64,000 bases of DNA from Thiohalophilus thiocyanatoxydans (GTDB lineage: Bacteria > Pseudomonadota > Gammaproteobacteria > UBA6429 > Thiohalophilaceae). The number at the start of each line of letters is the position of its first letter. Position 1 is the stretch's first letter. The DNA is taken from positions 434,001 through 498,000 of the forward strand of contig NZ_SOQX01000002.1 in the NCBI RefSeq assembly GCF_004366735.1, given 5' to 3'. Position numbers and translations under genes: made by a program. Of the stretch, positions 1 through 64,000 are shown one piece after another. The notes below the pieces were generated by a model. It did not search any database. It saw only the letters and a program-made list of their open reading frames with translations, and was not told where the DNA came from.

Positions 1-30
1 GTAACCAGTAAGGCGCGCTCATGGTCGCAA

Positions 31-1179
31 TTAATCGGTTTGTTTAAAGGGTGAATGATCCTGCAATTCGTCGATGTAGTCTTCCACGGCCTCGCGCTCA
101 TGATCAAGATAGCGGATCAGCCCCTCGCGGAACCCCTCATGGGCGATCCAGTGGGCCGACCAGGTCGGGGTCGGTAAAAATCCGCGACTGATCTTGTGTT
201 CACCCTGGGCACCGGGCTCGAACCGTTGCAGTCCATGTTCGATACAGTAGTCGAGACCCTGGTAATAACAGGCTTCAAAATGGAGGCTGTGAAATTCCCG
301 GTTGCAGCCCCAGTGCCGCCCATACAGGGTATCGCTGCCGCGGATATTGAACGCGGCTGCTACATATTCCCCCTGGTATCGGGCCATGACCACAACCACG
401 TTATCCGGCATGCTCTGGCCGAGCTCCATAAAGAACTCGCGGGAGAGGGTGGGGATACCGCTTTTGCGTTCAAAGGTGGAGCGATAAAAGCGGTGATAAA
501 TATCCCAGTGCTGTTCGCTCATCTCGTGACCATGGCGGATCTCGATCTCGACCCCCTGTTCGGCAACCATGCGTCGCTCGCGGCGGATTTTTTTGCGCTT
601 TTGCTGGGTAAAATGGGACAGGTAATCGTCAAAATCGCGAAAGCCGTGATTCTGCCAGTGGAACTGGCAATCCAGGCGCATCAGATAGCGTGAATCATTT
701 TGAAACTGTCGCGTATCGCGTTCGTCGGTAAACAGCCAGTGCAGGGATGACATGCCGCTCTGTTGCGCATGGGCCGTTGCCGCATCGATTAGCTGTGAGG
801 CATACGTTGCATAGTCCCTGTCCGGCCGCACCAGCAGACGCGGCCCGGTCGCCGGGGTGTAGGGGATGGCAACGACCAGCTTGGGATAATAGCGCAGCCC
901 GGCCCGGTGCCAGGCATCGGCCCAGGCCCAGTCAAACACAAACTCGCCGTAGGAGTTGTCCTTGATATACATCGGCGCGGCGGCCACCGGGACGCCGTCT
1001 TCCTCGATCAGCACATATTGCGGATACCAGCCGTACAACTCACCGACCGCGTTATGCTTCTCCAGCGCGCGCAGAAATTCATACCGCACAAATGGAAAAC
1101 GCCCGTCAGAGAGGGCGTTCCATTGCTCGGCGGAAACCTCGGCGAGACTTTCCAGTATCCGGATTGTCATGTCATTCAT
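31..1179 (-). CDS. FemAB/GNAT-like N-acyltransferase (COG3146/DUF482 type)
   Basis: A 382-residue protein of the predicted N-acyltransferase family with a FemAB/GNAT-like fold. The sequence shows a Lys/Arg-rich stretch (KRKKIRRERR) near residues 193-202 and a C-terminal acyltransferase half with GRHWGCN and FEPGAQGEHK, both typical of this family. There is no signal peptide or membrane segment, so it is probably cytoplasmic. Family members are thought to transfer acyl or aminoacyl groups, but the substrate is generally unknown. The ATG at 1179 is used; a second in-frame Met lies three codons in. It stands alone on the minus strand, with an inverted repeat upstream. The family call is firm and the reaction is not. 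Confidence 0.8.
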   Translation of the reverse strand: MNDMTIRILESLAEVSAEQWNALSDGRFPFVRYEFLRALEKHNAVGELYGWYPQYVLIEEDGVPVAAAPMYIKDNSYGEFVFDWAWADAWHRAGLRYYPKLVVAIPYTPATGPRLLVRPDRDYATYASQLIDAATAHAQQSGMSSLHWLFTDERDTRQFQNDSRYLMRLDCQFHWQNHGFRDFDDYLSHFTQQKRKKIRRERRMVAEQGVEIEIRHGHEMSEQHWDIYHRFYRSTFERKSGIPTLSREFFMELGQSMPDNVVVVMARYQGEYVAAAFNIRGSDTLYGRHWGCNREFHSLHFEACYYQGLDYCIEHGLQRFEPGAQGEHKISRGFLPTPTWSAHWIAHEGFREGLIRYLDHEREAVEDYIDELQDHSPFKQTD

Positions 1180-1197
1180 TTTTTGAGTTCAATGGGA

Positions 1198-1370
1198 ATA
1201 TATCGCAGAGGACGCGGAGGCGCAGAGTCGCGGAGTTTTATTAATTTGTACAAATTATTGCTGTCTGTCGACATCATTGAACTGCTTTGTTTACAGAATA
1301 TGTGCTGAACAGATTTAACAAAATGTTTTCTCTGCGTCTCCGCGCCTCCGCGTCCTCCGCGTTATTTCCC
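1198..1370. repeat. Inverted repeat, family C (GCAGAGGACGCGGAG type)
   Basis: The left arm at about 1203-1236 is rich in CGCAGAGGACGCGGAGGC and the right arm at about 1327-1361 carries its approximate reverse complement (GCGCCTCCGCGTCCTCCGCG). They enclose about 90 bp of AT-rich sequence. Related arms occur at 14262-14455, 41668-41835 and 43393-43572, so this is a dispersed family. It could form a long hairpin between the acyltransferase gene and trxB. Confidence 0.75.
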
Positions 1371-1390
1371 AGAGCGTCAGCTATTGCCCG

Positions 1391-2353
<963 letters not shown>

Positions 2354-2572
2354 TTAGACTCCGGAGGCAAAATTGGATTGTTCTTCGATTTCCTAAACAG
2401 ACAGTCGAAACCGGTACAGGTTCAGCTTGTCGAAGGGTGCAATAGCACAGGATCACTGTTCCGGAAGGGCACATCAGGGACGCTGCTCCGCGAAGAGCGC
2501 GATGATGCGATATGCGGTTTTTCGGAACCCCGCTTAGTCTACGGAATGCCGGCTGGAGGGTAAAGGCGCAAC

Positions 2573-3625
2573 ATGAAGATCGGGATACCCCTTGAAATCA
2601 AGGCCCGGGAAGGGCGGGTCGCTCTCATTCCGGATGCGGTGGCCGAACTCGTTCGCCATCGGCATACAGTCTTTGTCGAACACAATGCGGGCCGCTGCAG
2701 CGGTTATACGGACGAGGCGTATCGTCAGGCCGGGGCGCAGATCATTGACAGCGCGGACGAGCTGTATGCTGCCGCGCAACTGATCGTCAAGGTCAAGGAG
2801 CCCCAGCCGGCGGAACTGGCGCTGTTGCGCCCGGATCATCTGCTGTTTTCCTACCTCCATCTGGCGGCCGAACCGGAACTGACCCGCGCCCTGCAGGAGA
2901 TTGGCCTGACCGCGGTCGCTTTTGAGACGGTCAGCGAGAGCGGGACGCTGCCGCTGCTGGCACCGATGAGCGACATCGCCGGGCGGATTGCCAGTCAGAC
3001 CGGCAGTAACCTGCTCTATCAGCATCACGGCGGCCGGGGCGTGCTGCTGGGCGGCGTGCCGGCCACCGAGCGGGGCCAGGTGGTGATTCTCGGCGCCGGC
3101 GTGGCCGGCACCAGCGCGGCGCGCATGGCGGCGGGGATGGGCGCGCAGGTCACCGTGTTCGACCGCAATCCGGACAAGCTGCAGCAGGCCCGGCTTATCG
3201 GCCCCAATGTCACCGGGCGCCACGCCTTTGCCAGCGCCATCGAGACGGCGGTGCAGCACGCGGATCTGCTCATCGGCGCGATACTGATTCCCGGGGCGAG
3301 AGCGCCGCACCTGGTGTCGGCCGAGACGGTCCGCCGGATGCCCCAGGGCAGCGTGATTATCGACATTTCGGTGGATCAGGGCGGCTGTATCGAAACCACC
3401 CGGCCTACCAGCTATGAGGCCCCCACCTTCCTCTGGGAGGATGTGGTTCACTACGGGGTGACCAACATGCCGGGCGCGGTTCCCAGAACCGCCTCGCAAG
3501 CGTTGTCTGCGCCATTGCTTCCCTATATCCTGCGACTGGCCGAACCGGGCTGGGAGGCGCAGCCGGCGCTGGCCGCCGGGATCAATGTCCGCGCCGGTGA
3601 GCTGCTGCTGGCCGCCTTGCAATAG
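2573..3625 (+). CDS. ald: Alanine dehydrogenase
   Basis: NAD-dependent L-alanine dehydrogenase, interconverting alanine and pyruvate plus ammonia. The 350 residues begin with [15 protein letters not shown]. Arg15, Lys75 and His96 fall at the positions known to bind pyruvate in this family. A Rossmann motif [17 protein letters not shown] begins near residue 174. The gene occupies the slot between trxB and ftsK that lrp holds in enterobacteria. It probably serves alanine catabolism or nitrogen balance. The ATG at 2573 aligns with the family N-terminus. Confidence 0.94.
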
Positions 3626-3694
3626 CATTCTTGTATTGCATATATCCTTTTAATTTAGTAACTTATAATACCTTTTTCATAAAGAAGATAAACT

Positions 3695-6010
3695 TTGCCC
3701 CAGGCCAAGAAAACAGCCGCCGAAGCCAAGAGTCCGCCGCTGGCCGGCCACCTGCAGCGTGCGCTCAAAGAGGGCGCCCTGTATGTGTTCGGCTTTACCG
3801 CGCTCTACTTTCTGCTGGCGCTGTACAGTTACCACCCCACCGATCCGGGCTGGTCGCACAGCGGCGGGGTACACTCGCGCATTGCCAATCTCGGCGGACC
3901 GGCCGGCGCCTGGCTGGCCGATGTCTTTTTGACGCTGTTCGGCTATCTCGCCTATCTGTTTCCGTTCATGGTCGCCTATGCCGGCTGGCGTCTGTACCGG
4001 GATCGACGCAATGTCCAGCCGTTCGATATCCGGGGACTGGGCCTGCGCGTGGGCGGCTTTCTGCTGACCCTGGTGGCCGGTTGCGGCCTGGCGGCGCTGC
4101 ACGATGTGGGCGGTCTGAGTTCCCTGCCGGCCAACAGCGGCGGCATCCTGGGGGAATATGTCGCGGTCAATATGATCGGGGCCTTCAGCTTTCTCGGCGG
4201 GACCCTGTTGCTGCTGGCGCTGTTTCTGAGCGGGGTGACGCTGTTTACCCATCTCTCCTGGCTCTGGCTGATGGACGGTCTCGGGGCGTTGACCCTGCGG
4301 GGGCTGTACAGGGTGCGCGCGGCATTCACCCGGCTGCTGGAGCGGCTGCAGGCGTATCGTGCGCGTAAACAACATCAACAGCAGTTTGTCTCCAAGGTCG
4401 AAAAGCAAAAGGACAAGGAGGCCAAACGGATTCCCCCGGTGATCCAGCGGGAAGAGAAACCGGCGGCGCCGAGCAAGCGCGTCGAGCGCGAACGTCAGGT
4501 GCCGTTGTTTACCAGTGATCAGGACGGGGCGCTGCCGCCGTTGTCGCTGCTGGATGACGTCAAACCCGACGAGCGTAACGAGATCTCCGAAGAGGCCCTG
4601 CAGGCGATGGGCCGCCAGGTCGAGCTCAAGTTGCAGGATTTCGGCATCGAGGGGGAGGTGGTGGCGGTCCATCCCGGGCCGGTGATCACCCGTTTCGAGC
4701 TGCAGCCGGCGGCCGGGGTCAAGGTCAACCAGATCACCAACCTGGCCAAGGATCTGGCCCGCTCCCTGTCGGCGATCAGCGTGCGGGTGGTCGAGGTGAT
4801 TCCGGGCAAGACCACGGTCGGGCTGGAGATCCCCAACCAGCAGCGCGAAGTGGTGCGCCTCAGCGACACCCTCAAGGCGCCCGAATTCGCCGATGCCAAA
4901 TCCCCGCTGACCCTGGCGCTGGGCAAGGATATCAGCGGCAACCCCACGGTCGCGGATCTGGCCCGCATGCCCCATCTGCTGGTGGCCGGGACCACCGGCG
5001 CGGGCAAATCGGTGGCCCTCAACGGCATGATCCTGAGCCTGCTCTACAACGCCAGCCCCAAGGATGTGCGGCTGATCCTGATCGATCCCAAGATGCTCGA
5101 GCTGTCGGTCTATGACGGGATTCCGCATCTGCTGGCGCCGGTGGTCACCGATATGAAAGAGGCCGCCAATGCGCTGCGCTGGTGTGTGGCGGAGATGGAT
5201 CAACGTTACCGGCTGATGTCGGCGCTCAAGGTACGCAACATCGCCGGCTTCAATCGCAAGGTGCGCGAGGCCAAAGAGGCGGGGCAACCGATCCTCGATC
5301 CCCTGCACCCGGCCGACTCCGAGCTGGAAGCGCAGGAACTGCAACCCATGCCGTATATCGTGGTGGTGGTGGATGAGCTGGCCGACATGATGATGGTGGT
5401 CGGTAAAAAAGTCGAAGAGCTGATCGCCCGCCTGGCGCAAAAAGCCCGCGCCTCGGGCATTCACCTGATTCTGGCGACCCAGCGCCCGTCGGTCGATGTG
5501 TTGACCGGCCTGATCAAATCCAACATTCCGACGCGAATTGCCTTTCAGGTTTCCTCGCGTATCGATTCACGCACCATTCTCGATCAGATGGGTGCCGAAC
5601 AGCTGCTGGGCCACGGCGACATGTTGTACCTGCCGCCGGGCGCCGGCTTGCCGGTACGCATTCACGGCGCCTTCGTGGACGATCATGAAGTGCATAACGT
5701 GGTCGACAATCTGAAGAAAAGCGGTCAGCCCCAGTATCTTGATGAAGTGCTCAACGGGCCGCCCGACACCGGCGGCGGTGCCGGCGGCAATGGCGGTGAT
5801 GACGCCGAAGCCGACCCGCTCTATGATGAGGCGGTCCAGATCGTCACCGAAACCCGCCGCGCCTCGATCTCCGGGGTACAACGTCGCCTGCGTATCGGCT
5901 ATAACCGGGCCGCGCGCCTGGTCGAGGCCATGGAACAGGCCGGGGTGGTCGGGCCGCTGGAATCCAACGGCAACCGCGATGTGCTGGCACCACCACCGCC
6001 CAAGGAGTGA
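3695..6010 (+). CDS. ftsK: DNA translocase FtsK
   Basis: FtsK is a septum-anchored DNA pump that clears and unlinks chromosome termini at division. The 771 residues begin with a membrane domain of several hydrophobic helices (roughly residues 25-190). A charged linker of about 100 residues follows, shorter than the E. coli one. The motor has a Walker A TTGAGKS near residue 433 and a Walker [12 protein letters not shown] near 556. A C-terminal winged-helix gamma domain ([13 protein letters not shown] onward, about 704-755) would read KOPS sequences. The best start is TTG at 3695, because no suitable ATG precedes the first helix. An AT-rich stretch with TATAAT at 3664-3669 lies just upstream as a possible -10. 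Confidence 0.96.
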
Positions 6011-6193
6011 GGGCGTCAGGGCGAGAGAGAGTGAGAGGGGAAGAGCGAGACTGCGCGAGAGGGTGAGAACGTGAGATCGTGAGGGCGTGAAATCGTGAGA
6101 GCGGAAATCGGAAAATCATGATGTAATCTCGCGCGCTGACGCCCTGACGCCCTGACGCACTAACGACCTAACGACCTAACAGAGATACAACAC
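6011..6193. repeat. Low-complexity direct and inverted repeats between ftsK and lolA
   Basis: The spacer is built from short near-tandem units. GTGAG/CGTGA-type units fill about 6030-6100, a 9-bp CTGACGCCC unit is repeated near 6138-6160, and CTAACGAC-type units follow at about 6160-6180. GCGTCAGGGCG just after the ftsK stop is the exact reverse complement of CGCCCTGACGC near 6140-6160, so a stem could close across the whole spacer. No gene is seen in it. Confidence 0.7.
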
Positions 6194-6808
6194 ATGCCAA
6201 CCCGTTTATTACTACTTATTATTGCCGGCCTCATGTCCTGGACCAACGCCCAGGCGGCGCCGACTATCGAGGACTATTTCGGTAACCTCGACAGTTTCGA
6301 AGCGGACTTTGTACAGCGCCTGTTCAATGCCGAGCAGGAACTGCAGGAAGAGAGCAGCGGGGTGATCAAAATCCAGCGCCCGGATCGCTTCTATCTGCAA
6401 TACCGCGAGCCCTATGAACAGCTTTATATTGCCGATGGAAAACGGCTCTGGTCTTATGATGCCGATCTGGAACAGGTCATTGTCAAACAGCAACAGAATC
6501 TGTTGCGCGATACGCCGGCGATGATTTTAAGTAACCCGCAACAGCTGCAACGCCAGTACGAGACAGACCAATATCGTAGTGACGATAATAACCTGATCTG
6601 GTTTCGCCTGACGCCCAAAAGTTCAGAGAACCAGTTCGATGAGGTCCAGTTGGGGTTTGACGAGACGCAGATCCGGATTATGGAATTGAAAGACGGTTTC
6701 GGGCGCATCACCCGGCTGGAATTTGACGATATCCGGCGTAACCCGGGGTTCTCCGCCGAAACATTCCGTTTTACCCCCCCTGAGGGGGTGGATGTCATCG
6801 AGCAGTAG
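6194..6808 (+). CDS. lolA: Outer-membrane lipoprotein carrier protein LolA
   Basis: LolA is the periplasmic chaperone that carries mature lipoproteins from the LolCDE complex to LolB at the outer membrane. The 204-residue protein starts with a classic signal peptide (MPTRLLLLIIAGLMSWTNAQA, cleaved after AQA). The mature part has the LolA pattern, including FEADFVQ, GVIKIQRPDRF and DGKRLWSYDADLEQV. Its place directly after ftsK and before rarA is conserved in gammaproteobacteria. No separate promoter was recognised, and the repeat-rich spacer separates it from ftsK. Confidence 0.95.
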   Translation: MPTRLLLLIIAGLMSWTNAQAAPTIEDYFGNLDSFEADFVQRLFNAEQELQEESSGVIKIQRPDRFYLQYREPYEQLYIADGKRLWSYDADLEQVIVKQQQNLLRDTPAMILSNPQQLQRQYETDQYRSDDNNLIWFRLTPKSSENQFDEVQLGFDETQIRIMELKDGFGRITRLEFDDIRRNPGFSAETFRFTPPEGVDVIEQ

Positions 6809-6997
6809 CCTCGTTGCTATACTGCGGTGTAATAACCTGCTCATCACGACGACAGCGGGTAGGCTGACTGGATCGGACATGGTCATGAAATACGGATCGC
6901 GTATGTATTCCGCTGGGCCGGGTGAATTCGGTACGCCAGGGGGCAGATCCACGAAGCCCATTATGCGTTTGAATACCCGGCAACGAGCCTGATTAGA

Positions 6998-8365
6998 ATG
7001 TCCGATACACCCGACATGTTTAATACCGCCAGCGACGCCGGGCAGGAGAGTGGCGAACTGGCCTGGCGCCCGCTGGCTGATCGCATGCGCCCGCGCACTC
7101 TGGATGAAATCGCCGGTCAGTCGCACCTGCTGGGTGAGAACAAACCGTTACGTCAGGCCATCGAATCGGGCAAGCTGCATTCAATGATTTTCTGGGGACC
7201 GCCCGGCACCGGCAAGACGACCCTGGCGCGGATGATCGCCCGCTATTGCGATGCCGAATTTCTCAGCATCTCCGCGGTGTTGTCGGGGGTCAAGGAGATC
7301 CGTGCCGCCATTGCCCATGCCCAGGAAGTACAGCAACAACAGAACCGGCCCAGTATCCTGTTTGTCGATGAGGTACATCGGTTTAACAAATCCCAGCAGG
7401 ATGCCTTTTTGCCCTATGTGGAAAACGGTACCGTCACGTTCATCGGTGCCACCACCGAAAATCCTTCCTTTGAACTGAACAACGCCCTGTTATCCCGCGC
7501 CCGGGTCTATGTACTCAAGGCGCTCGACAGTGACGATATTCTGCAGGTGATTCAACGGGCGTTGAGCGATCCGCAACGCGGGCTGGCGCAATTGCAGCTG
7601 GAGATCGCCCCCGAACTGCTCCAGCGACTGGCCGAGGCCGCCGATGGCGATGCCCGGCGCGCACTCAATCTACTGGAGATTGCCACCGAGCTGGCCGAGG
7701 AAGAGGAGGGCCGCGCCCGGATCACGGAGCAGACCCTGGCCGAAGTGCTGGGCAGCGGCCTGCGCCGTTTCGACAAGCAGGGCGAGGCGTTTTACGATCA
7801 GATCTCGGCGCTGCACAAATCCGTACGCGGTTCGGATCCGGACGCCGCGTTGTACTGGTTCGTGCGCATGATCGACGGGGGCTGTGATCCGCTTTACATT
7901 GCGCGGCGTGTCGTGCGCATGGCGAGCGAGGATATCGGCAATGCCGATCCGCGGGCACTGACGATCGCGCTGCACGCCTGGGATGTTCAGGATCGGCTCG
8001 GCAGTCCCGAAGGCGAACTGACCATCGCCCAGGCGGTGATCTATATGGCCTGCGCGCCCAAGAGCAATGCCGTCTATACCGCCTTCAACCAGGCCCGGGC
8101 GGATGTCCAGCAGGCCGGTTCGGACGAAGTCCCCATTCATCTGCGCAACGCGCCGACCCGGCTGATGAAAGAGCTGGGTTACGGCAAGGCTTATCGTTAC
8201 GCCCATGATGAACCCGAAGCCTATGCCGCCGGCGAGACCTATTTTCCCGAAAGTTTCGGCGAGCGACGCTATTATTACCCGGTGGATCGCGGCCTGGAGA
8301 TCAAGATCGCCGAGAAACTGGCCCACCTGCGCGATCTGGATAAAAAAGCCCGGGGTTCGGAGTGA
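6998..8365 (+). CDS. rarA: Replication-associated recombination protein A (RarA/MgsA)
   Basis: RarA is an AAA+ ATPase related to clamp loaders and acts at stalled replication forks. The 455 residues carry a Walker A GPPGTGKTT near residues 67-75, a Walker B ILFVDEVHRFNK near 121-132, a sensor GATTENPSFE near 148-157, and an arginine-finger region with LLSRARVYVL. The C-terminal tetramerisation part includes DGGCDPLYIARRVVRMASEDIG. Start at ATG 6998. A 189-bp spacer without a recognisable gene or structured RNA separates it from lolA. Confidence 0.95.
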   Translation: MSDTPDMFNTASDAGQESGELAWRPLADRMRPRTLDEIAGQSHLLGENKPLRQAIESGKLHSMIFWGPPGTGKTTLARMIARYCDAEFLSISAVLSGVKEIRAAIAHAQEVQQQQNRPSILFVDEVHRFNKSQQDAFLPYVENGTVTFIGATTENPSFELNNALLSRARVYVLKALDSDDILQVIQRALSDPQRGLAQLQLEIAPELLQRLAEAADGDARRALNLLEIATELAEEEEGRARITEQTLAEVLGSGLRRFDKQGEAFYDQISALHKSVRGSDPDAALYWFVRMIDGGCDPLYIARRVVRMASEDIGNADPRALTIALHAWDVQDRLGSPEGELTIAQAVIYMACAPKSNAVYTAFNQARADVQQAGSDEVPIHLRNAPTRLMKELGYGKAYRYAHDEPEAYAAGETYFPESFGERRYYYPVDRGLEIKIAEKLAHLRDLDKKARGSE

Positions 8366-8557
8366 GTGTGGTGAAGCGTTCAGTGCAGGCTAACCACCGA
8401 ACCCACCGAAAAATGAATAGACAATACGGATCGACTTTTAAAGTGGCGTCAGTGGATTCGGTGTGTTCAGTAGTGCATGGCAAGAAGGCGCAATATCGTT
8501 TTTGCCGGGCTGTCGGATTTTGATTATCATGTACCTTTGTTGATCAGGGATTAATCG

Positions 8558-8932
8558 GTGCTTCAGATTCTCGCCATTGCCGTGGGCGGCGCCATCGGTT
8601 CGGTGCTGCGCTTTACGCTCTCCGGCGGGGTACATCAGCTGTTGGGCCGGGAGTTTCCTTACGGGACGCTCAGCGTCAATGTACTGGGATCCCTGTTAAT
8701 GGGGTTTCTGTATATTGTCTTGCTGGAGCGGGCCAGTCTCGGTGCCGAATGGCGCGCCTTGCTACTGATCGGATTGCTCGGGGCGTTTACCACGTTTTCG
8801 ACCTTTTCCCTGGAAACCCTGAATCTGATCGAAAGTGGCGCGCTGATTAAAGCGGGGATGAACATCCTGCTCAGTGTCACGCTCTGTCTGTTGGCCGCTT
8901 GGGTGGGCATGTTGGGAGGACGTCAATTATGA
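8558..8932 (+). CDS. crcB: Fluoride ion channel CrcB/Fluc
   Basis: CrcB is a small dual-topology membrane channel that exports fluoride. The 124 residues contain four predicted helices, the N-terminal GGAIGSVLRF and the TTFSTFSLE motif with the Phe and Thr/Ser residues of the fluoride path. The start is GTG at 8558. The stop overlaps the next gene as ATGA. No fluoride riboswitch was recognised in the 190 bp upstream. Confidence 0.93.
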   Translation: MLQILAIAVGGAIGSVLRFTLSGGVHQLLGREFPYGTLSVNVLGSLLMGFLYIVLLERASLGAEWRALLLIGLLGAFTTFSTFSLETLNLIESGALIKAGMNILLSVTLCLLAAWVGMLGGRQL

Positions 8933-9237
8933 ATCAAACAGCGGTCACCATGGTCCGGATCTACCTGACCGAAGGCGAGGCCCAGCTCGATACCCTGATG
9001 CGACGTCTGCATGACTGGGAAAAGGCCAGCGGTGTCACCGTGTTTCGCGGTATCTCCGGATTTGGCGAATCAGGCGAAATACATCACTCCGGTCTGCTCG
9101 ATCTCTCGCTTAATCTGCCTGTGGTGGTGGAGTTCTTCGATACGCCCGACAAGGCCGCGGCGATCGTGGAACACCTGAATGAATTTATCAAACCCGGTCA
9201 TATCGTCATCTGGGATGCCCGGGTGAATGCCCAATAA
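8929..9237 (+). CDS. DUF190 family protein
   Basis: A 102-residue soluble protein of the DUF190 family, often coupled to crcB. Typical motifs are VRIYLTEGEA, RGISGFGESGEIH and LPVVVEFFD. The fold is thought to resemble PII-like proteins, so a regulatory role for the channel is plausible but unproven. The ATG at 8929 overlaps the crcB stop (ATGA) and follows GGGAGG. An earlier in-frame GTG would extend into crcB and is less likely. It is translationally coupled to crcB. Confidence 0.88.
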   Translation: MNQTAVTMVRIYLTEGEAQLDTLMRRLHDWEKASGVTVFRGISGFGESGEIHHSGLLDLSLNLPVVVEFFDTPDKAAAIVEHLNEFIKPGHIVIWDARVNAQ

Positions 9238-10527
<1,290 letters not shown>

Positions 10528-10534
10528 GTGGCGA

Positions 10535-10717
10535 TTATTTGACCAGAAGGATCAGCAGCACCACGAAGCCCACGACCAGGGCGATGGGGAACAGAAAGCC
10601 TTTCCAGTCCTCGGCGGAGCCCTTGGGGGCGTTGTTGAGCGCATGGCGCATGCGTGGAAAGATGAAAATCAGCATGGCACCGAGCAACACCGCCGTGGCG
10701 ATTTTTTCCCAACCCAT
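10535..10717 (-). CDS. Small two-helix membrane protein
   Basis: A 60-residue protein starting MGWEKIATAVLLGAML. Two hydrophobic helices (about residues 6-22 and 42-59) flank a short hydrophilic loop (RMRHALNNAPKGSAEDWKG). I know it only as a conserved small membrane-protein type with no function. A GGAGG-like sequence (TTAAAGGAGGCTTTC on the minus strand) precedes the ATG at good spacing, which supports translation. It sits between serS and the Bax-inhibitor-type gene. Confidence 0.7.
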   Translation of the reverse strand: MGWEKIATAVLLGAMLIFIFPRMRHALNNAPKGSAEDWKGFLFPIALVVGFVVLLILLVK

Positions 10718-10783
10718 TGAAAGCCTCCTTTAAATTCGCCCGAAGCGGTGATTTTCTCACCATTCGGGGCTTATTTCAGACCA

Positions 10784-10811
10784 AAAAAAGCCCCGAAATA
10801 TCGGGGCTTTT
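10784..10811 (-). terminator. Rho-independent terminator of the Bax-inhibitor-type gene
   Basis: Read on the minus strand, AAAAGCCCCGA-TAT-TTCGGGGCTTTTTTT forms a perfect GC-rich stem followed by a U run. It begins about 20 bp after the stop of the gene ending at 10832. Confidence 0.93.
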
Positions 10812-10831
10812 GACGTCGCCGTGGGCGGCGT

Positions 10832-11491
10832 TTATTCGTTGCCGAAGGCACCCAGCAGATGCAGCAGCGCCTGGAACATGTTCAGCAGGGAGAGGAAAAT
10901 CCCGGCCGTGGCCATGATGTAGTTGGTTTCCCCGCCATGGATGATGGAGGAGGTCTGGAACAGGATGAACCCGCTCATGATCAGCACGATGGCGGCGTTC
11001 ACGGCCAGAAACAGCGCCGGAATCTCCAGGAAGATGTTCGCCAGCGCCGCGGCCAGGACCACGAAGAAGCCGACGAACAGGAACCCCGCCAGGAAGCTGA
11101 AATCCTTGCGTGTGGTCAGCGCATAAGCGGACAGACCCAGGAAGATCACGGCGGTGCCGCCCAGCGCGGTCATGACAATCGTCGGGTTCGCGGCCAGGTA
11201 ATAGCCCACGATCGGCCCCAGACCGAAGCCCAGCAGGCCCGTGATGGCAAAAATCACCGGAATCCCGGTGGCGGAATTGGCGGTGCGCGGCAGGACGAAC
11301 CAGAGCATGACGATGCCGGCGATCGTCGCGATCAGCCCGATACCATAAGAAACCTGCGAGACCACACTGATCGCTGCCATCGCGGCACTGAAGATCAAGG
11401 TCATGGACAGCAGCGCGTAAGTATTGCGCAATACCTTGTTGGTCTCTATCGCCGACCCAATCGGCCGGGTAGCAGTGCGTTCTTGGTACAT
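10832..11491 (-). CDS. Bax inhibitor-1 / YccA family membrane protein
   Basis: A 219-residue polytopic inner-membrane protein of the BI-1/YccA family, with about seven helices. In E. coli, YccA modulates FtsH proteolysis, and other family members act as pH-sensitive calcium leaks. The family signature near the C-terminus (NIFLEIPALFLAVNAAIVL, then FLSLLNMFQALLHLLG) is clear. The ATG at 11491 is preferred over the upstream in-frame TTG at 11512 because AAGGATGG lies about 7 bp before it. A terminator follows the gene. Confidence 0.9.
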   Translation of the reverse strand: MYQERTATRPIGSAIETNKVLRNTYALLSMTLIFSAAMAAISVVSQVSYGIGLIATIAGIVMLWFVLPRTANSATGIPVIFAITGLLGFGLGPIVGYYLAANPTIVMTALGGTAVIFLGLSAYALTTRKDFSFLAGFLFVGFFVVLAAALANIFLEIPALFLAVNAAIVLIMSGFILFQTSSIIHGGETNYIMATAGIFLSLLNMFQALLHLLGAFGNE

Positions 11492-11639
11492 GTTTAACCC
11501 ATCCTTATTCAAAATTAAGCCTGACTAATGGACTACAGCATACCTGATTAGTTCCCGATATCAAGCCATATCGATCCGATTTCAAGCCCGCGCCCCTCTG
11601 GAAACTTCGCCTTTCATAGGGTATTCTTCGCCCCCTCAA

Positions 11640-11740
11640 AGCTAGTGACTAGGTGCTAGGGGCTAGTGACTAGGAAAAGCTAGTGGCCAGGTCCTAGGGA
11701 GTTAGAGACTAGGACCTAGCCCCTAGAGACTAGCAACTGT
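11640..11740. repeat. CTAG-rich tract upstream of tRNA-Ser
   Basis: About 100 bp made of variants of GCTAGTGACTAGG and CTAGGGGCTAG, with roughly a dozen CTAG tetranucleotides. Similar but shorter tracts lie at 11866-11890 and 42188-42225. CTAG is usually rare in enterobacterial-type genomes, so the cluster stands out. No gene is present. Confidence 0.75.
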
Positions 11741-11743
11741 TCT

Positions 11744-11831
11744 GGAGAGGTGGCTGAGTGGTCGAAAGCGGCGGTCTTGAAAACCGTTGACCGGCGACGG
11801 TCCGGGGGTTCGAATCCCTCCCTCTCCGCCA
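11744..11831 (+). tRNA. tRNA-Ser(UGA)
   Basis: An 88-nt class II tRNA. The acceptor GGAGAGG pairs with CCTCTCC, the anticodon loop is CTTGAAA (anticodon TGA), and the long variable arm (CGGCGACGG region) is typical of Ser. The T arm contains GGTTCGAATCC, and CCA is encoded. A terminator follows directly. Confidence 0.96.
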
Positions 11832-11834
11832 ATT

Positions 11835-11864
11835 AAAAAAGGGCCCTTAACGGGCCCTTTTTTA
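11835..11864 (+). terminator. Rho-independent terminator after tRNA-Ser
   Basis: AAAAAAGGGCCC-TTAA-CGGGCCCTTTTTT forms a near-perfect stem with A and T runs on both sides, immediately after the tRNA. Confidence 0.93.
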
Positions 11865-12202
11865 GTTTCTAGGGGCTAGGTGCTAGTTAAAACTAACTAC
11901 GTGTTCCGAATACCAGTCCATTTACCGAGTAGCCTGGATCTAAGGAGCAACGCGACGGATCCAGATTTCGCCTACGTGACACAACCCTGAGCAGAGGCAG
12001 GGCGCCAGGTAGCGCTGCGCGTAACCTGGCCTACAACTGGGCAACAAGCTAAGGGCCGAGGGACGAGGTGGTTTTATCTGATGTAGGCCGGACAAAGCGC
12101 GAGCGATGTCCGGCAATCTGGAAAAGAAGGGCTAGCCTCGTAGGTCACGTTGGCGATAGCCTGCGTGACACAACCTTGAACAGAAGCAGGGCTCACCCCG
12201 GA
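11865..12202. repeat. Intergenic region with degenerate family A and GTAGGCCGG repeats
   Basis: No gene is seen. A short CTAG tract comes first. A degenerate family A element at about 11968-12031 follows, ending in AACCTGGCCTAC. Then comes a GTAGGCCGGACAAAGCG palindromic repeat at 12083-12115, with its TCCGGC partner. A left-half family A copy (GTAGGTCACGTTGGCGATAG onward) lies at 12140-12192. These match the repeat blocks at 42 kb and 54 kb. Confidence 0.65.
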
Positions 12203-12484
12203 TTAGTCGATCGAGCTACCCTGCTTGGTCGGGGCCTCGGCTGATGTCGAGTCACCATCCAGGGTTTCCAGGGCGTTGAGGATTTCATCCAACAGGCTGT
12301 TCTCGCCGCCGGTCATGCCTTCTTCCTGCGCGACATCCAGCTCGCGCGCATCCTGTTCCCAGCGTTTGAGAATCTGCCGGCGTTGTTCATCACTCAACTG
12401 TTGATCAGCCAGAACTTCATGCGGTCTGTGATAGATCAGCATCGGGTCTTTGAGTGCTTTCTCAAAATCGGTTGGTTGATTCAC
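12203..12484 (-). CDS. Conserved hypothetical protein, 93 residues
   Basis: A small acidic cytoplasmic protein beginning MNQPTDFEKALKDPMLIYHRPHEVL, with LSDEQRRQILKRWEQDAREL in the middle. There is no signal peptide or membrane helix. The N-terminal half looks like a short helical family seen in proteobacteria, but I cannot name a function. The Ser/Thr-rich C-terminus (TSAEAPTKQGSSID) is probably disordered. It is a lone gene bounded by repeats downstream and an AT-rich promoter region upstream. Confidence 0.75.
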   Translation of the reverse strand: MNQPTDFEKALKDPMLIYHRPHEVLADQQLSDEQRRQILKRWEQDARELDVAQEEGMTGGENSLLDEILNALETLDGDSTSAEAPTKQGSSID

Positions 12485-12893
12485 AGCTGTTACTCCTGAT
12501 GGTTATGTAAGCATAGGCCAGTCTGGTATGACTTGCAGCGATCGCGTTGCCTGTGGGCGTTGCTTTGTGCCATGTATCCTTCGGGTTACACCGTGTCTTG
12601 ATTAGCTATGGCAGAGAGGAGGCGATTTGTCTATTTTTAATAAATCAGTCGGGGCTGTGAAGAGAGAGGCTGATGTATTTTCCGCGGAAGACTCGTTAAC
12701 GCGCGAACCTGATCTGCACCAGGCGCCCGCCTGAGACAGGGCCGGTAGTGGGACAATAAAACCATCTGATAAAAGCGGTTATTGCGGCGCAACGACGGGG
12801 CGATCTATAAAGAACTACAAATTTTACGGTGTTTGGGTTACATTCACTGCATAATAATCCATACCGCGCCTGACTGGGTGGGAGGCGAGTTTC
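12485..12893. other. Intergenic region between the 93-residue gene and uvrY
   Basis: About 409 bp with no convincing gene. It must hold the divergent promoters of the small hypothetical gene and uvrY. AT-rich stretches at 12630-12650 and 12810-12860 are the likeliest promoter sites. CATAATAATCC at about 12848-12858 could serve as a -10 for uvrY. No structured RNA was recognised. Confidence 0.5.
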
Positions 12894-13544
12894 ATGACGA
12901 GAATCCTTTTAGTGGATGATCACGACTTGGTCCGTACCGGCGTTCGCCGGTTGCTGGAAGATGTGGCGGACTTTGAAATTCTGGGTGAAGCCACCAGCGG
13001 GGAAGAGGCGATCAAAATGGTCGCGGAACTCGATCCGGATGTGGTCCTGATGGACATCAATATGCCCGGGATCGGCGGTCTTGAAGCGACCCGCAAGATG
13101 CTCGGCAACAATCCCGCGCTGCGGATTATTATCGTCACCATGCACCAGGATGATCTGTTCGCCCAGCGTCTGCTTAAAGCCGGCGCGGTCGGTTACCTGA
13201 CCAAGGGGGCCCGGGTGGATGAAATCAGCCATGCGATCCATGAAACCCTGGCGGGACGCCGCTATATTACCCCCGAGATCGCTCAGCAACTTGCCCTGTC
13301 CCAGTTTCCCGAGCACGAAACCGACTCGCCCTTTGACAGCCTGTCGGAGCGGGAACTGCAGGTGTTGATGATGTTAATGGCGGGGCAGAAGATCAGCGCG
13401 ATTTCCGACCAGCTCTGTCTCAGTCCCAAAACCATCAGTACCTACCGCCAACGCCTCTATACCAAGCTCGGGGTACACAGCGATATTGAACTGGCCCGCC
13501 TGGCGATGCGCCACGGCGTGATTGAAAGCAGCCAGGTCCAGTAA
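12894..13544 (+). CDS. uvrY: Response regulator, UvrY/GacA type
   Basis: A NarL/FixJ-type response regulator of 216 residues. In the family it answers the BarA/GacS kinase and controls Csr small RNAs. The receiver domain has the DDHD acidic pocket at residues 8-11, phospho-acceptor Asp54 in VLMDINMPG, and Lys in YLTKGA. The C-terminal LuxR helix-turn-helix (about residues 148-205) includes LSERELQVLMM and LSPKTISTYRQRL. Position next to uvrC supports the UvrY/GacA assignment. Here a glycosylase gene lies between uvrY and uvrC. Confidence 0.92.
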   Translation: MTRILLVDDHDLVRTGVRRLLEDVADFEILGEATSGEEAIKMVAELDPDVVLMDINMPGIGGLEATRKMLGNNPALRIIIVTMHQDDLFAQRLLKAGAVGYLTKGARVDEISHAIHETLAGRRYITPEIAQQLALSQFPEHETDSPFDSLSERELQVLMMLMAGQKISAISDQLCLSPKTISTYRQRLYTKLGVHSDIELARLAMRHGVIESSQVQ

Positions 13545-13608
13545 CCTGTCCCGCCAGAATCCGTTATAATTATCTTTTCACCGCTGTTTTAACTGTCGTA
13601 GTAAAAAC

Positions 13609-14256
13609 ATGTCCAGTAACCAGGCCCCGGCCGAATTCGATCCCGACTGTAGTCAGTGCCCGCGCTTGAAAGGGTTTCTGAAACAGGTCCGTCGCGATTA
13701 TCCCGACTACCATGCCCGTCCGGTTGCCCCGTTCGGCAGCAAGCGGCCGCGTCTGCTGATCGTGGGACTGGCACCCGGCATGCACGGGGCCAACGCCACC
13801 GGGCGCCCGTTTACCGGTGATTTTGCCGGTATCCTGCTGTACAAAACGCTGTATGAATTTGGTTACAGCAACCGGCCCGATTCGATCGCCCTGGGGGACG
13901 GCTTCAAACTCAAGCAGTGCCGGATTACCAACGCGGTCAAATGTCTGCCACCGGAGAATAAGCCGACCACCGACGAGATGAATACCTGTAACGGCTATCT
14001 GCGCCAGGAGCTGGCCAGTCTGCCGCGCAACAGCGTGATTCTGGCGCTGGGCGGCATTGCCCACAAGGCGGTGCTCAAGGCACAGGATCTGAAACAGTCG
14101 CAGTACAAGTTCGGTCATGCAGCCCATTATCAGCTGCCCGACGGGCGCTGGCTGGTCGACTCCTATCACTGCAGCCGCTACAACACCCAGACCGGCCGAC
14201 TGACCGAAAAGATGTTTCATGACGTGTTCCGGCTGATTGGTAAACTGACGGATTGA
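13609..14256 (+). CDS. Uracil-DNA glycosylase, family 5 (UDGb type)
   Basis: A 215-residue iron-sulfur uracil-DNA glycosylase that would start base-excision repair of deaminated bases. Four Cys suited to a 4Fe-4S cluster are visible: CSQC near residues 14-17, then the pair in KQCRITNAVKC. Motif GLAPGMHGANATGRPFTGD with HGAN rather than GEAPG points to family 5 rather than family 4. The C-terminal DSYHCSRYNTQTGRLT holds the catalytic-loop His. It sits between uvrY and uvrC, so three DNA-damage-linked genes are adjacent. Confidence 0.88.
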   Translation: MSSNQAPAEFDPDCSQCPRLKGFLKQVRRDYPDYHARPVAPFGSKRPRLLIVGLAPGMHGANATGRPFTGDFAGILLYKTLYEFGYSNRPDSIALGDGFKLKQCRITNAVKCLPPENKPTTDEMNTCNGYLRQELASLPRNSVILALGGIAHKAVLKAQDLKQSQYKFGHAAHYQLPDGRWLVDSYHCSRYNTQTGRLTEKMFHDVFRLIGKLTD

Positions 14257-14261
14257 ATTTT

Positions 14262-14455
14262 TACCGCAGAGGCGCAGAGCATTTATGCCTGTTGTTTGGA
14301 TACAGAGGAAAATTTTATTTTTCTTTATTCTCAATACCATAGGCCGACATGTACTGTCAGACTCAGGCCGCGCAATGTTTTATAAACATTAATCTCTGTG
14401 TCCGGAGCTATAACCCATTAATTTCTCCGTGACCTCTGCGTCCTCTGTGGTGCAA
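14262..14455. repeat. Inverted repeat, family C, upstream of uvrC
   Basis: The left arm ACCGCAGAGGCGCAGAG (about 14262-14278) is followed by a TTATGCCTGTTGTTTGG segment. The right arm is CTCCGTGACCTCTGCGTCC at about 14423-14445. The interior is AT-rich. It is the same arm type as at 1198, 41668 and 43393. Confidence 0.7.
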
Positions 14456-14495
14456 TCTGTTCTTATTCCCGGGTCTCTGCGGTTAAAATAGTTTC

Positions 14496-16349
14496 ATGAG
14501 CGCGACTACCTCCGATTTTGACGCCAAAGCCTTTATCAAGGGCCTGCCCAACAGGCCGGGCGTGTATCGCATGCTCGATGCCGGGGGCACGGTGATCTAT
14601 GTCGGCAAGGCGGTGGATCTGAAAAAACGGGTGTCCAGTTATTTTCGGACCAATCTGGACAGTCCCAAAACCCGGGTGATGGTGGCGCAGATCGCCGCGA
14701 TCGAGGTCACGGTGACAAGCAACGAGAGCGAAGCGCTGATTCTGGAAAACACCCAGATCAAGTCGCTGCGCCCGCGCTACAATGTCCTGTTCCGCGATGA
14801 CAAGAGTTACCCCTATATCTATCTCTCCACCGAGCATCCGTATCCGCGACTGACGTTTCATCGCGGCGCGAAACGGGGTAAGGGACGCTATTTCGGGCCG
14901 TACCCCAGCGCGCCGTCGGTACGCGAGACCCTGAGTCTGTTGCAAAAGCTGTTTCCGGTGCGCCAGTGCCGGGACTCCTTTTATAGCAACCGTTCGCGCC
15001 CCTGCCTGCAGTATCAGATCAAACGCTGTACCGCGCCCTGTGTGGGCCTGATCAGCGAGGCCGATTACGCCGAGGATGTGCGTCACGCCATTTTATTTCT
15101 GGAGGGCAAGAGCAGTGTGGTGATCGACGCCCTGGCGCAACGCATGGCCGAGGCGGCTGAGGCACTGGATTACGAGGCGGCGGCCCGCTATCGGGATCAG
15201 ATCGCCAGCCTGCGGCATATTCAGGACAAGCAGTACATGGACAGCGACAGCGGCGGCAGCCTGGACGTGATCGCCGCTGCCGTCGAGGGCGGGGTCGCCT
15301 GTGTGCAGATTTTTACCATTCGCCAGGGGCGGAACCTGGGCAATCGCAGCTACTTCCCCAAGCATCTGGAGGGACTCGCCCCGGAACAGCCCGAAAGCGA
15401 GCTGATCAGCCACTTTCTGACCCAGCATTATCTCTCTCGTCCCGAGGACATCCCGGCCGAGCTCATTGTCAGTCATCCCCCCGCGGAGCAGGGCCTGATC
15501 GAGGCCGCCCTGGGCGAGGCGGCCGGCCGGCGGGTCACGATCAGCCACAAGCTGCGCGGTACCCGGGCCCGCTGGCGGGATATGGCGACGCAAAACGCCC
15601 GCCAGGCACTGGGCCAGCGTCTCAACAGCCAGGCCACCCAGCTGCAGCGTTTTGAAGCCCTGCAGGAGGCGCTGCAACTGGATGAACAGCCACAGCGACT
15701 GGAGTGTTTTGATATCAGCCATACCATGGGGGAGGCGACCGTGGCCTCCTGCGTGGTGTTCGATATTAATGGCCCGCTCAAATCCGATTACCGGCGTTTC
15801 AACATCGAAGGCATCACCCCCGGCGATGATTACGCCGCCATGGAACAGGCTTTGACACGGCGTTACAAGCGGCTGCGCGAGGGGGAGGGCAAGCTGCCGG
15901 ACATCCTGTTTATCGACGGCGGCAAGGGGCAGGTCCAGACGGCCCGCAACGTGCTGGAGGAGCTTCAGGTTCCCGGTGTACGGCTAATTGGGATCGCCAA
16001 GGGGCCGGGCCGCAAGCCGGGACTGGAAACCCTTTACTTGTCAGACGGCGGGGAAGACACTATATTGCCGGCCGACTCCAAGGCCCTGCACCTGATTCAG
16101 CAGATCCGTGACGAGGCCCACCGTTTTGCCATTACCGGGCACCGGCAACGCCGCCAGAAGACCCGCAGCACGTCGACGCTGGAGCAGATCCCCGGCCTCG
16201 GACCCCGGCGCCGGCAAAACCTGCTGCACCGTTTCGGCGGTCTGCAGGAGATCGCCCGCGCCGGCGTCGAGGATCTGGCCGCGGTCAACGGCATCAGTCG
16301 CAAACTGGCGCAACAAATCTATGATACATTTCATCAAGACGGATACTGA
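14496..16349 (+). CDS. uvrC: Excinuclease ABC subunit C
   Basis: UvrC makes the dual incisions of nucleotide-excision repair together with UvrB. The 617 residues carry an N-terminal GIY-YIG nuclease domain (GVYRMLDAGGTVIYVGKA, about 20-37). A UVR UvrB-contact motif (EALDYEAAARYRDQIASL) lies near 222-239, followed by an RNase H-like endonuclease half (LECFDISHTMGE, LFIDGGKGQ). The C-terminus has tandem helix-hairpin-helix motifs (IPGLGPRRR, VNGISRKLA). Start at ATG 14496 just after TAAAATAG. It is 3 bp from pgsA, as in many gammaproteobacteria. Confidence 0.97.
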   Translation: MSATTSDFDAKAFIKGLPNRPGVYRMLDAGGTVIYVGKAVDLKKRVSSYFRTNLDSPKTRVMVAQIAAIEVTVTSNESEALILENTQIKSLRPRYNVLFRDDKSYPYIYLSTEHPYPRLTFHRGAKRGKGRYFGPYPSAPSVRETLSLLQKLFPVRQCRDSFYSNRSRPCLQYQIKRCTAPCVGLISEADYAEDVRHAILFLEGKSSVVIDALAQRMAEAAEALDYEAAARYRDQIASLRHIQDKQYMDSDSGGSLDVIAAAVEGGVACVQIFTIRQGRNLGNRSYFPKHLEGLAPEQPESELISHFLTQHYLSRPEDIPAELIVSHPPAEQGLIEAALGEAAGRRVTISHKLRGTRARWRDMATQNARQALGQRLNSQATQLQRFEALQEALQLDEQPQRLECFDISHTMGEATVASCVVFDINGPLKSDYRRFNIEGITPGDDYAAMEQALTRRYKRLREGEGKLPDILFIDGGKGQVQTARNVLEELQVPGVRLIGIAKGPGRKPGLETLYLSDGGEDTILPADSKALHLIQQIRDEAHRFAITGHRQRRQKTRSTSTLEQIPGLGPRRRQNLLHRFGGLQEIARAGVEDLAAVNGISRKLAQQIYDTFHQDGY

Positions 16350-16352
16350 CCC

Positions 16353-16922
16353 ATGCCGATGAACCTGCCGACCAAGCTGACCCTGTTGCGGATTGGAATT
16401 ATTCCGTTCTTCATCGTGCTGTTCTATGTGCCGGTTTTTGGCATCAGCAACTATCTGCTTACCGCGCTCTACATTCTGGCCAGCATCACCGACTGGTTCG
16501 ACGGTTATCTGGCCCGTAAATGGGATCAGGAATCGCATTTCGGCGCCTTTCTCGATCCCGTGGCCGACAAACTGCTGGTGGGCGTCGCCCTGGTGCTGCT
16601 GGTCAGCAAGCATCCCGGCTTCCTGCTGGCCATCCCGGCCGCCGTGATTATCGGCCGGGAAATCACCATTTCGGCGCTGCGCGAGTGGATGGCTAACATC
16701 GGAAGCCAGACCCGGGTGGCGGTCTCCATCATTGGCAAGTTCAAGACAGCCGCGCAGATGCTGGCGGTCTGTTTTTTGCTGTTCGAGGAGCCGATTGGCC
16801 GTTTTCCGACCATGTTGATCGGTTATCTGCTGCTCTACGCCTCGGCGGGGCTGACGCTCTGGTCCATGTTCCTCTATCTGCACGCCGCCTGGCCCAGTTT
16901 GACCCGGGACCGGTCCGCGTAA
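16353..16922 (+). CDS. pgsA: CDP-diacylglycerol-glycerol-3-phosphate 3-phosphatidyltransferase
   Basis: PgsA makes phosphatidylglycerophosphate at the inner membrane, the committed step to phosphatidylglycerol and cardiolipin. The 189 residues carry the CDP-alcohol phosphatidyltransferase motif (DWFDGYLARKWDQ then GAFLDPVADK, about residues 48-72), with all four conserved Asp. Several hydrophobic helices are present. It follows uvrC by 3 bp and precedes the tRNA-Gly promoter, matching the uvrC-pgsA-glyW order. Confidence 0.95.
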   Translation: MPMNLPTKLTLLRIGIIPFFIVLFYVPVFGISNYLLTALYILASITDWFDGYLARKWDQESHFGAFLDPVADKLLVGVALVLLVSKHPGFLLAIPAAVIIGREITISALREWMANIGSQTRVAVSIIGKFKTAAQMLAVCFLLFEEPIGRFPTMLIGYLLLYASAGLTLWSMFLYLHAAWPSLTRDRSA

Positions 16923-16925
16923 GTC

Positions 16926-16953
16926 TTGACAGCGCGCGCCGTATCGCTAAAAT
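16926..16953 (+). promoter_or_regulatory. Sigma-70-type promoter of tRNA-Gly
   Basis: TTGACA at 16926-16931 and TAAAAT at 16948-16953 are separated by 16 bp. The -10 ends 13 bp before the mature tRNA. The GC-rich CGCC/GCC discriminator suits a stringently controlled stable-RNA promoter. Confidence 0.85.
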
Positions 16954-16966
16954 ACGCCTCTCTCAA

Positions 16967-17042
<76 letters not shown>

Positions 17043-17053
17043 GATTCCCTGGA

Positions 17054-17080
17054 AACCTCGGCCGCTCCCGGGGTTTTTTT
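17054..17080 (+). terminator. Probable terminator after tRNA-Gly
   Basis: AACCTCGG at 17054-17061 pairs with CCGGGGTT at 17068-17075, including one G-U pair, and a T run follows to 17080. This suggests that tRNA-Gly and tRNA-Cys are at least partly separate transcription units. Confidence 0.7.
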
Positions 17081-17118
17081 GTGTAAACCCCGGGCAGAGT
17101 CCGGTAAAATACCCCTAC

Positions 17119-17192
17119 GGCTGGGTGGCAGAGTGGCTATGCACCGGATTGCAAATCCGTGTACCTCGGTTCGACTCCGGGCCCAGCCTCCA
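17119..17192 (+). tRNA. tRNA-Cys(GCA)
   Basis: A 74-nt tRNA. Acceptor GGCTGGG pairs with CCCAGCC, the anticodon loop is ATTGCAAAT (anticodon GCA), the T arm is CGGTTCGACTCCG, and CCA is encoded. TAAAAT at 17105-17110 is a possible -10. It corresponds to cysT of the enterobacterial cluster. Confidence 0.96.
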
Positions 17193-17277
17193 TCTTTCCT
17201 TGCCGTGGATTTCTGGCGCCATCCCGGTTAAAATTGCCCGCTAACCTCTGCTTATAACAAAAAAGCCCTGTTCATTG

Positions 17278-18339
17278 ATGATGAACAAACAGACCAATAT
17301 CCCGCCATTCAACCTGAGCTATGACGCCCGCAAGTCATTTCTCGAATTGTTCGAATTATCATCCGGGGATAAAAAACTTGCCGACATACTGCAGCGCCAT
17401 GTTATTCAGCCCAATGTCGATGAGATTGTGGATAAATTTTACGATTTCATGCTCTCGCATGACCGTTTTCGGCCTTATCTCGAGGATAAGGTTCTGATTG
17501 CGCGATTGAAAAAATCTCAACGCAATTATCTTTACACACTTGGCGTTGAGTTTGACACCCCGAACTATTTTGAGGAACGTATACATGTCGGCACGATACA
17601 CAAACAGGTCGGCCTGCCGACGACGTTATATCAGAGCGCATATACCAAACTGCTCGGGATAATTATTGATAAGATTCCGGCTTCGAATGAACAGCCCGGC
17701 GCAAACCGTCGTGAGCTTGAGTCATTTGCCCGGCGCATCACTGCATTCGATATGTCACTTGCCATTCACTCCTACCACGTCGAACATATCCAGGAGATGC
17801 AGGTTTCGCTGAATACGCTTCGCACCGAAGGCGCGCAGTTACGTGATCAGGTCACGACGGATGAATTGACCGGCGTGCATACGCGAAATTCCATTATGGA
17901 AATATTTTCCAGGATGTTGACGCAATCCCGTTCTCAGAAGACCAACCTGAGCCTGGCGATGGTGGACCTGGACCATTTTAAACAGATCAATGATACCCAC
18001 GGGCACCTTGCGGGTGACAAGGTACTGAAGGAGGTGGGTGAGAAAATACAGGGTCTGTTGCGCAGTGAGGATTTCGTGGGCCGCTACGGTGGTGAAGAAT
18101 TTATGATTATTCTGAACAATACCGACCTGGCCGGATCAAACATTGTCATGGAACGGCTGCGTTCGAGTGTTTCAGACAACCCGATCGAAATCGACGATGA
18201 TCAGCATATCCAGGTTACCCTCAGCGCCGGCGTGACCACACTGCGGGAAGAGGATGATGAGGATTCCTTCTTCCACCGCGCCGATGAAGCACTCTACGAA
18301 GCCAAAAACGGCGGGCGTAATCGTGTCGTGAGCCGTTAA
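17278..18339 (+). CDS. Globin-coupled sensor diguanylate cyclase
   Basis: A 353-residue c-di-GMP synthase with an N-terminal heme-globin sensor, the same architecture as oxygen-responsive GCS-GGDEF proteins. The globin half (about 1-165) includes FYDFMLSHDRFRPYL and RIHVGTIHKQVGLP, whose central His is the expected proximal heme ligand. The GGDEF domain has DLDHFKQINDTHGH and an intact active site RYGGEEF near residue 269. RSED just upstream matches the RxxD inhibitory site. Two adjacent ATGs (17278, 17281) are possible starts; TTG at 17275 is less likely. The gene lies between tRNA-Cys and tRNA-Leu, which are adjacent in enterobacteria, so it appears inserted. Confidence 0.9.
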   Translation: MMNKQTNIPPFNLSYDARKSFLELFELSSGDKKLADILQRHVIQPNVDEIVDKFYDFMLSHDRFRPYLEDKVLIARLKKSQRNYLYTLGVEFDTPNYFEERIHVGTIHKQVGLPTTLYQSAYTKLLGIIIDKIPASNEQPGANRRELESFARRITAFDMSLAIHSYHVEHIQEMQVSLNTLRTEGAQLRDQVTTDELTGVHTRNSIMEIFSRMLTQSRSQKTNLSLAMVDLDHFKQINDTHGHLAGDKVLKEVGEKIQGLLRSEDFVGRYGGEEFMIILNNTDLAGSNIVMERLRSSVSDNPIEIDDDQHIQVTLSAGVTTLREEDDEDSFFHRADEALYEAKNGGRNRVVSR

Positions 18340-18495
18340 ACTCCCAACTTGCCGCGCGAACCAGAATATTCTCTTAATAATCAATAATATATAAGCGCGC
18401 CCCTCAACACGGGAATACAGTTTCAGGCCAGGCATCTTTTTCTGAGCTTTCAAATCTGATGCATATGCATGTAGAATATATCCCGTCACACCGCA

Positions 18496-18881
18496 GCCCG
18501 GGTGGCGAAATTGGTAGACGCAAGGGACTTAAAAAATTGAGCACCCGGCTCGGAAACGGCCGGCGTGAATGGAGTCAAATTCGGGGAAACCTCAGCACGC
18601 AGGGTGGTGGCAATCCCGAGCTAAGCCCGATAAAGCACTATCGAGTCACGAGTACCGACAGTTCGGGAATCCCTCGTTACTCGTACCTCGTCACTCGTAA
18701 CTATCTCGGGAAAGTGTAGAGACTTGACGGCTCCTGCCTAAGTTCTATCAAGCTTAGAATAGGGTAAAGGTAAAGTCCAGGCCACAAATGCGTTTTAAGT
18801 ACGCGGCAGCGAAAGCTGTAGTGGTAAGAAAATCCCTCGGTCATTGCGACCGTGCCGGTTCGATTCCGGCCCCGGGCACCA
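18496..18881 (+). tRNA. tRNA-Leu(UAA), interrupted by a group I intron
   Basis: The two exons are 18496-18530 and 18829-18881. Joined they give an 88-nt class II tRNA. Acceptor GCCCGGG pairs with CCCGGGC, the anticodon stem AGGGA pairs with TCCCT, the loop is CTTAAAA (anticodon TAA), the variable arm is CGGTCATTGCGACCG, the T arm is GCCGGTTCGATTCCGGC, and CCA is encoded. The intron splits the anticodon after its first base (U34), the same site as in cyanobacterial and plastid tRNA-Leu introns. It corresponds to leuZ in the uvrC-pgsA-glyW-cysT-leuZ order. It should mature only after self-splicing. Confidence 0.95.
18531..18828 (+). ncRNA. Self-splicing group I intron (probably IC3) in tRNA-Leu
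   Basis: A 298-nt intron with all four conserved group I core elements in order. P is AATTCGGGGAAACCT (18578-18592), Q is AATCCCGAGCTAAGCCC (18612-18628), R is GTGTAGAGACTTGACGG (18714-18730), and S is AAGGTAAAGTCC (18767-18778). It starts after a U and ends in G (18828), as required for group I splicing. The beginning AAAAAATTGAGC resembles cyanobacterial tRNA-Leu introns. A P2-like hairpin (CCGGC/GCCGG) lies at about 18544-18564. The P6 region, between Q and R, is expanded by roughly 70 nt. No homing endonuclease gene is present. Subgroup IC3 is inferred from the core and insertion site. Confidence 0.93.
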
Positions 18882-19015
18882 TTACTTGACAGGCTTTGAC
18901 CTGCTGCCTAAAAACGTCCGGAATTATCAGGCGTGAGGGCGATTCCGTGCGATAGTGTATTGATAGATTCGAATTACCCCGTATTTCTTCTTTTTCATAC
19001 TCATCTTGATACTGT

Positions 19016-20152
19016 TTACGTCTCCTGTGTGATGACCTGGTTGCGACCATTCTGTTTAGCGGCGTAGAGGGCGTTATCCGCGCGTTTAATCATTTTCCAG
19101 GGGTCGTCATCATTTTCACTGAAGACAGCGACGCCAACACTGACCGTTATCTCGGTTTGCTGTTCGATACGGGAGCGCAACCGTTCCGCCACGTCGGCGG
19201 CCTGTTGGCGATCCTTGTTGCGCAGCAGGATCAGAAACTCTTCACCACCATAGCGGACCGGGAGATCTTCTTCGCGGATACATTGACGTATAATATCTGC
19301 AACCTGGATCAGTAATTTGTCACCCTCCGGGTGTCCATGGGTGTCGTTATAATTTTTGAAGTGATCCAGATCCAGCATGATAACGGACAACATGTTTGTA
19401 CCGCGCCGGGCCGCGGCCCACTCCCGTTTGAGGTTCACTTCAAGATGACGCCGGTTGGCGTGGCCGGTCAGTGAGTCGTGAACGGATTCGTCGTGGGTTT
19501 TTTCATGCTGGCGTGCATTACCGATGGCTATTCCCACTTGCGCGCTCACGGCCTGCCACAGAGTCAATTTACGCTGGGGAAGTGGTTGCTCCTGGGGCAG
19601 ATAATAGTAGAAGACGCCAACAACCTCGCCTTTGGATTTCAGCGGTAAAATAAGATGCCCATGGGGCCGGATCCCCGGGTAGTGGATGGTATGTCGCGAA
19701 TCATTCACACAGTTTTCGGTAACAATCATTTCACCGCTTTGTGCAACCTGGCCACACAGACAGTCACCGACACGCATTCCCTCATGCGCATCCAGGAAGG
19801 GCTGAGTGGAACCGCGAGAGGCAGCCAGCTCCATTTTGTCGTCGTTGATGAGGAATATACCGCAATCAACGGGTGTATCGACCAACCCGGTCATCAGTTC
19901 GAGAGTGTGCTCCAGTAATTCGTCCAGCCACACAGTCTCACTGACAGTGGCGGCCACCTTATGCAGCAAGGAAAGTTCGTCATTGGCGGTTTTCAGTTCA
20001 CGGCTGGTACGTTTGAGTGTTTCCATTGCCTCGGCCCACTGGTGGCGGATCCGTTCCGCCTGGGAGAGCGCTTCGGCATAGGAGTGATTCTTGCGCTCGA
20101 GTTCGGCAATCCGCTGTTGAAGCGCGTCGATTTTTTGGTCTGAATTGTTCAT
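19016..20152 (-). CDS. GAF-GGDEF diguanylate cyclase
   Basis: A 378-residue soluble c-di-GMP synthase. An N-terminal coiled coil (MNNSDQKIDALQQRIAELE region to about residue 60) is followed by a GAF sensor domain (about 65-215, with CGIFLINDDKMEL and LILPLKSKGEVVGVFYY). A GGDEF domain (about 225-378) has DLDHFKNYNDTHGHPEGD and active site RYGGEEF. PVRYGGEEF is preceded by REED, which fits the RxxD product-inhibition site. The ATG at 20152 overlaps the stop of the upstream gene (ATGA), so the pair is translationally coupled and the cyclase probably serves the diiron protein before it. Confidence 0.9.
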   Translation of the reverse strand: MNNSDQKIDALQQRIAELERKNHSYAEALSQAERIRHQWAEAMETLKRTSRELKTANDELSLLHKVAATVSETVWLDELLEHTLELMTGLVDTPVDCGIFLINDDKMELAASRGSTQPFLDAHEGMRVGDCLCGQVAQSGEMIVTENCVNDSRHTIHYPGIRPHGHLILPLKSKGEVVGVFYYYLPQEQPLPQRKLTLWQAVSAQVGIAIGNARQHEKTHDESVHDSLTGHANRRHLEVNLKREWAAARRGTNMLSVIMLDLDHFKNYNDTHGHPEGDKLLIQVADIIRQCIREEDLPVRYGGEEFLILLRNKDRQQAADVAERLRSRIEQQTEITVSVGVAVFSENDDDPWKMIKRADNALYAAKQNGRNQVITQET

Positions 20153-20949
20153 GGGGTGAGATCCGGATAGGCAATATCGGTACCGCAACGCAGATTGCGC
20201 AAATAGTCAAGGGCAGCGGGGACATCGGGTGGCGAAATGATCGAACCGTGTTGAGGTAAAATCGCTTCGATATCCAGCTTGTCGAGCTGGTTTACGAACC
20301 CCCGTGCCGCGACATTGGAAGCCATGTAGTCCAGGTGGAAAAGATCGAGTAAATTGCGATGCTGTTCGAAATCCCTGACCACCAGCGTCCAATCAGTGTC
20401 CAGTGCGGCCCATATATCACCCGACAGAAGATAGCGGGCATGTTCGTCATAGGTTGCAAAGGCGCCCGGAGAGTGAAGATACGGCGCATCAATAAACCGT
20501 AATGCCGAGCCGGAGGGGAGTGTGAGGCGCGATGTGGTTGTGACATCGACATAGGGATAATCACTGCACCCGTAATGGGGTAACAGTACCTGCGTGCGGG
20601 GAGTGGTATAGACCCGGGCATCGGGCGCCTGTTCCAGCCATTCACAGATTGAGGCGGCCACATCGGGATCCTGATGACAGAAAATCAGCCCCGTTATCGC
20701 CTGCGGTTCCAGAATCTGGGCGACACGCTCGTGAACCTGGGGGAAAAAACTCCGGTTGCCCGCATCCACTATCAGGGCCTGATCGCCATCGCGTATCAGG
20801 TAGCTGTTACAGCGGAATGCGGTTTCCTGGGTAATGCCCAGCCAGTAGACTTCGTGATTCTTGTCCAGAAACAGCGGTGTCGGGCGGTTTATATCGATTT
20901 CAATGTTTTTCAAATCGTGCGACCCAATCGTGCTATCGGATGTGTGCAT
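20149..20949 (-). CDS. Diiron metallo-beta-lactamase-fold protein (ODP/FprA-like)
   Basis: A 266-residue stand-alone metallo-beta-lactamase-fold protein resembling the diiron domain of flavodiiron proteins, without a flavodoxin part. Putative iron ligands are in order: HQDPDV (HxDxD), the His of YLHSPGAF, the Asp of LLSGDIWAA, and the His of LPQHGSI. Proteins of this type (ODP) have been described as oxygen-binding sensors linked to signalling modules. Coupling by ATGA overlap to a GGDEF cyclase supports a sensor role here. A plain hydrolase role is less likely given the HxDxDV pattern. Confidence 0.82.
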   Translation of the reverse strand: MHTSDSTIGSHDLKNIEIDINRPTPLFLDKNHEVYWLGITQETAFRCNSYLIRDGDQALIVDAGNRSFFPQVHERVAQILEPQAITGLIFCHQDPDVAASICEWLEQAPDARVYTTPRTQVLLPHYGCSDYPYVDVTTTSRLTLPSGSALRFIDAPYLHSPGAFATYDEHARYLLSGDIWAALDTDWTLVVRDFEQHRNLLDLFHLDYMASNVAARGFVNQLDKLDIEAILPQHGSIISPPDVPAALDYLRNLRCGTDIAYPDLTP

Positions 20950-21061
20950 CCGGAACCTCCTGGCTGGTGAGTATTATAAAGGCATCGTTATTCCATACTC
21001 TTACGGTATTGGTATTGAACTCACTAAGGCGGTAAAGAGTCTGTTGAGTGTCTGTCTGCGC

Positions 21062-23803
21062 TCATCGTAGTGTGCCTGTTTTTATCCAGCGACGAATTAT
21101 CCACTTCTCGAGTTCCACGATAAAGAACACGGACGCGGCGATGAGAATAAGTCGCGCCCAATCCGTCAAGGCCAGCGCCGTGGTACTGAACAACAGTTGC
21201 AACGGTCCCCAGTAGGTGAAGGCCAGCTGCAGCAGGATCAGCAGGCCGATGGCGTAGAGTACATAGCGGTTGTTCATGAAGACTCGCCAGGTCAGCGAGT
21301 TTTCGATTAAAAAGCGGGAATTTAACAGATAGAACATTTCAAACAGCACCAGCACATTCACCGCCATGGTGCGTGCCTCGTCGAGGCCGGTTCCCTGGCC
21401 GCGTTCCCAGAAGAACAGACCGAAAGTTCCAACAGCCAGAATCAGCGAGACAAACAATATCCGCCAGATCAAAAACGGCGTAAAGATCGGTTCTTCCGGA
21501 TCGCGCGGCGGGCGGGCCATCACCTGGCCTTCGGCCGGTTCAAATGCCAGAGATAGCGCAAGCGTGACGGCGGTGACCATGTTGATCCAGAGGATCTGCA
21601 CCGGCGTAATCGGCAACATCATCCCCAGCAATATGGCGACGACCAGGGTCAGGGCCTGAGCGCCGTTGGTCGGCAGGATGAACATGATCGATTTTTTCAG
21701 ATTATCATAAACAATCCGGCCTTCCTCGATGGCCCGGGCGATAGAGGCAAAGTTATCGTCGGCCAGTACCATCTCGGCCGCCTCGCGAGCCACTTCGGTG
21801 CCTTTTTTACCCATGGCCACGCCCACATCGGCCCGCTTCAGTGCCGGGGCATCGTTGACGCCATCCCCGGTCATGGCCACGACATTGTTCTGTGTCTGTA
21901 GCGCTTCCACCAGCCTCAGTTTTTGCTCGGGACTGACCCGGGCAAAGATATCGGTCTCCCGGACTATCTTCTGCAATGCCGCATCATCACTTTGATCCAG
22001 ATCGGCGCCGGTCAATGCCTTGCTGTCGCCGGCGACAATACCCATCTTGCGGGCGATGGCCAGCGCCGTGGTGGCGTGATCGCCGGTGATCATCTTGATC
22101 CGGATCCCCGCCGCATAACATTGACGGATCGATTCAATCGCTTCATCGCGCGGCGGATCCATAATCCCGACCATCCCCAACAGGGTCAGCCCGGCTTCGA
22201 CATCGTTAAAGTTCAGTTCGCGCTGGTCACTGTCGGTGGTATTAAACGCGATCGCCAGCACCCGCTGGCCGTTTTCGGCCAGCTGATGCATCTGTTCATG
22301 CCAGTAAGGTGTATCCAACGGCGATGTTTCCCCGTCGGTGCGTTGACGCGAACACATGGACAGAATCTGTTCCGGTGCACCCTTGACATAGATAAAGCCA
22401 TGACCGGCGTGATCGTGATGCAGTGTTGCCATGAAACGATGCTCGGATTCAAACGGAATGGCATCGCCCCGTGGCCATTGTTCATTCTGGTAGAGTGGAT
22501 CGAGACCGGCTTTCATCCCCATTACCACCAGCGCCCCCTCGGTGGGATCGCCATGGAGTTGCCATTGCCCCTCGACTTTCTCGACTTTGGCATCGTTACA
22601 CAGCAGGGCAGCACGAGTAAGCTCCGACAGCACCGGATCCGATTCCACCTCGATACTGTTTCGATCAACAGAAAAATCGCCGTATGGTTCGTAACCGTTA
22701 CCACTGATTTCATAGTTCTGTTTCGCTGTCACCACATTGCGGGCGATCATCACGTTCTGAGTCAGGGTGCCGGTCTTGTCGGAACAGATCACCGTCACCG
22801 AGCCGAGGGTTTCGACCGCCGGCAGACGGCGGATAATGGCATTGCGCCGGGCCATGCGTTGTACGCCGATGGCCAGGGTAATGGTCATAATTGCCGGCAG
22901 CCCCTCGGGGATGGCGGCTACCGCCAGACTGACCGCGGCCAGGAACATCTCGCCGCTGGTGTAATCCTTGATGAATATTCCATAGGCCAGGGTGGCCGAA
23001 GCGATGACCAGAATGGCGCCGGTCAGCCAGCGGGAGAATTGGGCAATTTTTTGCAGCAGTGGCGTGGTCAGTGTCACAACCGACTGCAACATGTCGCTGA
23101 TCCGGCCCACTTCGCTCTCGTTGCCGGTCGCCACCACCACGCCCGTGCCCTGGCCATAGGTGACCAGGGTGCCGGAATAGGCCATGGAATGGCGATCCGC
23201 CAGCAAGCTTTCGGCCTTGTCGGGTTCACTGGTCTTCTCCGCCGCCACCGATTCGCCGGTCAGCAGGGATTCATCAATACGCAGCTGGCGGGATTTGAAC
23301 AGGCGCAGATCGGCCGGCACCTTGTCACCCGATTGCAACAGCACCACGTCACCGGGCACCAGCTGTTCCGCATCGAGCGTTTTAACCTGACCTTCGCGGC
23401 GGACCCGCGCCTGGCGGGTCAACAGTTGCTGAATGGCGGCCAGCGCCTTCTGGGCCTTGCCTTCCTGGACAAACCCGATCAACGCATTGATGATCACGAC
23501 GCCGAAAATGACACCGCTATCGATCCAGTGACCCAGTAACAGAGTAATGAAGCCGGCAGCGAGCAAAACATAAATCAGGACGTTGTTAAATTGTCTGAGC
23601 AGGCGTCGCAAGGCCGATTCGCTTTGCTGGGCACGCAAGCGGTTCGGTCCGATCTGTTTGAGGCGTTGTTCGGCCTCTGTTTTATCCAGTCCCTGCGAGG
23701 CGCTGGCAAGACGTTCAAAAACGTCCTCGCCGGGCAGGGCATGCCAGTCAGGTGGGGTCGTGTCGGAATTTCCGTGCTGCAGATCTGAATCGTCTGTTGC
23801 CAT
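21062..23803 (-). CDS. P-type cation-transporting ATPase (P2 type)
   Basis: A 913-residue P-type ATPase with an N-terminal cation ATPase domain and about ten membrane helices. The actuator TGES ([11 protein letters not shown]) is present, as are phosphorylation site DKTGT near residue 340, KGAPE, MITGDH and [21 protein letters not shown]4 has the calcium-pump-like [10 protein letters not shown]6 reads [18 protein letters not shown], where SERCA-type pumps have NLVTD. The Asp of that site is replaced by Ala, so calcium specificity is doubtful. It follows batD by 46 bp on the same strand and may belong to that operon. Confidence 0.9.
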
Positions 23804-23849
23804 TGCGCCTATCTCCCTGGAGCAAGTAAAACGTGGAGCCGCTCAGGTG

Positions 23850-25364
23850 TCATTCGTTGACCGGTGTGAGTCGACCAAGCCAGCCCGGAATAGCATGTTG
23901 CCGGGATAGTGCCGCGCGGAGCTGTTCCCGCACCTGCCGGATATCAAGCGGCTCGCCGGCATAGCGTTTTAAGATTAACGCCTCAATCGCCCGGTCAAGA
24001 CGTGTGTCAGGCCGATAATGATTCTGCCAGTATTGCAACCACTGCGCCAGCGTCAGATTGGCCGGCCAGCCCTCGCCGAGGGCCACCTCCCGCAGCAGTT
24101 GAACCACACGTTCATCGGAATCGGCCATCGGCAATAATCCGATGACCCGGGTGTAACCTTTCAGACGTCGCAGGTGCCGGGTTAACGGGGGCAGTGATTT
24201 TCGGATGCTGATCCCCAGGACCACTAATCCGATTCCGATCAGCAAATAAAACAGCCAGCGATTCATGGCATAGACGGCCTGCCCCGCGACTTGCCGGCTG
24301 ACTATCCGGCCTGTGTTCGGGTCGAAATAGTCGAGCCGCAAATCGGGGAGGGTGATCCGTCCGCTCTGTTTGATGCTGAAGGGGATCGCGTAGTCACTCT
24401 GGCCAATCAGCCGGCCCGCGTCGGTTTTCTGCTGATAGGCCTGTTGCGCCGGGTAAAGGGTGATGTCGGCCGAGCTGGCCAGTTGCCGTTCCAGTTGCGG
24501 CATATCCTGACGGCGGATTCCCCGGCCCTGTAATGTCACTTTCAGATCGTGCAATTCGTCGGTGAAGACAAACCGATCCGGCCTGTCGATCTGCAGTGAC
24601 AACGTTCCGATCGGCATCTGCGGTGACAGATAGGGCGGCAGGGGACGGACCGCGAGTTGTAACACCGGCGGGTAGAAACGGTGTGTCGTCACCCCGTCGC
24701 GCACATAGCGTAGCGGCGGTAATTGCAGCCGTTGTTCGCCCTGGCGCAGGGGGTGGGCGACCCAGCCGGTGGTATGGCGATAACGTTGTTGTTGCGGGTC
24801 AACCGGCCGTTCGGTTGTGGCGAGCTCATGAATCGCCAGCGCGTCATGGGCGGGCGTCTCCCGCTCGAGAATAATAATCGGCGAGGCGGTTTCCAGGGTC
24901 ATTGTCAGATGCACCGCCTGACGTAACCAGACATCCGTGCCGGATATCTCGCGGGTAACCCGGATGGGCTGACCGTCACGCGGATCCACCGCCGGTGTCA
25001 CGTTCAGCCTCACCGGGTCGCGGCGAGCCGCGTTATCCGGCGCCGGGATGATCAGCTCGCCGGGGCGGCGCGGATAGAGCCGCCATTGGCGCATCGGGGT
25101 ATCGGTTTCAGTGGCTGAACGGCCGCGGATCGGTTCAATGGCAAAGTCCGGTTCCAGTGCGGCTAACGAGATGGCGCCCGGATCGGTATCCGGCTCCGTG
25201 CTGCGCACGGTCAATACAACGGACTTGCCGTATTCGACTGTGTGCCGATCGACACTGACCGTCAAACCGCTGTCCGTTGCGCTGGCGGCGTGGGCCGTCG
25301 ACAGGGCGGCTAACAGGATGAACAGCCGTCGCAGCGACAGGGGTCGGCCGATACGCGCTACCAT
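23850..25364 (-). CDS. batD: BatD-like protein
   Basis: A 504-residue exported and membrane-anchored protein of the BatD (aerotolerance) family. An N-terminal signal peptide (LRRLFILLAALSTAHAASA) leads into beta-sandwich repeats (VSVDRHTVEYGKSVVLTVRS and similar). A single helix near residues 355-375 (WLFYLLIGIGLVVLGISI) precedes a cytoplasmic tail. The start overlaps the BatB-C stop by 7 bp. Function is not established biochemically; family members are found with MoxR and VWA proteins and are linked to envelope or oxidative stress. Confidence 0.85.
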   Translation of the reverse strand: MVARIGRPLSLRRLFILLAALSTAHAASATDSGLTVSVDRHTVEYGKSVVLTVRSTEPDTDPGAISLAALEPDFAIEPIRGRSATETDTPMRQWRLYPRRPGELIIPAPDNAARRDPVRLNVTPAVDPRDGQPIRVTREISGTDVWLRQAVHLTMTLETASPIIILERETPAHDALAIHELATTERPVDPQQQRYRHTTGWVAHPLRQGEQRLQLPPLRYVRDGVTTHRFYPPVLQLAVRPLPPYLSPQMPIGTLSLQIDRPDRFVFTDELHDLKVTLQGRGIRRQDMPQLERQLASSADITLYPAQQAYQQKTDAGRLIGQSDYAIPFSIKQSGRITLPDLRLDYFDPNTGRIVSRQVAGQAVYAMNRWLFYLLIGIGLVVLGISIRKSLPPLTRHLRRLKGYTRVIGLLPMADSDERVVQLLREVALGEGWPANLTLAQWLQYWQNHYRPDTRLDRAIEALILKRYAGEPLDIRQVREQLRAALSRQHAIPGWLGRLTPVNE

Positions 25365-27202
25365 GGCCGCACTCCCGCTTTGTTTTCGGGTTGCTCAAGC
25401 GGGGCCGGATAGCCTGCTTCGCTTTCAAACAGGCGTTGCCAGAAGCGTGCCGGTTCGCTGTCCATCCCGCTGGCGCGACTGGCCAGCTGGCTCATCGCGT
25501 TGACCGCGTAGTCCCACTGCGGATCAGTGCGCTCCATGATCGTCTCATCCGACAGCGTGGCGCCGCCCGATTCACGGCGCGCGGCCTCGTCGCTGTGCGC
25601 ATCGCCCAGGGCGATGCCTTCGGACTCGCTTTGATCGCTCAGAGTCAGATTGCCGCGGGTGAGCTGTTCATCTTCCTCCAGCTCGCGGGTGCGGGTGCCG
25701 CGTCCCTGGCGACCGCGCTCGTCGCGGCGCTCACGCGCCACCTGTTCCCGGGCGAGTTTTTCAGCCAGGGTCCGGTTTTGTTCCGCCCGGGTATGCGAGG
25801 TTTGATAGCGCAACACATCAGCATAGATCGTTGCCGCTTGCGTATAGCGCTCGAGCCGGGCGTAGCTGTTGCCCAGATTGAACAGGGCGTCGGCCCGCTG
25901 CGTAGCGTTTTGTGCCATCGCGACCGCGCGGGTGAATTGCTGCAAAGCGGTGCGAAATTCCTCGCGCAGATAGGCGCTGCTGCCTTCGCCCATGCGTCCC
26001 CGGTAACCGGCGACCCGTCGATAGGCCTTCTGTGCTTTGGCGTAGTCTTCCTGTTCAAAGGCCTGCCAGGCCTGTTGCAGAGCGTCGGATTGGGCGGCAT
26101 AACTGTTGTTGGGCACACCGAACAGATTGGCGACCAGCACGAACCCCAGCAGCAGGGACAAAGAACCGGCTGTCGGTCTCTGACGTGGCAGGCGAAGATG
26201 GGCCAGCAGTAACAATGCCAGACCCGGCAGCAGACACCAGGCAAACAGTTCGCGCCAGATCACCAGGCCGTCCGACTGTTCGCTCAGTGAGTCGGACAGG
26301 GTTCCGGCAAGGCCGTTGTCATAGAGCTGCTGCCAGTCACGATCATCATCCCGTGCCGTGGCATACCGGCCGCCGCCACGTTCGGCCAACGCTTCCAGCC
26401 GTGCGCGTTGCAGGCGTGACAGCACGCTCTGGCCATCCTGTTCCAGCCAGCCACCGTCCGGATCGGTCAGGTTTGTACCGGACTCGCTCCCCACACCCAG
26501 GATATACAGACGGTGCCCGTTTTGCTGCAATGCGGTGACCGTCTCCTGCAAGGCCTGTTCACTTTCACTGTCCGGCCTGACCATCGCCCCGTCACTGATC
26601 AGCAACAGGTGACGCGGTACGTCATTCGTCACGCCTGTGCCGGCGGCAAATTGCAAGGCCGAGGCCGGATCACTGCCTTCGACGGGCAACAGGCCGGTGC
26701 GCGGGATCGGCAGATAATGGCGCAGCAGCGCCTTGTCATGGGTCGGCGGTACCAGCAGATGCGGTTGCGCGGCATAAACCACCATCCCGATGCGCCAGCC
26801 CTCGAGCCGTTCGAGCAGATCCTGCAGCTCGAGCCGGGCCCGTTCCAGCCGGGTGGGATAGATGTCGTCGGCGCTCATCGAGTGGGAGACATCCAGCACC
26901 ACCATCAACTCCGGCAGGCGATCCGTTTCCTCGCTGTGCAGGGAGTGCGGCAGGCGCGGTCCGGCCAGCGCGGCGGCCAGCAACAGCCAGGCCAGCACGG
27001 AGAGCAGTTCCCGCCAGTGACGCCGCCAGCGCTGCAGCCTGTGTTGTTCGACCCGGGCCCAGGGCAGCAGCGCCGGATCGGCATAGGCCCGGCTGTCGGT
27101 GGCCGACCACAGATACCGGCCGAGCAGCCACAGCCACGGCACCAGCGCCACGGCAAACCAGGCCGGCTCCCGCCAGACCAGATCGGCCAGCCCCCCCATC
27201 AT
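25358..27202 (-). CDS. VWA-TPR membrane protein (BatB-BatC fusion)
   Basis: A 614-residue protein combining the VWA domain of BatB with the TPR region of BatC. Two N-terminal helices precede a VWA domain with metal-site motif DVSHS in VVLDVSHSMSADD. Another pair of helices (LLPGLALLLLAHL and LSLLLGFVLVANLFG) comes before TPR-like repeats (FEQEDYAKAQKAYRRVAG, ALFNLGNSYARLERYTQAA). The tail is acidic and low-complexity (ERRDERGRQGRG onward). The ATG at 27202 overlaps the batA stop (ATGA) and is preferred to an earlier in-frame start. Confidence 0.87.
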   Translation of the reverse strand: MMGGLADLVWREPAWFAVALVPWLWLLGRYLWSATDSRAYADPALLPWARVEQHRLQRWRRHWRELLSVLAWLLLAAALAGPRLPHSLHSEETDRLPELMVVLDVSHSMSADDIYPTRLERARLELQDLLERLEGWRIGMVVYAAQPHLLVPPTHDKALLRHYLPIPRTGLLPVEGSDPASALQFAAGTGVTNDVPRHLLLISDGAMVRPDSESEQALQETVTALQQNGHRLYILGVGSESGTNLTDPDGGWLEQDGQSVLSRLQRARLEALAERGGGRYATARDDDRDWQQLYDNGLAGTLSDSLSEQSDGLVIWRELFAWCLLPGLALLLLAHLRLPRQRPTAGSLSLLLGFVLVANLFGVPNNSYAAQSDALQQAWQAFEQEDYAKAQKAYRRVAGYRGRMGEGSSAYLREEFRTALQQFTRAVAMAQNATQRADALFNLGNSYARLERYTQAATIYADVLRYQTSHTRAEQNRTLAEKLAREQVARERRDERGRQGRGTRTRELEEDEQLTRGNLTLSDQSESEGIALGDAHSDEAARRESGGATLSDETIMERTDPQWDYAVNAMSQLASRASGMDSEPARFWQRLFESEAGYPAPLEQPENKAGVRPW

Positions 27203-28248
27203 GGGCGCCTCCCGAACCGGATCGGCAGAGAGAGCAGCGCCAGCACTATCAGACTGGCCAGCAGGGGCCATTGATAGAGGGGGATGGGCACATGGCGGGG
27301 TTCGGCCTCGATAACCCGTTGCTCCGCCTTCTGAATCGCCTCAATGGCCGTCTGCAGGCTGTCCGTGTTCCTGGCCCAGTAAAAGTTGCCATTCCCCTGT
27401 TCGGCGATCGCTTCGAGAAGGGCAAAGTTGGACGGGTGATAAATCAGGCCGCCCTGTTGTTCATCATCGGCGGCATAACTGGCCCCGCCAATACCGATCA
27501 CATGCAGGCGATAGCCCTGTGACGCGATATATTCGGCCGCCACACGCGGATCGATTTGCCGATCAGGGCGGTTCACGTCCGAGACCAGGATCAGCACCGG
27601 ACGTTGCTCGCTGTCGTCATCCTGTTGTTGTTCAAGCGTGTCCAGGGTATACAGCAGCGCGCGACCGGGATGACTGGTGCGCCCGGTCAGACTGGCCGGT
27701 TTGAGGCGATCGATCTGGGTGCGCAGGACGGGATAGTCGGCCGTTAACGGTACCAGGGTGTAAGCCTGTTCGGAGAAGGCCACCACGCCGATGCGATTGC
27801 CCTGCAGACGATCGATCAGGTGTCGCATGACATGTTTAAGCATCGTGATGCGATCAACCCGTTGTTCATCGATGACATAGTCCTTGAGGACCATGCTCAC
27901 GGAGCTGTCGATGACAAACATGGCGTCGCGGTAACTGGGCGGTTGCGGCAGTTGTTCGCCCTGATAGAAGGGTTTGGCCAGCGCCAGATGCACGCCCAGC
28001 AGAAACAGACCGTAACCGGCCCACTGCCAGAGCCGATAACGCGGTGCCGCGCCGGCCGGCGAGCGATACAGCCGGCGTAACAGGCCGGTTTGCGGATGCC
28101 GAAAGCGTCCACTCGCGTAGCGGCGCAGACTGCTGCCCAGGGCATGAAGATAACCGCGCTGTAACAGGCCGCCGAGTAACACCATACTGACCGGCCACAG
28201 CCATAACCAGAGCGGCGCGTCGAACTGCAAGGTCGGCCAATCGTTCAT
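27199..28248 (-). CDS. batA: VWA-domain membrane protein BatA
   Basis: A 349-residue BatA-type protein. Two N-terminal helices (PLWLWLWPVSMVLLGGLL and LWQWAGYGLFLLGVHLAL) precede a VWA domain with the MIDAS motif DSSVS in MFVIDSSVSMVLKD. A C-terminal helix (WPLLASLIVLALLSLPI) ends the protein. The ATG at 28248 overlaps the DUF4381 stop, and the stop overlaps the BatB-C start, both as ATGA. It probably forms a VWA-MoxR chaperone complex on the periplasmic face of the inner membrane, inferred from the family. Confidence 0.88.
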   Translation of the reverse strand: MNDWPTLQFDAPLWLWLWPVSMVLLGGLLQRGYLHALGSSLRRYASGRFRHPQTGLLRRLYRSPAGAAPRYRLWQWAGYGLFLLGVHLALAKPFYQGEQLPQPPSYRDAMFVIDSSVSMVLKDYVIDEQRVDRITMLKHVMRHLIDRLQGNRIGVVAFSEQAYTLVPLTADYPVLRTQIDRLKPASLTGRTSHPGRALLYTLDTLEQQQDDDSEQRPVLILVSDVNRPDRQIDPRVAAEYIASQGYRLHVIGIGGASYAADDEQQGGLIYHPSNFALLEAIAEQGNGNFYWARNTDSLQTAIEAIQKAEQRVIEAEPRHVPIPLYQWPLLASLIVLALLSLPIRFGRRP

Positions 28249-28640
28249 CGACGCAACCAGGCCATTGCATCTTCCAGCAATGTATCCAGTTCGCTTTGTG
28301 AGGGCGGGCGGGGACGATACTGCGCGTGTTGCAGCTTGTCGAGAAACGCGCGCCAGTTTGCCTGTTGGGTACCGAAATCGAGTCGATCCAGCCGGGTCGT
28401 GGCCCGGCCCCGGCGCAGGCAATCGGCAATGGTGAATCCGGCGTTGCGCCGATCGAGACGGTTATCCCGGAGCCTCCGACGCAAATGGCGTAACTGTCGG
28501 CGCATGGCCGGCCGCGGCCGTTGCCGATAATACAGTGTGAGCAATCCCGCTATCAGGATCGGCAGCAGCCACCACAACAGCTGCGTCTCGTCCGTCGGCG
28601 GCGCGCCCGGTTCGATGATCCCGGCCCACTGCTTATCCAT
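28245..28640 (-). CDS. DUF4381 family membrane protein
   Basis: A 131-residue protein with one N-terminal helix (LLWWLLPILIAGLLTLYY). A very basic cytoplasmic part (RRQLRHLRRRLRDNRLDRR) and a C-terminal SELDTLLEDAMAWLRR follow. DUF4381 members lie almost always between the DUF58 and batA genes of MoxR-Bat operons, as here. The ATG at 28640 overlaps the DUF58 stop by 8 bp. It may serve as a membrane adaptor; no function is known. Confidence 0.8.
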   Translation of the reverse strand: MDKQWAGIIEPGAPPTDETQLLWWLLPILIAGLLTLYYRQRPRPAMRRQLRHLRRRLRDNRLDRRNAGFTIADCLRRGRATTRLDRLDFGTQQANWRAFLDKLQHAQYRPRPPSQSELDTLLEDAMAWLRR

Positions 28641-29625
28641 GTCCGGCGCTTCCCCGGGCGGCCTGTTGTAAACAGTCACCCCAATCCACGCTGGCTTCGC
28701 AATGATACGCGGCGATCCGGCACTGGCTGAAACAGTCGTCCAAAAGCTGTTGCTGGCGCGCCACCGCAGCGTCGTAGCGGCCGTCATGGTTTGCCTCGCG
28801 GCCGTCGACCACCAGCGGCTCGAAACCGGGATCGTCGATCAATAACGGCTGGATCGGTGGCAGGCGGGCTTCCACCGCGTCATGGATCCGGATCGCCTGG
28901 ACCGTGTGTTTTTCGCCCAGCCGCTGCAGGATCGCCGTGTTGTGATCTACATCGAGATCGGCAAAGTCGCTCAACAGCAGGATGAAACAGCCGTCGTCCA
29001 GGCGCATCGCCAGTTGCGCCAGAACCTCGGGCAGGGATTCCTGTTCCCGATCGAAGGATTGTGGCGGACAGGGCGCGCTAATCGCCTCAAGCAGGGCATC
29101 CAATCCCGCCGCGCCCTGCGCGGGTGAAAACCAGCGCGCACGATCTTCCAGCACCACGCCACCGGCGGCGATCATCCGGTGGCGGGCCTGAAACAGGGTA
29201 ATGGCCGCCAGCTGCGCGGCCAGGGTCGCCTTGAGGCGCACCCGGGTGCCGAAACGCATGGCCGCACGGCGATCCACCAGTACAAAAACCTCGGGGCGGC
29301 GCTCTTCCACAAACACCTTGCTGTAGAGTTCGCCCCGTCGCGCGTAGAGTCGCCAGTTGATCAGGCGTTGCTCATCGCCGGGTTGATAGACGCGGTTTTC
29401 TTCAAACTCAAAGCCCCGGCCGCGAAACCGGGAGAGGCGATCCCCGATGCGCGGCTGGGCAACATTGTGCTCAAAGCGGATCAACGAGGGGTGGGGCTGA
29501 GACGCCCGGGCCCGCAGCGGTTGTAAATCCCCGGCTGCGAGCAACGGCTGATCACTGGCCGCTGTCGTGACGGGGGACAGCGGTGGCAGATACCGGCGAA
29601 GCTGGGTCAACCAGGGGAGGGGCAT
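28633..29625 (-). CDS. DUF58 domain protein
   Basis: A 330-residue protein with the DUF58 signature: GRGFEFEENRVYQPGDEQRLINWRLYAR in pieces near residues 68-95, then KVFVEERRPEVFVLVDRRAAM with a VWA-like fold. There is no membrane helix. DUF58 proteins accompany MoxR ATPases and are presumed substrates or partners. It follows moxR by 5 bp and overlaps DUF4381. Confident family call, function open. Confidence 0.88.
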   Translation of the reverse strand: MPLPWLTQLRRYLPPLSPVTTAASDQPLLAAGDLQPLRARASQPHPSLIRFEHNVAQPRIGDRLSRFRGRGFEFEENRVYQPGDEQRLINWRLYARRGELYSKVFVEERRPEVFVLVDRRAAMRFGTRVRLKATLAAQLAAITLFQARHRMIAAGGVVLEDRARWFSPAQGAAGLDALLEAISAPCPPQSFDREQESLPEVLAQLAMRLDDGCFILLLSDFADLDVDHNTAILQRLGEKHTVQAIRIHDAVEARLPPIQPLLIDDPGFEPLVVDGREANHDGRYDAAVARQQQLLDDCFSQCRIAAYHCEASVDWGDCLQQAARGSAGHG

Positions 29626-29630
29626 CGGCT

Positions 29631-30593
29631 TCAGGGAACCGGAATCACATCCAGCAGCTGTTCAATCAGGCTCTGGGCGTCCCGACCCCGCGCCCGGGCG
29701 GTATAGCTGGGAATAATGCGATGACGCAGGACGTCCCCGGCCACCTCCAGAACATCGTCGGGCAGAACATACTCGCGCCCCTGCAGATAGGCATGGGCAC
29801 AGGCCGCGCGCACCATCGCCAGGGTGGCGCGTGGTGAGGCGCCGAACTGAATCGTCTCTTTCAGATCCTCGCCCCAGCGGGCCGGATTGCGGGTGGCCTG
29901 CACAATATCCACGACATACCGTTCCAGTGCCGGTTCGATGTGAATGTCCGCCACTTCCTGACGCGCCTTCAATACCGTTTGCGGATCCAGCCGGGTGTTG
30001 ATCGAAGGCGTTTCCTCGCTGAAGTGGCGCTGGCGATCCCGTTCCAGGATCTGCAACTCTTCGTCCGCATCGGGATAGTCGACGATGACATGCAACAGGA
30101 AGCGATCCAGCTGCGCTTCGGGCAGGGGATAGGTACCGCCCTGTTCCAGCGGGTTCTGGGTTGCCATGACGATAAACAGATCGGGCAGGGGCCAGGACTT
30201 GCCGCTGATGGTGACCTGATGTTCTTCCATCGCTTCGAGTAACGCCGACTGCACCTTGGGCGGGGCGCGGTTGATCTCGTCGGCCAGAATGATTTCGTGA
30301 AACAGCGGTCCCTGCACAAAGCGAAACTCGCTTTTGGTCGGGTCAAAGATATCTCCGCCGGTGATATCCGCCGGCAGCAGATCGGGGGTGAACTGCAGGC
30401 GCTGAAAGCTGGCATGCACGCCGGCGGCCAGTGCCTTGACCGCGGTGGTCTTGGCCAGGCCGGGGGCGCTCTCCAGCAGGATATGCCCGCCGGTCAGCAT
30501 GCCGACCATCAACCGATCGATCAGCGCGGTCTGGCCGACAATGGTCTGCTCCAGGTGTCGGCGCAGGGTCAAAAACTCGGGTTGGCTTTGCAT
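29631..30593 (-). CDS. MoxR-family AAA+ ATPase
   Basis: A 320-residue AAA+ ATPase of the MoxR family, a chaperone thought to work with VWA proteins in maturing or inserting protein complexes. Walker A is present in the family variant ESAPGLAKTTAVK, Walker B in EIILADEINRAPP, and sensor 1 in VMATQNPLEQGGTYPLPEAQ. The C-terminal lid has GASPRATLAMVRAACAHA. It heads the DUF58-DUF4381-BatA-BatB/C-BatD run with gaps of 12 bp or less. Confidence 0.93.
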   Translation of the reverse strand: MQSQPEFLTLRRHLEQTIVGQTALIDRLMVGMLTGGHILLESAPGLAKTTAVKALAAGVHASFQRLQFTPDLLPADITGGDIFDPTKSEFRFVQGPLFHEIILADEINRAPPKVQSALLEAMEEHQVTISGKSWPLPDLFIVMATQNPLEQGGTYPLPEAQLDRFLLHVIVDYPDADEELQILERDRQRHFSEETPSINTRLDPQTVLKARQEVADIHIEPALERYVVDIVQATRNPARWGEDLKETIQFGASPRATLAMVRAACAHAYLQGREYVLPDDVLEVAGDVLRHRIIPSYTARARGRDAQSLIEQLLDVIPVP

Positions 30594-30605
30594 GAGATAA
30601 TCGCT

Positions 30606-31118
30606 TTACTGGTTTTGCAGTTCGATGAGCATGTCGATCAGTTCCGGATCATCCCATTCGCGACCGCCAACGACGCGATACACAATCCGCCCCTGTTTAT
30701 CCAGAACAAAGGTGGTGGGCAGGCCCTGTATCGGCCACTCATTGATCACGGTTGAATCCTGATCCATCGGCAGGGGAAAACTCACCGGATAATCGGCGGT
30801 AAAGGTAAAAATCGTATCGGCATCCTCACCGACGTTAATCGCCAGCATGGCGATATCCTCTTCCTGCAGCTGTTTCCAGGCGCGCTCCATGGAGGGCATC
30901 TCTTCACGGCAGGGCGGGCACCAGCTGGCCCAGAAATTGACCACGACCACCTGTCCCTTGTAGTCCTCCAGTTTGTAGGTCTTGCCATCCATGTCTTCCA
31001 GTGTGAAGGAAGGGGCGGGGGCGGGATCGTTAATCAACGGCGGGCGTTCGGCGGCCAGGGGCGCCGAGGTGACAAGCAAGACCAGGGTTAATAAAAACGG
31101 GAACGGTTTTGACAGCAT
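30606..31118 (-). CDS. TlpA-like exported thioredoxin-fold protein
   Basis: A 170-residue thioredoxin-fold protein with a signal peptide (FPFLLTLVLLVTSAPLAAERP) and active site WASWCPPCREEMPSM near residues 66-80. It is probably a periplasmic disulfide reductase or peroxiredoxin-like protein of the TlpA/ResA class. Family knowledge points to cytochrome maturation or oxidative protection, but nothing here picks one. It is 12 bp ahead of moxR and 9 bp behind the unknown exported gene, so it is part of the same run. Confidence 0.87.
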   Translation of the reverse strand: MLSKPFPFLLTLVLLVTSAPLAAERPPLINDPAPAPSFTLEDMDGKTYKLEDYKGQVVVVNFWASWCPPCREEMPSMERAWKQLQEEDIAMLAINVGEDADTIFTFTADYPVSFPLPMDQDSTVINEWPIQGLPTTFVLDKQGRIVYRVVGGREWDDPELIDMLIELQNQ

Positions 31119-31127
31119 AAAGAGAAC

Positions 31128-31730
31128 TCAGTCGGGTTGTGGGTGGATGTCGGGCGGACATTCGATGGCATCGATACGGCGCGTATACTGCTGGTCACCG
31201 CGTTGCCAGCTGAATTCGAGATCAAACTCACTGCCGGGCGCCAGGCCGTACGCGGTCATGCCCCAGTTGTAATCATCGGCGGCGTATTCCTGTTGCGTGG
31301 GCAGCAGCGCCCATTCAAACGCAATCCGGGCGGCTTTGGGCAGATCGTCGTGTTCCTGCCAGATCGGCTTCCAGGTTTCCCGCACCATTAACGGCTGTGT
31401 CCCGTCATCGGTATGAACCCGCCATTCGCTCAGGTCATATTCGACGGGGGGCTGATCATTTCCCGCCGTATTGCGAAATTCCGTTTGAAAAACACAGGCG
31501 AGGGCAATGCGCTCGCGGGCTTCCCTGTCAAAACCCCGGGCGCCAAAAAAGGCGCGGGTCTGATCCGGCAGGCGCTGGGTCAGTTTGAAATGGATACCGG
31601 CTTCCTGCCACTGCCAGTGGCGCAGGCCCGTGTCGGGATCTTCACCCCGGCTCAGTTGCGCCTGCAATGGCGTCGTGAAACACAGGGCCAGAAACAGGCA
31701 CGCCGGCGTGATTCGTTGAGCTAACCGCAT
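31128..31730 (-). CDS. Exported protein of unknown function, 200 residues
   Basis: I do not recognise this family. A signal peptide (MRLAQRITPACLFLALCF, cleaved near LQAQ) leads a mature domain of about 175 residues with mixed alpha/beta character. Segments include WQEAGIHFKLTQRLPDQTR and WALLPTQQEYAADDYNWGM. Only one Cys near the middle (ALACVFQTEF) and one near the end (AIECPPD) remain in the mature part. It lies 12 bp after the ArsR-rhodanese gene and 9 bp before the TlpA-like gene. Confidence 0.7.
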   Translation of the reverse strand: MRLAQRITPACLFLALCFTTPLQAQLSRGEDPDTGLRHWQWQEAGIHFKLTQRLPDQTRAFFGARGFDREARERIALACVFQTEFRNTAGNDQPPVEYDLSEWRVHTDDGTQPLMVRETWKPIWQEHDDLPKAARIAFEWALLPTQQEYAADDYNWGMTAYGLAPGSEFDLEFSWQRGDQQYTRRIDAIECPPDIHPQPD

Positions 31731-31742
31731 AACCCCACCTGT

Positions 31743-32423
31743 CTATTTTGTCGGGTTTTGTTCTTCCACCGGCAGCCCCGCGGTTTTCCACTCGGGGTAG
31801 CCGTCCTGCAGACGTCGGGCCTTGAGGCCTTTCTCCCGCAGCCGCGCCACCGCATCGAAGGCGAGCACACAGTGCGGCCCCCGGCAGTAGGCGACGATCT
31901 CCTGATCCTTGTTCTCGCCGAGTTCCGCCAGCCGCTGCTCCAGCTCGCCCAGGGGGATGTTGACCGCACCGGGCAGATGGCCGGCGGCGTACTCCTCGGC
32001 CGGGCGCACGTCGATGACCGTGACATGACCATCCCGGGCCCGGGCCAGCAGCTCGTCACGGGGGATCGGCTCGAGATCGTCCTTGACCGTCAGGTAGCTG
32101 TTAATCAACCGATCCACCTCGGCCACGTGGTGCTCGGCCACCCGGCGCAGGGCGTCGATCAGATCCAGCACATCGTCGCTGGAGAGACGATAATAGACCT
32201 TGAGCCCTTCCTTGCGGGTGGTGACCAGCCCGGCCTGGCGCAGGTGCTGCAGATGCTGGGAGGTGTTGGCCACGGAGAGCCCGGCGACCCGGGCGAGGTC
32301 CTCGACGCTGCGCTCGCCCTGGGCGAGATATTCGAGGATTTCCAGACGGTTACCACTGCCCAGAGCCTTGCCGACCCGGGCGAACTGGGCAAACAGATCG
32401 TGTTTGAAATTGCCGCTTGACAT
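31743..32423 (-). CDS. ArsR-family regulator fused to a rhodanese domain
   Basis: A 226-residue two-domain protein. The winged-helix ArsR/SmtB part (about residues 1-100) has RLEILEYLAQGERSVEDLA and a recognition helix in LSVANTSQHLQHLRQAGLV. The rhodanese part (about 115-222) ends in active loop CRGPHC. The only two Cys of the protein are in that loop and the ArsR part has none, so metal binding by ArsR-type Cys is unlikely. Persulfidation of the rhodanese loop is an attractive signal. It heads a tightly packed operon and faces divergent sulfur-related genes across an operator-like palindrome. Confidence 0.9.
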   Translation of the reverse strand: MSSGNFKHDLFAQFARVGKALGSGNRLEILEYLAQGERSVEDLARVAGLSVANTSQHLQHLRQAGLVTTRKEGLKVYYRLSSDDVLDLIDALRRVAEHHVAEVDRLINSYLTVKDDLEPIPRDELLARARDGHVTVIDVRPAEEYAAGHLPGAVNIPLGELEQRLAELGENKDQEIVAYCRGPHCVLAFDAVARLREKGLKARRLQDGYPEWKTAGLPVEEQNPTK

Positions 32424-32449
32424 GCATCACCACGCTGATAATCTATTAT

Positions 32450-32465
32450 TCAAGTAATCACTTGA
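32450..32465. promoter_or_regulatory. Putative ArsR-rhodanese operator
   Basis: TCAAGTAATCACTTGA is a palindrome with 6-bp arms in the 147-bp divergent space between the regulator and the sterol-desaturase-like gene. It lies 27 bp upstream of the regulator start, where an autorepressor site is expected. A similar half-site (TTCAAGTATTC on the minus strand) occurs upstream of the TauE gene. Confidence 0.6.
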
Positions 32466-32570
32466 TAAGTTGTATTTGTCAGTATAGCATGCCATTTCTG
32501 ACAGGCAATAATCCAATCAATTCAATAATAAATTATTAAAAGCAGTAAACAGCAATGGAGAATCGGCACC

Positions 32571-33434
32571 ATGAGCATCGACGAGTTTATTCTGGGCAAT
32601 GAGCCGTTTATCCGGCTCGGCTTCTTCTTCGGCATCCTCGCACTGATCGGTCTGTGGGAGGTGGTCGCGCCGCGTCGCGGCCTGACTGCCTCCAAGACGG
32701 TGCGCTGGGGCAGTAACCTGGGTATCGTGGTCCTCAATACCGTGGTCCTGCGCCTGTTGTTCCCGGCCGCCGCGGTCGGCATGGCCTTTTTTGCCGGCGA
32801 GCAGGGCTGGGGGATCTTTAACTATTTCGAGGTGCCGTACTGGCTGGCGGTGGTCGCATCAGTCATTGTGCTCGATTTCGTGGTCTGGCTGCAGCATATT
32901 ATGGTCCATGCCATACCGCTGTTCTGGCGTCTGCATCGCATGCACCACGCCGATCTCGATTTCGATGTCACCACCGGCGCCCGCTTTCATCCGCTGGAGA
33001 TCATTCTTTCCATGCTGATCAAGTTTGCCGCCATCGTCGTGCTGGGGCCGCCCGTCGTGGGTGTGGTCATCTTCGAGGTGCTGCTCAATGCCACCGCCAT
33101 GTTCAACCACGGCAATATCCGCCTGCCGCTGAAACTGGACCGGGTGTTGCGCTGGTTCGTGGTCACCCCCGACATGCACCGCGTGCATCACTCGGTGGAG
33201 GATGACGAGGCCAACAGCAACTTCGGCTTCAACCTGCCGTGGTGGGATCGGCTGTTCGGTACCTACCGGGATCAACCGCGCGGCGGTCACGACGGCATGA
33301 CCATCGGTATTCGCAAATTCCGTGAGCCGCAACAGGTGAGCTGGCTCAATGGTATGTTGATCCTGCCGTTCAAGGGCAAGATCAGCGATTACGCCATCAA
33401 CCGTCGGCAGTGGGGTGATGGCAATGAACAGTAA
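32571..33434 (+). CDS. Sterol desaturase / fatty-acid hydroxylase superfamily protein
   Basis: A 287-residue integral membrane diiron protein. The His clusters of the superfamily are present: QHIMVH (about residue 107), HRMHHAD (about 123) and DMHRVHHS (about 202). Four or so hydrophobic helices surround them. The substrate is unknown; bacterial homologues modify lipids or carotenoids. A GGAG sequence precedes ATG 32571. The stop overlaps the next gene by 17 bp, which makes it first in a sulfur-linked operon. This is surprising for a lipid enzyme and may reflect an oxygen-dependent reaction on another substrate. Confidence 0.87.
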   Translation: MSIDEFILGNEPFIRLGFFFGILALIGLWEVVAPRRGLTASKTVRWGSNLGIVVLNTVVLRLLFPAAAVGMAFFAGEQGWGIFNYFEVPYWLAVVASVIVLDFVVWLQHIMVHAIPLFWRLHRMHHADLDFDVTTGARFHPLEIILSMLIKFAAIVVLGPPVVGVVIFEVLLNATAMFNHGNIRLPLKLDRVLRWFVVTPDMHRVHHSVEDDEANSNFGFNLPWWDRLFGTYRDQPRGGHDGMTIGIRKFREPQQVSWLNGMLILPFKGKISDYAINRRQWGDGNEQ

Positions 33435-34386
33435 ACTGCTTCGCTTCGGATTGCTTGCAGTCCTGATCGTCGCCATCGGCATTGCCATCAGCTACCGGGA
33501 TCAGTTCGACGCCGAGGCGCTGGAGATGTGGCTCGACGGGACCGGCGCCGCCGGCCCGCTGCTGTTCATGTTGATCTACGCCGCGGCCGCCGTGCTGTTT
33601 CTGCCCGGTTCTGTATTAACCCTGGCGGGTGGGGCGTTGTTCGGTCCGGTGCTGGGGACGCTGTATAACCTGACCGGGGCGACCCTCGGGGCCACACTGG
33701 CCTTTCTGATTGCCCGTTACCTGGCCGCCGACTGGGTGGAACGCAAGACCGGCGGGCGCATGGCGCAACTGAAAACCGGCGTGGAAAAGGAGGGCTGGCG
33801 CTTTGTCGCCTTTGTGCGCCTGGTACCGCTGTTTCCCTTCAACCTGTTGAACTATGCCCTGGGCCTGACCCGCATCAACCTGCTGCATTACATCATTGCC
33901 TCCTATATCTGCATGTTGCCCGGCGCGACTGCCTACACCTATCTGGGTTACGCCGGACGCGAGGCGATCGCCGGCGGCGAGGGGATGATCCAAAAAGGAT
34001 TGCTGGCCCTCGGCCTGCTGGCGCTGGTGGCCTTTTTGCCGCGCTGGATCGGGCGCTTGCGTCGCCGCCCGTCGCAGACGGTGGATCAGCTCAAGCAGCA
34101 ACTGGATCAACAGGCCGATGTGCTGGTGCTGGATGTACGCAGTGAAGAGGATTTCACCGGCGAGCAGCAGCATATCCCCGGCGCGCGCAACATCCCGCTG
34201 GAAGCGTTGTCCGGGCGACTGGACGAGCTGACTGATTACCTGGAGCGACCAATCGTCACTGTCTGTCGCACTGATCGTCGTTCCGCCAAGGCGGCGCAAC
34301 TGCTGGCGCAGCAGGGTTTCGGCGATGTGCACGTGGTCAAGGGCGGGATGACCGACTGGAACGAGAAAGGCTACCCGGTGGAGTAA
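33418..34386 (+). CDS. TVP38/TMEM64 membrane protein fused to rhodanese
   Basis: A 322-residue fusion. The N-terminal SNARE-associated/DedA-like membrane domain (about 1-210) has FLPGSVLTLAGGALFG and a re-entrant FVRLVPLFPFNLLNYALG. The C-terminal rhodanese domain (about 220-320) has active loop CRTDRRS, with catalytic Cys in VTVCRTDR. It would place a sulfurtransferase at the cytoplasmic membrane face. Transport of a sulfur compound or a persulfide is a guess. The ATG at 33418 overlaps the upstream stop; 33424 is an alternative. Confidence 0.88.
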   Translation: MAMNSKLLRFGLLAVLIVAIGIAISYRDQFDAEALEMWLDGTGAAGPLLFMLIYAAAAVLFLPGSVLTLAGGALFGPVLGTLYNLTGATLGATLAFLIARYLAADWVERKTGGRMAQLKTGVEKEGWRFVAFVRLVPLFPFNLLNYALGLTRINLLHYIIASYICMLPGATAYTYLGYAGREAIAGGEGMIQKGLLALGLLALVAFLPRWIGRLRRRPSQTVDQLKQQLDQQADVLVLDVRSEEDFTGEQQHIPGARNIPLEALSGRLDELTDYLERPIVTVCRTDRRSAKAAQLLAQQGFGDVHVVKGGMTDWNEKGYPVE

Positions 34387-34390
34387 GCCC

Positions 34391-35524
34391 ATGCAGCCCG
34401 TGTATCTCGATTACAACGCCACGACCCCGGTCGATCCCGAGGTGCAGGCGACTATCACGCAAGTCCTGGGCGAGACGTTCGGCAACCCGTCCTCCGCGCA
34501 CCCCTATGGTCAACAGGCCAAAGCAGTGATCGAGCAGGGGCGCCAGCAGGTGGCGGATCTCATTCGGGCAGAGGTATCCGAAGTAGTCTTTACCGCCTGC
34601 GCCTCCGAGGCCAACAACCTGGCGCTGCTCGGTGCCGCCCGGGCACAACAGCAACGGGGTCGGCATATCATCACCTCCGCCGTGGAGCATCCGTCGGTGA
34701 GCCAGCCGTTACAGCATCTGGCCTCAGAAGGCTGGGAGGTGACGGTGATCCCCGTCGATGCGTGCGGCCGGGTCGATCCCGAGGCGATCCGCCAGGCCCT
34801 TCGCCCCGACACGGTGCTGGTCTCGGTCATGCACGCCAACAATGAGGTCGGCACCATCCAGCCCATCGAGGCGATCAGCGCCATCACCCGCGAGCGATCG
34901 GTGCTGCTGCATGTGGACGCGGCCCAGTCGGCGGGCAAGATCCCGGTGGAGGTGACGGCGCTGGGGGCCGATCTGCTGAGCCTGGCGGGCCACAAGTTCT
35001 ACGCCCCCAAGGGGATCGGTGCCCTATATATAAAGGAGGGGACCCCGCTGGCGCCGATTCTGTTCGGCGCCGCCCAGGAGCAGGGTCGGCGTACCGGGAC
35101 CGAGAATGTGGCCTATATCGCCGGCCTGGGCCGGGCCGCGCAACGGGCCCGGGTACATCTCGACACGAGCGCCGCGACCTTGCGCGAGAAACGTGACCGG
35201 TTGCACGGCCTGTTGCGCGAGGCGATTCCCGATCTGCGGCTCAACGGCCACCCCGAGGCGCGCTTGCCCAACACCCTCAACGTCTCCTTTCCCAACATCG
35301 ATGGCAAAACCGTGCTGGCGCGGGCGGCGCAGAGCGTTGCCGCCTCGACCGGCTCGGCCTGCCATGCCGACAGCAAAGAGGTCAGCGGGGTGCTGGGGGC
35401 GATGGGCCTTACCCTCGAGCAGGCCCGGGGGGCCGTGCGCCTGTCGGTGGGGACACCGACAACGACTGACGAGATCGACCAGGCCGCCGCGGCGCTGATC
35501 CGCGCCTGGCGCCATAACAACTGA
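34391..35524 (+). CDS. Cysteine desulfurase (NifS/IscS-like)
   Basis: A 377-residue PLP enzyme that releases sulfur from cysteine as a protein persulfide. The N-terminal VYLDYNATTPVDPEV, HANNEVGTIQP and PLP-lysine motif LAGHKFYAPKGIGALY are present. The mobile-loop Cys lies in TGSACHADSKEVSGVL. No IscR/IscU genes are nearby, so it is probably a NifS-type supplier for the neighbouring rhodaneses and DsrE rather than the housekeeping IscS. It begins 4 bp after the TVP38-rhodanese gene. Confidence 0.92.
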   Translation: MQPVYLDYNATTPVDPEVQATITQVLGETFGNPSSAHPYGQQAKAVIEQGRQQVADLIRAEVSEVVFTACASEANNLALLGAARAQQQRGRHIITSAVEHPSVSQPLQHLASEGWEVTVIPVDACGRVDPEAIRQALRPDTVLVSVMHANNEVGTIQPIEAISAITRERSVLLHVDAAQSAGKIPVEVTALGADLLSLAGHKFYAPKGIGALYIKEGTPLAPILFGAAQEQGRRTGTENVAYIAGLGRAAQRARVHLDTSAATLREKRDRLHGLLREAIPDLRLNGHPEARLPNTLNVSFPNIDGKTVLARAAQSVAASTGSACHADSKEVSGVLGAMGLTLEQARGAVRLSVGTPTTTDEIDQAAAALIRAWRHNN

Positions 35525-35564
35525 AAACGCGAATCGCTAAAAATCAGTATTGGAGGACAATCCT

Positions 35565-36299
35565 ATGTTTACCCGCCCGTCTCGATCGATCGCAGCCTGG
35601 CTCGCCTTGCTCGGTGGTGTGGCCGCCATCGTGATCGCAGCTGTCGCCATCTACGGCTATCGCAGCGAGCGCTTTCACTTTGTGACGGCCATTGATGTTT
35701 TTCAGTGGGCCAGCTACGTCGCGGTCGTCGGGTTGCTACTTGCCCTGATCGGTCTGTGGCGAACCCGGCCGGGCGCGCGGCGTCGCGGTTTTGCTGTCGC
35801 ACTGCTGGGCGCGGTACTGAGCCTGCCGCTGGTGCTCTCCTACGCGCAGTTTGAATACGCGGCCCGGGTTTATCCGCCGATCAACGATATCACCACCGAT
35901 CCGGATAACCCGCCCGCCTTCTGGGACGTTGCCAATCCCGCCGCCTACCCGGGAGCGGCGACGGCACGACTGCAACGCGAGGGCTATCCGGATCTGCAAC
36001 CGCTGGAACTGGACATGGCCCCGGCCGAGGCATTCGAACTGGCACTGCAGATAGCCCGGCAGAAGGGCTGGGAGATCGTCGCGGAAAATGAATTCGACAA
36101 ACAGATCGAGGCGGTCGATACCACGTTACTGTTTGGCTTCAAGGACAACATCGCTGTTCGGATCACGGAGAGCGGAGAGGGCGCGCGCGTGGATGTCCGC
36201 TCCCACTCCCGCCTGGGCAAAATCGACCGGGGCGTTAATGCCAAACGTATCCGGGATTACCTGCAGACGCTGGAACAGCAGGCACAAGCGGACCGTTAA
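35565..36299 (+). CDS. DUF1499 family membrane protein
   Basis: A 244-residue protein with three N-terminal hydrophobic helices (AWLALLGGVAAIVIAAVAIY, YVAVVGLLLALIGLW, GFAVALLGAVLSLPLVLSY). The C-terminal DUF1499 domain has PPINDITTDPDNPPAFW and DVRSHSRLGKIDRGVNAKRI. The function of DUF1499 is unknown. ATG 35565 is chosen because GGAGGA lies 8 bp upstream. It follows the cysteine desulfurase by 40 bp. Confidence 0.85.
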   Translation: MFTRPSRSIAAWLALLGGVAAIVIAAVAIYGYRSERFHFVTAIDVFQWASYVAVVGLLLALIGLWRTRPGARRRGFAVALLGAVLSLPLVLSYAQFEYAARVYPPINDITTDPDNPPAFWDVANPAAYPGAATARLQREGYPDLQPLELDMAPAEAFELALQIARQKGWEIVAENEFDKQIEAVDTTLLFGFKDNIAVRITESGEGARVDVRSHSRLGKIDRGVNAKRIRDYLQTLEQQAQADR

Positions 36300-36356
36300 C
36301 CGGTGTCCTGAATCGCTGCGTCCCATACCTGTATCGGTTTAAACCAGGAGAGAGTT

Positions 36357-36710
36357 ATGACCATCACTACCATAGTCATCCAGAACGCACCTTATCAATC
36401 CGACAACAAGGCGTGGCACGCCCTGCGTTTTGCCGGCGCCGCCCTGGCCGAGGATATGACCGTCCAGGTCCATCTGCTGGATGACGGTGTCCAGGTCGGA
36501 CGGCGTGATCACACGGTCCCCGACGGTGCGGTCAATCTCGAGGAACTGCTGGGTGAATTGATCGAATGCGGCCTGACCGTGCGCGCCTGCGGCATGGCGG
36601 TGGACGATTGCGGGATCAGCGCGGATCAGCTGATCCCGGGCATCGAAAAAGGTTCCATGAAATCCCTGGCCGGCTGGGTGAAAGCAAGCGACCATGTTAT
36701 GACTTTTTGA
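36357..36710 (+). CDS. DsrE-family protein
   Basis: A 117-residue protein of the DsrE/DsrF-like fold, which carries sulfur as a Cys persulfide in sulfur-oxidation pathways. Conserved pieces include VVIQNAPYQSDNKAWHALRFA and VRACGMAVDDCGI, in which either Cys could accept sulfur. It is soluble. GGAGAGAG precedes the ATG. It closes the plus-strand run of sulfur-related genes and converges with the TauE gene. Confidence 0.88.
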   Translation: MTITTIVIQNAPYQSDNKAWHALRFAGAALAEDMTVQVHLLDDGVQVGRRDHTVPDGAVNLEELLGELIECGLTVRACGMAVDDCGISADQLIPGIEKGSMKSLAGWVKASDHVMTF

Positions 36711-36763
36711 AAGCAGAGAAGCCGAAGTAATACTAACAGTCGGAAACGGTATAGCGTCTTCAT
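36626..36763 (-). CDS. Possible small ORF with strong Shine-Dalgarno, antisense to the dsrE end
   Basis: On the minus strand a perfect AAGGAGG is followed at 7 bp by ATG 36763 and a 45-codon reading frame. It starts MKTLYRFRLLVLLRLLCF, a signal-like hydrophobic N-terminus. It lies directly after the TauE gene and overlaps dsrE by 85 bp in antisense. It could be a short membrane peptide or the broken start of a gene once in the TauE operon. No homology is known to me. Confidence 0.3.
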   Translation of the reverse strand: MKTLYRFRLLVLLRLLCFQKVITWSLAFTQPARDFMEPFSMPGIS

Positions 36764-36778
36764 GGTGGGACCTCCTTA

Positions 36779-37570
36779 TCAGGTGCTCAGAGCAAGTATC
36801 TGGTTGGCCAGGATGTAGGTGGCCACCAGCGTCAGGAAAACCGCGAAACCTTTTTTCAACACGTCGCCCGAAACCCGGCGTGCCAGGCGGGTACCGATCA
36901 CACTGCCGATGACGGCCACCACGATGAAAACGGCCATGAGGTTATAATCGATGGGCACATCCCCCACGTACCCGCCGAAGCCGGCATAGGATTTAACGGC
37001 CACGATGGCCAGCGAGGTGCCGATCGCCTGTTTCATGGGCAGCCGGGAGAGAATGACCAGCGCCGGGACAATCAGAAAACCGCCACCGACACCGACCAGA
37101 CCGGTCAGCGCACCGACCACGATGCCGTGCATCGCCACATGGCTCAGGCAGCGTTTGGAGGTGCAGCCCTCGGCGTCGGCCAGATCCACCGCGGCGGCAC
37201 CGGCCGAGCGGGGGGGGTTGGCGGGGCGAAACATTTTCCAGGCGGCGGCGTACATGACCAGGGCGAAGATGCTCAGCTGCAACACCACCGGGGTGATGAC
37301 CCCCAGGCGGGCGCCGGCATAGGTGCCGACGATACCGAATATCCCGAACACCAGTGTTACTTTGCCGTTCACATTGCCGGCCCGCCAGTGCTGCAGGGCG
37401 GTCAGGGTGGCGGTGACAGCCACGATCCCCAGGCTCATGGCAATGGCCGATTTCGGTGCGACATCAAGCAGATAGAGCAGGGCCGGGGTGGTGATAATCG
37501 AGCCCCCGCTGCCGAAGATGCCGAGCATGATGCCTGTGGCCAGGCCGGCGAGAATGGCGCTGAGTGTCAT
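36779..37570 (-). CDS. TauE/SafE family exporter
   Basis: A 263-residue, roughly eight-helix membrane protein of the TauE/SafE family, proposed to export sulfite or related sulfur anions. Family motifs are present, for example GIFGSGGSIITTPALLYL and GALTGLVGVGGGFLIVPALV, the latter the signature repeat. A hydrophilic loop of about 30 residues near 122-150 contains SKRC and one additional Cys. The palindrome at 37600 lies about 30 bp upstream and resembles the ArsR-rhodanese operator. Confidence 0.9.
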   Translation of the reverse strand: MTLSAILAGLATGIMLGIFGSGGSIITTPALLYLLDVAPKSAIAMSLGIVAVTATLTALQHWRAGNVNGKVTLVFGIFGIVGTYAGARLGVITPVVLQLSIFALVMYAAAWKMFRPANPPRSAGAAAVDLADAEGCTSKRCLSHVAMHGIVVGALTGLVGVGGGFLIVPALVILSRLPMKQAIGTSLAIVAVKSYAGFGGYVGDVPIDYNLMAVFIVVAVIGSVIGTRLARRVSGDVLKKGFAVFLTLVATYILANQILALST

Positions 37571-37599
37571 GTTGGGCGCTCCTGTTTACGCTTTACGAC

Positions 37600-37621
37600 T
37601 ATTCAATAGATTAATAGAATA
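37600..37621. promoter_or_regulatory. Operator-like palindrome upstream of the TauE gene
   Basis: TATTCAATAGATTAATAGAATA is an imperfect palindrome here described by its arms TATTC and GAATA; a following CTTGAA extends it. On the minus strand the region reads TTCAAGTATTC, similar to TTCAAGTAATC in the operator at 32450. It is suitably placed to control TauE transcription. Confidence 0.5.
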
Positions 37622-37924
37622 CTTGAAAGAGTCAAGGGGGTTGGCGAATTTTTTCAGCGGTAAGGCGCAAAACGGCGCGGTGGCGGCAACAGGGGCCGCT
37701 ATCGCCGATTACCCCGACGAGAATTAAGGGCCTGACCGGGCGCGAAGGTGGGCCAGCGAACCGGTGCGGGGGCGGATCGACGGTTCATCACCCGGTCGGG
37801 GCAAAAGCGAGTCCCCCGGGGCCCGGGTTAATTTGAGCCTTTGCCGGCAAAAGCCGCTCATCCCGGGTCGAATCGTTCTATCCTGTTGGAAGTGCTGTTT
37901 GATTTGTTTTAAGGGGGGACGAGA

Positions 37925-38167
37925 ATGATGAATGAGTTTGGCCCGTTTGGCTGGGGGGGAGGATTTGGCTGGATTGTGATGATCCTGTTCTGGCTGTTGA
38001 TCCTCGCGGGGCTCATCGCCATCGTGAAATGGCTGATAGGCGGCCCGGAGACGAATGTGCCTCTGCCGCCATCGAAAACGGCGCGGCAGATACTCGAAGA
38101 GCGTTACGCCAGAGGTGAGATCGATCGAGAAGAGTTCGAACAAAAAAAGCGGGATATTGAGTCGTAA
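37925..38167 (+). CDS. SHOCT-domain small membrane protein
   Basis: An 80-residue protein. One helix (WIVMILFWLLILAGLIAIVKW) is followed by a linker and a C-terminal SHOCT motif (ARQILEERYARGEIDREEFE). SHOCT modules are thought to mediate oligomerisation. GGGGGGAC precedes the ATG. It is followed by a ferredoxin-fold small protein and may be a metal- or stress-linked pair, but no function is known. Confidence 0.85.
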   Translation: MMNEFGPFGWGGGFGWIVMILFWLLILAGLIAIVKWLIGGPETNVPLPPSKTARQILEERYARGEIDREEFEQKKRDIES

Positions 38168-38218
38168 GGCACGGCTTATTCCCACCATAACCGCCCGGCG
38201 GCGGTAAAGGAGCAGAAT

Positions 38219-38446
38219 ATGGACATTACAGACATTATGATACACGTTCATCCCGATCTGTCAGTCGAGCAGCGAACAAAACTGGAGGAGGCGGTAGCGG
38301 CAAGCGACGGCGTGGTATCGGTCCATTTCAGTCCACAACATCAACATGAGTTGACCGTGGCCTACGATCCTGACGCGACCGATTCGCAATCGATTCTCAG
38401 GCAGGTGCAGCAATGGGATGCGCAGGCGGCCATGGCCGGCCTGTAA
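38219..38446 (+). CDS. HMA-like ferredoxin-fold small protein, no CxxC
   Basis: A 75-residue protein with the beta-alpha-beta pattern of heavy-metal-associated domains (IMIHVHPDLSVEQRTKLEEAV, then GVVSVHFSPQHQHELTVAYD). It lacks the CxxC metal site. The His-rich loop HFSPQHQHE could bind metal instead. AAAGGAG precedes the ATG. It lies between the SHOCT gene and the disulfide reductase of the arsenosugar region. Confidence 0.65.
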   Translation: MDITDIMIHVHPDLSVEQRTKLEEAVAASDGVVSVHFSPQHQHELTVAYDPDATDSQSILRQVQQWDAQAAMAGL

Positions 38447-38604
38447 GGATCCATGCCTCCCCGCGACTCAATAAAAGTTACCCGGACGCGATCCCTCTCG
38501 TAGAGTGGCTCAAGCGCAGCGGATCCCCGAAACCGGCAAAGCCTGGAGGCGGCGCATTGCGTCTTGATCCTGGCGGCTACTGCAAACAAGGTATTGACGT
38601 TTTA

Positions 38605-40023
38605 ATGCAAAACAAACGAGATTTGATTGTTATCGGTGGCGGCGCGGGGGGGCTGGTGATCGCCAGCGTGGCTTCCCAGCTCGGCCTGAATGTGACGCTG
38701 ATCGAAAAACAGGCGAAGCTGGGCGGCGATTGCCTGCATCATGGCTGCGTACCGAGCAAGGCGCTGATCAAGGCCGCGAAAGTCGCGCACCTGATGCGCC
38801 GGGCCGGGGAGTTCGGTCTGCCATCACAATCATTCCCGATCGACCTCGGTAAGGTGAATCAACAGGTCAATTCAATCGTGGATCATATTCAACAGCACGA
38901 TGATCCCGAACGCTTTCGCGCCTATGGTTGCGAGGTGTTACTGGGCGAGCCGGCCCGGTTCATTTCGCCCCATGCCGTCCAGGTCGGGGAACGGGTGATT
39001 GAAGGACGACGTTTTGTCATTGCCACCGGTTCGCGCCCGTTTATCCCGGCGATCCCCGGTATCAACCCGGACGATCTGCTCACCAACGAAAGCCTGTTCG
39101 ATCTGCAACAACTGCCCGCGTCACTGGCGGTACTCGGCGGCGGGCCGATCGGCCTGGAGCTGGGTCAGGCGATGAGTCGACTGGGTAGCCAGGTGACGTT
39201 ACTGCAACGCGGTCCCCGGTTGTTAGCGCATGAAGATACGGAACTGGTGGATTTACTGCAGAAACAACTGACCGACGAAGGGCTGCAAATCCAGACCAAC
39301 AGCGATATCGAGCGAATCGAACACCAAAACGATCAGTACGAGATTATCGATAACAACCATGATCGCGTTCGGGTCGACAAAATTCTTGTCGCCACCGGCC
39401 GCCGACCCAATATCGAAGGCCTCGATCCGGAGCGCGCCGGCATTGAAACGACACCACGTGGCATCATGGTGGATCGACGTCTGCGTACCTCGCAAAAACA
39501 CATCTATGCCTGTGGCGATGTGGCCGGCCCCTATGCCTTCACCCATCAGGCCGAGTACCAGGCCGGGCTTATCATCAGCAATGCTGTGTTTCGTTTTCCC
39601 AAGAAGGCCGACTATCGCATTCTGCCGTGGGTCACTTACACCGATCCGGAACTGGCCCAGGTGGGGCTCACCGAACAGCAGGCCCGGGAGCAGGGGATCA
39701 AACACACCGTCCTGCGCTTTGATTTCAAGGAAGTCGATCGCGCGTTGACGGAACGGGAAACCGCCGGGCGGGTCAAACTGGTTACCCGCAAGGGAAAAAT
39801 TCTCGGTGCCAGCATTCTGGGACCGCAGGCCGGCGAACTGATCCATGAACTGGTGCTGGCCATGCAGAGCGGGGCAAAAATCGGCGACATCTCGGCGGCG
39901 ATTCATGCCTATCCGACGCTGGCACAAATCCATCGTCGCACGGTCAACACCGCCTATGCGGCGAAACTGTTCAGCCCGCTGACCCGGCGACTGGTGCGCT
40001 GGCTGCAACGCCTGCCCGGATAA
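38605..40023 (+). CDS. Flavoprotein disulfide reductase (MerA/Lpd-like)
   Basis: A 472-residue FAD/NAD(P) enzyme of the pyridine nucleotide-disulfide reductase family. FAD motif GGGAGGLVIAS, redox CLHHGCVPSK (CX4C near residues 43-48), NAD motif LGGGPIGLELG and FAD motif ACGDVAGP are present. Near the C-terminus it reads HAYPTLAQIHRR, where lipoamide dehydrogenases have HPTxxE, so the His-Glu catalytic pair is missing. It lacks the MerA C-terminal vicinal Cys too. The substrate is unknown; context suggests arsenic or sulfur chemistry. ATG 38605 begins MQNKRDLIVIGG; the longer frame upstream has no family support. Confidence 0.88.
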   Translation: MQNKRDLIVIGGGAGGLVIASVASQLGLNVTLIEKQAKLGGDCLHHGCVPSKALIKAAKVAHLMRRAGEFGLPSQSFPIDLGKVNQQVNSIVDHIQQHDDPERFRAYGCEVLLGEPARFISPHAVQVGERVIEGRRFVIATGSRPFIPAIPGINPDDLLTNESLFDLQQLPASLAVLGGGPIGLELGQAMSRLGSQVTLLQRGPRLLAHEDTELVDLLQKQLTDEGLQIQTNSDIERIEHQNDQYEIIDNNHDRVRVDKILVATGRRPNIEGLDPERAGIETTPRGIMVDRRLRTSQKHIYACGDVAGPYAFTHQAEYQAGLIISNAVFRFPKKADYRILPWVTYTDPELAQVGLTEQQAREQGIKHTVLRFDFKEVDRALTERETAGRVKLVTRKGKILGASILGPQAGELIHELVLAMQSGAKIGDISAAIHAYPTLAQIHRRTVNTAYAAKLFSPLTRRLVRWLQRLPG

Positions 40024-40037
40024 CCTTCGATTACGTT

Positions 40038-40688
40038 ATGAATATCACGCCCGAAAAGTATGACCACTGGTATCACACCTCGCGCGGCCGATGGATCAGC
40101 GATCGGGAGTTTGGGCTGTTGCGCAAGCTGTTAAACCCGACACCCGGCGCCGGTTTGCTGGATGTCGGTTGCGGCACCGGCCATTTTACGCGCCGTTTTC
40201 ATCAGGCCGGCCTGGCTGTTACCGGCCTGGATCCCGATCCGGCCATGCTGGCGTATGCCCGTGAGCAGTCGAAGGGGATCGACTATTTTGTAGGCACGGC
40301 CGAACGCCTGCCCTTTGACGATAAACAGTTTGACTATGGCAGTGCCATTACCAGTTTGTGTTTTGTGGACAATCCCGTCACCGCCCTGCAGGAGCTATGG
40401 CGCGTGAGTCAACACGGTGTGGTACTGGGTTTGTTGAATCGCCACAGCCTGTTGTACCGACAAAAGGCCGGGCGGGGGGCCTATGCCGGTGCCCGCTGGG
40501 ACAATCGGGCGGATGTGATAAACTGGCTGCAACAGGCGGGTATCACCTCGGCGGACACCCGTTTTCGCAGTACCATTTTTTTCCCTGGCGGTGGACCGAC
40601 AGCCCGCGTCATGGAACGTTTGATACCCGGGACAATATTGTGGGGCGGTTTTCTGGCGGTTCATCTGACCCGACAACACCACAACTGA
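40038..40688 (+). CDS. Class I SAM-dependent methyltransferase
   Basis: A 216-residue methyltransferase with motif I LLDVGCGTGHFTRRF near residue 37, then GLDPDPAMLAYAR and AERLPFDDKQFDYG, of the Methyltransf_11 type. It lies between the disulfide reductase and arsS and is probably part of the arsenosugar set. The substrate cannot be read from the sequence. It begins 14 bp after the reductase stop. Confidence 0.85.
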   Translation: MNITPEKYDHWYHTSRGRWISDREFGLLRKLLNPTPGAGLLDVGCGTGHFTRRFHQAGLAVTGLDPDPAMLAYAREQSKGIDYFVGTAERLPFDDKQFDYGSAITSLCFVDNPVTALQELWRVSQHGVVLGLLNRHSLLYRQKAGRGAYAGARWDNRADVINWLQQAGITSADTRFRSTIFFPGGGPTARVMERLIPGTILWGGFLAVHLTRQHHN

Positions 40689-40703
40689 ACAAAAGGCCGT
40701 TAT

Positions 40704-41663
40704 ATGCACGCCACCTTACCGTTATTGCAAGAAACCGACTTCCCGACCCTGAAACGGGATCGGCTGACCACGTTGCAGATCAATCTCGGTTACCGTTGTA
40801 ACCAGGCCTGTCTGCACTGTCACGTCAACGCCGGACCGACGCGCAAGGAAGTCATGCAACGCGAGACCGTGGACGACATCGTAACGTTTCTGCGGACTAA
40901 TACATTGCAAACCCTGGACATCACCGGCGGTGCGCCGGAACTCAATCCGCACTTTCGCTATCTGGTCGAACAGGCGCGGTCACTGGGGATGCAGGTGATC
41001 GATCGCTGTAACCTGACCATCCTGCAGGAAGACGGGCAGGCCGATCTGGCGCAGTTTCTGGCCGACCATCAGGTGGAGATCGTCGCCTCCTTGCCCTGTT
41101 ACCAGGAAGCCAATGTCAACGGCCAGCGGGGCGACGGCGTCTACGCCCGCAGCATCGACGCACTGCAACAACTCAACGCGGTCGGTTATGGCAAAGCGGA
41201 CAGCGGCCTGGTATTGAATCTGGTCTACAACCCCACCGGCCCGTTCCTGCCGCCGCCCCAGGTGCAGCTGGAAGCCGATTACAAACGGGAACTGGCCAAA
41301 CAGTCTGTGGAGTTCACTCACCTGTTCACCCTGACCAACCTGCCCATCCAGCGTTTTGGCAGTACGCTGATCTCCAAAGGCCAGTTCGAGGAATATATGC
41401 AACTGCTCAAAAGCGCCTATCAGGACGCCAATCTGGAAAACGTTATGTGTCGCACTCTCATCAGCATCGACTGGCAGGGCTATGCCTATGATTGTGATTT
41501 CAACCAGATGCTCAACCTGCCGTTGCCCAACGTGGGCAAACCCCGACCGCATATCCGCGACCTCACCGCCGACGCCCTGGCCGGCCGATCCATCGCCGTT
41601 GCCGATCACTGCTACGGCTGCACCGCCGGGCAGGGGAGTAGTTGTGGTGGTGCTTTGAATTGA
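40704..41663 (+). CDS. arsS: Arsenosugar biosynthesis radical SAM protein ArsS
   Basis: A radical-SAM enzyme of 319 residues that adds a 5'-deoxyadenosyl group to dimethylarsenic in arsenosugar synthesis, according to the family's described role. The cluster motif RCNQACLHCH gives Cys32, Cys36 and Cys39 (CX3CX2C). The C-terminal domain ends in CYGCTAGQGSSCGGALN. Some relatives have selenocysteine in the position of the SSCGG Cys; here it is a TGT Cys codon. It follows the methyltransferase by 15 bp. A block of repeats separates it from arsM. Confidence 0.92.
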   Translation: MHATLPLLQETDFPTLKRDRLTTLQINLGYRCNQACLHCHVNAGPTRKEVMQRETVDDIVTFLRTNTLQTLDITGGAPELNPHFRYLVEQARSLGMQVIDRCNLTILQEDGQADLAQFLADHQVEIVASLPCYQEANVNGQRGDGVYARSIDALQQLNAVGYGKADSGLVLNLVYNPTGPFLPPPQVQLEADYKRELAKQSVEFTHLFTLTNLPIQRFGSTLISKGQFEEYMQLLKSAYQDANLENVMCRTLISIDWQGYAYDCDFNQMLNLPLPNVGKPRPHIRDLTADALAGRSIAVADHCYGCTAGQGSSCGGALN

Positions 41664-41667
41664 AAAA

Positions 41668-41835
41668 TGATTCACCGCAGAGACGCAGAGACGCAGAGAT
41701 CGCAGAGGAAAATTTATTGTTGTTGTAGGAGGGGCTTGTAGCCGCGACCTGTCCTCTCCGATAGGATTGGTCGCCGATGGAATCGCCTCCTACAAAGTCA
41801 AAAACTTCTCTGTGACCTCTGCGTCTCTGCGGTGA
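41668..41835. repeat. Nested inverted repeats: family C arms enclosing a family B element
   Basis: The family C left arm at 41672-41710 (ACCGCAGAGACGCAGAGACG type) and right arm at about 41808-41832 (GTGACCTCTGCGTCTCTGCGG) enclose a complete family B element. That element spans 41723-41795 with termini TTGTAGGAGG and CCTCCTACAA. It reads as one repeat inserted into another. Confidence 0.8.
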
Positions 41836-41851
41836 AAAAATTATTAATAAA

Positions 41852-41880
41852 GAAACATAGATGGATGTACATGCTGAAGT
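41852..41880 (+). repeat. Upstream copy of a 29-bp duplication of the arsM start
   Basis: Twenty-nine bases, beginning GAAACATAGATGGATG and ending TGCTGAAGT, are repeated exactly at 42237-42265, where they form the arsM start region. The two copies flank 356 bp of repeat sequence. This copy includes an ATG but opens into no gene. Confidence 0.95.
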
Positions 41881-41883
41881 TGC

Positions 41884-41963
41884 GTAGGTCACGCTGGCGA
41901 TAGCCTGCGTGACATCTCTCTAACGGAGGACGTCAGGTAGCGCATCCGTGCAACCTGACCTAC
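41884..41963. repeat. Family A repeat copy 1
   Basis: About 80 bp with outer inverted termini GTAGGTCA and TGACCTAC. The left half GTCACGCTGGCGATAG...GCGTGAC and the right half GTCAGGTAGCGC...AACCTGAC are each imperfect hairpins. It lies within the insert upstream of arsM. Confidence 0.85.
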
Positions 41964-41978
41964 AGGGCTAATGCCAGT

Positions 41979-42085
41979 CCAGAGAGATTGCTTCGTCACG
42001 TTGTTCCTCGCAATGACCGCTCTATTTTCGGTCATTGCGAGCACCCCTGCGGGGCATAAACTTGGCGAAGCAATCTTTTGAGAAA
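41979..42085. repeat. Family F repeat (GTCATTGCGAG...GAAGCAATCT hairpin)
   Basis: GAGATTGCTTCGTCAC and TCGCAATGACC are followed by their inverted partners GGTCATTGCGAG and GGCGAAGCAATCT. The motif is a form of the GCGAAGCAATC dispersed repeat seen in many bacterial genomes. A related copy lies inside hsdM at 62486-62514. Confidence 0.8.
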
Positions 42086-42091
42086 AGTTAT

Positions 42092-42171
42092 GTAGGTCAC
42101 GCTGGCGATAGCCTGCGTGACACCTCTCGAACGGAGGGCGTCAGGTAGCGCATGCGCGCAACCTGACCTAC
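42092..42171. repeat. Family A repeat copy 2
   Basis: An 80-bp copy with the same termini and the same two inner hairpins as copy 1, in the same orientation. A short CTAG-rich tract (42188-42225) follows before the second 29-bp duplicate. Confidence 0.85.
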
Positions 42172-42236
42172 AGGGATCAATAGCAGTGACTAGCTGCTAG
42201 TCACTAGATACTAGTGACTGTTCCGAACCAAGTGAG

Positions 42237-42265
42237 GAAACATAGATGGATGTACATGCTGAAGT
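42237..42265 (+). repeat. Downstream copy of the 29-bp duplication (real arsM start)
   Basis: Exact duplicate of 41852-41880. This copy continues into the intact arsM reading frame from ATG 42246. Confidence 0.95.
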
Positions 42266-43367
42266 AAAAAAACGCTATTCCGAAGGTGCCGAGTCGGTTC
42301 AGACCGCACTCTGCTGCCCGGTGGATTACGATACTGAATTATTGAAAATCCTGCCGAAGGAGATCGTCGACAAGGATTACGGTTGCGGCGATCCGTCGCG
42401 CTATGTACGCGAGGGCGATGTGGTGCTGGATCTCGGCGCCGGTGGCGGCAAGATCTGTTATATGGCGGCGCAGCTGGTCGGTGAGCAGGGCCATGTCATC
42501 GGCGTTGACATGAATGACGATATGCTGCTACTGGCCAGCAAATATCAACCTGAAATGGAAGAAAAACTCGGCAATAACCGGGTGACCTTTCTCAAAGGCT
42601 ATATCCAGGACCTGGCGCTGGATGTGCAGGCCATGGAAGACTATCTGGCGGCCCAGCCGGTGTTCACTGCGGCCGATCTGGAACGCCTGCAGGCCTGGCA
42701 ACAGGCGCAACGGCGCGACAATCCCCTGGTCGCCGATAACAGCGTCGATCTGGTGATCTCCAACTGCGTGCTCAATCTGGTCGCCGATGATCAAAAGCAG
42801 CAGATGCTCGAGGAAATCTTCCGTGTCCTCAAACCGGGCGGTCGGGTGGCCATCTCCGATATCATCAGCGACGAGCCGATCCCCGAGCATTTGAAACAGA
42901 ATAGTGAGCTGTGGAGCGGCTGTATCTCCGGCGCATATCAGGAAGAGGACTTTCTCAACGCCTTTATCGATGCCGGTTTTGTCGCCGTCGCCTATGACAA
43001 ATGGGAAGCCGAACCCTGGCAGGTGGTGGAGGGGATCGAGTTTCGTTCCGTGACCCTGACCGCCACACGTCCCGAAGCCACCGAGTGTCTCGATTACGGT
43101 CATGCCGTGATCTATCGCGGACCGCACAGCTCGGTCAGTGACGACGACGGCCATGTTTATCCACGCGGCGCGCGCATCGCCGTCTGCGAGAAGACCTTCC
43201 GCCTGCTAACCGAAAGCGGCGCCTACGGCGAGGACTTCATCGGCATCGCCCCGGCACAACCGGGTGAACCGAATACCTTCTGTGCCCCGGCTGGCACCCG
43301 GCGGCCCGCCGCCCAGACCAAAGGCGGAAGCCATCACACCACTATCAGCGGTCGGGGATGTTGTTGA
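42246..43367 (+). CDS. arsM: Arsenite/arsenic methyltransferase ArsM-type
   Basis: A 373-residue SAM methyltransferase of the ArsM type that works with ArsS. Cys23-Cys24 lie in TALCCPVDYD, and a third conserved Cys lies in KDYGCGDPSRYV, fitting the three-Cys arsenic-binding scheme. SAM motif VLDLGAGGGKICYM and SNCVLNLV are clear. The C-terminal extension ends SGRGCC, with a vicinal Cys pair at the very end. The ATG at 42246 lies inside the 29-bp duplicated sequence, with GAGGAAAC upstream. Confidence 0.9.
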   Translation: MDVHAEVKKRYSEGAESVQTALCCPVDYDTELLKILPKEIVDKDYGCGDPSRYVREGDVVLDLGAGGGKICYMAAQLVGEQGHVIGVDMNDDMLLLASKYQPEMEEKLGNNRVTFLKGYIQDLALDVQAMEDYLAAQPVFTAADLERLQAWQQAQRRDNPLVADNSVDLVISNCVLNLVADDQKQQMLEEIFRVLKPGGRVAISDIISDEPIPEHLKQNSELWSGCISGAYQEEDFLNAFIDAGFVAVAYDKWEAEPWQVVEGIEFRSVTLTATRPEATECLDYGHAVIYRGPHSSVSDDDGHVYPRGARIAVCEKTFRLLTESGAYGEDFIGIAPAQPGEPNTFCAPAGTRRPAAQTKGGSHHTTISGRGCC

Positions 43368-43392
43368 CGTCTCAACATTTCCGATGAAAAAG

Positions 43393-43572
43393 AGACTGAC
43401 GCGGAGACGTTTATGCCCGTTGTCTGGGTGCAGAGGCGCAGAGGTGTAACAATGTTGAGTTCTGAATGTTGAATTTTGAATTACACGGAGCACTGCTATT
43501 CAAAATTCATAATCCAACATTCAAACTTGTCTCTCCGCACTCAAACAACGGGCATAAACGTCTCTGTGGTGA
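43393..43572. repeat. Inverted repeat, family C, after arsM
   Basis: ACGCGGAGACGTTTATGCCCG at about 43400-43420 pairs with CGGGCATAAACGTCTCTG at about 43550-43567. The interior holds further GCAGAGGCGCAGAG and AT-rich sequence with a short inverted ATTCAAA motif. No gene is seen. Confidence 0.75.
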
Positions 43573-43597
43573 GGAATTGTTAAATGAAGGAAGGTCC

Positions 43598-43670
43598 GTA
43601 GGTCACGCGGGTGTTAGCCTGCGTGACATCTCTCGAACGGGGATGTCAGGTAGCGTATGCGCGCAACCTG
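43598..43670. repeat. Family A repeat copy 3, truncated
   Basis: The copy begins GTAGGTCACGCGGGTG and runs to GCGCGCAACCTG, after which the terminal TGACCTAC is missing and the CCCCACCCTAACCC-type repeat starts. Confidence 0.75.
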
Positions 43671-43751
43671 CTATTGAACACCCCACCCTAACCCTCCCCT
43701 TGCAGGGGAGGGAACAATGCGGCGGGCAAGTAACTTTCCCCTTGTAGGGAA

Positions 43752-44096
43752 GGGAATAATGCGGCGGGTAATTAACTTTTGAGGAAATGTATTTTGCTTG
43801 TTTCTCACTTCCTTCAAGAGAAGCCCGGAAGGTGATTGACATGATCTATATTTCTCTCTCTTTTACACAGGAAAGGCAGAGAGGAAAGTTCTGCCTCCTC
43901 TCCCTCCCCTGCAAGGGGAGGGAACAATGCGGCGGGCAATTAACTTTTGAGGAAATGTATCTTGCTTGTTTCTCACTTCCTTCAAGAGAAGCCCGGAAGG
44001 TGATTGACATGATCTATATTTCTCTCTCTTTTACACAGGAAAGGCAGAGAGGAAGGTTCTGCCTCCTCTCCCTCCCCTGCAAGGGGAGGGTCGGGG
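43752..44096 (+). repeat. Tandem duplication of a 168-bp unit
   Basis: Two nearly identical copies (43752-43919 and 43920-44087), with a short extra tail. The unit contains CTTCCTTCAAGAGAAGCCCGG, ATGATCTATATTTCTCTCTC and the palindrome CCCTCCCCTGCAAGGGGAGGG. A weaker related block with CCCTCCCCTTGCAGGGGAGGG precedes it from 43680. The open frame over it is repeat-derived, not a gene. Confidence 0.85.
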
Positions 44097-44146
44097 TGGG
44101 GTGATCAAAAACAGGGATGATGCTTTATATATTTTGATTTAGTTAC

Positions 44147-44224
44147 GTAGGTCACCTGGCGATAGCCTGCGTGACATCTCTCGAACGGGGATGTCAGGTA
44201 GCGCATGCGCACAACCTGACCTAC
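44147..44224. repeat. Family A repeat copy 4
   Basis: A full-length copy (GTAGGTCACCTGGCGATAG to CCTGACCTAC), with one base-pair deletion in the left hairpin, ending 40 bp before the glycosyltransferase start. Confidence 0.8.
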
Positions 44225-44264
44225 GGGGCTGCGGTAAAAAATTATTCAATGAAGGCAATAACAC

Positions 44265-44942
44265 GTGCAACGGCTCTCCATCATCATCCCGACCCTGAAC
44301 GAGGCCGGGAGTATCAACCAAACGCTGGCTTTGTTACAGCCGCTGCGTTCGCGCGGGCATGAGGTGATTCTGGTCGATGGCGGCAGTACCGATGACACTG
44401 TGGACATGGCCCGTCCGGAGGTGGATCGCATTCTTAACAGCGATCCCGGGCGGGCCCATCAGATGAATGTGGGCGCGTCGCAGGCCAGGGGGGATATCTT
44501 CTGGTTTTTGCATGCCGACACGTTAATCCCCGAGCTGGCGGATCAGATCATCGCTGCGGCCATCGACAACCAGTCCCTGGCCTGGGGTCGTTTCGATGTG
44601 CGCCTCGACGGCAAGGATGTTCGGTTTCGGCTGATTGCGTTGATGATGAACCGGCGTTCGCGCCTGAGCGGTATCGCCACCGGCGATCAGGGGATCTTTG
44701 TCACCCGCGCGCTGTTTGAAAAAATCGGTGGCTTCGCCGAGCAGCCGTTGATGGAAGATATCGAGATCAGCCGTCGGCTCAAGCGCCATGTCCGACCGAA
44801 CTGTCTCAAACAGGAACTGATCACCTCCAGCCGACGCTGGGAAACCCGCGGCATCTGGCGCACGGTCTTTTTGATGTGGCGCCTGCGGCTGCGCTATGCG
44901 CTGGGTGGCGATCCCCATAAACTGGCGAAGCTGTATCGATGA
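44265..44942 (+). CDS. Glycosyltransferase, TIGR04283 arsenosugar type
   Basis: A 225-residue family-2 glycosyltransferase. SIIIPTLNEAGSINQTL, ILVDGGSTDDT and FLHADTLIP carry the nucleotide-sugar-binding acidic residues. The family accompanies ArsS and is proposed to glycosylate the arsenosugar precursor. The start is GTG 44265. The ATG at 44249 is in another frame. The stop overlaps the next gene as ATGA. Confidence 0.87.
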   Translation: MQRLSIIIPTLNEAGSINQTLALLQPLRSRGHEVILVDGGSTDDTVDMARPEVDRILNSDPGRAHQMNVGASQARGDIFWFLHADTLIPELADQIIAAAIDNQSLAWGRFDVRLDGKDVRFRLIALMMNRRSRLSGIATGDQGIFVTRALFEKIGGFAEQPLMEDIEISRRLKRHVRPNCLKQELITSSRRWETRGIWRTVFLMWRLRLRYALGGDPHKLAKLYR

Positions 44943-45586
44943 AACAAGACGCACCGACCACCGCCATCATGATCTTCGCCAGGGCGCCGGTTCCGGGACA
45001 GGTCAAGACCCGCCTGATCCCGGCGCTGGGAGAAAAGGGCGCGGCCGAACTGCATGCGCGACTTCTGGAACAGACACTTAATACAGTGACTCAGCTTGAG
45101 AATGTTGCGATCCAGCTTTATTGCCAGCCCGATACGCAACACCCGCTGTTTCGCCGGTCCGGCGATCGCACAACACTGAGCCTGCATCCGCAACAGGGGA
45201 ACGATCTGGGCGAGCGCATGTCCAATGCATTTTCCGACCACCTGCCGTGCTATCCAAAGGTGCTGGTGGTTGGCTGCGACTGTCCCGCCCTGACCCCGGA
45301 CGATCTGCGTGCGGTGATCGAGGCACTGGATACACAGGATGCCGTGATTATCCCGGCCCATGACGGTGGCTATGTCTTGCTGGGACTGAAAGTGTTTTCA
45401 CCGCTGATTTTCAGCGACATCGACTGGAGCACCGAGCGGGTGTTCGAACAGACCATCCGGCAGCTCGACGCGGCTGGTTTGCAGTGGATCGCGCTTGAAC
45501 CGAAACAGGATATCGATCGCCCCGAGGATCTGATCCATTGTCCCGAACATTTATTAACCGGAGTCCCTGATGAAATGGCTGGATAA
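44939..45586 (+). CDS. Glycosyltransferase-like protein, TIGR04282 arsenosugar type
   Basis: A 215-residue protein of the nucleotidyl/glycosyl-transferase-A-like fold. IFARAPVPGQVKTRLIPALG binds the nucleotide, and GCDCPALTPDDL and IIPAHDGGYVLLGL are family motifs. It is coupled to the preceding glycosyltransferase by ATGA overlap and overlaps the next small gene by 17 bp. The TIGR04282/TIGR04283 pair with ArsS is the usual arsenosugar set. Confidence 0.87.
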   Translation: MKQDAPTTAIMIFARAPVPGQVKTRLIPALGEKGAAELHARLLEQTLNTVTQLENVAIQLYCQPDTQHPLFRRSGDRTTLSLHPQQGNDLGERMSNAFSDHLPCYPKVLVVGCDCPALTPDDLRAVIEALDTQDAVIIPAHDGGYVLLGLKVFSPLIFSDIDWSTERVFEQTIRQLDAAGLQWIALEPKQDIDRPEDLIHCPEHLLTGVPDEMAG

Positions 45587-45791
45587 AATTCCGTTTCCCA
45601 CCCTGATTATTATCGCCGTCCTGCTGGGGCTGGCGCCTTTTTCGCCGCAACCGCATCTGGTTGAAAAACTGCAGATGCTGTTTGCCGGCACCCTGAGCAA
45701 GCCGATCGATATTTTCGATCTTGTTTTGCACGGCGCACCACTGGTGCTGCTGGCGATAAAAACCGTTCGTCATTTCAAATATAACAACTAA
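45570..45791 (+). CDS. Small two-helix membrane protein
   Basis: A 73-residue protein with helices near residues 10-25 (FPTLIIIAVLLGLAPF) and 50-64 (DLVLHGAPLVLLAIK). It matches a widespread small membrane protein often annotated loosely as 'RND transporter'. The sequence does not support that, since it is far too short. GGAG precedes the ATG, which overlaps the upstream gene by 17 bp. Its role in the cluster is unknown. Confidence 0.8.
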   Translation: MKWLDKIPFPTLIIIAVLLGLAPFSPQPHLVEKLQMLFAGTLSKPIDIFDLVLHGAPLVLLAIKTVRHFKYNN

Positions 45792-45821
45792 CACCAAAAC
45801 GTTTACCGGAGGTATCAGACA

Positions 45822-46727
45822 ATGCGCTTACGTGACATATTTACCCTGCTTTTGATCACCATGGCCCTGGGCAGCGGCGCCGCCCAGGCCAAACAGGTTC
45901 AGACTGACTATGAGGATCTCAAACTCAATGCCGAACTGGTCCAGGCCGACGGCAGCAGCCTGGAGGAGGGCGTGGTACTGATGGTCCACGGCACCCTGGC
46001 GCACGGCCAGATGGAGATCATGAAGGGACTGCAGAACGTCTTCAAGGAATACGGTATCAACTCCCTGGCCATTAACCTGAGCCTGGGACAAAGTGATCGT
46101 GAAGGTATGTACGACTGTGACGACACGCATCGTCACAAGCATACCGACGCCGTGGATGAAGTCGCTCACTGGCTGAACTGGCTCAAGGAGCAGGGCGCCG
46201 ATAATATCACTCTACTGGGCCATTCCCGCGGGGGTAACCAGGCCGCCTGGTTCGCCGCCGAACAGAATGATCCCGCCCTGAAAGAAGTGGTGCTGATTGC
46301 GCCGCAGATGTGGGACATGAAGTACGAGCGTAAAAACTACAAGGAACGCTACGATACCGCGCTGCAGCCGATCTTCAACAAGGCGAAAAAGCTGGTCAAA
46401 AAAGGCAAGGGCGATACCCTGCTGAAAAACACCGACTTCATCTACTGCGAGGACACCACGGTCAGCGCCGAGAGTTTTGTCAACTATTACAAGGATGATG
46501 AGCGCAAGGACACCCCGGGGCTGTTAAAACAGATCGACAAACCGGTTCTGGTCATCGCCGGCACCGAGGATAACGTGGTCAAGGGACTCGAGAAACGCGT
46601 TGAACCGCTGGCCGACGGCGAGAAGGTCAAACTGGAAGTGATTGACGGCGCCAATCACATGTTCCGGGATCTCTATCTGTACGACATCGCCGATCAGGTT
46701 CAGGCTTTGATCGACGCGCGTTCCTGA
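45822..46727 (+). CDS. Exported alpha/beta hydrolase
   Basis: A 301-residue alpha/beta hydrolase with a signal peptide (IFTLLLITMALGSGAAQAK). The nucleophile elbow GHSRGG (Ser near residue 132), acid Asp in AGTEDNVV and His in GANHMFRDL form the expected triad. Its two Cys (YDCDDTHRH and YCEDTT) may form a periplasmic disulfide. The substrate is unknown. GGAGG precedes the ATG. It is the last gene of the arsenosugar run. Confidence 0.87.
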   Translation: MRLRDIFTLLLITMALGSGAAQAKQVQTDYEDLKLNAELVQADGSSLEEGVVLMVHGTLAHGQMEIMKGLQNVFKEYGINSLAINLSLGQSDREGMYDCDDTHRHKHTDAVDEVAHWLNWLKEQGADNITLLGHSRGGNQAAWFAAEQNDPALKEVVLIAPQMWDMKYERKNYKERYDTALQPIFNKAKKLVKKGKGDTLLKNTDFIYCEDTTVSAESFVNYYKDDERKDTPGLLKQIDKPVLVIAGTEDNVVKGLEKRVEPLADGEKVKLEVIDGANHMFRDLYLYDIADQVQALIDARS

Positions 46728-46760
46728 GGTACATGCCAACCTCGCGGCGGCCGGAGGCCG

Positions 46761-47105
46761 TTGTGGGAGGGGCTTGTAGCCGCGACCTGTCCTCTCCGAA
46801 AGGTTCGGTCGCCGATGGAATCGCCTCCTACAACAGATACACAGGTCACGCTGGCGATAGCCTGCGTGACATCTCTTAAACGGAGAATGTCAGGTAGCGC
46901 ATGCGCGCAACCTGACCTACGGGGCTAACGCGGAGGCGTTTATGCCCGTTGTGTGGGTGCCAAGGCGCAGAGAAACCAGAGAGAAATGTATTGTTGTTGT
47001 AGGAGGGGCTTGTAGCCGCGACCTGTCCTCTCCGAAAGGTTCGGTCGCCGATGGAATCGCCTCCAACAGATACGCAGGTCACGCTGGCGATAGCCTGCGT
47101 GACAC
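46761..47105. repeat. Repeat block: family B, A, C, B and half A
   Basis: In order: B copy at 46761-46833 (TTGTGGGAGG to CCTCCTACAA); A copy at 46842-46920; a single family C arm with TTTATGCCCGTTGTGTGGG at 46929-46985; B copy at 46997-47066, whose right end has lost two bases; and a left-half A copy at 47074-47105. There is no gene in this 397-bp space. Confidence 0.8.
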
Positions 47106-47124
47106 CCTTTGAAAGATAGCTTCC

Positions 47125-47394
47125 TCAGCCCAGCGGTTGACCAATCCCGGCGGCTTTCAGGCTCGCCGCGTCAACGCCGCGATCCCGGCAACAGGCAACC
47201 AGTTCACCGTTGACCGCCACGGCAGGCACAGAACGCACCCCCAGCGATTTGGCCCGTGCCGCATTCTCGCTGTCGTGCATCGCCAGCACGCTGATCTCAC
47301 AGGACGAACAGGCCAGTTGATTGACCAGGTCGATCGTTTCCTGGCAGACCGGGCAACCGGCACTGAATATTTCGATCTGACGTTTGTCGCTCAT
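47125..47394 (-). CDS. Thioredoxin/glutaredoxin-like protein
   Basis: An 89-residue thioredoxin-fold protein with active site CPVC (Cys14-Cys17). Extra Cys pairs lie in LACSSCEIS and ACCRDRG, giving six in all. RSVPAVAVNGELV supplies the cis-Pro. It follows the 112-residue gene by 38 bp in a MerR-controlled run. A reductase or metal-handling thiol role is inferred. Confidence 0.8.
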   Translation of the reverse strand: MSDKRQIEIFSAGCPVCQETIDLVNQLACSSCEISVLAMHDSENAARAKSLGVRSVPAVAVNGELVACCRDRGVDAASLKAAGIGQPLG

Positions 47395-47432
47395 GATTCA
47401 CCTCCTGATAACAAAAACACAATTGTTCAGTT

Positions 47433-47771
47433 TCATGCCGCGGGGAAGGTGGATGATGTGGAAGCGCGGCTCCGCAAGGCGTTAACGATGTCCGCCTGTG
47501 CCGGCACACCCTGTTGTCGGCCTGTCTCACCCTGGCTATAGAGACGGCAACAGAGATCGTCGCCGGACACCCCGGCCCCGCTGACATCCTGGCCGTCCAC
47601 CAGGATGGTGGGAGAGCCGTAGCCGTGAACATGCCCCGGCGCGGCGGGATCGGTGATCTCCCATTCCCGCCAGCGTGGCGTCAGCCCGGCTTCACCAAAG
47701 GCTCGCAACAATTGTTCGCGGGCCCCGGCGATATTCGGGCAGGTTTTTTCATAAACCAGTTCGATGCTCAT
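47433..47771 (-). CDS. Small thioredoxin-fold-like Cys protein in the MerR operon
   Basis: A 112-residue protein beginning MSIELVYEKTCPNIAGAREQL, with one Cys where thioredoxins have CxxC, and a CC pair in DDLCCRLYSQG. GYGSPTILVDGQDVSG is thioredoxin-like. Related proteins sit beside mercury-type regulators and are sometimes called alkylmercury-lyase-like; there is no support for lyase activity here. The start overlaps the MerR stop by 4 bp. Confidence 0.7.
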   Translation of the reverse strand: MSIELVYEKTCPNIAGAREQLLRAFGEAGLTPRWREWEITDPAAPGHVHGYGSPTILVDGQDVSGAGVSGDDLCCRLYSQGETGRQQGVPAQADIVNALRSRASTSSTFPAA

Positions 47772-48184
47772 CCGTTGTTCTCCTCCTGATCATCCAGCTC
47801 CTCAAGGATCGGGCAATCACTCAACGCCCCGGCGCCGCTGCATTTTTGCGCCATGCGCTGCAAGGCGTCGCGAATCCGTTCAAGCTCCCGGATTTTCTGG
47901 TCGACCTCCTCAATCTTGCGGATCGCCCGGCTCTTGATGTCGGCACAGGCGGTATTTTGATCCTGGCGCAGGGCCAGTAATTCACCTATGTCGTTCAGCG
48001 TGAAGCCCACCTGCTTGGCATGCTGGATAAACCGGACCCGTTTGATCGAATCGGGCGGATACTGCCGGTAGCCGCTGTCGGTCCGCTGCGGCTTCGACAA
48101 CAATCCCTGCTTCTCGTAAAAGCGCAGGGTTTCCACCGTTACCCCGGCGGCGCTGGCCAGCTGGCCGATGCTCAGGTTATTCAT
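47768..48184 (-). CDS. MerR-family metal-responsive regulator
   Basis: A 138-residue MerR-type activator. The winged-helix part (LSIGQLASAAGVTVETLRFYEKQGLL) is followed by a dimerisation helix. Cys80, Cys115 and Cys124 are spaced like the metal-binding Cys of MerR and ZntR/CadR. KCSGAGALSDCPILEEL is closer to the ZntR/CadR loop, so Zn, Cd, Pb or Hg are all possible. ATG 48184 is chosen over the longer frame because it matches the family start and lies downstream of its promoter. Confidence 0.9.
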   Translation of the reverse strand: MNNLSIGQLASAAGVTVETLRFYEKQGLLSKPQRTDSGYRQYPPDSIKRVRFIQHAKQVGFTLNDIGELLALRQDQNTACADIKSRAIRKIEEVDQKIRELERIRDALQRMAQKCSGAGALSDCPILEELDDQEENNG

Positions 48185-48206
48185 CGTTGAACCTCCATTG
48201 AGTGAA

Positions 48207-48238
48207 AGTCTAAACCCTGAAGTATGCTTCAGGGTCAA
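48207..48238 (-). promoter_or_regulatory. MerR-type promoter with stretched spacer and dyad operator
   Basis: On the minus strand, TTGACC (48233-48238) and TAGACT (48207-48212) are 20 bp apart. The dyad CCCTGAAG-CATA-CTTCAGGG overlaps the -35 and most of the spacer. This is the hallmark of MerR-family promoters that need the regulator to be twisted into an active shape. It controls the regulator and the two thiol genes behind it. Confidence 0.88.
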
Positions 48239-48370
48239 GGACGAACTGGATCGACGTCCCGGGTAGCAGAGGAGGGCACAGGGGCTCGATGTGTCAGTAT
48301 GGAAGTAATTGAACGATCGCTCAAGTATTGCTAAGCTGGGTCTCACAGTTACCTGACAGGAGCGTTGAGC

Positions 48371-48832
48371 ATGCGGAGTCTATTGATTAATCACAGCTAT
48401 CTGGGCGTCGGCGAACTGTTTGCGCCCTGGCGACGACTCGATCAGCTGTTACACCCTTATCGGCATGTGCACAACACGCCCTATCTGGGACGTGACTTCC
48501 AGGTCCGCTGGACTGAGCGGGCCGAGCGGGCATTACAGGCCGGGGCAAGCCCCATGCTCGTCGAAATGCAGCTCTATTTCTCCTGCATGGTCAAAAAACG
48601 GGTCCTGTTTCATCAGGCGGCCGAACAGAGCGCGGATGATGCCATCACGATCAATCCGTCACTGAAGGTGGTCCTGCGCTCGGTAGAGGCCCAGTGGTGC
48701 GATCCACAAGAGTTCGCCAGAAACTATCCGGCGCGCCGGACATTCGACAATCCCGCGATCAAGAAGGTCACGCCCCGCCGGCTCGACATCGATTATCGCC
48801 AGGGACAATGGCAGGGTGAGTTTCAGCTATAG
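48371..48832 (+). CDS. Hypothetical protein, 153 residues
   Basis: I do not recognise it. It is a basic soluble protein (MRSLLINHSYLGVGELFAPW at the start) with a Cys in LYFSCMVKKRVLF and another in AQWCDPQEF. There is no signal peptide or membrane helix. ATG 48371 is preferred to TTG 48365 because GGAG lies 9 bp before it. It is divergent from the MerR operon and sits 116 bp before the aldolase gene. Confidence 0.7.
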   Translation: MRSLLINHSYLGVGELFAPWRRLDQLLHPYRHVHNTPYLGRDFQVRWTERAERALQAGASPMLVEMQLYFSCMVKKRVLFHQAAEQSADDAITINPSLKVVLRSVEAQWCDPQEFARNYPARRTFDNPAIKKVTPRRLDIDYRQGQWQGEFQL

Positions 48833-48948
48833 ATGATTATCTATAATAAAAAGATGATGAATTGTCATAACAGGATTGATATTTACTGATTCAGTCTTCT
48901 GGGGCAGACTACGGCAACCCGAGCTCAACTGCCAAAGGAGTCTGTCCC

Positions 48949-50127
48949 ATGCCCCTGGTCAATATGCGTGACATGCTGCAGCATGCCCACCGTGAACGGT
49001 ATGCCGTTGCGGCCTTTGATCTGGTCAGTCTCGATTTTCTGCACGCCATTCTCAACGCCGCCGAAGCCTGCGAGGCGCCGGTGATCCTGAGTCTGGCCGA
49101 ATCCCATTTTGATTACTTCGACTTTCCCACCCTCATGCCGGCGGTGGTCTCGGCCGCGCGCCGCGCCAATGTACCGGTCGCCATTCATCTGGATCACGGC
49201 GCCACCTACGAGAGCGCGGTGCAGGGCATCAACCTGGGCTGCACCGGGGTCATGGTGGACGCCTCCACCCGGCCCTTTGAAGGCAACGTGGACTACACGC
49301 GCAAGATTGTCGGGATGGCCCACGCTTGCGGGGTGCCGGTCGAAGGCGAACTGGGCTACGTCGCCGGCGTCGAGGGTGAGGACGCCGAACGCCATCCCGG
49401 TGAAGTCCGCTATACCGAAGTGGCGGAGGCCAAGGAGTATGTCGAGCGCACCGGCGTCGATTTTCTGGCCGTCTCCATCGGCACCGTGCACGGGCGCATG
49501 AAAGGCGAACCCAACCTGGACATCGAACGCCTCGGCGCCATCAACGACGCGCTTGGGATCCCATTGGTCATTCACGGCGGCACCGGTCTCTCCGATCAAC
49601 AGTTCCAGGATCTGATCGCCAACGGCGTCACCAAGATCAACTATTACACCGCCCTGGCCGATGCCGCCGGCAAACAGATCCGCGCCAATGCCCAAGCAGA
49701 TAGCGGCTGCGGTTACACCGGCCTGGTCAAAGGCGTCATCGGCGCCATCCAGCAAGAGTGCGAAAAACGCATCCGCCAGTGGGGCAGTGACGGCAAGGCC
49801 GCCGCCGTCCTGGCCGAGGCCGAGCCCTGGCAGGAGGTCGAGCACGTCATCGTCTACAACACCGAGGGCACCACGGCCGAACAGGTGGACGAGCTGATGC
49901 AGATCGGTCGCGACACCCTCAGCAACATCCCCGGCGTGCGCCGCGTCTTCACCGGCAACGCCCTGCAGGAAGACGCCACATATCAACACTGCTGGGTCAT
50001 CCGCTTCGCCCACCGCGAGGTCGCGGACAGTTACAGGAACCACCCGGACCACGTCGCCTACGCCGACACCCATTTTCGCCCCGTGGCCGGGGACCGGATC
50101 AGCATCGATTACGAGGATGCGGATTGA
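48949..50127 (+). CDS. Class II aldolase fused to a C-terminal Dabb-like domain
   Basis: A 392-residue protein. Residues 1 to about 290 are a class II fructose-bisphosphate-aldolase-type barrel: LDHGATYESAVQGINLGCTGVMVD, zinc His pairs, GTVHGRMKGEPNLD, HGGTGL and the KINYYTALAD phosphate loop. Residues about 295-390 (EHVIVYNTEGTTAEQVDEL, then HREVADSYRNHPDHVAYADT) match the stress-responsive alpha/beta barrel (Dabb) fold. AAAGGAG precedes the ATG. The aldolase substrate could be FBP or a tagatose-type sugar; the extra domain's role is unknown. Confidence 0.87.
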   Translation: MPLVNMRDMLQHAHRERYAVAAFDLVSLDFLHAILNAAEACEAPVILSLAESHFDYFDFPTLMPAVVSAARRANVPVAIHLDHGATYESAVQGINLGCTGVMVDASTRPFEGNVDYTRKIVGMAHACGVPVEGELGYVAGVEGEDAERHPGEVRYTEVAEAKEYVERTGVDFLAVSIGTVHGRMKGEPNLDIERLGAINDALGIPLVIHGGTGLSDQQFQDLIANGVTKINYYTALADAAGKQIRANAQADSGCGYTGLVKGVIGAIQQECEKRIRQWGSDGKAAAVLAEAEPWQEVEHVIVYNTEGTTAEQVDELMQIGRDTLSNIPGVRRVFTGNALQEDATYQHCWVIRFAHREVADSYRNHPDHVAYADTHFRPVAGDRISIDYEDAD

Positions 50128-50254
50128 ATAATCCATTTAAAACAATAAGATATGATATATATTTCAAGTGGTTTATATATCAACATGTGAGCCTCCCGGG
50201 CTATTCTACGAGTGCTATTATCAGTCCAGAATCGCGAATTGGGGAACGGTAGTG

Positions 50255-50446
50255 ATGACAGGCAAATTTTCCAAAGATGGACTTCCCGCAACCGGACTGA
50301 AGGTCAATCCCGGTCGAATCATCGATGGCGACAAATCCGCAGAAGATCAGGCCTTCATGCACGCCGTGGTAGCAGGGCTGACTGATCTGGAGGCAGGACG
50401 CGAATATTCACTCGAGGAAGCCAAATCCAGGTTGGATATAAAATAG
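50255..50446 (+). CDS. Small antitoxin-like protein, orphan
   Basis: A 63-residue protein ending DLEAGREYSLEEAKSRLDIK, which resembles the C-terminal tail of RelB/Phd-type antitoxins (a DIEAGR-SLEE-K-RL pattern). No toxin gene follows in the next 280 bp. The ATG at 50255 is used; a GTG one codon earlier is possible. The assignment rests on the tail pattern only. Confidence 0.5.
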   Translation: MTGKFSKDGLPATGLKVNPGRIIDGDKSAEDQAFMHAVVAGLTDLEAGREYSLEEAKSRLDIK

Positions 50447-50729
50447 ACCGTAGAACCGTCTCCATTTATCCTTGCCAAAATCGCCTGTAGGAGTGCCGCA
50501 GACCCCAGGAATGAGGTGACGCACCAGAGAATTCATCGGCCCGGAAATGAAAAACCCCAGGATCATCACCAACTCGGAGGTTGGGAGAGGATTTACCCGG
50601 GGGCTGCACTTTAAAAATAACGAAAAGAGTTATGAATAACAAAGCTAATTTTAGCTATTTCAGGCGAGGGGAGAAGTAAAGGCGGCCATACCAATGCGCG
50701 GCGACCGTACGGCCTTTCTCTGCCGACTG
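50447..50729. other. Intergenic region, no gene seen
   Basis: Nothing convincing is present. It contains an imperfect palindrome CCAACTCGGAGGTTGG near 50570-50585 and an AT-rich stretch at 50608-50665. The family D repeat (GCCGACTGCTACCTGCCAAC) starts at about 50718 and supplies the last codons of the next gene. Confidence 0.5.
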
Positions 50730-51056
50730 CTACCTGCCAACTACCGACTGAAAACTATCTTTATTCCGTTTAACCGCTTTGCGAATTTCCTGGCCGCGCT
50801 CGAGTTCGGTTTTCTTCAGGTCGTAGGCCTGCTGCAGGTTCATCCAGACCTCGGCGCTGGTACCGAAGTAACGGGCCAGGCGCAGGGCCGTATCGGCGGT
50901 AATCGCCCGTTCTCCACGCAGGATGGCAGCAATCCGGTTATGCGGCACATCAATGGCCTCGGCGAGTGCCCGTGCCGAGAGGCCCAGTTCGTCCATATCC
51001 TCGCGCAGAAACTCACCGGGATGAATCGGCGGCAATTTGTTCGTCGGGGTAGTCAT
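50730..51056 (-). CDS. higA: HigA-type addiction-module antitoxin
   Basis: A 108-residue XRE helix-turn-helix protein of the HigA/VapI family: PPIHPGEFLREDMDELGLSA and the HTH with RIAAILRGERAITADTALRL. It would bind DNA and neutralise a HigB-type RNase. ATG 51056 is chosen because AGGTG lies 8 bp upstream. Its last residues (KDSFQSVVGR) are encoded by the family D repeat read backwards, so the natural C-terminus was probably altered by repeat insertion. No intact higB is seen upstream. Confidence 0.85.
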   Translation of the reverse strand: MTTPTNKLPPIHPGEFLREDMDELGLSARALAEAIDVPHNRIAAILRGERAITADTALRLARYFGTSAEVWMNLQQAYDLKKTELERGQEIRKAVKRNKDSFQSVVGR

Positions 51057-51273
51057 CAAGCTCACCTGTCAGTGGTAATCGCCCTGTCCCTGAAGCTCCG
51101 TATCATAGGCAAATACTAGAAGGCGGGACGTGTGACGTCAAGCATCCCGGGTGGAAGTTAAAACAAGTTGCTCGCTTATTTTAGGATAAGGTTACATCTT
51201 GAAATAGCTTGTAAGGCTATGAATATTAACAAATTCTCTGACTACAGGCGTAGAGGGGGTAAATCTCGCTCTT

Positions 51274-51318
51274 CTCTGATGACTGCCATCTGCCAACTAT
51301 CTCTTCTTGTCCCTTGAT
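51274..51318. repeat. Family D repeat fragment
   Basis: GACTGCCATCTGCCAACTAT followed by CTCTTCTTGTCCCTTG, a shortened copy of the GCCGACTGCTATCTGCCAAC family. It lies in the 318-bp gap between higA and the next HTH gene. The rest of that gap is AT-rich with no clear gene. Confidence 0.7.
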
Positions 51319-51348
51319 ATAGCCTAGGCTTCGTCAAACCTTGTGTCT

Positions 51349-51365
51349 GTACGCAATTCGCGTAC
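51349..51365. promoter_or_regulatory. Palindromic operator before the HTH gene
   Basis: GTACGCAATTCGCGTAC has exact 6-bp arms and lies 9 bp before ATG 51375. A self-repression site for the HTH protein is likely. Confidence 0.65.
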
Positions 51366-51374
51366 ACTCGTTTT

Positions 51375-51719
51375 ATGAAGAAAGCAATGACCCATAAACG
51401 CAAACTGTTTGATGAATTGATCGAGGGTGTCGATGCCATGAGCCAGGAGCGTGAAGGCAAGATCACACTGCGCTCTCATGAAATCGACGAATTACCGCCC
51501 CTGGAAATTGCCGCCGATACCATTCGCGAGACACGCGAAAAACTGAACGTGTCGCGCGCCGTATTCGCCCGCCATTTGCGCGTCTCGACCCGAACCCTGG
51601 AAAACTGGGAGCAGGGCCGGGCCAAACCCAATGCCCAGGCCGCGGCGTTGATCCTGATGGTGCGTGAATACCCCGACACACTCGAAAAGCTACATTCATT
51701 ACACAACGATGCGGCTTAA
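51375..51719 (+). CDS. HTH antitoxin-like protein (MqsA/HigA type)
   Basis: A 114-residue protein with an N-terminal arm (MKKAMTHKRKLFDELIEGVDAM) and a C-terminal helix-turn-helix (LNVSRAVFARHLRVSTRTLENWEQGRAKP), as in antitoxin regulators of RelE-type toxins. No toxin ORF is found on either side. The palindrome just upstream suggests autoregulation. An orphan regulator is possible. Confidence 0.8.
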   Translation: MKKAMTHKRKLFDELIEGVDAMSQEREGKITLRSHEIDELPPLEIAADTIRETREKLNVSRAVFARHLRVSTRTLENWEQGRAKPNAQAAALILMVREYPDTLEKLHSLHNDAA

Positions 51720-52150
51720 AGCGAATGCGCCGGATCCGCTTTGCTTGATCCGGCCTACCTCTGCCGACTGCTATCTGCCAACTGCCAACTATCTTCCCTC
51801 GTCCCTGTGCTTATTGGCACCTGCTGGCATTCTGCCCATATTTGATCTACGTTGATGAGATAGTTTGCCAAATCCACTCTAAATCAGCTCAGCCTTGTAT
51901 TAGCGATTGCCAGGTTTAGGTTGAATGCCAACACCGGTTGGCGGGAATCCGATGACTGCATGGACAATCGAGCAACACCCCGTACCCCGCGCTCGCAGCG
52001 CTAACCTGCAAGTATTGTGTGTCATACACGCGGTCTATCGCGATCGGCTTGCATCAGCCACACTTCGCGCGACCTGTGATGACACAACGGCCAACCATGA
52101 CCCCGCGCATATCTTCTTACATGGGAAACCCGAACAAAGAGGGTGAGACA
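51720..52150. repeat. Intergenic region with family E and D repeats upstream of the porin
   Basis: A GCCGGATCC-CTTTG-GATCCGGCCTAC palindrome (family E) at about 51728-51757 is followed by a family D copy at 51759-51809 (GCCGACTGCTATCTGCCAAC onward). The remaining 340 bp to the porin holds no gene that I can support. Confidence 0.65.
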
Positions 52151-53323
52151 ATGGATAAATTCAAAAAAACGGCGTGCACCCGGGCGGTGGTCGCCACGCT
52201 GGGGGCCGCCCTGGTGGTTCCGGGTGTGGCCCTGGGCGCTGACGACGATCTCAAGCAGCGGATCGAGACGCTGGAACAGAAGCTTGAGGCGATCGAGCTG
52301 GAGGCGGGTGCCGAAGAGCGGGCCGACAGCAAGTGGCACCTGGCCGGCTACGCCGACGTCGGCTTCGAGTCCTCGAATCAGGACGATACCGACGACAAAT
52401 TCTCGGTCGGTCATTTCAACCCGGTCTTTCACTGGCTGTATAAAGACAATTTGCTGTTTGAGGCGGAGCTGCAGATCGAGCTCGGGGATGACGGGACAAC
52501 CTCGGTGGCCATGGAGTATGTCGATCTGAACTACTTCGTCAATGACTCGCTCACCCTCGTGGCCGGGCAATTCCTGAGTCCAGTCGGCCAGTTCCAGGAG
52601 CGCCTGCATCCGACCTGGATCAACAAGCTGCCGAACGCCCCGGCGGGATTCGGACATGGCGGGGTGCAGCCGCTCAGCGATGTCGGGGTCCAGGCGCGCG
52701 GCGGCGTCCCGCTGGGCGGTGCGATATTTGGCTATGCCCTGGCCGTGGGCAACGGGCCGCAGGGCGGCCACCACGGTCCCGAGCTCGAAGGCTTTAACGC
52801 GGATAATAATAGCAACAAGGCGCTCAGCGGCCGCTTCGGGATCTTCCTGCCCGCCTCGCAACTGGAGTTCGGTGTCTCGTTCCTGAGCGCCGAAATCCCC
52901 GGTGAGGAGGCCGATGCGGGCGCGGTGACCGACGGCGATCTCGATCTGTGGGGCGTGGACGCCGCCTACACCCGGGCGCCCTGGGAGTTTCGGGCCGAGT
53001 ATCTGGACTCCTCCCTGGGCGAGCACCTTGGGGCGGGCGCACACGGCGCCGGCAGTACAAGCACCCTGCCTGAGACGAACTGGGAGGCCTGGTACGTGCA
53101 GGGGGCGCGGCAGTTTGGCAAATGGGAGCCGGTCCTGCGTTACAGTGACTACAGTGGGGACGGCTACGGCCCATGGATAGAGGAAACGCGCAGCGAATGG
53201 ACGGTCGGTCTGAACTACCTGCTTGCGCCCAGCGCCATCCTCAAGACGGCCTATCAATCGGTGAGTCCGGACGAGGGCGAGGATTACGAGCAGTTCCTCG
53301 TTCAATTCGCCTACGGTTTCTAA
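52151..53323 (+). CDS. Outer-membrane porin
   Basis: A 390-residue porin. The signal peptide ends near VVPGVALGADDD, and a short coiled coil (LKQRIETLEQKLEAIELEAG) leads into a beta-barrel. Alternating hydrophobic strands, FLSPVGQFQERLHPTWINKLP, and the terminal aromatic (FAYGF) are typical. It resembles phosphate-selective or general anion porins, but the substrate is unclear. ATG 52151 follows AGAGGGTGAG. It is paired with a cytochrome gene 25 bp downstream. Confidence 0.85.
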   Translation: MDKFKKTACTRAVVATLGAALVVPGVALGADDDLKQRIETLEQKLEAIELEAGAEERADSKWHLAGYADVGFESSNQDDTDDKFSVGHFNPVFHWLYKDNLLFEAELQIELGDDGTTSVAMEYVDLNYFVNDSLTLVAGQFLSPVGQFQERLHPTWINKLPNAPAGFGHGGVQPLSDVGVQARGGVPLGGAIFGYALAVGNGPQGGHHGPELEGFNADNNSNKALSGRFGIFLPASQLEFGVSFLSAEIPGEEADAGAVTDGDLDLWGVDAAYTRAPWEFRAEYLDSSLGEHLGAGAHGAGSTSTLPETNWEAWYVQGARQFGKWEPVLRYSDYSGDGYGPWIEETRSEWTVGLNYLLAPSAILKTAYQSVSPDEGEDYEQFLVQFAYGF

Positions 53324-53348
53324 CAGGGTTTAATGCGGAGACACGATC

Positions 53349-53639
53349 ATGAAGCTTCTATGCGCAAAGACAACAGTCAAAGCGGCGCTTGCTGCCGCCG
53401 CCCTGGTACTTGGTACGGCCGGTATCGTGCAGGCCGAGGAAGCCGGCAACGACTCGCAGCAATTCGCCCGGGGCGCCGAGGCGTGGCAAAACAATTGCGC
53501 ACGCTGTCATAACATGCGGGACACCAAAGAGCTCCAGGACTACGAATGGGAAGTGTCGGTGATGCACATGCGCAAGGTAGCGAATCTGCCGGGTATGACC
53601 GCCCGGGACATCATGGTCTTCCTCAAGGCGGCCAATTAA
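53349..53639 (+). CDS. Small periplasmic monoheme c-type cytochrome
   Basis: A 96-residue protein with a signal peptide (TTVKAALAAAALVLGTAGIVQAEE) and heme motif CARCH (Cys50-His54). The Met in MHMRKVANLPGM gives candidate sixth ligands. It is only about 67 residues when mature, near the lower limit for a cytochrome c. Forming a pair with the porin suggests electron transfer or redox sensing at the cell envelope. Confidence 0.88.
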   Translation: MKLLCAKTTVKAALAAAALVLGTAGIVQAEEAGNDSQQFARGAEAWQNNCARCHNMRDTKELQDYEWEVSVMHMRKVANLPGMTARDIMVFLKAAN

Positions 53640-54347
53640 AGAAAGCGACCTCGGTGCTCGCGCTGTCCTTGAACCGGCTCTTCACTGTCAACGGCCAACT
53701 ATCTTTCCTTGTCCCTTTGCTCGTAGCGCCGGATCCACGAAGTTTATGCCCCAAAGGGCGCTTGATCCGACCTGCGGGTTAAACCCGGGTAGGGTGCGTC
53801 CTACGCACCTCGTTCTTGATGCGAGGTTAACGGTGCGTAGAACGCACCCTACTTCTGCGACTGCCGACGGCTATCTGCCAACTGCAAACTATCTTTCCTC
53901 GTCCCTCGTAACTCGTCCCTTGGTCCTGCCCGAAGGGCTGTGAAACGTAGGTCAGGTTGCGCGCAGCGCTACCTGACATTCTCCGTATCGGCAGGGGAGT
54001 CACGCAGGCTAACGCCAGCGTGACCTACAGGATTAGCCAGAGTATAAAGTGCGCATGAAGTTGGAACAGTTGTTTAGAGTCAATGTATCGGTCCGCGTAG
54101 TTCATGCTCCAAAGGGTGCTTGATCCGACCTACCTCGGCTACCAGCCATGTAGGTCAGGTTGCGCGCAGCGCTACCTGACATTCTCCGTATCGGCAGGGG
54201 AGTCACGCAGGCTAACGCGCCAGCGTGACCTACAGGATTAGCCAGAGTATAAAGCGCATGAAGTTGGAACAGGCTATTTGCCCGATACCGCTTCGCTTTA
54301 TCGGGCCTACAGACTGCCGACTGCTATCTGCCAACTGCAAACTATCT
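53640..54347. repeat. Repeat-filled intergenic region between cytochrome and RND operon
   Basis: About 708 bp with no gene. In order: family D at 53681-53722; family E GCCGGATCCACGAAG...GATCCGACC at 53727-53778; an inverted GTGCG-rich hairpin (TAGGGTGCGTCCTACGCACC and partner) at 53791-53851; D at 53852-53940; family A (reverse orientation) at 53947-54028; E at 54098-54130; A again at 54150-54233; and D at 54311-54347. The two A copies sit in a 123-bp unit duplicated with a 203-bp period. Confidence 0.8.
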
Positions 54348-57488
<3,141 letters not shown>

Positions 57489-57495
57489 TTAATCC

Positions 57496-58770
57496 TCAGT
57501 GCGCATGCGTGGCGCCGGACTTCTCGATGTCCGCCTTGATCAGGTAGCTGTTTTGCGTGACATACGGCGTGCCCGGTTCCAGGCCGCCGAGCACCTCGAC
57601 CCATTGGGCGTCGCGGCGTCCCAGCTCCAGCATGCGCACCTCGTAGGTGTCATCGAATTTGGCATACACCACCTTGAAGTCCCGAAAGTCCTGAATGGCC
57701 GAATGACGTACCGCCAGCGGCACCTCCTCCTGTTCGACCACCACCTCGCCGTGCACGAACTGGCCCGGTCGTAGCCGGCCGTCGGGATTGTCCAGCACGA
57801 TCCGCGCGCGCACGCTCTGGCTGGCATGTTCCGCCAGGGGCGAGATCCAGTCGATCACCCCCTCGCGCTCGTACCCTTCCAGATTTCCGACATGCACGGT
57901 CTGACCGACTTCGACCTGTTCGGTATCGCGGCCGAAGACATCCAGCTGCACCCAGACCTGCGACAGATCGGCGATCACAAACAGCACCGCGTCGCCGGTG
58001 GCCTGGCCGATCTGCAGATTGCGTTTGACGATCACCCCGTCGATGGGGGCCTTGAGGGTGTAGTTTTGCAGGCTCTCGTTACTCTGGATGACGGCCAGGG
58101 TCTCGCCCTGTTTCACCCGCGTGCCCAGATCGCCCTCGATGGATTGCACCACGCCGGGGAAGCGGGCGCGCAGTTGGGACAGCCGATCGGGATCGACCTG
58201 CACCCGCCCGTGCAGCGTGACCACCCGTTCCAGGGTTTGCGGCCCGGCGGTCTCGGTCGCGATACCGGACAGTTCCGCCATCGCGTTGGGGATCGTGGTG
58301 CGCCCTTCGTGGTTGTCAAATTGCCAGCGGTACTCCTCTCCCTGATAACTGGCTTCGACCGTCACATCGAACGAGTGGGGCTCGACAACGGTCTGCTGGC
58401 CGCGCAGATAATCCTCAAACGGTTTAAAGCCAATGCGATCCTGACGTCCGCCCAGGCGATCGAGCGTGATGGTCAGATCCACGTTATCGGGATCCAGCGG
58501 CTCACCGTCGGCATAGGCATAAACGTGATACTCCGGCGGCACGCCCTGTTCGACTATGGTCAATTCCAGCGCAAAGTTATCTTGCTCCAGCAGCCGTCCG
58601 CCCTGTGGACCGCGCGGGACTTCCTCGTGATCGGCTTGGCCGCCATGGGCCGAGGTATTACCGGCGGCCGTTGACTCCGGCTTATCCAACACCATCACCA
58701 GCAACACAGCCAGCGCCAGCAGGGCGATCACGGCGATCGCGATCGCCGGGGATTTTTTGGGCAAACTCAT
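57496..58770 (-). CDS. czcB: RND periplasmic adaptor, CzcB-like
   Basis: A 424-residue membrane-fusion protein joining CzcA to the outer-membrane channel. An N-terminal anchor helix (AIAIAVIALLALAVLLVMVL) precedes a His-containing segment (HGGQADHEEVPRGPQ) and a CzcB-type metal-binding domain. The lipoyl-type hairpin is seen in ARFPGVVQSIEGDLGTRV and APIDGVIVKRNLQIGQ. It overlaps the TolC gene by ATGA. It ends 10 bp before czcA. Confidence 0.92.
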   Translation of the reverse strand: MSLPKKSPAIAIAVIALLALAVLLVMVLDKPESTAAGNTSAHGGQADHEEVPRGPQGGRLLEQDNFALELTIVEQGVPPEYHVYAYADGEPLDPDNVDLTITLDRLGGRQDRIGFKPFEDYLRGQQTVVEPHSFDVTVEASYQGEEYRWQFDNHEGRTTIPNAMAELSGIATETAGPQTLERVVTLHGRVQVDPDRLSQLRARFPGVVQSIEGDLGTRVKQGETLAVIQSNESLQNYTLKAPIDGVIVKRNLQIGQATGDAVLFVIADLSQVWVQLDVFGRDTEQVEVGQTVHVGNLEGYEREGVIDWISPLAEHASQSVRARIVLDNPDGRLRPGQFVHGEVVVEQEEVPLAVRHSAIQDFRDFKVVYAKFDDTYEVRMLELGRRDAQWVEVLGGLEPGTPYVTQNSYLIKADIEKSGATHAH

Positions 58771-60029
58771 TGGGAAACTCCTGTCTGTACAGCCGTGCCG
58801 GTAAGGCGTTCGATCTCGAACCGGGCACGATGATAGGTGGCGGCGGTGGCAACCCGCTCCAGGCGACTGTCGATCAGCGCTTGCTCGGCATCATTCAATT
58901 CGAGCAGCGAATAGCGCCCGCGTTGATAACCGCGACGATAATCGCGCAACGCGCGTTCGGCCCCGGGGATGATCGACTCTTGTAAGGTCTCCAGCGCGGT
59001 ATAGGCATAACGCATCTCCTGATAGGCCTCGTACAGGGCCGAGAGCAGGGCCAGGCGTTGCTGTTCCTGTTCGTAAGGTTGTTGCCGGTGGCGTTGTTGC
59101 GCCTCGTCGATATAGGGCTCGGCGCGCGAGCCGCTGCCCAGCGGCACGCTGAAGGAGAAGACCAACGCCGCGTCGTCCGTCTGGCGCTGGTGGCGCACCC
59201 CGCCACGCAGTTGAACATCCAGCGAGCGGCGCGACTGTGCCAGACGATAGCGGGCCTCGGCGAGGCGTTGCTCGGTGGCAAACTGCGCGATACGGGGATT
59301 GGCCGCAAGCCGGGCCTTCAAGGTGTCGAAAGGTTCGGGCGAGGGCAGATCGTACAGATCCGCCGACAGCGCCCCGAACCCGGCCGACGCCGCGCCCCAC
59401 ATGTTGGCCAGCTTCAAGCGCGCCACCTCGAGCGCATGGCGCTGGCGTTGCAGTTCCAGTCGGGTCTGGTCGAGGGCGTTTTGTGCCCGAAAACGTTCGG
59501 CCGTCGGCGAGCGCCCGGCCTCGACCCGTTGGCTGACCGATTGCAGGGTTTGCTGGCGGGTCTGGCGGGCCTGTTCGATCAACGCAATGCGCTGCTGCAG
59601 GATCAACACCTGCAGATAACGCCGCGAGGCGGTAGCCACGATATCCAGCCGTTGCGCGGAGAGCTCATCCTGCAACAACCCGGCCCGCGCCCGGGCCACC
59701 TCCGTCCGCTGTTCAGGCTTATCACCCAGTTCCAGCACCTTCGCCAGGCTCAGGGTGGACTGCAATCGATCCGTCCCGCTGTAGACACCGGTGCCGGCGA
59801 CATTCTCTAGCTCCAGCCCGACCCGCCAGGGCGGCGCCTGGCTCGCCTGTTCAATGCGCGCCGCCGTCGCGCCTGCCCGGTAATCCATCGCCTGGATCGT
59901 CGGGTTGTGTTGCAACACCCGCACGATCGTCTCGGACAGGGTGATCTCATCCTCGGCCGACGCCGCCGGAACCGAAAACGGCAGGCTCATCAACAACAGG
60001 CCCACCCATAGCGCTCGAATCGCCATCAC
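58767..60029 (-). CDS. czcC: TolC-family outer-membrane efflux channel, CzcC-like
   Basis: A 420-residue OEP-type channel with a signal peptide (WVGLLLMSLPFSVPAASAED). The two coiled-coil repeats of the family are visible: AATAARIEQASQAPPW and LAKVLELGDKPEQRTEVARA, then LRDYRRGYQRGRYSLLELNDAEQALIDSR. It is first of the three structural genes and overlaps czcB (ATGA). A small His-rich gene lies 122 bp upstream. Confidence 0.92.
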   Translation of the reverse strand: MMAIRALWVGLLLMSLPFSVPAASAEDEITLSETIVRVLQHNPTIQAMDYRAGATAARIEQASQAPPWRVGLELENVAGTGVYSGTDRLQSTLSLAKVLELGDKPEQRTEVARARAGLLQDELSAQRLDIVATASRRYLQVLILQQRIALIEQARQTRQQTLQSVSQRVEAGRSPTAERFRAQNALDQTRLELQRQRHALEVARLKLANMWGAASAGFGALSADLYDLPSPEPFDTLKARLAANPRIAQFATEQRLAEARYRLAQSRRSLDVQLRGGVRHQRQTDDAALVFSFSVPLGSGSRAEPYIDEAQQRHRQQPYEQEQQRLALLSALYEAYQEMRYAYTALETLQESIIPGAERALRDYRRGYQRGRYSLLELNDAEQALIDSRLERVATAATYHRARFEIERLTGTAVQTGVSQ

Positions 60030-60151
60030 TACGTACTCCAGAAATTCTCATCAGTGGTCTGCGCTAGCCTGATCAGGCAGGCAAACACACAGAACCGTCA
60101 CACACGGCACAGAAATAGGCCGTGGCATCAAAACAGCAAAGCAGGGGAGTT

Positions 60152-60547
60152 TCAGTATTGCGGCGGGGCGCGCAGCGGGGGAGAGAGCGAATAATAACGG
60201 GGCGGTCGAAGCGTAAACTGTTTTCGGGCCCGGCTGAGTGTCCTGCCCGTGAGGGGCAACAACAGGACCAGCACCATCAGCAGGGCAACATCCAGGGAGA
60301 GGTCGCTGAACTTCTTGACCAGCGTCCCCGGGCCGCTCTTCAGCGGCGTCGAATCGGAACCCGTCTCCCCATGGCTGCCGATATCGGTCAGAAAATGCCG
60401 ATCGACCACATGCCCATGCTCGCTGGCGGCGTCATCCAGGTGGTGCAGATGTAGATGGGAGGGGAACAACAACATCATCAGCAGACTGCCGAACAGCAGT
60501 CCGATCAGCCAGCTCTGGCGGGATATCCATTGGCGGTAATGTCGCAT
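60152..60547 (-). CDS. Small His-rich membrane protein ahead of the Czc operon
   Basis: A 131-residue protein with two helices (WLIGLLFGSLLMMLLFP and LSLDVALLMVLVLLLPLTG). The periplasmic loop between them is rich in His (SHLHLHHLDDAASEHGHVVDRHF). A metal-sensing or metal-buffering role would fit its place upstream of the efflux genes. I know no named family. ATG 60547 is chosen over an in-frame start 40 codons earlier because it lies right before the first helix. Confidence 0.7.
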   Translation of the reverse strand: MRHYRQWISRQSWLIGLLFGSLLMMLLFPSHLHLHHLDDAASEHGHVVDRHFLTDIGSHGETGSDSTPLKSGPGTLVKKFSDLSLDVALLMVLVLLLPLTGRTLSRARKQFTLRPPRYYSLSPPLRAPPQY

Positions 60548-60667
60548 GGCCGAGAGTCTAACAAGGTTTTCCGGCGCTGTGCGAGTCGTGACACACGGAG
60601 CGGGGCGGCTGGTGGTGGTGGTCCACTGCCGGGGCCACAGCGCCCCGGCCACCCGGGGCAAAATCAA

Positions 60668-61022
60668 TGATGCGAATATGGAAATAACACCGTAAAAACA
60701 ATATTTTATGATTGTTTTTTGATGTTAATTATACGCCATGACTAGCTTGCATGGCTTGAATTGTTCTTTACTGCCGACTGCTATCTGCCAACTGCCAACT
60801 ATTCCTTCTCCTCGTCCCTCGTAACTCGTCCCTCGTCACTGCCCGAAGGGCCCGCCGACTGCTATCTGCCAGCTGCCGACTATTCCTTCTCCTCGTCCCT
60901 CGTAACTCGCCCCTCGTACCTGTCGAAATCGCCTAAAGGCCGATTTCGACTAAGGGGTATCCCTGATACTATTAATAAGGACTCTAAGCTAGGCTAGAGA
61001 TATCGCTAATCAAAGGACCCGC
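60668..61022. repeat. Intergenic region with two tandem family D repeats
   Basis: An AT-rich stretch at 60680-60740 probably holds promoters. Two family D copies follow at about 60770-60850 and 60853-60920, each GCCGACTGCTATCTGCCA... and TTCCTTCTCCTCGTCCCTCGTAACTCG in parts. A short GAAATCGGCC-type inverted pair lies at 60925-60950. No gene is seen. hsdM begins at 61023. Confidence 0.75.
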
Positions 61023-62750
61023 ATGAAGCAAGAAGAACAACAATTCCTCAACGACCTCGATAAAAAGCTCTGGAATGCAGCGGACCGCCTGCGCTCCAAC
61101 GTGGACGCGGCGGAGTACAAGCACGTGGTGCTGGGGCTGATCTTCCTCAAGTACGTCAGCGATGCCTTCGATGAGCGTCGCCAGGAAGTCGAAGATATGC
61201 TGCGCGACGAGGATCACGACTACGGGGTCCTGCGGGCGAATTACGACTCGGACGAGGAGTACGAACAGACCATCCGCGAAGAGCAGGAAATCCGCGACTA
61301 CTACACCGAAAAGAACGTCTTCTGGGTGCCGGCCCTGGCGCGTTGGAAAACCCTGCGCGATAACGCCAACCTGTCGCCGGGCAGCAAGATCACGATCACC
61401 AACGGCAAAAAGGAGGAATACGAGTTCCGCTCGGTCGCCAAGTTAATCGACGACGCGCTGGAGGCGATCGAAAAGGAAAACCCCCGCCTCAAGGGCGTAC
61501 TCGACAAGCGTTACGCCCAGCGCCACATCGACGCCAGCGTGCTGATCGGGCTGATCAATCACATCTCCGAGATCCCCTTTCAACACAAAAGCCTCGGCGC
61601 CAAGGACATCCTCGGCCACGTTTACGAATACTTCCTCGGCGAGTTCGCCCTGGCCGAGGGCAAAAAGGGCGGCCAGTACTTCACCCCCAAGTCCATCGTC
61701 GGGCTCATCGTCGAAATGCTGCAACCCTACAAGGGCCGCGTCTACGACCCGGCCATGGGCTCCGGTGGCTTCTTCGTGCAGTCGGAAAAGTTCATCGAGC
61801 AGCACGGCGGCAAGCTGGGCAACATCTCGGTCTACGGCCAGGAGTCCAACCCCACCACCTGGCGCCTGGCCGCCATGAACATGGCCATCCGCGGCATCGA
61901 CTTCAACTTCGGCAACGAGCCGGCCAACAGCTTCAGCAGCGACAAGCACCCCGATCTGCGCGCCGATTTCGTCATGGCCAACCCGCCCTTCAACATGAAG
62001 GAGTGGAACAGCGGCGTGAAGGAAGACGACCCGCGCTGGCAGTACGGCACACCGCCGGCCAATAATGCCAACTTCGCCTGGATGCAGCACATGCTCTATC
62101 ACCTGGCGCCCAACGGCAGCATGGCGCTGTTGCTGGCCAACGGCTCCATGAGTTCCAACACCAATAACGAAGGTGAAATCCGCAAAAACCTGATCGAGGC
62201 CGACCGTGTCGAATGCATGGTCGCGCTGCCGGGCCAGTTGTTCACCAACACCCAGATCCCCGCCTGCATATGGTTCCTGGCCAGGACCAAGCAGGGCGGC
62301 AAACAAAAGGAACTGGCCGACCCGAATTCAGACAAAGGCAACAACCCCGTACTGCGCGATCGCAGCGGCGAAGTCCTGTTCATCGACGCCCGCAGCCTCG
62401 GCTACATGAAAGACCGCATCCTGCGCGACTTCAGCGAAGACGACATCCGCAAGATCGCCGACACGTTCCATGCCTGGCGCAACGATGTCATTGCAAGCGA
62501 AGCGAAGCAATCTCTATACGAAGACATCCCCGGCTTCTGCAAAAGCGCCACCCTCGACGAAATTAAAAAGCACGACTACGTCCTCACCCCTGGCCGCTAC
62601 GTCGGCGCGGTGGAAGAGGAAGACGACGGCGAACCCTTCGCGGATAAAATGCAGCGCTTGACCACACAGCTCAAGGAACAGTTCGAGCAGAGTGACACGC
62701 TGGAAGCTGAGATCAAAAAGAATTTGGCGGGTCTAGGATACGAAGTATGA
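61023..62750 (+). CDS. hsdM: Type I restriction-modification DNA methyltransferase subunit HsdM
   Basis: A 575-residue N6-adenine methyltransferase subunit. The N-terminal helical domain (LWNAADRLRSNVDAAEYKHV) and SAM motif YDPAMGSGGFFVQSEKF are present, as is catalytic NPPF in VMANPPFNMKEWNSG near residue 320. The C-terminal part contains an in-frame DVIASEAKQSL peptide encoded by a family F repeat (62486-62514). Most homologues should lack this. GACCCGC then ATG 61023. The stop overlaps the next ORF as ATGA. Confidence 0.95.
   Translation: MKQEEQQFLNDLDKKLWNAADRLRSNVDAAEYKHVVLGLIFLKYVSDAFDERRQEVEDMLRDEDHDYGVLRANYDSDEEYEQTIREEQEIRDYYTEKNVFWVPALARWKTLRDNANLSPGSKITITNGKKEEYEFRSVAKLIDDALEAIEKENPRLKGVLDKRYAQRHIDASVLIGLINHISEIPFQHKSLGAKDILGHVYEYFLGEFALAEGKKGGQYFTPKSIVGLIVEMLQPYKGRVYDPAMGSGGFFVQSEKFIEQHGGKLGNISVYGQESNPTTWRLAAMNMAIRGIDFNFGNEPANSFSSDKHPDLRADFVMANPPFNMKEWNSGVKEDDPRWQYGTPPANNANFAWMQHMLYHLAPNGSMALLLANGSMSSNTNNEGEIRKNLIEADRVECMVALPGQLFTNTQIPACIWFLARTKQGGKQKELADPNSDKGNNPVLRDRSGEVLFIDARSLGYMKDRILRDFSEDDIRKIADTFHAWRNDVIASEAKQSLYEDIPGFCKSATLDEIKKHDYVLTPGRYVGAVEEEDDGEPFADKMQRLTTQLKEQFEQSDTLEAEIKKNLAGLGYEV
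62486..62514 (+). repeat. Family F repeat inserted in frame in hsdM
   Basis: The sequence ATGTCATTGCAAGCGAAGC followed by GAAGCAATCT is the dispersed GTCATTGCGAGCGAAGCGAAGCAATC type. It is translated as VIASEAKQS without breaking the frame, in a surface-exposed C-terminal region of HsdM. Confidence 0.8.
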
Positions 62751-62965
62751 GTAATAAAAATCCAGATACCTTTCATGCCCCATTAAATGACGAAGATACA
62801 GAAACGCAAACAGTGGGCTGTAGGCACACGAACCCAAACATCTGTTCAAAAAATATGATGCCAAATGTTTGTGCTTTTTCTAGGGAAGATGGGATTTGTA
62901 AGTCTCCGCCAGCATCATGGAAAAAACAGTACCAAAAGCTGATGAATATGGTTAAGGGATCGTAG
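62747..62965 (+). CDS. Small Cys-rich protein between hsdM and hsdS
   Basis: A 72-residue protein with four Cys at 25, 33, 42 and 51 plus His27 (GCRHTNPNICSKNM, NVCAFSREDGICKSPPASWK), followed by a basic helical tail (WKKQYQKLMNMVKG). The spacing would suit a metal or iron-sulfur site. ATGA overlap with hsdM and a 1-bp gap to the HsdS start make it part of the operon. I cannot name the family. A role in restriction control or as an accessory subunit is only an inference. Confidence 0.65.
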   Translation: MSNKNPDTFHAPLNDEDTETQTVGCRHTNPNICSKNMMPNVCAFSREDGICKSPPASWKKQYQKLMNMVKGS

Positions 62966-62966
62966 A

Positions 62967-64000
62967 ATGGATATTCAAACTGATATCCTTGAATCAATGT
63001 GTGAACTTGTTGTTGACTGCCCACACTCAACACCTAAGTGGAAAGATAGTGGGCTAATAGTACTGCGTAATCAGAACATTAGGAACGGTAGGCTAGACCT
63101 TTCTGATCCAAGTTTTACTAATGAGGAGCATTTCAAACAAAGGATAAAAAGGGCGGAACCACGGCCCGGAGACATTGTTTTTACGCGAGAAGCCCCTATG
63201 GGTGAAGTATGCATGATTCCAGAGGGAGTTAAATGCTGTCTGGGCCAACGGCAAGTATTATTAAGGCCAAAAAAAGATGTAAATAGTAAGTATTTATTGT
63301 TTGCATTACAGTCGCCTGCTGTACAACATGAAATATCCTGGAATGAAGGGACTGGATCTACTGTAAGTAATGTCAGAATACCTGTATTGAAGAATTTAAA
63401 TATCCCTAGACACCCTGGAAGTGAAGATGCAATTGCAGAAATATTGAGTTCACTATCTGACAAAATCGAACTGAACCGCCAAATCAACCAAACCCTCGAA
63501 CAAATCGCCCAGGCTATTTTCAAATCCTGGTTCGTCGACTTCGAGCCCGTCAAGGCTAAAATACAGGCCAAACAAAACGGCCAGGACCCCAAACGCGCCG
63601 CCATGCGCGCGATCAGCGGAAAAACCGACGAAGAGCTCGAACAACTCAGCAAAAAACAATACAAACAACTCGCCGAGACAGCAGCACTCTTCCCCGACGA
63701 ATTAGAAGTCTCAGAACTCGGTGAAATACCGAAAGGGTGGGGCGTAACTAACTTGGGTCAGATACTAGAATTTAATCCCAAACGTACTCTTAAAAAAGGG
63801 GAGCTAGCACCTTACTTGGATATGAAAAACGTTCCAACTCAAGGGCATATAGCAGAAGATGTATATTTAAGAGAAATGGGGAGTGGAACTAAATTTATCA
63901 ATGGCGACACTTTGTTGGCACGAATTACACCATGTTTAGAAAACGGTAAAACGGCATTTGTTGATTTTCTTGATGAGGATCAGGTTGGTTGGGGATCAAC
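62967..64000 (+). CDS. hsdS: Type I restriction-modification specificity subunit HsdS (partial)
   Basis: HsdS sets the DNA target of the type I complex. The frame is open from ATG 62967 to the window end (344 codons seen). A first target-recognition domain (about 1-160) is AT-rich. The central conserved region with LSDKIELNRQINQTLEQIAQ and AIFKSWFVDFEPVKAK (about residues 166-210) is GC-rich. A second AT-rich TRD begins near residue 255 (LGEIPKGWGVTNLGQI). This mosaic composition is typical of recombined specificity genes. The start follows the small gene's stop directly. Confidence 0.93.
   Translation, partial: MDIQTDILESMCELVVDCPHSTPKWKDSGLIVLRNQNIRNGRLDLSDPSFTNEEHFKQRIKRAEPRPGDIVFTREAPMGEVCMIPEGVKCCLGQRQVLLRPKKDVNSKYLLFALQSPAVQHEISWNEGTGSTVSNVRIPVLKNLNIPRHPGSEDAIAEILSSLSDKIELNRQINQTLEQIAQAIFKSWFVDFEPVKAKIQAKQNGQDPKRAAMRAISGKTDEELEQLSKKQYKQLAETAALFPDELEVSELGEIPKGWGVTNLGQILEFNPKRTLKKGELAPYLDMKNVPTQGHIAEDVYLREMGSGTKFINGDTLLARITPCLENGKTAFVDFLDEDQVGWGS

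Follow-up and report, generated by a model that had tools for sequence, protein, structure and literature searches.

The tRNA-Leu(UAA) gene in the 64,000-nucleotide stretch of the Thiohalophilus thiocyanatoxydans genome analyzed here (the window) is interrupted by a group I intron. Almost certainly, this is a functional self-splicing intron of the IC3 type that belongs to a lineage patchily distributed among gammaproteobacterial tRNA-Leu(UAA) genes, has been kept by virtue of its splicing and has moved between lineages. Taken singly, it is an ordinary, further case of a known intron family.

The gene occupies positions 18496-18881 of the plus strand and consists of a 5' exon that ends with U34 (18496-18530), a 298-nt intron with G as the final base (18531-18828) and a 3' exon that encodes the CCA (18829-18881). 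The exons were delineated from the sequence and with ARAGORN, and the intron was identified with Rfam RF00028, ARAGORN and a covariance model of the intron core built in this analysis. Removal of the intron, which interrupts the anticodon loop after U34, yields an 88-nt tRNA-Leu(UAA) cloverleaf. By default (no introns), ARAGORN overlooks this gene while calling three other tRNAs in the window; with introns allowed, it calls tRNA-Leu(taa) of 88 bases with a 298-nt intron, placed gactt-intron-aaaat, and the joined exons by themselves are also called as tRNA-Leu(taa) of 88 bases. Uninterrupted orthologues have an identical 5' exon and stop exactly where the splice sites are predicted. The position and length of the intron, the split anticodon and the 88-nt product had been proposed in an earlier sequence-only reading, which proved right to the base.

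The search with the Rfam group I model that this reading had suggested, and whose failure it would have taken as a refutation, returned a match to RF00028 at 18520-18794 over the full model length (36.3 bits, E 1.1e-7), which does not reach the gathering score of 50, a curation cut-off that corresponds to no biological feature. Four related introns with shorter P6 arms score 52-59, a fifth scores 50.2 and that of the congener 37.1; the long P6b arm is thus the likely cause of the low score. Chance is excluded by the covariation in relatives, described below, along with the uninterrupted orthologues that match the predicted splice sites. An open reading frame at 18459-18719 (86 aa) runs across exon and intron and was rejected as a gene. 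The tRNA gene sits between two convergent genes (17275-18339 and 19016-20188), each of which encodes a terminal GGDEF-like domain (GGEEF motifs).

The conserved elements P, Q, R and S, which the sequence-only reading had considered visible, are located at 18581, 18609, 18714 and 18772, respectively. The P1 helix (18528-18541) is formed by 18528-18532 and 18537-18541, where CUU of the exon and the adjoining AA of the intron pair with UUGAG of the guide TTGAGC, and contains the splice-site pair U18530·G18539. The 5' U, TTGAGC and the final G are present in all 51 tRNA-Leu introns, with TTGAGC and the exon end being parts of the search pattern for those from named genomes. Folding delineates a P2 hairpin with a GAAA loop (18542-18567), and GAAA is found near this loop position in 48 of the 51 introns. 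The 5' strand of P3 (18571-18576) pairs with 18729-18734, with both-side changes in four of the six pairs. P4 (18581-18586/18614-18619) and P5 (18592-18598/18604-18610) include elements P and Q and are identified by the model, covariation and sequence (18581-18619). P6 (18620-18715) comprises 18620-18622/18713-18715, an extension (18626-18630/18706-18710) and the variable P6b arm, as indicated by covariation in P6 and by length variation. The pseudoknot helix P7, for which covariation is observed, joins 18721-18725 in element R (18714-18730) to 18773-18777 in element S. The approximate P8 hairpin (18735-18766), with CCTAAG at 18737, is indicated by covariation and folding, and the P9 region (18782-18824) carries a GAAA-capped hairpin at 18807-18818, as judged from sequence and folding.

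In an alignment of P3-P8 from 11 introns, which reside in tRNA-Leu, -Arg and -Ile genes, 94.7% of the cells are paired and 18 pairs show both-side changes, compared with 80.9% and 7.2 pairs in shuffles and at most 46.5% and 8 pairs in slid versions; the alignment was partly hand-cut at P6, and, with the exception of P7, which was entered from its known place, the helices of the structure were derived from these very sequences. The window intron thus possesses the P3-P8 core helices with the P7 pseudoknot, the U·G pair at the 5' splice site and the terminal G, and the earlier assignment to group I is borne out by these features, the full-model match and the covariation. Introns of the IC3 subgroup are small, lack P5abc and have GAAA loops in P2 and P9. 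The window intron shares all these features, by which, rather than by a subtype model, it is assigned to IC3; in P8, this copy matches the tetraloop receptor imperfectly (CCTAAG...TAGGG).

The 2.9-Mb genome (completeness 100) has a single copy of the tRNA-Leu(UAA) exons; the next best matches are tRNA-Leu genes with GAG, CAA and CAG anticodons and one place without a called tRNA; exon matching in this complete genome detected no second tRNA-Leu(UAA) gene. UUA, a codon whose decoding requires the UAA anticodon, accounts for 28 of the 4311 codons in ten genes of the window. With the only tRNA-Leu(UAA) gene interrupted and UUA in use, we infer that splicing is required for growth and that the window intron must splice in vivo. 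In the proposed mechanism, CUU of the exon would pair with the guide in P1 of the precursor, a guanosine bound in P7 would attack after U34, the released 5' exon would attack after G18828, and exon ligation would restore the UAA anticodon loop. The persistence of the intron would then be due to splicing. The sub-threshold Rfam score could also be taken as a sign of a decayed, non-splicing intron in a dead gene, but all core residues are kept, the exons are intact and the gene is the sole copy in the genome, so that this possibility is extremely remote.

This type of intron is common in Gammaproteobacteria. The covariance model matches 24 of the 40 species of the host family and 73 of the 370 gammaproteobacterial species evenly drawn from the class. 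An interrupted tRNA-Leu gene is present in nine species of the family, including that of the window, and a verified uninterrupted gene in 15; the order pgsA, tRNA-Gly, tRNA-Cys, tRNA-Leu is conserved at several loci. A pattern scan of named genomes yielded at least 50 candidate tRNA-Leu(UAA) introns, four of those listed being false; Novosphingobium and several other matches are uninterrupted tRNA-Leu genes caught through the loose pattern. Among the matches listed are Methylohalomonas lacus, Thioploca, Thiomargarita, Muproteobacteria, Steroidobacteraceae and others, as well as records named Clostridia and Anaerolineales. A pattern search of viral contigs found no tRNA-Leu intron of this kind, and the phage and plasmid matches cover less than half of the query. 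A tRNA-Leu(UAA) intron in a deep-subsurface gammaproteobacterium was reportedly described by Vepritskiy and colleagues in 2002. The view of the intron as rare, adopted in the sequence-only reading, does not hold given these counts and the published cases in Beggiatoaceae (PMC4853749).

Judging from the exons, the introns reside mainly in genes for tRNA-Leu(UAA), tRNA-Arg(UCU) or tRNA-Ile2(CAU); host genes resembling tRNA-Leu(CAA), tRNA-Ser(UGA) and tRNA-Arg(CCU) account for one or a few cases each. The window's genome contains a second group I intron, of 255 nt, in tRNA-Arg(UCU) (G000:C6:83064-83395, L044), and both interrupted genes are missed by default ARAGORN and by the Rfam cut-off. The tRNA-Ile2 gene is uninterrupted in this genome and interrupted in the congener. 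Several ARAGORN labels were rejected: the introns labeled tRNA-Gln(CTG) have the exons GGGACTCAT/AATCCC of tRNA-Ile2(CAU), and those reading Ser(gct) and Phe(aaa) most plausibly stem from misplaced boundaries in Arg(UCU) and Leu(UAA) genes. Related introns were also noticed in tRNA-Leu(CAA) (L038, G043:C7, 550-868, minus strand), apparently after C34 and hence without the usual 5' splice-site U, putatively in tRNA-Ser(UGA) (L220 and L224) and perhaps in tRNA-Tyr (L232). In the L016 intron, element Q is short of bases compared with relatives (GGCACCGAGC for GGCAATCCCGAGC), which possibly reflects decay of the intron or a fault in the assembly.

In several relatives, introns of 684-734 nt carry an HNH endonuclease gene in P6, in antisense orientation relative to the tRNA; such antisense frames were observed in the tRNA-Leu(UAA) introns L013, L015, L016, L090, L094, L109, L135, L154 and L159, the last one broken in two. 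Their Pfam matches (HNH_3 or HNH) are weak to moderate, and phage HNH proteins match the intron HNH proteins over 95-98% of the length with at most 49% identity. One Anaerolineales record has an HNH gene in sense. Inspection of the reading frames in the window intron revealed no endonuclease gene; instead, its P6 arm, like that of the congener, contains a hairpin of ACTCGTN-type heptamers (18638-18702 in P6b), delineated by repeat searches and folding; the fold of the arm is not much better than in shuffles (z -1.47). The hairpin resembles repeats dispersed in the host genome: the genome contains 13 copies of the heptamer pair ACTCGTNACTCGT and none of the reversed control, and heptamer matches in the window number 10 versus 0.17 expected. 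Further intergenic degenerate heptamer arrays, with TCGTCAC-like and CTGCCAA-like units, are found at 53897-53919 and 60810-60906 of the window and are dispersed in the genome.

The history of the lineage appears to combine old residence with horizontal movement. In a tree of 84 intron cores, in which many forks remain open due to the few columns, introns in tRNA-Arg(UCU) are united in a single group (100/100), the window intron and that of the congener cluster together (99/75) among tRNA-Leu(UAA) introns, and intron lineages largely track the host tRNA. The comparison with host genes (UvrC and PgsA) used 18 loci, the number being limited because pattern-based cutting of cores lost many sequences. 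Each alignment rejects the tree of the other (delta lnL 65 for the intron alignment on the host tree); nevertheless, the distances between introns are correlated with those between hosts (Mantel r 0.66, p 2e-4), to which one divergent clade may partly contribute. This correlation, as well as the use of one and the same site across many orders and a few records from outside the Proteobacteria, would be expected under strictly vertical descent from an ancient bacterial ancestor shared with the cyanobacterial introns, with the gaps representing losses. The mutual rejection of topologies, the intronless orthologues inside a single family and the endonuclease genes in relatives make such a history quite improbable.

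Recent acquisition by the genus from elsewhere, suggested by the patchiness within the family and by the GC content (51% for the intron versus 59% for the window), is also unlikely: the intron of the congener is 92% identical and has the same hairpin of heptamers, the window intron is most closely related to other tRNA-Leu introns from Gammaproteobacteria, and low GC is weak evidence because it is common to the conserved core of such introns. Given the disagreement between the trees and the antisense HNH genes in the P6 arm of relatives, patchy descent with horizontal spread seems to fit best. Ancient retention and horizontal transfer, offered as alternatives in the sequence-only reading, therefore appear to be mixed. 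The intron lineage mostly keeps to tRNA-Leu(UAA), is distributed widely but unevenly among Gammaproteobacteria and has moved between lineages, probably, as we infer, by homing while an HNH endonuclease gene occupied the P6 arm.

More generally, the balance tips slightly towards anticodon-loop group I introns being a standing feature of about one-fifth of Gammaproteobacteria, mobile via antisense HNH genes in the P6 arm that were later lost or replaced by genomic repeats, with standard annotation wrongly showing tRNA-Leu(UAA), tRNA-Arg(UCU) and tRNA-Ile2 as absent. Since neither interrupted gene of the host is recovered by default ARAGORN or at the Rfam cut-off, the introns might explain some of the "missing" essential tRNAs in gammaproteobacterial genomes. 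Homing into tRNA genes can be tested in this class, including the cultured carrier Methylohalomonas lacus, on the basis of the presence/absence pattern, the site fidelity and the antisense HNH genes.

Reviews describe the group I introns of bacterial tRNAs as mainly cyanobacterial, with a few cases in alpha- and betaproteobacteria (PMC4033280), and the gammaproteobacterial context of the window intron corrects this view. The cyanobacterial and plastid tRNA-Leu(UAA) group I introns, according to the portions of PMC4033280 and PMC3488679 that cite Paquin 1997 and Costa 2002, interrupt the same tRNA gene. Those of Nostoc are 270-365 nt long and have a variable P6b arm of degenerate heptanucleotide repeats (PMC3488679), a likeness to the window hairpin in form and not in demonstrated descent. 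By published description, the host phylum and the heptamer sequence differ, and some gammaproteobacterial members have an HNH gene in P6. The tRNA-Ile2(CAU) introns of Azoarcus (PMC3984707) and of Acidovorax and Burkholderia (PMC8450103) have a related core, matched by the same covariance model in Gammaproteobacteria, but reside in another tRNA, are inserted after U36 and represent a mostly separate lineage in the 84-core tree. Another parallel is the pair of putative group I introns in tRNA-Leu-TAA and tRNA-Arg-TCT of Beggiatoaceae (Thiomargarita, BOGUAY; PMC4853749): the same two tRNAs are interrupted in the window's genome, in another gammaproteobacterial lineage, and several Leu introns of the Thiotrichaceae type have a different P7 sequence (GGCCAT).
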